From a virus, in IMG/VR virus record IMGVR_UViG_3300035698_008128, positions 1 to 35,842 of that record: a stretch of DNA of 35,842 nt; one strand, written 5' to 3'. How positions within the stretch are numbered: position 1 is the stretch's first letter; every line of letters starts with the position of its first letter. Positions 1-35,842 of the stretch are shown here, one piece after another. Under the pieces are notes generated by a model. It was not told the origin of the DNA and made no database searches. It was given only the letters and a program-made list of their open reading frames with translations. Made by a program: the position numbers and the translations under genes.

Positions 1-3000
1 CTAGATGCGGTAGCTGCCCCTATAGTGCCGACTGAGGCGTCTCCATTGGTTGATGCCCAAGTATTGGCCGATATTCAGGAGTTCTCAGGTAGTAATAAGA
101 AGGCTGCCAGAGTTATCGGTTCATTGACCACCGAGGCATCTCAGGCTGGCCTAACATTTAAGCAGTTAATCTCTGTACTACAGACAGCCGTTCAGGCTAG
201 CGCAAGCGCTGACGTATCTCCAAAAGGTAAGGCTGCTTCTGGTCAGTCAGGCAGTAAGAATGATACTGTTCGAAGTAGGGCAGCTCAGTCTGCTGGTCAA
301 GGGGTCATTTCTGATGCTTTAGTAGAAAGGGCTACAGAACAAAAAAGGGTTCGGGACTTAGAACAGGCCAAGACAGAAGCTATAGAACGAAGTGTGAGTA
401 GGGTTCCAGAACCCATCGTCCCAGTTGGTACGCCCAGGGGCGGGGCTCCGTTCATACCTAATGCACAAGCACAGAAGGAGATTCAGGCATACAAAGGTAG
501 TAGTGCATCTGCCCCTGGAACCTTAGATACGATAAGGGAGGAGGCTGGGTTTCAGGGACTAAGTGCCAAGCAGACTATACAAGTATTAGCTAAGGCTTCT
601 GTAGCTGGTACAAATGCCCAGGATGATGGTTTAGGTGTTGATGGTCTTGGTACCGCAGATAATCAAGCCACCTCAACGGGTAAGATAGCCATTAATAAGG
701 CCGTTGCAGAAAACGCAGCAAAAAATGAGAAGAAGCAGGGAACAATAGATAAGAGTAGTAGAACTGCAGGAGCCAAACTATCTGATGATAAGAAGGGTCC
801 TGCCTTGGTTACGGCCTTTGCTAAGGGTGGAGAGGATGCGTCTAACGCTATATTCTTCTTGTCCAAGGCAGCACAAGACGCTGGTCTTACGTTTGAGGAA
901 CAGGCTACCGTCTTAGCTAGTGCCGCCAAGAAGGGCTTGGCAGAATCAGACCCCGATGTTAGTGTTGCTAAGGCTGAGGCTGCTGGTCTGAAGGCTATTG
1001 AAGCCACCGACTCTAAAAAGAGTGGGAGAGAACTGCCCTTTAGTGATGGGGCCGTCAGGGAACCTCGTAAAGACACCTCAGACAGACGCACTAACCTTGA
1101 TATATTTAAGAAGCCCGGAAAATCTCTTGGCGACGTTAAGGCAAGGGAAGTTGCGGCTGCTGAGGAAAAAATAGCTCTGTTTAAAGCTGAAATAGCAGCG
1201 GCCAGAAAAAATAGTTCTACTACGGTGGCACAAGCCAATCTGCAAGCTCAAAGGAAATTTGGTACTACACTAGCTAAGCTGACAAAATCCTTAGCTCAGG
1301 CGGAAAATAGGAATAATGAGTCTGTTGGCCTATTTTCTAAGATGAATAGAGCTATCAAAAAGAGAACTGCGGGCTTGCACAAAGTAAGAGAGAGTGATGG
1401 AACAACACTAGCAGGTAGATTCAAAAGTAGAGTTGGAACAGCAGCCGGAGGTCTAGCTTTACTAGCACCTCAAATCACAGGGGCCTTCCAAGCTCCAGAA
1501 GGAGAAAAGCAGAATGTTGGAGTCGCTGCTGGTGGAGGGGTCCTAACAGGCGCTCTAGCTGGTGGTTTTGCTGGTTCAACATTTGGTCCACTGGGAGCAG
1601 CACTAGGAGCTACTATGGGTGCTGCTACAGCAGGTTTCAGCTCCTTCAATGATGCTGTAAGACAAAACAATATGCTGGAACTAAATAATGCTACTAAGAA
1701 TTTAGAAGATAGATTGAAGCATTTTGCCTCTAGTCTAACGGAGCAGGACTTGGCTGCTGAACTTTCCCATATCATTAGGATTGTTAAAGAAGGGGCTCCT
1801 AGCGCAAACGAAAATTCATTTGGAGGTTTCCAAGAAGCTACTGCTACTATTGGTAGCGGCTATTTCTCAGCTCTAATACAAGCTAGAGATGCTATCATTG
1901 GACCAGCGGATAAAGATACTTTTGGGGGAAATAAAGCGGCTAGCGCTTTTGGATTTTTTGGGAACATCACCCAGGCTGATGTAGATAGGGCTACTGGCTT
2001 AGACAAGGTTAAGCTAAGGCAAGATACAGTAGAAGCTCGTCGTAAGGCCGAGCAAATATTGCCTGGGGCAGACAAAGTAGCAGACACACTCAGCACGAAA
2101 GGTGCCTCAGACTTTTTGGATGGCTCTACTACTAGAAAGCAAATTTTAGGCGGCATTGACCGCATTTATGACGATGTTCTTGCGAGTGGAGCGTCCAACC
2201 CCGCAACTGAAAGGGCCAGGACCGCAGCTAAAGATGCAGCTAACGTAAAGATAATCGAAGCTGCCACATTAAGGACGGCGAAAGCCTTTGATAATATTGC
2301 TTCCAGACTAGACGTTGTTAGTAGCGCAGTAGACATATTCACTCAGTCCTTAAGCTTCCAACAGACGGACCTTGCTAATGCCTCATCCCCAATCTTAAGT
2401 GGGTTTGGTAGCAGTATAGGCAAGGCTAAGATTGCAACTCCCTTCCTAGCCCCCTTTTCTAAGAGCGTAGAAGAAGTTACAAAAGAGTTTGACGCACTAG
2501 TGAGAACCTTAGGTATAGGTGGGACTCAACTAGAAACAGACCTTCGTACTGGTATAGTTGGTAGTAGAGTTATTGGAGAAGTAGTTGAAAAGGCTTTGCT
2601 AGAAGCTGCTATTGCAGGAGGAAGCACAGCAGATGTCGTCAGCGCTTTTAGTTCAGACGAGAGAATTAATGATACCTCCATCATCCCAAAGATACTTCGC
2701 GACACCATTATTGAGAAGATTGAGAACTCCCTGGAAGGTAGAGAGAAGGTTGAGACAGCCAGTTTTGTTGATGGTAAAATAGTAACATTCGTACAGGGTA
2801 ATGCTGCTGAACTTGCGGGATTAGCAAACACACTAAATGAGTCTGCGTCTAAGATTGTTCCCATTTTTAACCAAATCAATACGGCCTTTGAGTCATCCTT
2901 TAATACTTTAATCGCAACCATCGTAAAGATTGATGCTGAATTTGATGCTATCGCTACCCTTCAGACAAACGCCTTTAATACTTTGGATGTCGCTAGGGGT

Positions 3001-6000
3001 AGAACTCTTTCTATTGACCAGAAAGCAGCCCCAGAAGATAATGCTATAGCAACTTTGACAAGAAGGGGTGGTCTTAGAGGCGATGCATCCATAGCTAGTA
3101 TAGGGGCAGAAATTACTAGGTTGAATGCAGAGAGTGCAAAGTTGACTCTGATACAAGCTAACGTCAATTCTGGTGGAGGAATAGGTCAGGATGGATTGCC
3201 CGAACTTGGTGGTGACCTAGCCATTAATGCTGTGAAGATGCAGTCTCTACAGGGCGCTCTACAGGCCATGACAAAGGCGACCTTGAGGTTAAGCGCTATT
3301 CAAAGTGAGTTGGCTGCGATTGAAAGTAGGAGGGATGGAGCCCAATCCTATCTTGAACAGCTTGCTGGCGCTAGCACCCCAGAAGAAGTGCTAAAAGTCA
3401 ATAAGGGTAACCGTAATGCTGTTGACTTATTGAGCGGAGTACCTCTAAGGGGCGAAGATTTTAAGGATGCCGTTTCAACATTAAGAAGTATATCTGCGAC
3501 ATTAGAGCCTGAGGCCGCTAAAAACCTAGACGATAGAATTAGGGCTGCAACAGCAAGGTCCGTTAGGTCCGCCCTGAAAGAGGGAGATAGTATTGATGAG
3601 GGGCCAGCAGGATTCATAGGTAGACTTGCAGATACAGCCAAGGGCGAAAGTCCTGAGGAAAAGGACCTAATAGGTCAGATGACCCAATTATTTGGGAGGC
3701 AGATAGAAGCCCAAACAGTATTGGCTACCCTACTAGAAGCTTCTGAGGCGGATGTATGGAAGGCTGCAACCACCACTTTTGAGGCCGCAGTAAAAGAGTT
3801 TTCTGCTTCTGCGATTAGGTTGAACCAAGAAGAACAACAGAAGAGTGAGAATGCCAGGGAGACTGTTCAAAAAGCTGATGACGCTGCTCGTGTAAAAGAT
3901 AAGCCTAAAAATAGGGGGATTGTATCTCAAGACGCTGTGGAACGCTTAAATGAGGATGAGAGGAAGAAAAGTGGCGACCTAGCAAGAATTCAGAGTAATC
4001 TAGAGAGAGGAACGGTAACACCTGAACAGGCTGCCAAGCAAAGCAAGGCAGTTGAAAACTTGTTTAAGTTGAAAGAGGAAAGAGAGGCAGAAAATCTTCG
4101 TGGCGGTAGTAGAGCTACCGGAGGTATAATTCCAGGAAGATTTGGTGGTGCAGATAAGAAAACCTATAGGGTGACGCCTGGCGAATTTGTAGTTAATAGG
4201 GGTGCCACTAGTAAAAACCTGGATACTTTGAGGGCTATCAATAGTGGTAGTGCTGTAGGTATGAGGGATGGGGGAGCCTTTAGGGGTCGTAGACCAGGGG
4301 GCTTCGTCATAGACAGGGAGGAAGAGGAGGAGAAGAAGTTTTCTCCAGAATTTCAAGCTGGACTAGATAAGGTACGAGGTCAGCACGCCCAACTTGAGGC
4401 TCCAAAGGGGGACATTGTAAGTCGTTTGGGCAGGAAAAGAATAGGGGATGGTGATAGACCAGAATTTCTGAGGGCCTTGCAGGATAGAGAGGCTACCACA
4501 GGTACTACAGGACAGTCTAGAAGTATTGGCTTGGTGAATGATGCCGCTGCTGCGGATGTCAACAAGATAATGACCGCATTCAATAGTACTCTTGGGGCAA
4601 TTAAGAATAATAGTGGATTAACGGAGACTCAGTTCCAAGGTAGTCCAACCTCCTTGCCAGACAGTTTGAAGCCTGCCTACGTAGAGGCTCATAAGCATGT
4701 AACCCGTACGAAAAATCAGCTAGATAGTATTTTGGCGGGTATTGAGCAAAGAAGGTTATCTAAAGTACAGGGAGTAGAATCTACGGGCCTGCTGGCTCGT
4801 CAGAGAGCCTCCCTATATAGGGATATTTCCCTACCAATGACAGATGATAATTTACGTCATCTGATGTCTCGTGGTCTAGCCTTAGCTCCAGATAGGCAGC
4901 AGCACTATTTTGACACTCTAGAGAATACTCTGAAGCTACTATCTAATCCCGACTCCATTACGGAGGCGTTGAGGGCTCCTAGTTCTGGTCTGACTGGCAG
5001 TGGGGACATTTCCGCTATTAATCAGCAGCAGAAATTCCAAACTCCTTCTGGAAGGCCGATTCCTGTTGAGCAGTTGGGGCCATTCATAAAAGAGGCTACT
5101 GATAGCGTAGCTAAACAACTAAAGAAGTTGATAGCCTTCAATATTAAGTCTAGTGAGATTGACACCCTAGTTAATGACCCCTCATTAGCGGCTGTTAATA
5201 GGGCTAGGAAAATAGCAGCGGCGACTAAAATCACAGGGGGAGAGATTAGACCGGGTAGATTGGACCCTCTGACCGACCTTACAGACGTGTCTGGAACAAG
5301 AGAAGAGTTGGAGACACTAAGAGGCGCCGGAGTTAAGATTGAGTTGGGTGCTGAGGAGGCTGCCCATGTTGCTAATGCAGATAGAAGTCGGCTTAAGGGG
5401 CGAGTTATAATTTCTAGGAGCGAAGCTAAGAGGCAGAGACAGGCTAGTATTGATGAGAGGGCAAAAAAGATAAAGCCCACTATTCAAAATTCCGTAGAAG
5501 GTCGCCTAAACAATGTTGACCCACCAGCATTAGAGGGGGTGAGAAGCAGGTTTGAGGGGGCTTACTTTAAGGCTAAGACACCTGCCGACAGAGTTAAGAT
5601 TGCAAAGCAGATGGAGAGAGAGAGGTTCCTTGAAATTGGAACTAATGAAGAGAGAGAGGCTTTGAGTGCGATTTCTACTAACATTAGACAGGTTGAACAG
5701 GCAAAAATTGACAGTCAATTTGCAGATAGGCTAGCCAAGGCCAGAAAAATTGGAACTCTCTCAGAGAGAGCAGACGCCCTAAAAACAATTGGAGATGAAA
5801 AAAGAAAGACTCTTGAGGAGTCGGGTTTAGATAGAAAGCCTATAGCATTTAGAAATGGTGGCCAGGTACCCGGAGTAGGTAGTAGGGACACCGTTCCCGC
5901 CATCCTAACCCCAGGCGAATTTGTTATGCCCAAGAAGATGACCCAGAAATACTTGGGAGCCCTATTCGCTATGAAGAGGGGCGCTTCTCCAGCTAAGCTT

Positions 6001-6378
6001 AACCGTGGTACTCAAGAATTACCGTTGGCTGGAAGTGGGCCCAGTGTAAGTGGAATACCTCAGACTATTGGTTTGAATGAGGCATCCCTGTCTGCACTTA
6101 GGACATTTTCTTTTGCTACAACCGTATTCGCTGGGGCGATTCCATCCCTTGATAGGTTCGTTAAGGCGATTTCTCAACTAAGTTCAATCACTCAGCAGTT
6201 GGCCAACATAGTTATTCCTGATACTATTCAGGTCACCGTAGCTCCTGTCCAGGTCCAAGTAAACATTAATGGGGCGGAGGCTCTAGCTAGTATGAAACCA
6301 GAGATTCAAAACATGATTTCTACGCAGATAACCAGGGCCCTTAACAATTCTATCAATCCCCTAACTGGTGAGACTTAA
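1..6378 (+). CDS. Tail tape measure protein (5' end outside window)
   Basis: Tape measure proteins set tail length and line the tail tube. The first in-frame start is a GTG at 25, but the frame is open back to base 1 with no stop, so the gene very likely begins upstream; from 25 it is 2117 residues. Seen from residue 1 (GTG): three degenerate ~46-residue repeats (about 13-58, 149-194, 260-304), an Ala/Gly-rich hydrophobic segment (about 500-545) of the kind usual in tape measure proteins, then long charged helical stretches. Two copies of a glycine-PG...TPGEFV motif lie near nt 4120-4200 and 5845-5940; the second reads GSRDTVPAILTPGEFVMPK, a hallmark of phage tape measure proteins. The C-terminus has the usual beta segment followed by a helix. 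The next gene starts 2 bases after its stop. Length plus motif make the call strong; no lytic or peptidase domain was recognised. Confidence 0.93.
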   Translation, partial: LDAVAAPIVPTEASPLVDAQVLADIQEFSGSNKKAARVIGSLTTEASQAGLTFKQLISVLQTAVQASASADVSPKGKAASGQSGSKNDTVRSRAAQSAGQGVISDALVERATEQKRVRDLEQAKTEAIERSVSRVPEPIVPVGTPRGGAPFIPNAQAQKEIQAYKGSSASAPGTLDTIREEAGFQGLSAKQTIQVLAKASVAGTNAQDDGLGVDGLGTADNQATSTGKIAINKAVAENAAKNEKKQGTIDKSSRTAGAKLSDDKKGPALVTAFAKGGEDASNAIFFLSKAAQDAGLTFEEQATVLASAAKKGLAESDPDVSVAKAEAAGLKAIEATDSKKSGRELPFSDGAVREPRKDTSDRRTNLDIFKKPGKSLGDVKAREVAAAEEKIALFKAEIAAARKNSSTTVAQANLQAQRKFGTTLAKLTKSLAQAENRNNESVGLFSKMNRAIKKRTAGLHKVRESDGTTLAGRFKSRVGTAAGGLALLAPQITGAFQAPEGEKQNVGVAAGGGVLTGALAGGFAGSTFGPLGAALGATMGAATAGFSSFNDAVRQNNMLELNNATKNLEDRLKHFASSLTEQDLAAELSHIIRIVKEGAPSANENSFGGFQEATATIGSGYFSALIQARDAIIGPADKDTFGGNKAASAFGFFGNITQADVDRATGLDKVKLRQDTVEARRKAEQILPGADKVADTLSTKGASDFLDGSTTRKQILGGIDRIYDDVLASGASNPATERARTAAKDAANVKIIEAATLRTAKAFDNIASRLDVVSSAVDIFTQSLSFQQTDLANASSPILSGFGSSIGKAKIATPFLAPFSKSVEEVTKEFDALVRTLGIGGTQLETDLRTGIVGSRVIGEVVEKALLEAAIAGGSTADVVSAFSSDERINDTSIIPKILRDTIIEKIENSLEGREKVETASFVDGKIVTFVQGNAAELAGLANTLNESASKIVPIFNQINTAFESSFNTLIATIVKIDAEFDAIATLQTNAFNTLDVARGRTLSIDQKAAPEDNAIATLTRRGGLRGDASIASIGAEITRLNAESAKLTLIQANVNSGGGIGQDGLPELGGDLAINAVKMQSLQGALQAMTKATLRLSAIQSELAAIESRRDGAQSYLEQLAGASTPEEVLKVNKGNRNAVDLLSGVPLRGEDFKDAVSTLRSISATLEPEAAKNLDDRIRAATARSVRSALKEGDSIDEGPAGFIGRLADTAKGESPEEKDLIGQMTQLFGRQIEAQTVLATLLEASEADVWKAATTTFEAAVKEFSASAIRLNQEEQQKSENARETVQKADDAARVKDKPKNRGIVSQDAVERLNEDERKKSGDLARIQSNLERGTVTPEQAAKQSKAVENLFKLKEEREAENLRGGSRATGGIIPGRFGGADKKTYRVTPGEFVVNRGATSKNLDTLRAINSGSAVGMRDGGAFRGRRPGGFVIDREEEEEKKFSPEFQAGLDKVRGQHAQLEAPKGDIVSRLGRKRIGDGDRPEFLRALQDREATTGTTGQSRSIGLVNDAAAADVNKIMTAFNSTLGAIKNNSGLTETQFQGSPTSLPDSLKPAYVEAHKHVTRTKNQLDSILAGIEQRRLSKVQGVESTGLLARQRASLYRDISLPMTDDNLRHLMSRGLALAPDRQQHYFDTLENTLKLLSNPDSITEALRAPSSGLTGSGDISAINQQQKFQTPSGRPIPVEQLGPFIKEATDSVAKQLKKLIAFNIKSSEIDTLVNDPSLAAVNRARKIAAATKITGGEIRPGRLDPLTDLTDVSGTREELETLRGAGVKIELGAEEAAHVANADRSRLKGRVIISRSEAKRQRQASIDERAKKIKPTIQNSVEGRLNNVDPPALEGVRSRFEGAYFKAKTPADRVKIAKQMERERFLEIGTNEEREALSAISTNIRQVEQAKIDSQFADRLAKARKIGTLSERADALKTIGDEKRKTLEESGLDRKPIAFRNGGQVPGVGSRDTVPAILTPGEFVMPKKMTQKYLGALFAMKRGASPAKLNRGTQELPLAGSGPSVSGIPQTIGLNEASLSALRTFSFATTVFAGAIPSLDRFVKAISQLSSITQQLANIVIPDTIQVTVAPVQVQVNINGAEALASMKPEIQNMISTQITRALNNSINPLTGET
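61..936 (+). repeat. Three degenerate 46-residue repeats in tape measure N-terminus
   Basis: Protein-level repeats at nt about 61-198, 469-606 and 802-936. The shared pattern is an acidic/aromatic start, a helix, then A..AGLT(F)..Q....VL..A...G. The cores read EASQAGLTFKQLISVLQTA, EEAGFQGLSAKQTIQVLAKA and KAAQDAGLTFEEQATVLASA. The linkers between them are Ala/Lys-rich. They look like helix-turn-helix hairpins repeated along the protein. The DNA itself is not obviously repetitive. Confidence 0.65.
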
Positions 6379-6380
6379 GA

Positions 6381-7925
6381 ATGACTAGTTCAATTTTGAT
6401 GACGTATGGTTCATACAATTTTTCTCCAGTACCCTTGGTTGAGATTAGCAAGGAGATTATTAGGAGTGGGGATGAGACTCCTATCAGTGAGCTTACTACC
6501 GTTACGCTTACTGGCACCCTGGTTGCATCGGCAAACTTGGCCGGCGATTCGGGCATAGACCTTGTTAAGGAAAAGATGGATGGATTAAGGGATGCCTTCA
6601 AAGATGATTGTAAGCTCTTCTTAATTCAGTGTGGGGGAACCGATATTGTCCGTGCAAGGCCACGTATAAAGACCTCTCCGGAGTTTAAAACGACCAGCAA
6701 TAACTGGGTTCATACAGCAGACTTCTCTATCACTTTAGAATTTGCCGTAGAGATTAACGAGAGTTCCAACTACTCTCAAAACTTGAGGGATGTTGGTGAA
6801 ACGTGGAACTTAGAGTTCGTAGAGGATAACGGTCAGTATACCCAGACCATTGATACTGGTCTCGACCACCTTCCTTATGTTCTAAGGTTATCTCACAGCG
6901 TATCAGCTAAGGGCATCTCAGAATGTATACAGGCATCTGGCACGGGCGATACTGTGCTGGAAAGACAGGGGTGGCAAGAGGCTAAAGACTGGGTTCTTTC
7001 TAGAATCGACTACGATTCTACCTACATATCTAGTGGGGTCAGCGGTATAATTAATGTGGATGCTAATGACTTGGGCGTCTATAACCATATGAGAACCAAT
7101 AACCTGGATGAGATGGGGGGTTCCTTTGAGGTTAGTGAGACTTGGCTACTAGTTAATACGGGCGAATCAGGGTTGGCTAATCCTGGGGCCCTTGAGGACT
7201 TTACAGTATCGACAACCAGCTCACGAAGTCAGCCGACAACCAGTGTTCAAATAGAGGGGACTATTCAGGGACTTGAAGTAAGGGATTATGGTACGTCTCC
7301 TGGGGACTTCTCCATTACAACTGAAAAGTATGAGAGTGCCCTTAGCTATTGGAACGTGGTGAAGAATAGGTTGTATGCTCGCTGTAAGATTGAGACGGAC
7401 TCCCTTTCCCTATCCAGGCCCCTACACATTACGGCCCTCCAATCTAATGTGGGGCACGCTAAAGGTAAGGGTATAATCAACTATAACTACCAGTACGATA
7501 ATAGGAGCTGCTTTCTTTTGGAGACGGGCTCCCTCAGCGGCAGCGTACTTAGTGAGATTATCACCATCAATGATACCAATCCAACGGACATATTCGCCGT
7601 CATTCAGGTGCTTGGTCGCTCCAACGGACCAGTCCTGCAAGAAATGAGTACGGTCACTGAGAGTAAAAGAGAGGTTGGAGTAGAGGTGTTGGTAGACCCT
7701 CCTTCTGGATGTACTATCACTCTATGGAATGTCATGGGTACTTCCGTTAAAAATGGAGTAGCGGATATTTTGTGTGAACTACAGACGGAACTAACAGATT
7801 CCTACGCACAAGTATTCAAACATCAGGACACCGAAAGTTGGGTTCCCCAACAAGGAAGATATACAAGGCGGATAGGGTGGACCTATCAGAATTGTAGTGG
7901 TACAGGTAATACATCAGTATGTTAA
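6381..7925 (+). CDS. Tail/baseplate structural protein, 514 aa
   Basis: Not recognised by name. It lies 2 bases after the tape measure stop and upstream of a hub/fibre-like gene, the place where phages encode distal tail or baseplate proteins. The protein is beta-rich with no signal peptide or membrane segment. It seems to contain the same module twice: a strand ending in LTGTL or IEGTI, a helix of about 20 residues (KEKMDGLRDAF; YWNVVKNRLYARC), then strands ending in an aromatic-rich edge (ADFSITLEFA near residues 110-120; NYNYQYDNRS near 370-380). This suggests a duplicated tail-tube or distal-tail fold. Virion role is inferred from position and composition. Confidence 0.6.
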   Translation: MTSSILMTYGSYNFSPVPLVEISKEIIRSGDETPISELTTVTLTGTLVASANLAGDSGIDLVKEKMDGLRDAFKDDCKLFLIQCGGTDIVRARPRIKTSPEFKTTSNNWVHTADFSITLEFAVEINESSNYSQNLRDVGETWNLEFVEDNGQYTQTIDTGLDHLPYVLRLSHSVSAKGISECIQASGTGDTVLERQGWQEAKDWVLSRIDYDSTYISSGVSGIINVDANDLGVYNHMRTNNLDEMGGSFEVSETWLLVNTGESGLANPGALEDFTVSTTSSRSQPTTSVQIEGTIQGLEVRDYGTSPGDFSITTEKYESALSYWNVVKNRLYARCKIETDSLSLSRPLHITALQSNVGHAKGKGIINYNYQYDNRSCFLLETGSLSGSVLSEIITINDTNPTDIFAVIQVLGRSNGPVLQEMSTVTESKREVGVEVLVDPPSGCTITLWNVMGTSVKNGVADILCELQTELTDSYAQVFKHQDTESWVPQQGRYTRRIGWTYQNCSGTGNTSVC

Positions 7926-7951
7926 TTAAGAATAAAAGGAAAGGGTAGGAT

Positions 7952-10900
7952 ATGCCGCTCCCAGTAAAGAACACATGTACTCCGGCCAGCGCGTTTGGTG
8001 GATTCGAACAGACACTATTTTTAGGATGCAGTGTCGTATCGTTCACCATGAGCGGAGGGTGGAACGAACAAAAATCAGAGTTGACAGTACAACTTATAGA
8101 AGATGCGTGCCCAGGCACAAAAATCTACTATGATAGGAGTCTAGCAGAACAAGAATATAGTGGGGCGGACCCAGGCTTTATTGGAGATGCCAACAATATT
8201 ATAGGGGTCCCCGTCTACTTTAGGGTAGCTGACTTCGAGTTCTCCGGTATAATCCAAGAGTGGACTAAGGCAGATATACGAACGCTGAACGCCAACCTGC
8301 CTGTTAAAACCCTTAACGCTAACGCCAACCTGTATACTGTAAAGATTTCAGACCCAAGAGAAATCCTTGAGGGCTGCCAGGTCATCGTCAATGAGTATGC
8401 GGGCTTTACTGCGGGCCTGGACAACATAGTAAATGCCTTTGGCTTTCTAGAGGCGACCACCAATAATTGCCCGCCTATAACCCAGGGCGTTGACGGCACC
8501 ATCTTCGGAGCCCCTGCTGCGGGCTTTGGTAATGCCGATGTTGACTCCAACGGCATGTCTTGGACTAATATCTTGGGGTCGACCCGCGTTCTTCTGAGCG
8601 GCACCAGTACATATGGAGCCCTTAGTGGAATCTTCTCCGCTGGATATCTATCATTTAAGGGTGTCTCAAATACGGGTTATTCTGGAGTATCTGGTATAAC
8701 CGCCGGTATGGGCATAATGGACCAGGACTCCACTAGCGAAGCCCACTATGTTGTAGACCTATCCTCTTTGCCTAGCCTCCCCAACTATGTTCGATTTAAT
8801 GGTGTAGCTTTTTCTCTGCTTGACCTAATTTCCCAAGTTTGTGATATTGGGGGCTATGATTACTATGTGGAACTAATGCCTGTTGATTCAACTGGGGCAG
8901 TATGGACTAACACTATTGCTGATAGTCAGAATATTACAAAGTTCATTAAGGTTAGGACTGTAAATAGGGATTTACAACCCGCCTTTGGAGCTATCGAAGA
9001 GTTTATAAATATTACCAATGTGGCTGGGACAGGCACTGTCAATAACGACTTTGGTAAGGAACTCCGTAATGAAATGACCAACCAGTTAATTATTGGAGGA
9101 GCCAAGCAGAACGTATTTGATACAGACAATCTTACCTTCTTAGACCCAGAGGGAGATGGGGAGCCTTCCAATCCAGAGATGGACGATATGATTGTTCCCC
9201 ACTTTGGGTTAGATACTAGTGGCAACGCCATTATTCCCACTAAGGATACGGATGGTAACTGGGAGTTTGAGGCCGACGTAACGGCCCTGAATGTTCAACT
9301 GGGAGAATATGGACTTGCACTAGAGGTGAGCGCTGTTACTATCAATGAGAAGGAGCTTATTTGCGCTGGTAGTAGTAAGGAGGCGTGGCTATACTATTCT
9401 AAGAGGGCTAACACAGACATATTTCAGGAGTTTGGGGATTTTGAATCCATCTATGATTTTGAACTAATAACTGTCTTGGCAGACTTGGCTACTGATGGAG
9501 ATAAGGTTGCGCCTAGAGATGTACCTCGTACTGGGGGTTTGCTGAAACCTAATGATGAGGACGACGGAGCCCAGAAGATTACTGCTATACAGGCCCTCTA
9601 TGATTTTGTTAAGGGTTTTGCTGATGATTTCTATGGGACAAAATTTCAAGTTAGGATACCTTATACTTGTGGATACATTCCCACTAGTCAGGATGGAACT
9701 ATCGTTGGATGGGGCGGCAAAGTTACGAACAGCGAACTACCTAGTGATGGTGGATGGTCTGAAGAGACTCCCTTGTTAGGGCTGACTAATCCCGCTACTA
9801 GTACGGACTTCTTTAGGCATGAGGATGGTAGAATTCAGAATATTCTACGCTTCTCAGACCTTACTCAATTAGGATTAGCCGACCTAAACGCCGATGAATT
9901 TATTTCAACGACTTCTGGCGAAATTCTATGGATGAAGGCGGCTAATGATGCCGACTACGTTTATATAGATAAGTCTAACCTAACCTTCCCTAGAATTGTC
10001 TTAAGTATTGGTACGGCTATTGATGAGTCGGAAGACGAGGGTACTCTTCCTCCTATCATAGGTGTTCCAGAAGTATATCAAGCTGCTGACCCTGATGCAA
10101 CAAAGACAGCCAACATTAAGAAACTGTATGATGGGGTTGGGGCCAGCACACTATACAAATATTATGGCAAAAAGAAGAAGATGCCTAATGGGGCAGCAGT
10201 ATGTATTAAGAGCACGGCGTTGAAATATGGGCCGTATGGTAGCTCTACTGTCGCAGGAAAGGCCGCAGTCAAGCAGGACGAAGGGTTAGTGCCCTGGGAG
10301 TACGGAAGCTATGCCAACATGAACGCTGCTGGTGCGGCATTGGCTGCTGAGGGTATCACCTATATGCAGGTTGGAGAGAGGGGCTCTTTGACGGTGCCAG
10401 GATATCCAACGGCCCCTTTGGGCTCAGAACTATTGTCCGCGAGCGCAACAAATAGCTTTGCTGGAAATGGACCCTTCTATGGGGGCGGAACGAACCTGTT
10501 CGAGAATAGAAGCGTTACCGTTTCCGTCACGGGCCCCGGTCAATATGTTAGCACAACTATGCCCTTGTGGGTTGGAACCTATGGTCCAAATATTACGGGC
10601 CTCACTACCAATGTTGAGGTTGGAGGTATTCAGACTACCTATACGATGAGGACTTACACTCCGAAGTTTGGTAGGTTTGCAAAGTATAATTCTGAGAGAC
10701 TAAAGCAGGTTGGCCAAAACAATATGAGGGAGGCTAAAGCTCTCCGAACATTTGCCGCCCAAAGTATTAGGGCTAATAATGTCAGACTGAAAGATAAGCG
10801 TCTAAAGAATAAGAAGGATGAGTTGGCTGGAGATGAAGCTCCTCGAACACCCCATGAAATCCTAATCGGAGAATTGAACCCTTGGAATAGTGGGGCCTTC

Positions 10901-13423
10901 AAGAGACCTATCATAACTAGTAATCCCATCTTTGAGATTGGGGCTGAACTCGCTACGTATTCCACCAAAGCCTTTATGTCTTGGGACGGCTTCTTCATGC
11001 CAGTCTCTATGGATGGTGATGGTGGCCTACCTAGATATACTAACCCTTTGTCTGGATGTTCTAGTGGAAATTCTAGAGGAGCTATTCCTCCCCTATTCAA
11101 AAACGGAGAGGCGACCCAGGGCGGAGACCTACAATACCACTTAGGTATAGATATTAACTATCTGAACCCCTTCTCTAATCCTAGTGGATTAAATAGGAGC
11201 AATGTAAGTACAGAGAGAAGCGACACCCCTAATGTGGGACACCACATAGAAATTATAGGTAGAAAGGGTGACGCTAGCGGTAACCCTCCTGCCTCTAGCA
11301 TAGTTATGCCTACTCAGGGTTATGTAGATAATCTTGATAGTTCTATGAGTGACTATAAGGATGACTATAGGCCCTTTGCTGTTAGGGGGCCCATCATACT
11401 TCAGGGATGGGGCTATGATACTAACGGGGTGCCTATTCCTAATAAGGTGGACACGGAGGCTAGCGCTTCTGGTGGGGATTTTGAGGAGAGTGGAACACAA
11501 TGTAAATTTATGGACGACTGGTTGAGGAAGCCCCATAGCTGGCCAGTTGGCCCCATCGACTTAAGATGGGACAGACAGAGAGCTGTGTGGGTCTCCCCTC
11601 CTGCCTATACCACTGTTTGTGGAAGGTTGACGGAAGACCTGTGCCCTGGTGGTTCTGCCTTGGCCAACCTGGTTACAGACTCCCCCTTGTATGATTGTGA
11701 TGGTGCGACTTTTAGTGGGGAGTTTTATATTCACGACTGTCTAAGTGGGCTATTTCTACAGTCTGGAGAAATGGTCACTGCGGAATATGATACATATTCC
11801 TGCAAATATGTCACCGTCAATCAGCCCAGGACTAAGGTTAGGCCAGTACAGATAGACTCATGGATGCCCTATAATGGCACGGGATTAGGAGTGTCCTGCA
11901 CATGGAATGGCAGTAGCTATGCTCCCCAAACAGAGCAGTTCTCTCTATATCCTGGCCTATTGACAGAACATGGCCCCTTTCAGTCTGGTTGGAAGGGTAT
12001 GGCCGTAGACCTTATAGTTCCTATCGGTACGGAACCAGCAGGCCACGTTGGTTGCTCTGGGGTTCTAACGACCCTTATCAATGCTAATAAGAAGCATGAG
12101 TTTATCGAGTTCTGTACTAATGGAGTGTGGGGACAAGCCTCGTTTTCTGTTGCTGGAAACGCAAACATTTCAGCTAACGCAACCGTAAGTCATGCCTGGG
12201 ATGGCGTTGGCAATGAGCAAGATAATCATGTTGTTCAACTACCATCACACCTATCTACGGGATGCTTTCCTACTGGTCTGTGTGGAGTAGCTATATTAGA
12301 TGAAGTTGCTACATCATCAGTACAAGCAAGTAACCCAGCATATTGCGACAGATGGATATACAACATAGTAGACACCAACCAAATGTTAAGGGTGGTCAAC
12401 TCAGGATGTGGCGAGCAGGGTGGTTACTCATCACAATCACCTACTGGGACAGGGATAGCAGCAGAGATAGTTTTTGGGACTGGCCTTCAAATAATCCCTA
12501 ATCCAGACGAACCAAACCAGTGTAAATATGTTTTGAATACTACCCATAGTGTCGCAGATAGTGATAGTTGTGTAGATTTTGAGACCGCTGGCAGGCTTGT
12601 GGGAGATAATGTTTTTGATGTCCTGAATTTCGGGGCTGGAACTATGGTCCAAAAAGATGTTGATGCTGATGGACCCTGTAGTATGACTATTAACGCAGGT
12701 ATAAAGGTTGATGAGGTAAATGAGTGCGTACTAACTCAAGAAAGTCTGACTGCGTCTACCTATGATAGACTAGTAAACAAGATTATTTGGAATAGGGGTA
12801 TTAAGGCCGGTAACGTTTCTCAAGACATCTGTTCCATTAGCGTTGGGGCTGGCCTTTCTGTTAGTGGGGCCGACACCTGTCATACGGAATTTACAACCGG
12901 GGAAATATCTACCAGTTCACTTTTAGTAGGATTAATAGCCACTAAAGGTATTGGGGTTAAGATTAACAGTGCTGATGACTGTGTCTTTGACATAGGTCTA
13001 GACCTTAATGTGCGCTTTGATAATGGTGAAAGTCTATATGAGGCAGTCAACACCATCCACTTCTCAGAAACCTTCAGGGGTACTCCGGGCACCTGTGGAA
13101 TCATAGAGGTAGACATCTGTGTTGGTAACGGCCTATTAATACGTGATGATGGCTGTATAGAAATAGACCCTGCGATAGTATCTACACTAGGATTTCAAGA
13201 TGGGGAGGGCCCCTCATTTAGTCCTTCTAGTAGGGCCATAACTCCAGACATACACTTTACATCTGGACTACTAGCCAACTATGATGACCCCAGCAATATT
13301 GAGGTTGGTCTCCCAATCTTATTAGAGGCCGGAACACTAGACCTTAAACTAAACTCTGGTGGAGAAGGTGCCATCCTAGACTTCGATAAGTATGGGCGAA
13401 TACAGTCTATAAAGACCTACTAG
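7952..13423 (+). CDS. Large tail hub / fibre-like virion protein, 1823 aa
   Basis: A very long, beta-rich, Gly/Ser/Asn-rich protein with many cysteines. The first ~200 residues resemble phage baseplate hub proteins: FTMSGGWNEQ near residue 33, FSGIIQEWTKAD near 97 and SDPREILEGC near 133. About residues 905-965 form a highly charged helical linker. The middle (about 1065-1210) contains GPIILQGWGYDTNG and WPVGPIDLRWDRQR, a style I associate with structural proteins of environmental phages. Residues about 1504-1743 carry five Cys-containing beta repeats, and the chain ends in a charged sequence, YGRIQSIKTY. Hub at the N-terminus and fibre or receptor-contact region at the C-terminus is inference. 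A purine-rich AGGA stretch precedes the ATG. It is the last gene of the plus-strand unit before the terminator. Confidence 0.65.
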   Translation: MPLPVKNTCTPASAFGGFEQTLFLGCSVVSFTMSGGWNEQKSELTVQLIEDACPGTKIYYDRSLAEQEYSGADPGFIGDANNIIGVPVYFRVADFEFSGIIQEWTKADIRTLNANLPVKTLNANANLYTVKISDPREILEGCQVIVNEYAGFTAGLDNIVNAFGFLEATTNNCPPITQGVDGTIFGAPAAGFGNADVDSNGMSWTNILGSTRVLLSGTSTYGALSGIFSAGYLSFKGVSNTGYSGVSGITAGMGIMDQDSTSEAHYVVDLSSLPSLPNYVRFNGVAFSLLDLISQVCDIGGYDYYVELMPVDSTGAVWTNTIADSQNITKFIKVRTVNRDLQPAFGAIEEFINITNVAGTGTVNNDFGKELRNEMTNQLIIGGAKQNVFDTDNLTFLDPEGDGEPSNPEMDDMIVPHFGLDTSGNAIIPTKDTDGNWEFEADVTALNVQLGEYGLALEVSAVTINEKELICAGSSKEAWLYYSKRANTDIFQEFGDFESIYDFELITVLADLATDGDKVAPRDVPRTGGLLKPNDEDDGAQKITAIQALYDFVKGFADDFYGTKFQVRIPYTCGYIPTSQDGTIVGWGGKVTNSELPSDGGWSEETPLLGLTNPATSTDFFRHEDGRIQNILRFSDLTQLGLADLNADEFISTTSGEILWMKAANDADYVYIDKSNLTFPRIVLSIGTAIDESEDEGTLPPIIGVPEVYQAADPDATKTANIKKLYDGVGASTLYKYYGKKKKMPNGAAVCIKSTALKYGPYGSSTVAGKAAVKQDEGLVPWEYGSYANMNAAGAALAAEGITYMQVGERGSLTVPGYPTAPLGSELLSASATNSFAGNGPFYGGGTNLFENRSVTVSVTGPGQYVSTTMPLWVGTYGPNITGLTTNVEVGGIQTTYTMRTYTPKFGRFAKYNSERLKQVGQNNMREAKALRTFAAQSIRANNVRLKDKRLKNKKDELAGDEAPRTPHEILIGELNPWNSGAFKRPIITSNPIFEIGAELATYSTKAFMSWDGFFMPVSMDGDGGLPRYTNPLSGCSSGNSRGAIPPLFKNGEATQGGDLQYHLGIDINYLNPFSNPSGLNRSNVSTERSDTPNVGHHIEIIGRKGDASGNPPASSIVMPTQGYVDNLDSSMSDYKDDYRPFAVRGPIILQGWGYDTNGVPIPNKVDTEASASGGDFEESGTQCKFMDDWLRKPHSWPVGPIDLRWDRQRAVWVSPPAYTTVCGRLTEDLCPGGSALANLVTDSPLYDCDGATFSGEFYIHDCLSGLFLQSGEMVTAEYDTYSCKYVTVNQPRTKVRPVQIDSWMPYNGTGLGVSCTWNGSSYAPQTEQFSLYPGLLTEHGPFQSGWKGMAVDLIVPIGTEPAGHVGCSGVLTTLINANKKHEFIEFCTNGVWGQASFSVAGNANISANATVSHAWDGVGNEQDNHVVQLPSHLSTGCFPTGLCGVAILDEVATSSVQASNPAYCDRWIYNIVDTNQMLRVVNSGCGEQGGYSSQSPTGTGIAAEIVFGTGLQIIPNPDEPNQCKYVLNTTHSVADSDSCVDFETAGRLVGDNVFDVLNFGAGTMVQKDVDADGPCSMTINAGIKVDEVNECVLTQESLTASTYDRLVNKIIWNRGIKAGNVSQDICSISVGAGLSVSGADTCHTEFTTGEISTSSLLVGLIATKGIGVKINSADDCVFDIGLDLNVRFDNGESLYEAVNTIHFSETFRGTPGTCGIIEVDICVGNGLLIRDDGCIEIDPAIVSTLGFQDGEGPSFSPSSRAITPDIHFTSGLLANYDDPSNIEVGLPILLEAGTLDLKLNSGGEGAILDFDKYGRIQSIKTY
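12461..13180 (+). repeat. Five Cys-containing beta repeats near C-terminus of the large tail protein
   Basis: Protein-level repeats begin near nt 12470, 12630, 12790, 12940 and 13115, with a period of about 50-60 residues. Each has a hydrophobic-G-x-G/I turn followed by a Cys and an alternating beta strand: GTGLQI..QCKYVLN, GAGTMV..PCSMTIN, NRGIKA..ICSISVG, TKGIGV..DCVFDIG and GNGLLIRDDGCIEID. The pattern fits a beta-solenoid or fibre shaft. Confidence 0.6.
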
Positions 13424-13442
13424 GCCAAGCTGTATAGCTACG

Positions 13443-13480
13443 AAAAAGGGGCAGTAAGAATCAACTTACCGCCCCATTTT
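13443..13480. terminator. Bidirectional rho-independent-type terminator
   Basis: Stem GGGGC-A-GTAAG (13448-13458) pairs with CTTAC-C-GCCCC (13465-13475), 10 pairs with one A/C mismatch and a 6-base loop. It is followed by ATTTT on the plus strand and preceded by five A on the same strand, which reads as a U-run for minus-strand transcripts. It sits between the two converging gene blocks, so it can end both. Confidence 0.85.
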
Positions 13481-13501
13481 CTTTACTGCCTGACTCTTCT
13501 C

Positions 13502-13843
13502 TTATTCTTTTTGTTTAGTCTCATGGTTCCACTTGGTCCACCCTTGGTCAGGTAGCCATTCACCCTCAGAATCTTTCCTTTGTGGGAAAAGAGTACCGCC
13601 AGTCTTATGGCTTCCGAAGCCCAAGGTAGCATGGCAACTACGACATTTAAGCTCGTAGAAGTGATGACCGTCTACCTCACGATGAACAAAAGTATTACCT
13701 TTGCTTCCCTGGCACTTTTGGCAGGACTGCACCAACATCTCTTGGAGTTGGGCCATCGACTCAAAAATTTCTTTCTGTCCACTAGCATCGAACTCAATTG
13801 TTAGGTTCGAACCTGGTGAATACACTACTTTTACATTCTTCAT
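13502..13843 (-). CDS. Zinc-ribbon protein, 113 aa
   Basis: Small conserved-looking phage protein of unknown function. Two CxxC pairs (C41/C44 and C67/C70) about 22 residues apart make a zinc ribbon. A well-patterned tail follows, with GTLFPQRKD and QGWTKW. The start is put at the ATG at 13843; a TTG two codons upstream (13849) overlaps the stop of the preceding gene and is closer to an AAAGGA site, so 115 residues is also possible. It is the last gene of the minus-strand operon and follows a putative annealing protein, so a role in nucleic-acid binding beside that protein is plausible but only inferred. Confidence 0.75.
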   Translation of the reverse strand: MKNVKVVYSPGSNLTIEFDASGQKEIFESMAQLQEMLVQSCQKCQGSKGNTFVHREVDGHHFYELKCRSCHATLGFGSHKTGGTLFPQRKDSEGEWLPDQGWTKWNHETKQKE

Positions 13844-13845
13844 AC

Positions 13846-14619
13846 TCAATCTGTTCCTTTATTAGAACGCCAACTCGAATCATATCCCTTCAACTCAGAA
13901 GGAATATCTGTTTTGTTTTGCTGGTGTGTGTTTAGGGCTTCTTGGATTTTAGCAAAATCAGCGTAGCCCACCTCTCTTATAGAGGCAACCTTAGGTAGGA
14001 TGCCCTTAATAAATTTGAGCAGGTTTATATCAAGTCTCTTACACATAGAGTTAATATAATTCTCCTGTGTCTCTGTAATCGCCCCGTCAGGACGGTCTAC
14101 CACCTCGTAGTCGTGGTCAACAACGGAACCGGACTCTTCTGCCACCAACACCTTGCTTAGCCGTAGGAGCCGCCTCAGAGCCCTTCCTTCCGCCCTCGTC
14201 TCTGCGGTCGCCACTGGATGGTTACGGTAGGGCTTGTCTGTATTGCCCCAGTATACGTCTGCTGTGCCGTCTACTGTCAATAGGCCCTCTCCTACCTCAG
14301 GAAACATTAAGACGGATAGGCGAACTCTAACAGTAGCTCGCCTCTCATTATCTATTCTTGGAAAGTCCAACACTGTAGTTTCCGACCCCATAATACTTCC
14401 CAATAGTCGCTCCGTCACCCGCCTTAATCCATCAGTAGTAGGAGAGTTCCCTACCTTTTCCTCACTAGTCATTTGAGAAAGGACGTATTCGGTCCAACCA
14501 GGATTGGTGGGGTTCATGGGCTCTTCTTGATTCAGACTTTCTGGAACGTCTTCTACAGGATTAGCCTGGTCAAAATCTAGGTCCACTACATCTTCTTCTA
14601 CACTCTTATCTTTACTCAT
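13846..14619 (-). CDS. Putative Rad52-like single-strand annealing protein, 257 aa
   Basis: N-terminal ~40 residues are acidic and probably disordered. The core (about 60-165) contains a DGLRRVTERLLG helix, a strand rich in Arg/Val, and then the helix ATAETRAEGRALRRLLRL, a signature shape of Rad52/Erf-type phage recombination proteins. The C-terminal part (about 180-235) starts ITETQENYINSMCKRL and looks like the small helical tail found on several such proteins. The start chosen is the ATG at 14619, 6 bases after GGAG; a TTG at 14631 has no such site. It overlaps the nuclease gene upstream by 8 bases. Family assignment rests on one motif, so it is tentative; an unrelated DNA-binding protein remains possible. 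Confidence 0.5.
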   Translation of the reverse strand: MSKDKSVEEDVVDLDFDQANPVEDVPESLNQEEPMNPTNPGWTEYVLSQMTSEEKVGNSPTTDGLRRVTERLLGSIMGSETTVLDFPRIDNERRATVRVRLSVLMFPEVGEGLLTVDGTADVYWGNTDKPYRNHPVATAETRAEGRALRRLLRLSKVLVAEESGSVVDHDYEVVDRPDGAITETQENYINSMCKRLDINLLKFIKGILPKVASIREVGYADFAKIQEALNTHQQNKTDIPSELKGYDSSWRSNKGTD

Positions 14620-15448
14620 CGTCATCTCCAATTGTGATTAACCTATGTCCCTTGGCCGGATAATTGTCTACAATCTTATTCAATGCCTCTAACAGCTCCG
14701 TCTTAACCTTCCTCTTATAGTGTTGAGAGATGGACTGGGTCTGCTTGATTCTCACCAAACACCAACCCTGAGCTAAGATAAGACCGGACTTCTGATTGTC
14801 TGACCTTCGATTGCGGTCTAACACATCTTGACCCCATATAGGTTTGAAGTGTGAGGGCCCGTCAACCTCAATAGCAACTCTCAATTTAGGGAGGAATAAG
14901 TCTACCTGTAATCGCTGGTTGGTAATAAGCTGCTCTCTATGGAATTCTACGATGAAGCGAGCCTCTGTCAAGGCTGCAAATAGAAATTTCTCTAATTTGG
15001 AACCTTCCTTAGCAGACCGCCTAATCGCCTCCCCAGCAGACGTACTCAACCTCTCCTTCTCAGCTTCGCTTAGGCTATCCCAGTGGTTACGCCCTATTTG
15101 TGACCTGTATTCTCTTTCTGCCTGACTTAGATTATCCCAAGTCTTAGCCATCTTCTCACTAATTTTTAGCTTTGCTTCTGGAGAACGATGTTTACCTTCG
15201 GTCGGATGGACATGTCGGCCAGTCTCCAAAGCGATAGATTGGGCTTCCGCAGTGGTCCTGGATTGCAACCCCAACTTCTTAGCGTCTCTCCTAATCTTAT
15301 TAGCATAAGTTCCGGTAAGCTCTCCTATTTGAGGATAGCTCATTTTACGGTTATGATAAAGTTCATTAATAAATGCTAGTTTTTGCTGACTAGTTAGGCT
15401 TGTATATTTACTTGCTGTGGTTAACAAGGAACTTGGCAAGTTGCTCAT
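14612..15448 (-). CDS. Vsr/DUF559-type endonuclease, probable free-standing homing endonuclease
   Basis: Domains in order: a helix-turn-helix (about 30-60, MSYPQIGELTG...KIRRDAKKLG), a NUMOD3-like DNA-binding repeat (about 88-105, RSPEAKLKISEKMAKTW) with a second helical stretch, then a Vsr/DUF559-like nuclease fold (about 150-240). Candidate catalytic residues are E153, D183, E194/D196 and H200 in the stretch VDLFLPKLRVAIEVDGPSHF. Modular DNA-binding domains joined to a Vsr-like core are typical of I-Bth0305I-type homing endonucleases. The gene starts inside the 3' end of the preceding glycosyltransferase-like gene (41-base overlap) with GAGGAG 7 bases before the ATG. It separates sugar genes from the recombination pair. 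No intron or interrupted target gene was seen next to it. A phage-defence or repair nuclease is an alternative. Confidence 0.75.
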   Translation of the reverse strand: MSNLPSSLLTTASKYTSLTSQQKLAFINELYHNRKMSYPQIGELTGTYANKIRRDAKKLGLQSRTTAEAQSIALETGRHVHPTEGKHRSPEAKLKISEKMAKTWDNLSQAEREYRSQIGRNHWDSLSEAEKERLSTSAGEAIRRSAKEGSKLEKFLFAALTEARFIVEFHREQLITNQRLQVDLFLPKLRVAIEVDGPSHFKPIWGQDVLDRNRRSDNQKSGLILAQGWCLVRIKQTQSISQHYKRKVKTELLEALNKIVDNYPAKGHRLITIGDDDE

Positions 15449-15881
15449 GATTAAACTCCTCTATAATCTCAAGTGGCGACTGCCACAGTCGAGAGATTAT
15501 GTCATAGTGATATCTACTTCTTGTGAGTAGGGGTAGTTCTGGATTCTGATATACTTCTGCCATATCCCTATAATTGAAATTAGAAGATAGGGCCCACTCA
15601 GGATTCCAAACGTAAAAAAACTTCTTTGTAGGACCAGGACATTTAAGTAGTGCCCTGGCAGACCTAATATCTGTAGCTATAGCTATTCCATCAAAAGCCC
15701 AAGCTTCATACTCAGACATTATAGAGAATAGGGGATTAACAACTATCTTGTCGTAGTCGCGATAGAAGACTGAGGCACTATAGTTTGGTTCTTCAGTGAC
15801 CAACTTATTCATTTCTGTAACTAAATAAACAGACTGTTGTGACAGCCCTAGAGAATCTATTAGGAATGCAACCTTAATCAT
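15408..15881 (-). CDS. GT-B glycosyltransferase-like protein, short, 157 aa
   Basis: Starts with a Rossmann-type strand and turn (IKVAFLIDSLGLSQQSVYLV) as in the N-terminal domain of GT-B glycosyltransferases, and has FYVWNPEWAL and PLLTRSRYHYDII segments seen in small phage glycosyltransferase-like proteins. At 157 residues it lacks the C-terminal sugar-nucleotide domain with its E-x7-E motif. It may be a half-enzyme working with the gene just upstream, or a remnant. An AAGGAG site precedes the ATG, and the start overlaps the stop of the upstream gene. Confidence 0.6.
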   Translation of the reverse strand: MIKVAFLIDSLGLSQQSVYLVTEMNKLVTEEPNYSASVFYRDYDKIVVNPLFSIMSEYEAWAFDGIAIATDIRSARALLKCPGPTKKFFYVWNPEWALSSNFNYRDMAEVYQNPELPLLTRSRYHYDIISRLWQSPLEIIEEFNHEQLAKFLVNHSK

Positions 15882-16752
15882 TGGGAACTATCTCCTTTAG
15901 TAGCGATAGGGCGCACTCTGCTTCCTTATCTCTATCCAACCTGCTAAACATATCGGCCAGCCTATGAAAATAAGTGTCATTGTCTATGACTGTTTTATAG
16001 GCGGTCTTTGCTAGGGCGACGCGCCTACTTTTATTATCAATTAATGTTGTGATGGTGTCTACCCATTCTTTTGCATCAAACTTTTCTATGTAAGGATATA
16101 GACCGGCCTTATTAGAGACGCAGAATCCTTTTTGAGCAGCTACATCGTACTGTTGCTGACTATTAAAGTCTATACAGATTTTAGCAGAGGCGAAAAAGTC
16201 TGCCGTTTCTTGAACGGATGTTTGTCCCACATAGTTCAGGAGGGGTCTCTTGAACCCTATAATTTTGAAACTATAAGGTAGGCCAGAGAACAGACTTAGA
16301 ATATCTGATTCGCCCAGGTCAGACTCTGGCTTAGTCGCAAAATATAAAATGTCCGACGCCTTATCTTCACTAAACTTGCCATCTCTAAACTTAGAGAGGT
16401 TCGCCGCTGGCTTAGAAGCATATAAGGGTAAAGGATAATACTTTTCAACGATAGTAGGGATGATGTCAGGAAAGATAAGCAGGTCTGGTTTTAAATCATA
16501 GGGTGGCATACCACCACATAGGACTAATTGAGAGCCATACTCCAGCATAGGCTTTTCAATATTGGGTATTGAGGTAGAATCTGCAATGATTAGGTTGGGC
16601 CTTATCTCGTCAAACATGTCGAAGGTAGGCTTCACCTGGGGGTCCCAATTAACAACTGTTACCTCCCCATTCTTATACGCTAGATAGTTTAAGGTTGCTA
16701 CTAGTCCATCTATAGGTTGATTCCTACTAAATATTGTTACTATTGTATACAT
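15874..16752 (-). CDS. GT-B glycosyltransferase-like protein, 292 aa
   Basis: Two Rossmann-like halves: the N-terminal half contains PNLIIADST and SQLVLCGGMPPYDLKPDLLIF; the second half has FKIIGFKRPLL followed by FFASAKICIDFNSQQQYDVAAQKGFCVSN, the position where GT-B enzymes bind the nucleotide-sugar. The usual E-x7-E pair is not clear, so activity is uncertain. The C-terminus is helical. The 5' end overlaps the nucleotidyltransferase gene by 13 bases, which implies translational coupling in the sugar cassette. Donor and acceptor unknown. Confidence 0.6.
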   Translation of the reverse strand: MYTIVTIFSRNQPIDGLVATLNYLAYKNGEVTVVNWDPQVKPTFDMFDEIRPNLIIADSTSIPNIEKPMLEYGSQLVLCGGMPPYDLKPDLLIFPDIIPTIVEKYYPLPLYASKPAANLSKFRDGKFSEDKASDILYFATKPESDLGESDILSLFSGLPYSFKIIGFKRPLLNYVGQTSVQETADFFASAKICIDFNSQQQYDVAAQKGFCVSNKAGLYPYIEKFDAKEWVDTITTLIDNKSRRVALAKTAYKTVIDNDTYFHRLADMFSRLDRDKEAECALSLLKEIVPND

Positions 16753-17462
16753 AGTTCTGTCGCCCTACTTATGTCTTTAGAGGTATCCACATCAATACTT
16801 TTTGCATTTTTAGGTGAGTAAGTTCTAAACTTACCTCCCCTGTCTATTATCTCGTTAACCATCTCAAACCCAAACCATCTAGAACAATTTTGAGTAGTGA
16901 CTATCTGTTTAAAATAAGTCAGTTCCTTGCCCGTCAAATATAACATTTGGCCCCACTTACTAGGAAGCCCATACATCATATTAGACAGCCTGTTCTGATG
17001 GGTTATACAACCAACCTCATCCTTCTTCATGTAGTTTGAGGGGTCCATAGTAATGAGGGATTCATACATCAAGGGAAGGGTAATGGCCTCTAAGTTAAAG
17101 ACGAGGTCTCCATAGACAATCAATACGTTGGGGTTCTTAGCTGCAACCAAACCTAAGGCAATGCTATGTACCACATTCGTAGTTGAGAAATGCTTATTTG
17201 TAACCACCTTAATGTTGTCGGGAAGCTGTTTCAGAATCTTATACGACTCAAAGCCTACTACTAAAATTATCTCATACTGAATGAAGGTGGCCCTTATGTT
17301 TTCAATCTGTCTCTCTAAGATAGACTTCCCGCCTATTTCAATGAGAGATTTTGGGCCGTAAGACTTCATCCTCTGTCCCTGTCCAGCGGCGGGAATGATT
17401 ATGGAGTACTTTTGTTTGTGGGGCAGGTTGATTGCAGACACATTTCGAGTAGCATTAACCAT
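16740..17462 (-). CDS. Sugar/choline-phosphate nucleotidyltransferase (LicC/RfbA-like)
   Basis: Would make an activated donor (NDP-sugar or CDP-choline-type) from NTP and a phosphorylated substrate, feeding the neighbouring transferases. Seen: the nucleotide-binding signature IIIPAAGQGQRMKSYGPKSL (residues 21-40, with the G-x-G-x-R-M and P-K pair), STTNVVHSIALGL (about 93-104) as in LicC-like cytidylyltransferases, the metal-binding YGD (D119), and SIDVDTSKDISRA near the C-terminus. The 240-residue length is normal for the family. The ATG at 17462 was chosen because it overlaps the stop of the upstream gene and has AAGG 6 bases away; the TTG at 17483 lies deeper in that gene. Confidence 0.85.
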   Translation of the reverse strand: MVNATRNVSAINLPHKQKYSIIIPAAGQGQRMKSYGPKSLIEIGGKSILERQIENIRATFIQYEIILVVGFESYKILKQLPDNIKVVTNKHFSTTNVVHSIALGLVAAKNPNVLIVYGDLVFNLEAITLPLMYESLITMDPSNYMKKDEVGCITHQNRLSNMMYGLPSKWGQMLYLTGKELTYFKQIVTTQNCSRWFGFEMVNEIIDRGGKFRTYSPKNAKSIDVDTSKDISRATELCIQ

Positions 17463-18012
17463 ACTTAGCCTTAACTTTCTCAACTTCTTCTAGTGACACA
17501 GAGTGCCACTGTGTAGTTATTAGTGGCTCTGGAATATGGGCTAACAAAGTAGAACTTCCTATGTCTTTAAAGTAGTCGAAGAAAAAGGCGGTCTTCAATG
17601 TTGTGTCCCAGGGTCTTAATAGATTACTACTTAGGAAGATGGGAGTATTGATAACCGTAGACTTATACATTCGCTTTGAAAAGGCAGGGAAGATTTGAGG
17701 AATCTTACTATGGGCCATCAAAATATTGTCAGCGTATACCGCCCCAATATAGGGATTCCCCAATACGTTCACTACCTTTTCTATAGACTTAGGTTCCGCT
17801 AAATAGTCATACTCAGATAGAAATCCATAAATACCTTGGTGACTATACTGTTCTATATACTGCTGAAAAAACTCAGGAGCCGTACCATCGCCAGAATTGA
17901 CAATGATTATGTTCTCATAGGTTTGCTTAATGAGGTCCGGCTTCTTTCGGTGGACCAGGAGAATTACTGGAACTTGGGGTCCACTTCCTGTATCTGATAT
18001 ATCCCTGGACAT
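17455..18012 (-). CDS. GT2-like (GT-A fold) glycosyltransferase, short, 185 aa
   Basis: Opens with PVILLVHRKKPDLIKQTYENI, the first strand and helix of a GT-A fold. IGAVYADN (near residue 90) sits at the DxD metal site, followed by TPIFLSSNLLRPWD and a FFDYF motif typical of family 2 enzymes near the acceptor site. It is shorter than standard GT2 enzymes (about 230-300). The start overlaps the upstream gene by 49 bases; no later in-frame ATG lies before the first strand. Donor and acceptor unknown. Confidence 0.65.
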   Translation of the reverse strand: MSRDISDTGSGPQVPVILLVHRKKPDLIKQTYENIIIVNSGDGTAPEFFQQYIEQYSHQGIYGFLSEYDYLAEPKSIEKVVNVLGNPYIGAVYADNILMAHSKIPQIFPAFSKRMYKSTVINTPIFLSSNLLRPWDTTLKTAFFFDYFKDIGSSTLLAHIPEPLITTQWHSVSLEEVEKVKAKYG

Positions 18013-18731
18013 TCTTCGTTATCTCTTTCTATTAGATGCTCTAACCCATCTAGTTGATTTTTAAAATATTGTAGTACAACCTTAGTAACTACCACACCGT
18101 CTACAGGGTCTTTCTCATTATTGAGAATTGAAAACTGAAAGAACTCCTTAATCACCTTATCGTTCAGGTTAGATAGGAAGTCCTTGTGAACTTTTCTTCC
18201 CGCCCTGAAACAGGCCATGAACGGCCTAGGGTGCCATCTCACGCCCAACTCGATAGCGCTACGGTCTTGTCTATCTGGGTCCGTCAACCCTTCTATTTTC
18301 CACCGGGGGAAGTTGGAGTCTTGCAGAAAAGAAATCAATAGGGGGTTTTCAATCGCACAACCCACTTCTTGTACGACCATTACCATGTCGGGCCTTAGCT
18401 CTTGGGCTCGCAGGCTTTCTAGTGTTAGGATAACCTCATCATAGGTGGTGTCCTTGCTACAAAGAACGAAGGCGGAAAACTTACACTCAACCTCCTTAAG
18501 GGCGGTCTTCTTATAGAATTCCTTATGCCTATCTTTACCTACGTTGTCCTTCCAGCCCTGGGGCCTTTTCAACATGCAGGAGCGGTCCTTAATGACGTTA
18601 AACTCCCCATCATTATTCCAACATTCCATTACCTTTAGGCCAGCCTTCTGGGCGCTCTCTATAAGGTTAAACTCGCAGCCCTTCTTAGTTTGGAAGACGC
18701 ATCCTTGGCAGACAGTATCATTATTACTCAT
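17964..18731 (-). CDS. GT2-like protein with Cys-rich N-terminus, 255 aa
   Basis: The first ~55 residues hold five cysteines (C8, C11, C19, C37, C52), a possible metal-binding knuckle. From about residue 80 a GT-A-like core follows: KFSAFVLCSKDTTYDEVILT, then a helix and PDMVMVVQEVG, as in family 2 glycosyltransferases. A clear DxD was not found; TDPDRQDRSAIELGVRW near 150 is the corresponding region. Its 3' end overlaps the following GT2-like gene and its start overlaps the stop of the methyltransferase-like gene, so the genes are coupled. Enzyme activity is inferred from fold and neighbours. Confidence 0.6.
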   Translation of the reverse strand: MSNNDTVCQGCVFQTKKGCEFNLIESAQKAGLKVMECWNNDGEFNVIKDRSCMLKRPQGWKDNVGKDRHKEFYKKTALKEVECKFSAFVLCSKDTTYDEVILTLESLRAQELRPDMVMVVQEVGCAIENPLLISFLQDSNFPRWKIEGLTDPDRQDRSAIELGVRWHPRPFMACFRAGRKVHKDFLSNLNDKVIKEFFQFSILNNEKDPVDGVVVTKVVLQYFKNQLDGLEHLIERDNEECPGIYQIQEVDPKFQ

Positions 18732-19140
18732 GGGGGGATGGCCTCTCTGCTTCTAAATAGAAATTCATATCATCTATTCTGGTTTTTACCAGGTGGAAGT
18801 TGGCCCGCTGGATTATTCTCCAGGTTTCCTCATGGCTTGAGATAGAGCTATTTCCATTATAAAGAATATTGTTAATTTGGTGATAAGTATAGTGACCATT
18901 GAATAGTTGTCGGCTAAAAACATTAAGGTCTATACCACTAACATATAGCTTCCCTTTATAGCGAACCTTAGATAGGGCCCTTGCCAATACAAAGTCCCTA
19001 TTTCTTACCTTATCCAAGGTGTCGCCCAAGTTGACTTCTGTGCAGCTAGAAGGCTCTATACTGTCTATATTATCTGGGTGAACCAGAACGACCTCAGGGT
19101 CCTGCGTGGGCGGATTGTCCACTGTTATATGAATTCTCAT
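18724..19140 (-). CDS. Truncated SAM-methyltransferase-like protein, 138 aa
   Basis: Resembles the C-terminal half of a class I methyltransferase: SCTEVNLGDTLDKV (about 32-45), a helix, then KGKLYVSGIDLNVFSRQLF (about 63-81), and a final pair of strands FHLVKTRI..MNFYLEAERP. The glycine-rich SAM-binding loop that should come first is missing, and only a short strand with VVLVHPDN precedes. Similar short forms occur in phage glycosyltransferase clusters. It may be a non-catalytic partner or use another protein for SAM binding. ATGA overlap with the preceding gene. Confidence 0.55.
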   Translation of the reverse strand: MRIHITVDNPPTQDPEVVLVHPDNIDSIEPSSCTEVNLGDTLDKVRNRDFVLARALSKVRYKGKLYVSGIDLNVFSRQLFNGHYTYHQINNILYNGNSSISSHEETWRIIQRANFHLVKTRIDDMNFYLEAERPSPHE

Positions 19141-20054
19141 CTAACGTATACCTCCTTTGCTTTGTTTTCTAGTTTGTCTTTCCACAATTTGACGGATAGG
19201 TCATAGTCGCAATTTGCAATGGCATATTTCTTTGCTGCCTGACCTCTTATCTTCCATTCTTCAGCGATAATATCGTTGATATGGGGTGTAAATTTAGATA
19301 TGCTATTAGAGAGGTAGGCGAAAGTAGAATCAAAAATTCTTGAGTTAATGCCATTATCGTTTGACACAATAGAGCAGCCGCACATCATAGCCATTAGGGC
19401 TGGACGAGAGATTCCAGAACTAGTAGACAGGTTTATAAATATCTTTGTCCTTAGCAGTCTCTCTCGAAGGTCTTCATTTGAAATAGCCTCCGAGAGCCCA
19501 GGGTTGTTTCCCCAAATCTCCGTAGTGAAATTCATGTTCTTGATATGTTGTAATACACCATAGTCCTGCTGAATAAAGCTTCCACAAATCAAAATATCTA
19601 TATCTCGTTCTTGTTCAACGTCGCCGCAATCTTTGATACCATAGGGAATTACATCTCCTGACCATCCGCAACTATTTTTTAGGGCTTGGTGAACAAAGAC
19701 ACTCTCTACTGAAGGTTGCTTTATTTTGGTCTCTAAGTGTTGGACACCCAATATAGGGATGTGAAAGGTTTGACTGGCAACCGAAGCCTTACCATAATGA
19801 CTTTCTAGATGGTTATACATTACCAAATCAAACACTAGGCTGGGGTCTAAGTCGGTCCCCTTACTTGGGACATACTTGAGATTGGGATTTCTTTCCCCTG
19901 GCACGACAAAGGATTCTTCTGCCCCATATATATTGTGGCCAGTATCGACCAGAAGATTTTCAAATTCGCCGTCGAAAAAGAAGCAGAGGATATTTAACTT
20001 GTCTCTGTCGTCTAGTGCCGCCCTTAAAATATTACTTATTGGTGTTAAGCTCAT
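19137..20054 (-). CDS. GT-B glycosyltransferase, 305 aa
   Basis: N-terminal Rossmann-like domain (NILCFFFDGEFENLL near 20-34; DLVMYNHLESH near 76), hinge near SGDVIPYGIKD (about 132), C-terminal domain with IDILICGSFIQQDYGVL and the nucleotide-sugar site LSTSSGISRPALMAMMCGCSIVS (about 210-232). The usual first acidic residue of the E-x7-E motif is replaced by Ser, so catalysis may be altered. It overlaps the preceding GT4 gene by 23 bases and has AAGGG 6 bases before its ATG. Confidence 0.75.
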   Translation of the reverse strand: MSLTPISNILRAALDDRDKLNILCFFFDGEFENLLVDTGHNIYGAEESFVVPGERNPNLKYVPSKGTDLDPSLVFDLVMYNHLESHYGKASVASQTFHIPILGVQHLETKIKQPSVESVFVHQALKNSCGWSGDVIPYGIKDCGDVEQERDIDILICGSFIQQDYGVLQHIKNMNFTTEIWGNNPGLSEAISNEDLRERLLRTKIFINLSTSSGISRPALMAMMCGCSIVSNDNGINSRIFDSTFAYLSNSISKFTPHINDIIAEEWKIRGQAAKKYAIANCDYDLSVKLWKDKLENKAKEVYVR

Positions 20055-21162
20055 TGATAGCCCTTTCCATATTCTTTCCTATTGTTTCGTAGGAGAAGTT
20101 ATCCAGGGCGTACTTCTTCCCAAGTTCTTGCATCTTACCCTTTTCTTCTGGTCCCTGCTCATACGCAGCCCTCATAGCTTTTCCTAGTGCTAAGATATCA
20201 ATCTCTGACCAAATTTCCCTGCCCGTATATATAGTGGGAAGTGGCCAACTAGAACTGTCTACGGGAACTTCATTAGATGGAACCCTCCACCCCTTCTCAT
20301 TGTCTACGAAATCTACCATACCCGTATTGTCAGTTACTATGGGAGTATTTCCAAATCCCATTGCGTCAACAGCGGGTCTACAAAGAGCTTCTCCACGAGA
20401 TGGCATAACGAAGCAATCACACGCACTATGTAATGCATACATTTCTTCATCAGTAAGCCTATGGGTAATCAATAGCTCTGACTTATACATCTTTGTATTA
20501 TCGTATATCCTAAGTCTTTTTTTAATTGAACTCACATGGTTGATAATTGAGTTGCTAAGTTCCTGGGGTTCCACACCCCCTTGATTAGTCTTAATGATTA
20601 GGTTAACGGGCTCACTTCTATGGAACTCAATATGGAAGGCTTTTATCAGGGCGTCTAGGTTCTTCCTGGGAATGAACTCCCCTATGAAGTAGAAGTTGAA
20701 AGTATCCTTAGGTACACCAGGAAATGGCCCCCACTCCTTAGTAAACGGTAGGGTATCCACAGGTTCAGATATGTTCCAGGTAGGGGGCCACACCTTCGAT
20801 TTATCAAGAGTGTTCTTCTCCCATAAGGAAGGAACCATGATACCGTCCATTATTTTGGTATAGTCCCACCAGGGATTCTTATGGAAGTTTCCCGTCTCTA
20901 ACGTGAAAAGACCTATACTGGGAATACCCCTCTTCTCAAAGAGATGTGGTAGTACCTTTTGGATAACTACGTCATAGCTCTTATAATGGGCCCCTTCCAA
21001 TTCCTGTAGTTCTTCACTTATCTCAGGCGCCAATGACCTGCCCATATATATAGGTCTAATGCTGAGGTTATGCCCCAATGTATTCAGGGCCCTGACGAAA
21101 TCTCTCGCGGCTAAGCCCCACCCATCATTCTGTCTGTATGGCCCTATAAACAATATGTTCAT
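20032..21162 (-). CDS. Glycosyltransferase family 4, 376 aa
   Basis: Full-length GT-B enzyme of the GT4 type. N-terminus MNILFIGPYRQNDGWGLAARDF has the Gly-rich acceptor loop; the second domain begins near FNFYFIGEFIPRKNLDALIKAF (about 149-170); the donor site SRGEALCRPAVDAMGFGNTPIV has the E-x7-D form of the family motif (about 265-285). Length and motif order are normal for GT4. ATGA overlap with the upstream GT gene. Probably transfers a sugar from an NDP donor; the acceptor (virion protein, host glycan, DNA base) cannot be told. Confidence 0.88.
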   Translation of the reverse strand: MNILFIGPYRQNDGWGLAARDFVRALNTLGHNLSIRPIYMGRSLAPEISEELQELEGAHYKSYDVVIQKVLPHLFEKRGIPSIGLFTLETGNFHKNPWWDYTKIMDGIMVPSLWEKNTLDKSKVWPPTWNISEPVDTLPFTKEWGPFPGVPKDTFNFYFIGEFIPRKNLDALIKAFHIEFHRSEPVNLIIKTNQGGVEPQELSNSIINHVSSIKKRLRIYDNTKMYKSELLITHRLTDEEMYALHSACDCFVMPSRGEALCRPAVDAMGFGNTPIVTDNTGMVDFVDNEKGWRVPSNEVPVDSSSWPLPTIYTGREIWSEIDILALGKAMRAAYEQGPEEKGKMQELGKKYALDNFSYETIGKNMERAINELNTNK

Positions 21163-22820
21163 TCGTTAGCCGCCTTAATAAAGTCCTCTTCGATAAAGGC
21201 TAGCTGACCCATTCTAACCTGGTTAATCATATTAAATGTGTCCACCTTATTTTTAGCAGAAAGGAAAATCTCTTCTCTTTTTACTTCCACGTACTTAGAA
21301 CCAACTCGCCTAACCCCATAGTTGAGAGCCTTGGTTAATTCCATAGGATAGTGACCGTAAAGCAGGTCTGGACGACGTAGAACGTCTGAGACTATCCAAG
21401 ATGCAAACTCATCATTTGAAAGACCATCAGTAAACTCTGGTAGGGCGTTAGGTGGGGCCACCAAGCTCATAGGTTCGTCCCATTTACCCTGGGAGCCCGT
21501 AAGCTCTATGGAGTCAAAATGGTTCTCCCAGATTTTCGCCACCGTATCCCAATTATAGTGGTCAACAGCACATTTTCTTGCTGCATAACCCTGCTTCGCT
21601 CTTACGGGAGCTGGTTTAGAAAAGAACTTAAAGAGCTGTTCAGAAGTAAAGTCGTTGTTGGGGTAGACCCTATAGGCCCCTGTCTCTAATTCCAAAAACT
21701 TTTTTTGTGGAGGTATAAGAGTCCCACCAGACTTTTGCCCTACCTCGCTCATAGCACTATAGTCCACTGTGAATATGGGCACACCACAAGCTATGGCTTC
21801 TACGGCAGGCATTCCTGCACCCTCACAAGTGGCGTATTGTATATATCCGTCAAACAAATTATAGATATTTGCTAGCTCTTGACGACTCAACCCTTTGGCT
21901 GTACTAGGAAGCATGGCTGACACGTAACCGCAATTCTTACAGACTGTCCTGGCATCCTGAAAGAATGAGGGAAAATAAGTATTACAGTTCTTACAGATAT
22001 AGGTAAATATTACCTTGTGAGATAGGCCATGCTCCTTAAGAAGGACGGGGATGTTCCATCCATTGTCAGGATATCCTGTGTGAGCATACAGATAGGTCTT
22101 CTCAGCTATGTCTGACCTCTTTTTTTCTATACATATCTCTAGAAATCTAGCGAAGGCTGCAAAAAGGTCAGGGTACAACTTACGCCTTTGATTACGCATA
22201 ACCGTACCTAATACGTTTACGTCTCCTTCTAAGCCCACCTTATCTCTATGGGCCTGTTTATCCTTAAAGGGGTGGAACACATCTAGGTCTACACCAGGGA
22301 AGGCTACTCCACACAGGTTGATTTTCCCCCCTCCTTCTTTCCTCAAGACTTCTTGACCCCAATCTGAATATGTCAGTACGGAGTCTGCCTTAATGAAACC
22401 ATCTATCCAATCATTACTTTGGGGGGCGGAATCAACAGTGGGCATGATGGCCCAGTGAAAGAATTGTCGTAGAGGGCTATCGTTCTGGTACAGGAAACAC
22501 CAAGGGTCCCTTATGTCATAAACACAATCTGGCTTAAAGTCCATCAGAACCTGGTCAAATCTCCAGGACCCAAATACTCCGTCTGGTCTCTTGTGCATCT
22601 TATCATAGCGAGGGTCATCTGCTGACACCGCATTAGCATACCGTTTCCACGGCATGGGATTTTGTCTGAGACTATCTATAGATGAGAAGCTGGCAAATTC
22701 CGCCAGTTCATATTTGCCTGTTTGGTGTAGTCTGGATAGGAGTTCCTTCCCATAGGTTCCGTACCCGGTCAATAAATGGCTACCCTCGTTCACCATTAAG
22801 ATTCTTTTTTTAGCTGGCAT
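21159..22820 (-). CDS. Glycosyltransferase family 4 with internal zinc ribbon, 553 aa
   Basis: GT4 signature: N-terminal ILMVNEGSHLLTGYGTYGKE, hinge near GVAFPGVDLDVFHPF (about 182), and donor site CEGAGMPAVEAIACGVP with an intact E-x7-E (about 337-345). Between the two core motifs of the second domain is an insertion with two CxxC pairs (CKNC...CKNCG, about 277-299), a zinc ribbon not usual in GT4. The last ~120 residues form an extension with SNDEFASWIVSDVLRRPDLL and KYVEVKREEIF of unknown role. It overlaps the sigma factor gene by 11 bases, so the glycosylation cassette is directly coupled to it. Confidence 0.87.
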   Translation of the reverse strand: MPAKKRILMVNEGSHLLTGYGTYGKELLSRLHQTGKYELAEFASFSSIDSLRQNPMPWKRYANAVSADDPRYDKMHKRPDGVFGSWRFDQVLMDFKPDCVYDIRDPWCFLYQNDSPLRQFFHWAIMPTVDSAPQSNDWIDGFIKADSVLTYSDWGQEVLRKEGGGKINLCGVAFPGVDLDVFHPFKDKQAHRDKVGLEGDVNVLGTVMRNQRRKLYPDLFAAFARFLEICIEKKRSDIAEKTYLYAHTGYPDNGWNIPVLLKEHGLSHKVIFTYICKNCNTYFPSFFQDARTVCKNCGYVSAMLPSTAKGLSRQELANIYNLFDGYIQYATCEGAGMPAVEAIACGVPIFTVDYSAMSEVGQKSGGTLIPPQKKFLELETGAYRVYPNNDFTSEQLFKFFSKPAPVRAKQGYAARKCAVDHYNWDTVAKIWENHFDSIELTGSQGKWDEPMSLVAPPNALPEFTDGLSNDEFASWIVSDVLRRPDLLYGHYPMELTKALNYGVRRVGSKYVEVKREEIFLSAKNKVDTFNMINQVRMGQLAFIEEDFIKAANE

Positions 22821-23316
22821 TTCTAATTTTTTCCATCGCTGAATGGAACAGTTTGGTAGCCCACAATCTTGAACGCCCCCCCAAACTACTTCCTATTTCC
22901 TTAAAAGTGTATCCCTGGTTACGCATATCCACTATGGTATATTCAAACTTCGAGAGTGTCTCAGGTAGCAATTCTGTCAAATCATTAGTCTGTAAGTTGG
23001 AAGCTCGCCTACGTGCAGTTGCTAAACAATGGTTTTGAACGGCTTCGCTCTTAAGGAGCTTTTGATACTTACGACTCTTATCTATATAGCGGATAACTTC
23101 CCACTTAATGTAGTTATAGGCTAGATAGGAGAACTTGGATTTGACGGGGTCATGGTTAACAATAGCTTTCCATAAGCCAATCATCCCCACCTGAATGTAC
23201 TCTTCGAACTCTGTTTGATTTGGTGGCCTCAGAGAAGAAACAACGGAGACGACTAGCCCGGTATTGCCCAAGACTAGTCTCTCCATTTGTTGTGGACTGT
23301 GTTTAGACACACTCAT
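22810..23316 (-). CDS. Phage RNA polymerase sigma factor (sigma-70 family, regions 2 and 4)
   Basis: 168 residues. Region 2: EEYIQVGMIGLWKAI (about 38-52), then FSYLAYNYIKWEVIRYI (62-78), which contain core-binding and -10 recognition helices. Region 4: YTIVDMRNQGYTFKEIGSSL (126-145) and the recognition helix RSRLWATKLFHSAMEKIR. Regions 1 and 3 are lacking, as in alternative sigma factors of the ECF/sporulation size class. It would redirect host RNA polymerase to phage promoters, probably late ones. It overlaps ssb by one base (TAATG) and is followed directly by glycosyltransferase genes. Region-specific residues support function; its promoters were not identified. Confidence 0.88.
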   Translation of the reverse strand: MSVSKHSPQQMERLVLGNTGLVVSVVSSLRPPNQTEFEEYIQVGMIGLWKAIVNHDPVKSKFSYLAYNYIKWEVIRYIDKSRKYQKLLKSEAVQNHCLATARRRASNLQTNDLTELLPETLSKFEYTIVDMRNQGYTFKEIGSSLGGRSRLWATKLFHSAMEKIRNAS

Positions 23317-23759
23317 TAGAACGGGATGTCTTCCCCATCGTCATCTACTTCGACTGGCAGGCTTTTCGCTTTCGAGGTGACCAGTTCAGGTTCCTCTTCA
23401 GACGCATCGTCTCCCCCATCATATCCTCCAGTAGAACGATAGAGCTTATCAAATCTCTCTACCCTAACCTTCAGTCTAGAGCGAGTTTGACCGTCCTGTT
23501 CCCAGGTCTCCTGCTCCAGCGACCCATTAATTAGTACGGGGTCTCCCTTAGAGAGGATTCGCCCAATAGTGGTAGCACCAGAGTCCCACGCCTCACAAGA
23601 TATAAAGGTCGTCTTCTTATCCTTTGTTCCATCTGCTTTTGTAAAGTATCGAGAAACAGCAACTGTAAAATTGGCTACCGAAGTAGTCCCATTCTTTGAG
23701 TTAATCTCTCGAACATCGGGGTCTCTCGTCAAATTTCCTTTTAGAACTATAATGTTCAT
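23316..23759 (-). CDS. ssb: Single-stranded DNA-binding protein
   Basis: OB-fold SSB of bacterial type, 147 residues. Seen: MNIIVLKGNLTRDPDVREI at the start, VANFTVAVSRYF, TTFISCEAWDSGATTI, LINGSLEQETWEQDG, then a Gly/Asp-rich linker and the acidic tip DDDGEDIPF that docks partner proteins. The ATG at 23759 is chosen over one 14 codons upstream because it begins the OB fold and has GGAGG 6 bases away. It is the first gene after the promoter at 23806-23833. It protects single strands at the fork and recruits phage replication proteins. Confidence 0.96.
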   Translation of the reverse strand: MNIIVLKGNLTRDPDVREINSKNGTTSVANFTVAVSRYFTKADGTKDKKTTFISCEAWDSGATTIGRILSKGDPVLINGSLEQETWEQDGQTRSRLKVRVERFDKLYRSTGGYDGGDDASEEEPELVTSKAKSLPVEVDDDGEDIPF

Positions 23760-23765
23760 CTTCTT

Positions 23766-23770
23766 CCTCC
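23766..23770 (-). promoter_or_regulatory. Ribosome binding site of ssb
   Basis: GGAGG on the minus strand, 6 bases before the ATG at 23759. It is the strongest Shine-Dalgarno match noticed in this half of the window and decides the ssb start. Confidence 0.85.
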
Positions 23771-23805
23771 AAGTTACACAAACAAAAATCAAAACTAACA
23801 ATACT

Positions 23806-23833
23806 ATTGTAGGCGAGACAAGCCTACTGTCAA
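23806..23833 (-). promoter_or_regulatory. Sigma70-type promoter for the ssb-sigma-glycosyltransferase operon
   Basis: On the minus strand: perfect -35 TTGACA (23828-23833), 16-base spacer, -10 TACAAT (23806-23811). Transcription would start near 23799, giving a leader of about 40 bases before ssb. It lies in the only gap of note (23760-23852) in the minus-strand coding block. The match suggests recognition by the host housekeeping sigma factor. Confidence 0.85.
23809..23827. promoter_or_regulatory. Operator-like inverted repeat inside the promoter
   Basis: GTAGGC-N7-GCCTAC, perfect 6-base arms, fills the spacer and covers part of the -10. Such a placement would let a dimeric repressor block the promoter. 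No repressor gene is visible in the window. Chance occurrence cannot be excluded. Confidence 0.5.
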
Positions 23834-23852
23834 GGGTCTGTTCGCCCTTTTT

Positions 23853-26729
23853 CTAGATTTGCCATACCTTATTTACAACAAAACTATCCTTTTCTTTACC
23901 TCTTTCTCCACCTAGAATTAGGGTGGCCCCCACATAGATTCTGTCTAGGTTCTCAGACCACGACGCAGGAAACACCACACAGGAATCTACTAGCCCAGAA
24001 TTATCACTAATAGTTAAGAAGGCCATAGACTGACCAGGATTCTTTCCCTTTTTAGTCTTGACCTCTTTGATTGCGTCTACTTTAGCCGCTATCAGAATGC
24101 CATCTTTTCTACTGGCGTTCCCTTTGAATTCAGCACAGGTAGTATTGGCTGCTCCAATATCGCATGAGTCCACAACCGCATAAGTAATGGGGATTCCTAG
24201 TAAGGACTCTTCGACGGAGGCAATCCAAGCGGGAGTATCCTTTAGGGAGTGGGGCGGATTATCAATAAGGTTGAGGGAGCTTTCGACCTTGGCATGTCTA
24301 TTCTTATTTGATGTTCCACCGGCACGCCCCACAGGAGAAGACAAAATCATGTCAAGCAGAAAAGAAAGTGTGACATTATGGAGGGCCCTTTCTTTATAGG
24401 TCTTTGCTACCCAGTCTTGCTCTCTCTTGGAGAGAGTTAGGAAGCTCTCAAAGTCGAAGAGCATATACTGTCTTGATAGGTTAAACCAGTCCAGGGCTCC
24501 TGCCTTAATGAGGGCGGCGATAGCAGTCTTATTGATGTTGGGGGCCAGGAAGACGAGGAAGTCAGACCATGACCAATCGCTTAGGGCTTTTCCACAGGCT
24601 TCCTCGGCAAGGGGAATCTCTTTAAGTAGTTTTACTAGTACGGATGCTCCCACCCCTTTAATATCTACCAGGCCGAAATACACCTTACGATTAATGAGGG
24701 AGAAGTGGGAGTTTAACTTTCTAATGTCTGGGGCGAAAACATAGATACCCATTGACTTAGCGTTATTGACCAACTCCATTACTTCTTCATGGGGCTTAAT
24801 CTTTTCTCCAGAATAATATAAGTAGGAGGTAAAGAAGGCCCTGGGGAAATGGGCTTTGACATACGCAGATAGATAGCTGTTGTTAGCATAACTAACGGCG
24901 TGGGCCTTATTGAACCCATATCTCTGTGACTTTCTAATCCATTCGAAAATCTCTGTTGCTACATCCTTATTCACAATGCCCATCTTGTCACAGCCTGCCA
25001 TGAAGGTGGCTGCAACTTTGCTCATAACATCGGCCTTCTTTTTACCGATAGCTTCTCTAACTACGTCTGCCTCCTGTAGGGAGAAACCGGCAATGTCTCT
25101 AGCTATCTGCATAGCTTGCTCTTGATAGCAATTCTTGACCACTATACCATTAGCTATCACATTATGGTTACTTCTGATACTGACGCTATAGAACTGCTCC
25201 TCCTTATCTGTCTCCGTAATAGATTTAATCTTCATCCACTTAACGTCCCCAAACTTCAAACCTACCCTTTCTGCCATTCTTTGACCGCAAAATCCGCTGG
25301 GCTGGTCTAGAGACCCAATACTAAATGGTCGAGGATACTTAAAGTAACTACGAATAGAAGAGTGGCTGGTCAATATAGCACTTTTTACTTTTGAGCATAA
25401 GTATGTGCCGTAGTTACTATCGTCCTGTAGTCCGCCCTTACCGGCCCAAGACTTGAGCTGTAGGTAGGGTCCAATAAGGTTGACAAATTTCTTAGTATTT
25501 TTTACATGAACATGGGTATTATTAGGGTCGATATAAGTTACGATGCCATCAATAGACAGTAATTTACGGACACCATTAATCACCGCTGGATTGGCAGAAC
25601 AGTAGTGTATTGTGCAGCTATCTCCCTGCGAGGCTTTGCTGATATGGCCATCACTATCCAATAATCCTGCGAGAAACGCCCGTCTATTTTTGTCCGATGT
25701 GATAAACACGAATGGAGGAATAACCTTGTTTAACTTAGTCTTATCTAAACCTAAACTTTCTATCCATAGACGAAACTTCGTCTTTCTATTTCCGGTCCCA
25801 AGCATTTTCCAGTTTGCTAAGTCTGGATGATGAATGCCTATGTAGGTACAAGTCCCATGCACATAAGGGTTCAACCTCAAATTAGAATTTTTCTGTAGCC
25901 AAGCCAGCATAACTTGCTGATGTTCTTCACTTCCAGTCGCGAGCGACTCTCCAGCACACCCGTCCCCCACCAACTGTCCGATAAAATAAGCGGAGTCTAC
26001 ATAACTTGTGATAAATTCGTTAGAGAAACCCTGTGCGCACTTCTTATGATTAAATTGACGGTATGGAATAGCTACTAAGTGGTTATTGCTATATAGATGT
26101 TGAGCTTCTACCCATCCCTCATTAGTAAAGACTTTATGGTCTTTGGTAACTATGACCGAGAACCCATTCGCCAACCTTATTTTTAACCCTTTTTCTTTTC
26201 GCGTAGGAATAACCCTGTCGCAAGTGTCATTTTGAAGCACACACAAGGTCTGTTCGTTTAAGGACTGGGTTCGGTCGCCCTGAACTAGATTCTTTAGCTG
26301 TTTCTCGGAACCGTCCGACATAGATATAAATGAGTCTTCATGGATACACATCTCTCCATATGTTTCGCTCAAAATATGCTCTAGGGCTGGATGAAAATAG
26401 TCAGCAGGCTCAGACCCGTTTTTTCTGTCAATGTAGTGTTGAGTAACAGTTTTTCCATCTCGTACACTCTCTAGACAGCCCGGTCTAATAATACTTAACA
26501 GTGCAGATAGCTGTTCGATACTAGTAGGCTTCAACTGTTTAGCCAACACTTGACCTAACCTGGATTCTAACTGAAATACCCCCTTGGTGTTGCCAGAGCC
26601 AATCAGGTCCCAGGTCGCCTGACAATCCAAGGGGAGATTATCAATGTCAGGGTCGAGGCTAATCTTGATATCTTCCCCGCTGCCCGCGCAGGGAAACTTA
26701 CAAAGGCAGTTTTTAAATTGATAGAACAT
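23853..26729 (-). CDS. dnaE: DNA polymerase III alpha, C-terminal half, interrupted by an intein
   Basis: Carries the fingers, beta/tau-binding and OB regions of a DnaE-type polymerase; palm and PHP are in the separate gene at 28064-29965. Numbered from the ATG at 26729 (958 residues): GVFQLESRLGQVLAKQLKP (about 50-68), LLSIIRPG, SETYGEM just before the intein (128-533), then CYQEQAMQIARDIAGF, REAIGKKKADVM, RYGFNKAHAVSYA, and a C-terminal OB-like part with AAKVDAIKEVKTKKGKNPGQ. After splicing the protein would be about 552 residues. The start at 26729 follows the exonuclease stop by 4 bases; an upstream GTG at 26771 would overlap that gene by 38 bases. To replicate DNA it must pair with the N-terminal half. 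Confidence 0.93.
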   Translation of the reverse strand: MFYQFKNCLCKFPCAGSGEDIKISLDPDIDNLPLDCQATWDLIGSGNTKGVFQLESRLGQVLAKQLKPTSIEQLSALLSIIRPGCLESVRDGKTVTQHYIDRKNGSEPADYFHPALEHILSETYGEMCIHEDSFISMSDGSEKQLKNLVQGDRTQSLNEQTLCVLQNDTCDRVIPTRKEKGLKIRLANGFSVIVTKDHKVFTNEGWVEAQHLYSNNHLVAIPYRQFNHKKCAQGFSNEFITSYVDSAYFIGQLVGDGCAGESLATGSEEHQQVMLAWLQKNSNLRLNPYVHGTCTYIGIHHPDLANWKMLGTGNRKTKFRLWIESLGLDKTKLNKVIPPFVFITSDKNRRAFLAGLLDSDGHISKASQGDSCTIHYCSANPAVINGVRKLLSIDGIVTYIDPNNTHVHVKNTKKFVNLIGPYLQLKSWAGKGGLQDDSNYGTYLCSKVKSAILTSHSSIRSYFKYPRPFSIGSLDQPSGFCGQRMAERVGLKFGDVKWMKIKSITETDKEEQFYSVSIRSNHNVIANGIVVKNCYQEQAMQIARDIAGFSLQEADVVREAIGKKKADVMSKVAATFMAGCDKMGIVNKDVATEIFEWIRKSQRYGFNKAHAVSYANNSYLSAYVKAHFPRAFFTSYLYYSGEKIKPHEEVMELVNNAKSMGIYVFAPDIRKLNSHFSLINRKVYFGLVDIKGVGASVLVKLLKEIPLAEEACGKALSDWSWSDFLVFLAPNINKTAIAALIKAGALDWFNLSRQYMLFDFESFLTLSKREQDWVAKTYKERALHNVTLSFLLDMILSSPVGRAGGTSNKNRHAKVESSLNLIDNPPHSLKDTPAWIASVEESLLGIPITYAVVDSCDIGAANTTCAEFKGNASRKDGILIAAKVDAIKEVKTKKGKNPGQSMAFLTISDNSGLVDSCVVFPASWSENLDRIYVGATLILGGERGKEKDSFVVNKVWQI
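25131..26348 (-). mobile_element. Class 1 intein with LAGLIDADG endonuclease, in polymerase C-half
   Basis: 406-residue in-frame insertion. Seen in intein numbering: Cys1 with HEDSFISMSDGSEKQL (block A), TKDH at 68-71 (block B), YFIGQLVGDGCA (121-132) and FLAGLLDSDGHI (225-236), the two LAGLIDADG helices with their acidic residues kept, FYSVSIRSNHNVIANGIVV (block F), final Asn406, and Cys as the first C-extein residue. The penultimate residue is Lys (KN) instead of the usual His. Removal joins ETYGEM to CYQEQAM, restoring the conserved motif. Boundaries checked at codon level. Confidence 0.93.
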
Positions 26730-26733
26730 AATC

Positions 26734-27435
26734 CTATTTCTTCTTAGACTTTTTGCCAATCTTACCTTCACTTACCAACCTTGAAGTTAACCATCTCTGG
26801 GTCTTCAACAGTTTGATAAGCATCTCACCTTCATCATAAACGTCTTTAAGGGCATCGTGAGCATTTTCCTCGCTTAGCCCTAACACTTTTCTCATCGTAT
26901 CCATCTTGTAGTTGGCAGGCTCCTTCTGGTCTTCGAACCACCACCATACGTGTCTCAACATATCAATGCGGTCTCTAGGATGGAAAATCTTCATTGTCCC
27001 ATCCTTCTCCACATCACCATATTGAAGGGCCAACCTCTTCGAGATAGTATCGTCAAAGTCCTCAATGTTATAGCCAGCCCTGATAGGGGCACTATACTTA
27101 GTCTGCCTGGCCTGCTTAGTGTGATACTGGGAGAGCCACTGAACAAACTTTCTCCAGACGCTTTCCTGGTCAGGGGCCGCCTTCCACCTTTCCAACACTT
27201 CGTCCACACTACATTTTTGTATCATGGAGTGCCACTCAATAGTACTCTGATTCCTCTTAAGGTAGTCGGCATCATCAATGTCGATGGGCCTCATATCAGA
27301 GTTAAATTCCGCTCCCACTACAAACTCTAGCTTTCTAGGGTCTATAATGACAGCAGCCAACTGTACTGGATTACAGGAGTTGGGGTTAATACCGTCCGTC
27401 TCCCAGTCATATACGCAAATCTTATTGAAATTCAT
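26734..27435 (-). CDS. DnaQ-like 3'-5' proofreading exonuclease (DEDDh)
   Basis: 233 residues. Exonuclease motifs: D10/E12 in VYDWETDG (ExoI), D126 or nearby acid in GYNIEDFDD (ExoII), H193 and D198 in NAHDALKDV (ExoIII), the DEDDh set. A basic tail (KIGKKSKKK) ends the chain. It is placed between the two halves of polymerase III alpha and overlaps GroES by one base, so it is probably the editing (epsilon-like) subunit of this polymerase. The domain is longer than minimal DnaQ because of an insertion at about 45-105. Confidence 0.9.
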   Translation of the reverse strand: MNFNKICVYDWETDGINPNSCNPVQLAAVIIDPRKLEFVVGAEFNSDMRPIDIDDADYLKRNQSTIEWHSMIQKCSVDEVLERWKAAPDQESVWRKFVQWLSQYHTKQARQTKYSAPIRAGYNIEDFDDTISKRLALQYGDVEKDGTMKIFHPRDRIDMLRHVWWWFEDQKEPANYKMDTMRKVLGLSEENAHDALKDVYDEGEMLIKLLKTQRWLTSRLVSEGKIGKKSKKK

Positions 27436-27689
27436 TATAGTACGGCAATCAGGTTAGAGACCTTAAGGACAAAATATTCTTTGTCTTCGTGAACGAAGGA
27501 GTCTCCGTCGAAGGGATTGAAGACTACAGTTTTATCTAGTAGATGTAGGTCCGCATCTGGCCCTACCGACATAATCGTGCCTCTATCAGGACTTTCCTTG
27601 TTTGGGATATAGAGTCCACCTTCTGACAGCTTCTCTTCTTCGATGATGGGTAGGATAAGTACCTTATCATATAGTACGCTAGGCGTCAT
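27435..27689 (-). CDS. groES: GroES-like co-chaperonin
   Basis: 84 residues. Cpn10 pattern: LYDKVLILPIIEEEKLSEGG (first strand, then the mobile loop start), LYIPNKESPDRGTIMSVGPD, LLDKTVVFNPFDGDSF and a C-terminal strand VLKVSNLIAVL. It would cap the host GroEL, as phage T4 gp31 does, to fold phage proteins. The start at 27689 is preceded by AAGGAG 6 bases away; upstream in-frame ATGs lie inside the previous gene. The overlap with that gene is 11 bases. It lies between the two polymerase halves. Confidence 0.9.
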   Translation of the reverse strand: MTPSVLYDKVLILPIIEEEKLSEGGLYIPNKESPDRGTIMSVGPDADLHLLDKTVVFNPFDGDSFVHEDKEYFVLKVSNLIAVL

Positions 27690-28062
27690 AATAGTCTCCT
27701 TGGTCTTCATCTTCACTCTCATCCTTAATTAGTCTAGCCCCTTGAATAGGGGGACTTATAGGCTTAGTCAAAATTTCGTCATCGTTCGATAGTCTGTCTG
27801 AGTCTCCCAAATCAAACTCATTACTATGGCCAGGCGGAGCTATTCCAGAGCATGGCATAACATTGGAACTATACTTATTATCCTCCCCTTTAAGATAGGA
27901 TTGAACTTCTACAGACCTCTCAAAGAAGGTTTCAGCCCCACTCTTCACAGCCTTAGCATTTATCTGGGGGCCCCACCGACGATGTATATTCTTAATCCTT
28001 GTATATAGTACATCACAATGCGAGAACATACCATCAATCATTATGTCTTCAAATATGGTCAT
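27679..28062 (-). CDS. Unknown small protein with acidic tail, 127 aa
   Basis: Not recognised. The first ~60 residues look folded and helical (TRIKNIHRRWGPQINAKAV, then ETFFERSVEVQSYL). The rest is low-complexity, rich in Asp/Ser/Glu/Pro and ending ESEDEDQGDYYDA, probably disordered. It begins one base after the stop of the polymerase N-half and overlaps groES by 11 bases. Reality is supported by packing and by the GGAG ahead of the ATG. Position suggests a replisome accessory, but there is no direct evidence. Confidence 0.7.
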   Translation of the reverse strand: MTIFEDIMIDGMFSHCDVLYTRIKNIHRRWGPQINAKAVKSGAETFFERSVEVQSYLKGEDNKYSSNVMPCSGIAPPGHSNEFDLGDSDRLSNDDEILTKPISPPIQGARLIKDESEDEDQGDYYDA

Positions 28063-28063
28063 C

Positions 28064-29965
28064 TTATTCTCCGTTAATTAATCTACCTTGTAAAATATCA
28101 CAAACGCCCATTACTTTATCTAAAAAATTTACGCCTAATAAATCAAACTTGGCCATACCTATACTTTCCAAGTCCGACATTTCTAATCCAGCAATCATAT
28201 TCTTAGACTTAGTATCCAACACCATAGGACACATCCCATTTAATGGAGATGGGGATATAATAATACCAGCAGCATGTTTGGATTGGGCAGCCTTTACCCC
28301 CTCTAACCTCATAGCTTGGGCGAACCTGGCAGCAAACGTCCCCTCTAAAGTTCCATCGTCCTTTAATGTCACCCACTCCTGAAATTTATCAGCCCTATTT
28401 TCCAAGGCCCATCTTAGAATGGAAGATTCCCCGGTGGCCTCCTTCATAGTCTGAAGCTCACCAGAAATTTTAGACTCTTCAGGAATATGCTCCGTCATCA
28501 AGTTCATAATCTCAAAGGGAACTCCACCATGAGCCCTCAACACATTCTTTAGGGCTGCACTACCTTTCATTGTCTGGAAAGTAATCATCTGGGAGACTTT
28601 ATCTCGCCCATACTTCTCCTTAATATATTCAATGATAGCCTCCCTTTTCATGGTAGGAATATCAATATCAATATCAGGCAAGGACACTCTATCCTTAGTA
28701 TTTCTACCGGCGTTATAAAATCTCTCAAACCACAACTTATATTTGACGGAATCAATCTTAGTGATGTCAGTCAGGTAAGACACCAGGCAACCAGCCGCAC
28801 TACCACGACCAGGCCCTACTAACCAGCCATTGCCCGTACAATACTTTACAATATCTTGAACAATAAGGAAGTAACCTGATAGGCCAGCGTCAGCAAACAC
28901 CTTCAACTCATGGTCAGCCTGAGCCCCATATAGGGCCTTATCTAGTCCCTTAGCTGCCACCTTCTTCTTAAGGCCCTCCCTACATAATTTTCTAAGATAG
29001 TCATCAGCACTAAGGCCATCGGGGCAATCAAAGTTGGGCAACATAGGATTGCGAGTAATGTCGTAAGATTCACAGGCAGCCGCCACCCTATTAGTATTGT
29101 CTAATTCTTCCTCCGTATAGCCATACTCTATCATCTCTTGATAGGAGGGAATGTGGAAGTTGTCCGACTTAAAAAAGGTGGATAGGTCCCTATTGCTCTC
29201 ACGAGCCTCTGAGAGCGTCGTATGGAGGTTCGAGCAGAGAAGAATCCTCTGGTCAGGGGCATCCTCTTTAGACGGGTAGTGGGCGTCTGGGGTAGCTATA
29301 CAGGGGATTCCTGTCAGCTTACTAATTTCCCTTATCCTGTCGGCCACTATAAGTTGAGCGGGCGTCTGCCTACCATTAAACCTCTGTACTTCTAAGAAGA
29401 AATTATCCTTCCCAAAGGTATCCCTCATCCATAGGGCCATCTTCTCAGCCCTTCTCTTCCAATCCGCCCTCACCTTGTCGCCCTCCAAGATTGAATCGGC
29501 GACATGGCTGCCAAGCTGACCACTAAAGACTATTACATTTTCATCTGCCAGACTTCCTATCTCTTCCAAAGAAAGTCGAGGCTTTTCATAAAAATTTTCA
29601 GGGGCGTTTGATACACTGGTAATCTGAATAAGTTTCTTCCACCCCTTTTGATTCTTAGAGAGCATCGGCAACTGTCTCAATACCTTATTGGCGGGCTCTT
29701 GAATAGAGGCACTCTCAACGCACACATGTAGTTCACAACCTAGAATGGGCTTTTTAGGGCGTTTGACAGGTTGCCCATCAACCTCAACCTCAAAGCCGTT
29801 AAGAGCATTACTAATAGATACGCTACCAGCTATGTTGCCATGGTCCATTATAGCACAGGAGTCCATTTCTAGTTCGTCAATTCGGGCAGCTATATCTTTT
29901 GGTTGTGATAGTCCCTGTAAAAGAGAATAGTGGGAGCGAACCTTAAGGGGAACGTAGTTTTTCAT
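28064..29965 (-). CDS. dnaE: DNA polymerase III alpha, N-terminal half (PHP and palm)
   Basis: 633 residues. PHP domain at the start: VRSHYSLLQG (about 9-18), AIMDHGNIAG (38-47), ATPDAHYPSKEDA (224-236); one His of the first motif is replaced, as in partly degenerate PHP domains. Palm: GPGRGSAAGCLVSYLTDIT (384-402), the acidic cluster LPDIDID (431-435), and the third catalytic Asp D608 in AKFDLLGV. The chain stops 25 residues after D608, right where the fingers domain should follow. Fingers and the rest are in the gene at 23853-26729, with three genes between. All catalytic Asps are therefore here and all fingers there. It starts directly after the MazG stop. Confidence 0.93.
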   Translation of the reverse strand: MKNYVPLKVRSHYSLLQGLSQPKDIAARIDELEMDSCAIMDHGNIAGSVSISNALNGFEVEVDGQPVKRPKKPILGCELHVCVESASIQEPANKVLRQLPMLSKNQKGWKKLIQITSVSNAPENFYEKPRLSLEEIGSLADENVIVFSGQLGSHVADSILEGDKVRADWKRRAEKMALWMRDTFGKDNFFLEVQRFNGRQTPAQLIVADRIREISKLTGIPCIATPDAHYPSKEDAPDQRILLCSNLHTTLSEARESNRDLSTFFKSDNFHIPSYQEMIEYGYTEEELDNTNRVAAACESYDITRNPMLPNFDCPDGLSADDYLRKLCREGLKKKVAAKGLDKALYGAQADHELKVFADAGLSGYFLIVQDIVKYCTGNGWLVGPGRGSAAGCLVSYLTDITKIDSVKYKLWFERFYNAGRNTKDRVSLPDIDIDIPTMKREAIIEYIKEKYGRDKVSQMITFQTMKGSAALKNVLRAHGGVPFEIMNLMTEHIPEESKISGELQTMKEATGESSILRWALENRADKFQEWVTLKDDGTLEGTFAARFAQAMRLEGVKAAQSKHAAGIIISPSPLNGMCPMVLDTKSKNMIAGLEMSDLESIGMAKFDLLGVNFLDKVMGVCDILQGRLINGE

Positions 29966-30295
29966 TTATTCATTTCTAATTTGCCAAGGATAACCAAGTC
30001 TCACCGATGCCTCATTAAACTTGTCTACTGATACTTCAGCCAAGTCAACCTCTAGATGAGTGGCCAACAAACAAAGGTAGGACATAATATCTCCCATCTC
30101 TTTTGTGGCCTCAACCATAAATTCCCCTTTGGTCAAAGACCCTCTATTAAATTTCTTCTGCCAGTTCGCCAGCTCCCCTATTTCACCAGTCAGGGCCGTC
30201 AACCACTGGTCTGTCGTCCAGTCAAGACATTGAGGGTATTGGCGTTCGGTTCTACAACGACACTCTTCTTGAAATCTCTCAATCGTAATACTCAT
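29966..30295 (-). CDS. mazG: MazG-like nucleotide pyrophosphohydrolase
   Basis: 109 residues, single-domain MazG. Metal-binding set: E38 and E41 in TGEIGELANWQKK, then E66 and D69 in EATKEMGDIMSYL. The all-alpha fold and length are typical for phage MazG. It hydrolyses NTP or dNTP (or ppGpp-like) to monophosphates and pyrophosphate, tuning nucleotide pools. It sits between the nuclease and the polymerase N-half with 5 and 0 bases of spacing. Confidence 0.9.
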   Translation of the reverse strand: MSITIERFQEECRCRTERQYPQCLDWTTDQWLTALTGEIGELANWQKKFNRGSLTKGEFMVEATKEMGDIMSYLCLLATHLEVDLAEVSVDKFNEASVRLGYPWQIRNE

Positions 30296-30300
30296 TTAGG

Positions 30301-32127
30301 TTATTCCTTATTTGTATCCTCATCAACACTACCAGGGGCATGATAATGTCCAATAGTATGACCGGGAGCACTCATGTTTTTGATGACTGAATCCATACCT
30401 CTATGCTTTAACACATAGTCTACCTGTTCACACTTAGTCAGGCACTCGCCCTTCTTAGCTATGTGTCCAGTTCGCTTGGCTATAATAGGCAGCACATCAG
30501 TATTTTCAAATGTACTCTTGCCCTGGCTACAGAACTTGGTACACTTCCATGACTTCTTCTTATCTGGATGATTGGTCTTCTGGATTAACTCAAACTTCTT
30601 CCTTAGCATTTTTTCAGTTGCAATCAAATCTTCGGGTCCAAAGCATATGGTGAAAGGGCCCCCATCATTAATGTAGTAGATGGTAGCCATAATATTTTTA
30701 ACTTCTGGCCATAACCTATGAACTGCATAATAGTACATGCGAAGTTGAGGGTCTTTTTGCAGAGCCTTATGGTCCTTCACCTCTCCTGTAGCCCAGTTTA
30801 ATCTCTTTCCTGTGTTATGAGTAGGTATCAGGTGTTTGGTGCAAAGATAGGTGCTGGATGGACTATCAACCATAATACATTGGGTCTGTTGAGATTCTAC
30901 CTCTTCTATCTTGGTGACCATTCTCCTCATATGAATCTTATTAGGAGCTTTTACTTTTAAGTTATCGGGATGCCTACAAGATACGCTATTCTTGAGTAAG
31001 ATAGATTTATGTCCCAGAGACAACAATAGTTCATGGACACTATTCAAGAAATCCTGACCAGTATCTGATTGTACCAAAAAGGATAGACGCTTTTTAGGGC
31101 CCATCTTATGCCCACCAGTTTCCATTAGACCTTTAAGCACATCCAGTCTTTGTTTATGAGACCCTCTGAAATACATACTTGGAATAGGCAACTTAGTATT
31201 GTAGGCTATTTCCCCAGCCATATATGGAGGTATGGTAAATTCTTTATGTTCGCAATTCAACGGTTTTGCTATAGCAATCCTATCTTTCAACCTTAAATAT
31301 TTTATGGGGACCACTAATCCGTCTGTTAATTTCCATAAATGTTCATCATCGCAAACAACCGTAGTAAAATCATCAAAGGTAATCTTATAACAGGGCTTTA
31401 GTTTGACCTGAGATTTCCCTATAACCTTAGTCGGCTGACCATCATCATCAAATACCAAATCTCCCTCTTGAAGTTCGCCCATAGTAGACCAGCCAGACGG
31501 AGTAGGAATTGGAGCGTCGATAGGAAGGCCCTTCCAATCTAATATCTCCAAGGTATCCTCGTCTATCCTATTCACCTGGTCAATAGTACCTTTAAGAGAA
31601 AGGAATCCCTCCAGCCCATTCCCATAATCGTAGTGGGCCCAAGGCTCCTCAATCTCGAAGTCGAAGCTGGCTTCCGCCCTCACAATATCCTTCTTTCGAG
31701 GGTCGAACTCTCCCCCGTTGAGGTCTAAGGCTTTTAGTACCCAGGCATGACAATCTTTGTAGTCCTTAGGCTTCCACTTGTGGTGTGTCTTACGAGAAGT
31801 ATACCAGTCATACACCTTACGAATAATGTCGTCTACCTGCCCATCATCCAGAATGGTATCGTCTTGGATTTCCCACTCCATACCCATATCTTCTTCTACG
31901 ACAGTAAAAATACCGTTCTGATGGGCGACCTTAGCGTTAGCCAAGATTTCCAAAACCTTATGAACAATAGTCCCCTTGTCAGCGGCTAGCCCAGAAGCAC
32001 CCCTCCATCCCAACGTATATTCAATGAACCAGGACATAGGACACATATCATGGCCATTATAACTACTACTTCTAAAATAGGTTATCGGACACTTATGCTG
32101 TGCGCCCTCTTCATTTTCGAGTTCCAT
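30301..32127 (-). CDS. RecB/Cas4-type PD-(D/E)XK nuclease interrupted by an intein
   Basis: 608 residues before splicing, about 369 after. The RecB-type motifs are all present: H56 (GTIVHKVLE), D183 (KGTIDQV), D197 and K199 (EILDWK), then after the intein TGK and Q461/Y465 (PQLRMYYYA). C29 near the start and C529/C533 and C562/C566 near the end may hold an iron-sulphur cluster, as in AddB/Cas4 nucleases. It probably degrades or resects DNA in recombination or host takeover. The intein (residues 200-438) splits the catalytic DWKTG motif, so the enzyme would be inactive until splicing. The gene is packed between dNMP kinase and MazG. Confidence 0.9.
   Translation of the reverse strand: MELENEEGAQHKCPITYFRSSSYNGHDMCPMSWFIEYTLGWRGASGLAADKGTIVHKVLEILANAKVAHQNGIFTVVEEDMGMEWEIQDDTILDDGQVDDIIRKVYDWYTSRKTHHKWKPKDYKDCHAWVLKALDLNGGEFDPRKKDIVRAEASFDFEIEEPWAHYDYGNGLEGFLSLKGTIDQVNRIDEDTLEILDWKGLPIDAPIPTPSGWSTMGELQEGDLVFDDDGQPTKVIGKSQVKLKPCYKITFDDFTTVVCDDEHLWKLTDGLVVPIKYLRLKDRIAIAKPLNCEHKEFTIPPYMAGEIAYNTKLPIPSMYFRGSHKQRLDVLKGLMETGGHKMGPKKRLSFLVQSDTGQDFLNSVHELLLSLGHKSILLKNSVSCRHPDNLKVKAPNKIHMRRMVTKIEEVESQQTQCIMVDSPSSTYLCTKHLIPTHNTGKRLNWATGEVKDHKALQKDPQLRMYYYAVHRLWPEVKNIMATIYYINDGGPFTICFGPEDLIATEKMLRKKFELIQKTNHPDKKKSWKCTKFCSQGKSTFENTDVLPIIAKRTGHIAKKGECLTKCEQVDYVLKHRGMDSVIKNMSAPGHTIGHYHAPGSVDEDTNKE
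30814..31530 (-). mobile_element. Class 3 (WCT) intein with decayed homing endonuclease
   Basis: 239 residues from G200 to N438 of the nuclease. There is no Cys/Ser at position 1 (it is Gly). The class 3 triad is present: W66 in DDEHLWKL (block B), C218 in QCIMVDSPSS (block F) and Thr as the first C-extein residue after IPTHN. Block A reads IDAPIPTPSGWSTMGELQEG. Between B and F only one LAGLIDADG-like helix is left, VLKGLMETGGHK (131-142), with the key Asp changed to Gly, and the first motif is missing; this looks like a shrinking endonuclease. Boundaries checked at codon level. Confidence 0.88.
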
Positions 32128-32131
32128 AGTT

Positions 32132-32893
32132 TTATTTCGTATCTTTTAGGTTTAGAACGGGATAGCCCCACTCCTTTAATGTATCATAGACGGCTCCGTT
32201 CTGCTCTCCAATGCTCATATCCTGATTGTCGATAATACAGTCAAAATTCCCATAATTATCAAGGGCCGTTTCGCTCTCATGAGTATCAACATCGGTGACC
32301 TTCCTGGTAAACCGAATGACCTTACCTCCAGCGGCCCTCACAGCATCTGCCTCATCAGGGAAGCGACAGTCAGCAATTACGGCGAACTCAGAATTCTCGT
32401 CCAAAATCCTATTGATGGTTCCTTGGGCCCACACCTTACTATACATTTTGCGGAAGACCTCAGTACCCACAAACTGCATTACTTCTCGGCCAGTCATTGG
32501 GCCTAGTTTATGAATGACGCCCGGCATGTCTTCCCACCGCAGGTGTGTTCCACTATTCTTTTCTGCATCACTCCCATAGACTTGTTGATGAGATAGGCCC
32601 AGTAACTCAATACAAACCGTTCTTTTTAAGATGTCGGCAAAACTGTAAATTTTATAATAAGGATAGATGTTATCGTCCATAAACCGTTGAACAGCAGGTA
32701 CATTGCTCTCATAGTCAAGGATTCCTTCGTGTTCTTTGTCGCCCCACAAATCATAGATTTTCAACTGACCTTTTGAGGTCATCTCAATACCATGAGTAAT
32801 CTCCAACTCTATCATTTTGAGTCCCAGAAAGAAACGGGCGGATGTCGTTTTTCCAGACTGCTTTTTTCCGGCAATAGCTAAAATCTTAACCAT
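32132..32893 (-). CDS. Deoxynucleoside monophosphate kinase
   Basis: 253 residues. Walker A GKKQSGKTT (9-17), YSFADILKRTVC (about 83-94, the LID/NMP region of T4-type dNMP kinases), TGREVMQFVGTEVFRKMY and ADCRFPDEADAVRAAGGKVIRF (about 175-196), a set seen in phage dNMP kinases related to T4 gp1. It phosphorylates dNMPs to dNDPs for phage DNA synthesis. It overlaps the receiver-like gene by 8 bases. Confidence 0.9.
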   Translation of the reverse strand: MVKILAIAGKKQSGKTTSARFFLGLKMIELEITHGIEMTSKGQLKIYDLWGDKEHEGILDYESNVPAVQRFMDDNIYPYYKIYSFADILKRTVCIELLGLSHQQVYGSDAEKNSGTHLRWEDMPGVIHKLGPMTGREVMQFVGTEVFRKMYSKVWAQGTINRILDENSEFAVIADCRFPDEADAVRAAGGKVIRFTRKVTDVDTHESETALDNYGNFDCIIDNQDMSIGEQNGAVYDTLKEWGYPVLNLKDTK

Positions 32894-33230
32894 TAATCTT
32901 CTCCATATTCTCTATCATAATCTTATAGGGCAGGTAGGTCGCCGTATATTGTAGTTTAGTAAGTTCTTTACAGGTTTGAGTACCTAACACCCCGTCGTGG
33001 TGATGAACCACCACATTCCTAATTTGAGGTTCGTTCTCTCTGAGCCAATCCAGGAGGGTTGCCCCATTAAAAGAGACGTAATCGTAACCCAGGAATAGGA
33101 TATTCCAAACCTCCTCCTTCTGTATAGTCTCTACGCACTGATGGTAGGTAGAGGCAATCTTACACCCAGGGATTTTTTTCTTGATTGCTTGCTGCCTATC
33201 TTTATCGCCGTCAAAAAATAGTACGTTCAT
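32886..33230 (-). CDS. Receiver-like domain protein (cREC-type), 114 aa
   Basis: Single domain with a flavodoxin/receiver-like pattern: MNVLFFDGDKDR with acidic D7/D9, a helix, TIQKEEVWNILFLGYDYV at the position of the phospho-acceptor strand, and NVVVHHHDGVLGTQTCKEL near residue 72-90, a His-rich loop like that of cREC domains (predicted cyclic-phosphate processing receivers). The usual LDHD-type acceptor is GYD here, so phosphorelay is doubtful. ATGA overlap with primase. Biochemical role unknown. Confidence 0.6.
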   Translation of the reverse strand: MNVLFFDGDKDRQQAIKKKIPGCKIASTYHQCVETIQKEEVWNILFLGYDYVSFNGATLLDWLRENEPQIRNVVVHHHDGVLGTQTCKELTKLQYTATYLPYKIMIENMEKING

Positions 33231-34423
33231 ACTAAATAAGCTCTTTCAATTCGTGGAATCAGATGTTGTTGTAATGTGTCTACGGAAGAATCTCCGATGT
33301 CTCCCTCAAACTTTATTGCTTCTACATTGTAGAGGTGAGATAGCTCATCAATAATAGAAGATGTTCCTAGTTGACCAGCCTTATCATTATCTAATGCCAC
33401 TAATACATTCATTACTCCACAAGAATTTAAAATGTCCGCCTGTCCATCTGTTAGAGATGTCCCAAAAAGACCTAAGGATACTTTGACTCCAGCCTCTTCT
33501 AGCCTCCACACGTTGCCGGGGCTCTCAACTAGAACCACACACTTAGTTCTCTTGATGTGTTCTTTGGCGTACCAGAAATTGTAGAGCCAGTTCTCTGCTG
33601 AAAATCCATAGCTGTGTTTCCATTTAGAGTATCGCCAAGCATCGTCTGGAAGAGGGCACATATTAGAGGGACTATGGTAAACTTTGCAATCTTCACACTT
33701 CTCAAAAATACTTCTTCCAGTGCAGCCGACCATGAACGAGTGGGAGTCGTCATAGATGGGGGCAACGCACCGCATATACATGCTCTTTTTAGGATTCGTG
33801 CAGAAAGAAATGTCATAGTGGTTTAGGGTAGACTCTTTAAAGCCCCTGTCAAGAAAGTAGGTGGGCTTTTGGAGTTTATTGCGAACGGCATCTCTGGGGA
33901 CCTTGGCTCCCATGTGGGGCGACCTACTATAATAGCGGAGGGCATGGTCGGCAGCCCTATTCTTTTCTATATTCAGTACGTCTACAGTGAGGTTTTCATA
34001 TTTTTGCCCAAGGAAGTTGAGTAGGAAGTGGACAGTATCTTTAAAGGGATAGAGCCTATCTCCTTTCTCTGTCCACCCACATTCAGAGCGACTTAGGACA
34101 CCTCTGACAAACCCTAGTATTGTGGGGTTAAACACCCTCTCGCATTGGTGCGAGCGACACTTCCAGTTTCCACTAATGGTGTGTCCAGTATGGAAGATGT
34201 TTAGGGCATTGCTCCTATCTCCCTCATGGATAGGGCAGGGGCCGACGAACATTCTCCTTTCCCTATGGATATCTTTGAGGCCCAGGGCAGTAATAAGGTC
34301 GGGCAATCTATCGGAGACCTGCTGGCTAATAACGGAGAGCTTCTCTTGCGAGAAATTAGTCGAAGGGGATGTCGGCTCCGTCTTCATATTCGTCTTCGTC
34401 TTCATCATTGATGTACCCTTCAT
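33227..34423 (-). CDS. dnaG: DnaG-like primase (zinc finger + Toprim)
   Basis: 398 residues from the first ATG; ATGs at 34408 and 34387 are alternatives, and 34408 has AAGGG 7 bases away. Zinc finger of CHC2 type: C63, H66, C89, C94 (GPCPIHEGD...WKCRSHQC). A second cysteine group, C234, C243, C246, C256, lies before the Toprim domain. Toprim: E300 in VLVESPGN, D345/D347 in VALDNDKAG. It synthesises RNA primers at the fork. The 5' end overlaps the helicase gene by up to 68 bases, and the two proteins probably act together. Confidence 0.9.
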   Translation of the reverse strand: MKGTSMMKTKTNMKTEPTSPSTNFSQEKLSVISQQVSDRLPDLITALGLKDIHRERRMFVGPCPIHEGDRSNALNIFHTGHTISGNWKCRSHQCERVFNPTILGFVRGVLSRSECGWTEKGDRLYPFKDTVHFLLNFLGQKYENLTVDVLNIEKNRAADHALRYYSRSPHMGAKVPRDAVRNKLQKPTYFLDRGFKESTLNHYDISFCTNPKKSMYMRCVAPIYDDSHSFMVGCTGRSIFEKCEDCKVYHSPSNMCPLPDDAWRYSKWKHSYGFSAENWLYNFWYAKEHIKRTKCVVLVESPGNVWRLEEAGVKVSLGLFGTSLTDGQADILNSCGVMNVLVALDNDKAGQLGTSSIIDELSHLYNVEAIKFEGDIGDSSVDTLQQHLIPRIERAYLV

Positions 34424-35819
34424 TCTGCTCTCTTTGTTGGGAGGCTAACTCAAATTTTGTCTTACCTTCTACAATCCTGGCAATATCTCCCGTCATAATG
34501 CAGTTGATATAGTTTCCAAACTCCATTCCTGAGCCGTGACGGCACACAATAGGTTTTAACTTACGGTTCCCATTCTTAATACCATCTTCTTGGACTTCTT
34601 CGTCAGACTTCAACTTAAAGATTGAGAAGTTTGAACATAGCCAGATGATGCGGTCAGAGCCAGAGGCCGAACTAGTATCCTCCTTATCAATACCATCTCT
34701 GTTTAGCTGCATAAAGGTAAGGAAGGGCACCCCATACCTATGAGCAAAGTTGTGGAGGGAGGTCATCATGAAGCCGAGCAACTGATGCTCTTTCATGTCT
34801 GAGGAAATGCCTTGGGCGTCCATCAGCTTTAAATAATCGTAGATAATGACACAAGGCTTAGCTTTTCCGTCTGCTTCAAATCCTACTTCCTTAGAAATCC
34901 ATCTGCGAGTAGTAGCTAAAATGTCTTCGAATGGCATACCAGCAATGGAGATATGGAAATAGGGAGCTATGGAGAGGGCCTTAGCAGCATCAAGGGCTTT
35001 CCTAAGTTGTTGTTTATCCTGCCCAAATTCTCCAGTCTCAATCTGTTTGATGGGCACTCCAGATATCATGGCAGTTGCCCTATAATGGTGGTCTTCCATA
35101 GTCATTTCAGTATCAAGGTTTAATACCGGGATACCTGACTTAGCTATGTAGTAACCCATATTATCAGACAATAATGTCTTTCCAACTTTCGGACGGGCCC
35201 CGACCACATTAATAGTAGCAGGTCTTAATCCTCCACCTATAGCTTGGTCATAAGCAGGAAACCCTGTAGATATGCCTATCTGTTTGACTGGATTGCCTGC
35301 CAAGTGTAACAAATGTTCTTCTAGTCCATCGCCCAACTTCTTAGTATTGTTATGTTCCTCTTTTAACAGGGAGGATAGGTCAATTTCAGAGAGAGAAATA
35401 ATGGAGAGGGTGCTTTCATCTCCAGTTATGTCTAGGAGGTTATCTCTAGCGTCATTCAGCTTCTCACGGACAAGCCTGGCAATCTCCAGCTTTCTACACT
35501 TCGCAGCAAATCTCCTAACATTGACTAGTTCGATAGGCATGGCGGCAATACCAGCTAAGTGTTTAGCTTCCTCAGCCCTATCAAAGTAGTTTTTGAGTCC
35601 AATATCTTGAGAGGTAGATAGAATCATGGGAATATCTATGGTTTTTGTAGTCCCAGATTTTAACAGGTGGTCTACACATCTCCAGATAGCCTTATTACTA
35701 TCAATAGTAAAGGTTGTAGGCTGTAGAATATCTACTACATCTAAGTAGGCTTCTTCACCATACTGTAGGATACCTGACAGAATTGCTCGTTCAGCAGCTG
35801 CGTTTACCAAAACGGCCAT
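34356..35819 (-). CDS. dnaB: DnaB-like replicative helicase
   Basis: 487 residues. N-terminal helical DnaB domain (about 5-125: AAAERAILSGIL, FTIDSNKAIWRCVDHL), linker, then a RecA-like core: STGFPAYDQAIGGGLRP, Walker A GARPKVGKT (207-215), LNLDTEMTMEDHHYRATAMISG, Walker B in VIIYDYLKLMD, the FMQLNRDG motif and an arginine-finger-like CRHGSGMEF. The tail NDEDEDEYEDGADIPFD is strongly acidic and resembles an SSB tip. It unwinds DNA ahead of the polymerase. The start at 35819 follows a short open stretch from the window edge that ends in a stop at 35822-35824, so an upstream gene is likely. Confidence 0.94.
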   Translation of the reverse strand: MAVLVNAAAERAILSGILQYGEEAYLDVVDILQPTTFTIDSNKAIWRCVDHLLKSGTTKTIDIPMILSTSQDIGLKNYFDRAEEAKHLAGIAAMPIELVNVRRFAAKCRKLEIARLVREKLNDARDNLLDITGDESTLSIISLSEIDLSSLLKEEHNNTKKLGDGLEEHLLHLAGNPVKQIGISTGFPAYDQAIGGGLRPATINVVGARPKVGKTLLSDNMGYYIAKSGIPVLNLDTEMTMEDHHYRATAMISGVPIKQIETGEFGQDKQQLRKALDAAKALSIAPYFHISIAGMPFEDILATTRRWISKEVGFEADGKAKPCVIIYDYLKLMDAQGISSDMKEHQLLGFMMTSLHNFAHRYGVPFLTFMQLNRDGIDKEDTSSASGSDRIIWLCSNFSIFKLKSDEEVQEDGIKNGNRKLKPIVCRHGSGMEFGNYINCIMTGDIARIVEGKTKFELASQQREQNEGYINDEDEDEYEDGADIPFD

Positions 35820-35842
35820 TTTTATCCATGTCTTCTAGAAGA

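Follow-up and report, generated by a model that had tools for sequence, protein, structure and literature searches.

DNA polymerase III alpha encoded as two genes with an exonuclease gene between them in a clade of phages

In our study, the alpha subunit of a DnaE-type DNA polymerase III (Pol III) was found to be encoded by two separate genes, alphaN and alphaC, in a viral DNA stretch of 35,842 nucleotides (the window; IMG/VR record IMGVR_UViG_3300035698_008128) and in its relatives. In Pol III, palm residues and nucleotide-binding finger residues together form the active site, and both are normally located on one chain. The arrangement very probably represents a permanently two-protein alpha, which would function in a non-covalent core of alphaN, epsilon, and alphaC produced from a coupled operon.

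The Two Genes of the Alpha Subunit

The alphaN gene was located at 28064–29965 on the minus strand and encoded the PHP, palm, and thumb of a DnaE-type Pol III alpha in 633 amino acids. The alphaC gene (23853–26729, minus strand) encoded the fingers, HhH, and OB of Pol III alpha; its open reading frame contained 958 amino acids, of which about 552 would be left once an intein is removed. An earlier sequence-only reading of the window had given the coordinates of both genes correctly. The alphaN protein matched the Pfam families PHP (E 4.9e-26) and DNA_pol3_alpha (E 7e-68, profile positions 1–260 of 260) and the DnaE chains of the PDB with E down to 1.4e-67, and its AF2 model retrieved Pol III alpha structures in Foldseek (E 4.6e-37, TMq 0.72). 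The alphaC protein matched the finger domain (E 2.4e-39), HHH_6, and DnaE of the PDB (E 1.7e-49), and its OB region was covered by the alignment to E. coli DnaE. The AF2 models were single chains built from shallow alignments (8–9 rows), and that of alphaC was poor (pLDDT 62.6), too uncertain to place the cysteine residues or the interface.

The first two catalytic aspartates, D431 and D433 (28667–28675, minus strand), corresponded to D401 and D403 of E. coli DnaE, and the third, D608 (28142–28144, minus strand), corresponded to D555. The alphaN ended 25 residues past D608, as the sequence-only reading had counted, and its statement that both halves keep their motifs was borne out by the aspartate triad in alphaN and by the finger and HHH_6 matches in alphaC. 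In the alignment to E. coli DnaE, alphaN stopped and alphaC resumed at residue ~581 with a gap of 0 and an overlap of 0, and the comparison with T. aquaticus DnaE agreed. Because the E. coli alignment contained neither gap nor overlap, the two proteins together amount, as judged from their sequences, to one DnaE polymerase core with nothing missing and nothing duplicated. The C-terminal domain that follows the OB in E. coli DnaE had no counterpart in alphaC. The PHP, palm/thumb, fingers, HhH, and OB followed the canonical DnaE order across the two open reading frames, according to Pfam and the E. coli alignment; the single polypeptide that defines a DnaE-type Pol III alpha was replaced by two, here and in 131 of 131 contigs. 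The break had been placed at a domain border by the sequence-only reading; it was close to the border, but not exactly on it, since it fell some 20 residues into the finger profile of Pfam, and the finger-profile match in the alphaC of 19 relatives began at profile position 12–22.

Genes Between the Halves

Three intact genes were found between the halves. The first encoded a small-domain protein of 127 amino acids with an acidic C-terminal tail (27679–28062, minus strand), for which the Pfam search gave no family. Most relatives contained an open reading frame of about 60 amino acids separating alphaN from epsilon, and an HMM of these small frames matched the window protein with E 5.1e-14 and 45.9 bits, which places it in the same family as a member with an acidic tail; in 77 of 111 contigs, the HMM detected the small domain in this interval. 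The second gene encoded GroES/Cpn10 (27435–27689, minus strand; PF00166, E 5.4e-12, 46.0 bits against a cut-off of 21.1). Its open reading frame opened at 27722, and a direct reading of the start region gave the ATG at 27689, after AAGGAG, as the likely start.

The third gene encoded an epsilon-like DEDDh exonuclease of 233 amino acids (26734–27435, minus strand), which matched RNase_T (E 2.3e-5) and PHROG 192, annotated as DNA polymerase exonuclease subunit (E 4.4e-17). The D10, E12, D128, H193, and D198 residues of its DxE, D, and HxxxxD motifs were invariant among 10 aligned relatives. The proposal that an editing subunit is encoded between the halves was confirmed, as the epsilon gene was always there, upstream of alphaC. 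This position supports the view that epsilon docks on the alphaN/alphaC core. The chaperonin, which had been proposed as part of the same design, was found only in the window among the 161 loci searched, and elsewhere the slot was occupied by other genes; its part in the design was not supported.

Short spacers or overlaps joined the genes in the window. The TAA stop codon of alphaN was located two bases ahead of the next ATG, with GGAG upstream of that ATG; the stop codon of GroES and the start codon of epsilon shared bases; and the ATG of alphaC was located four bases past the epsilon stop codon. In 103 of 110 relatives, alphaC started between −100 and +30 nucleotides from the epsilon stop codon. 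The insert between alphaN and epsilon ranged among the relatives from none to 6.1 kb of cargo, and the genes in the slot included, as identified by eye, uracil-DNA-glycosylase-like, dehydrogenase-like, and HNH-like genes. In one locus (L132:2201–8340), alphaN and epsilon were separated by about 6.1 kb of metabolic genes, among them an aldehyde dehydrogenase-like gene, as named by eye. In two loci (L133:5361–8986 and L172:6377–8953), the gap between epsilon and alphaC contained a ThyX-like gene and a pilin-like protein ('[33 protein letters not shown]') of a kind that is typical of Planctomycetes, which hints at planctomycete hosts.

Conservation of the Break Among Relatives

An initial search of IMG/VR with alphaN gave 14 loci at 44–57%, and all 12 loci that contained both halves shared the break, with epsilon in front of alphaC. 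In profile scans of IMG/VR, the best 80 of more than 550 and the best 80 of more than 490 relatives were kept; these best-scoring loci are the most query-like, and the tally describes the clade, not all phages. Both junction ends were present in 147 of 161 loci. They were in one frame in none of the 147, and in all 147 they were on one strand with epsilon between them. The 147 loci represented 131 distinct contigs. Of these, 111 differed in their alphaN ends, with 93 clusters at 90% and 21 clusters at 70%, and the alphaN identity went down to 40%. The order alphaN, epsilon, alphaC on one strand was found in 131 of 131 distinct contigs, and the fused form in 0. All three catalytic aspartates were kept in the 111 non-redundant N-halves, and the stop of alphaN was conserved, since it fell 22–28 residues past the KFD in 101 of 111.

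Because at least 131 related contigs share the arrangement, the split is, by sequence comparison, an old and stable design, neither the result of damage nor a fault of assembly. The probability that it arose from faulty assembly or sequencing, or from decay of the gene, is negligible: beyond the rarity of the arrangement in cultured phages nothing speaks for this, and the same break occurred in 131 contigs from many metagenomes, with open frames on both sides. The view of the sequence-only reading that alpha consists of two polypeptides was thus upheld, and its proposed search of related genomes found the break in every sampled distinct contig with both halves. The same locus was continuous in no close relative, and continuous DnaE was found only in distant phages.

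The trio was also present in five loci borne by metagenome-assembled genomes (MAGs) with the labels Chitinophagia, Lokiarchaeota (twice), SAR202, and Flavobacteriales, which are probably binned phage contigs. The phage collection contained no record resembling the window epsilon, and its best match to alphaN was 33.5% identical; from these two results, the clade seems to be uncultured.

Search for a Second Polymerase and the PHP Site

No full-length polymerase was found elsewhere in the window, a 35.8-kb fragment, where PF07733 occurred once. In each of 19 contigs of 119–244 kb, PF07733 was found once and PF17657 once. The PolA and PolB models gave no match in these 19 relatives and were positive in control genomes; all sampled large contigs were linear records without a completeness estimate, and a second polymerase could lie outside them.

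In DnaE, the PHP site may serve as a second site of proofreading. In the alphaN of the window (28064–29965, minus strand), five of the nine metal ligands of the PHP domain had been lost and substituted by K, R, Q, Q, and Q, whereas the nine ligands were kept in most relatives; their numbering is that of M. tuberculosis DnaE1. The loss fits a reliance on the separate exonuclease in the window. It also indicates some relaxation, as would be expected if the halves had parted ways, the phage being replicated by its host and the two proteins serving in separate repair or nuclease roles. Such a parting is very unlikely, because the catalytic aspartates were intact in 111 of 111 N-halves, the halves always co-occurred with epsilon and with the DnaB, primase, and SSB genes, and the 19 large relatives contained no other polymerase.

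Inteins and the Start of AlphaC

A complete LAGLIDADG intein of 406 amino acids, overlooked by the sequence-only reading, was found inside alphaC (25131–26348, minus strand; residues 142–547 of the open reading frame), with the boundaries SETYGEM^C and HN^CYQEQAM. It matched Intein_splicing (E 9.7e-18), LAGLIDADG_3, and Hom_end. At this site the relatives contained V/I/A/F-YQEQ, with no insert and with a residue other than cysteine at the position where the intein requires one. The earlier claim of an assembly without splicing holds for the junction, but not for alphaC itself, where the intein must splice in cis. Being in cis and 90-odd residues into the C-half, the intein does not explain the break.

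Two further intein observations were made. The C-half of one relative (L029, open reading frame 8612–11011) also contained an intein, but a different one, which had an HNH-like part and was inserted elsewhere in alphaC (RPG^CIAK...HN^CLEAM); the near-identical L030 represents the empty allele of this site. In the window, a RecB-like PD-(D/E)XK exonuclease (30301–32127, minus strand) contained an in-frame insert at residues 200–438 that was absent in relatives. Its flanks join at 199/439; the insert opens with a Gly, ends with HN before a Thr, and carries a W and a C where a class 3 intein (WCT) would have them, which makes it a candidate for this class.

The presence of an intein in the window alphaC, and the introns or homing genes that interrupt other phage polymerases, as in Bacillus phage KLEB27-3, where an HNH gene was located between two DnaE parts, would agree with a mature alpha of one chain, in which the halves are joined post-transcriptionally or post-translationally by a group I or II intron, a trans-splicing split intein, or ribosome bypass. 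This is extremely improbable. No intein motif was found at the end of alphaN or the start of alphaC in the window, as the sequence-only reading had claimed; no Rfam intron family was found in the window and five relatives, with nothing credible in 26400–28400 by the Rfam models; and the intervening DNA consisted of complete and varied genes with their own starts. Moreover, the start of alphaC was a conserved module, which was missing from the continuous DnaE sampled.

This module was a CxC at the N-terminus of alphaC (CLC in the window; 26700–26708, minus strand), followed by a third conserved cysteine in LDC, just before TWDL (26622–26624, minus strand). The CxC was present in 106 of 111 relatives, as CGC (103), CDC (2), or CSC (1), and the third cysteine, just ahead of the conserved TW, likewise in 106 of 111. 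In unsplit DnaE, the readable linkers from KFD to FQLES were mostly 56–70 residues long, with two outliers, and no CxC was found in the readable linkers of the sampled continuous DnaE. The cysteines of alphaC might, as a guess, form a metal site. The CxC and the third cysteine, possibly metal-binding, would support the new N-terminus of alphaC. The alphaC of L129, L153, and L159 had no CxC, though these are nested among CxC-bearing relatives, which suggests a loss. A clamp-binding motif in alphaC (QYMLF in the window) is not claimed, as the relatives do not keep it.

Origin of the Break

When 41 polymerases were placed in a tree, the split family formed one side of a branch with an SH-aLRT of 100 and a long stem. 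A scan for deeper relatives gave 77 new loci, of which 48 contained a continuous DnaE. Two further split polymerases, the DnaE of Rossellomorea phage phiT1 (gp20/gp18, PV767480) and that of the IMG/VR locus L185, resembled the window in the break at E. coli 582–583 and in a small gene between the halves, but differed in that they belonged to another branch of the tree, no epsilon was found, and the CxC module was absent. No relative was retrieved from the viral contigs with the phiT1 alphaN alone, and L185 was found by the wider profile scan. The tree that included the deeper loci was made with a quick method, and 18 of its 56 branches were weak; it placed phiT1 and L185 among continuous Bacillus-phage-like polymerases; their break at the same residue is therefore most likely independent of that in the window clade. 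L233 and L252 were also split at the same linker, without epsilon between the halves, and adjoined the continuous L232 in the tree. Their intervening genes were instead dUTPase- and thymidine-kinase-like or RNase H-like; L252 (7677–8804) represented a third intervening type, with an RNase H-like gene, a zinc-ribbon-like protein, and a CTC at the start of alphaC. The linker would thus be a repeated breaking point, broken at least twice and perhaps more often.

The inteins active in the alphaC gene (the LAGLIDADG intein of the window and the HNH-bearing intein of L029 at another site, empty in L030) would also suit an ancestral fractured gene, whose halves were once joined by a split intein; after the later loss of this intein, they would now assemble on their own. 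This concerns the origin of the split and not its present function, and it is rather unlikely, since intein halves were present at the break in no sampled relative and the independent splits of phiT1 and L185 use the same place without them.

Two candidates for a similar break were rejected. In Bacillus phage Jayan (L018, 4983–8390), two DnaE open reading frames, separated by one of 77 codons, were broken at E. coli ~400, within the catalytic DxD region; this different break could reflect either an intervening element or an error, possibly in a damaged or interrupted gene. In Bacteroides phage DAC19, an epsilon-like gene was followed by two genes whose sizes suited the halves, but whose translations were, by eye, TerL-like and NAD ligase-like and not DnaE.

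Discussion

In the proposed mechanism, alphaN, with the PHP, palm, thumb, and three aspartates, and alphaC, with the fingers, HhH, and OB, would be translated from one coupled operon, and the proofreading exonuclease encoded between them would join the core. The alphaC of the window would be made as a longer precursor that first excises its own intein. The three proteins would then most likely assemble with palm and fingers not covalently linked, giving a catalytically active two-chain alpha in which the broken linker at E. coli ~581 would be a subunit interface. More tentatively, epsilon and a cysteine clip at the start of alphaC, possibly with zinc, might hold the palm to the fingers, so that polymerization and proofreading of the three co-translated subunits assemble only as one unit. 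If this is true, the bacterial replicase would have been reorganised in a stable way, and this feature would unite a large phage clade that is so far uncultured.

A large phage clade keeps the palm and fingers on two proteins over a long divergence, with the catalytic aspartates unchanged. Such a natural split replicase would allow the palm-finger movement, the order of assembly, and the recruitment of epsilon to be studied part by part, and the question of why the same linker broke more than once becomes testable. In annotation pipelines, each half is likely to be mislabelled as a truncated or duplicate polymerase.

The bacterial Pol III alpha of the DnaE type (E. coli, T. aquaticus, and M. 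tuberculosis) has the same domain order and catalytic triad as the window, which differs in its two polypeptides, the new CxC start of the C-half, and the lack of a C-terminal domain past the OB. In cyanobacteria, DnaE is also encoded by two genes, dnaE-n and dnaE-c, whose products are ligated by a split intein located close to the FNKSH motif. In contrast, the break in the window was at E. coli ~581, no intein halves were found there, and the intein that was found was internal and whole.

Split polymerases are already known in phages. In most members of the OM43 phage group, family A polymerases are split into two open reading frames with a small one between them (PMC10580990); these are replicative and similar in layout, but belong to a different polymerase family. 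Our literature search, which covered few subscription journals or preprints, found no description of a PHP-, fingers-, and OB-bearing DnaE split here with epsilon between the halves. There is one precedent of a split phage Pol III alpha, a different and minimal enzyme: group 2.2 jumbo phages encode it as two proteins that are presumed to make up a single enzyme together, from distant genes and alongside a family B polymerase (PMC7824862). Like these phages, the window encodes the alpha as two proteins; unlike them, it keeps the PHP, HhH, and OB, its halves are in one operon with epsilon, its alpha was the sole polymerase found, and the 19 large relatives contained no PolB.
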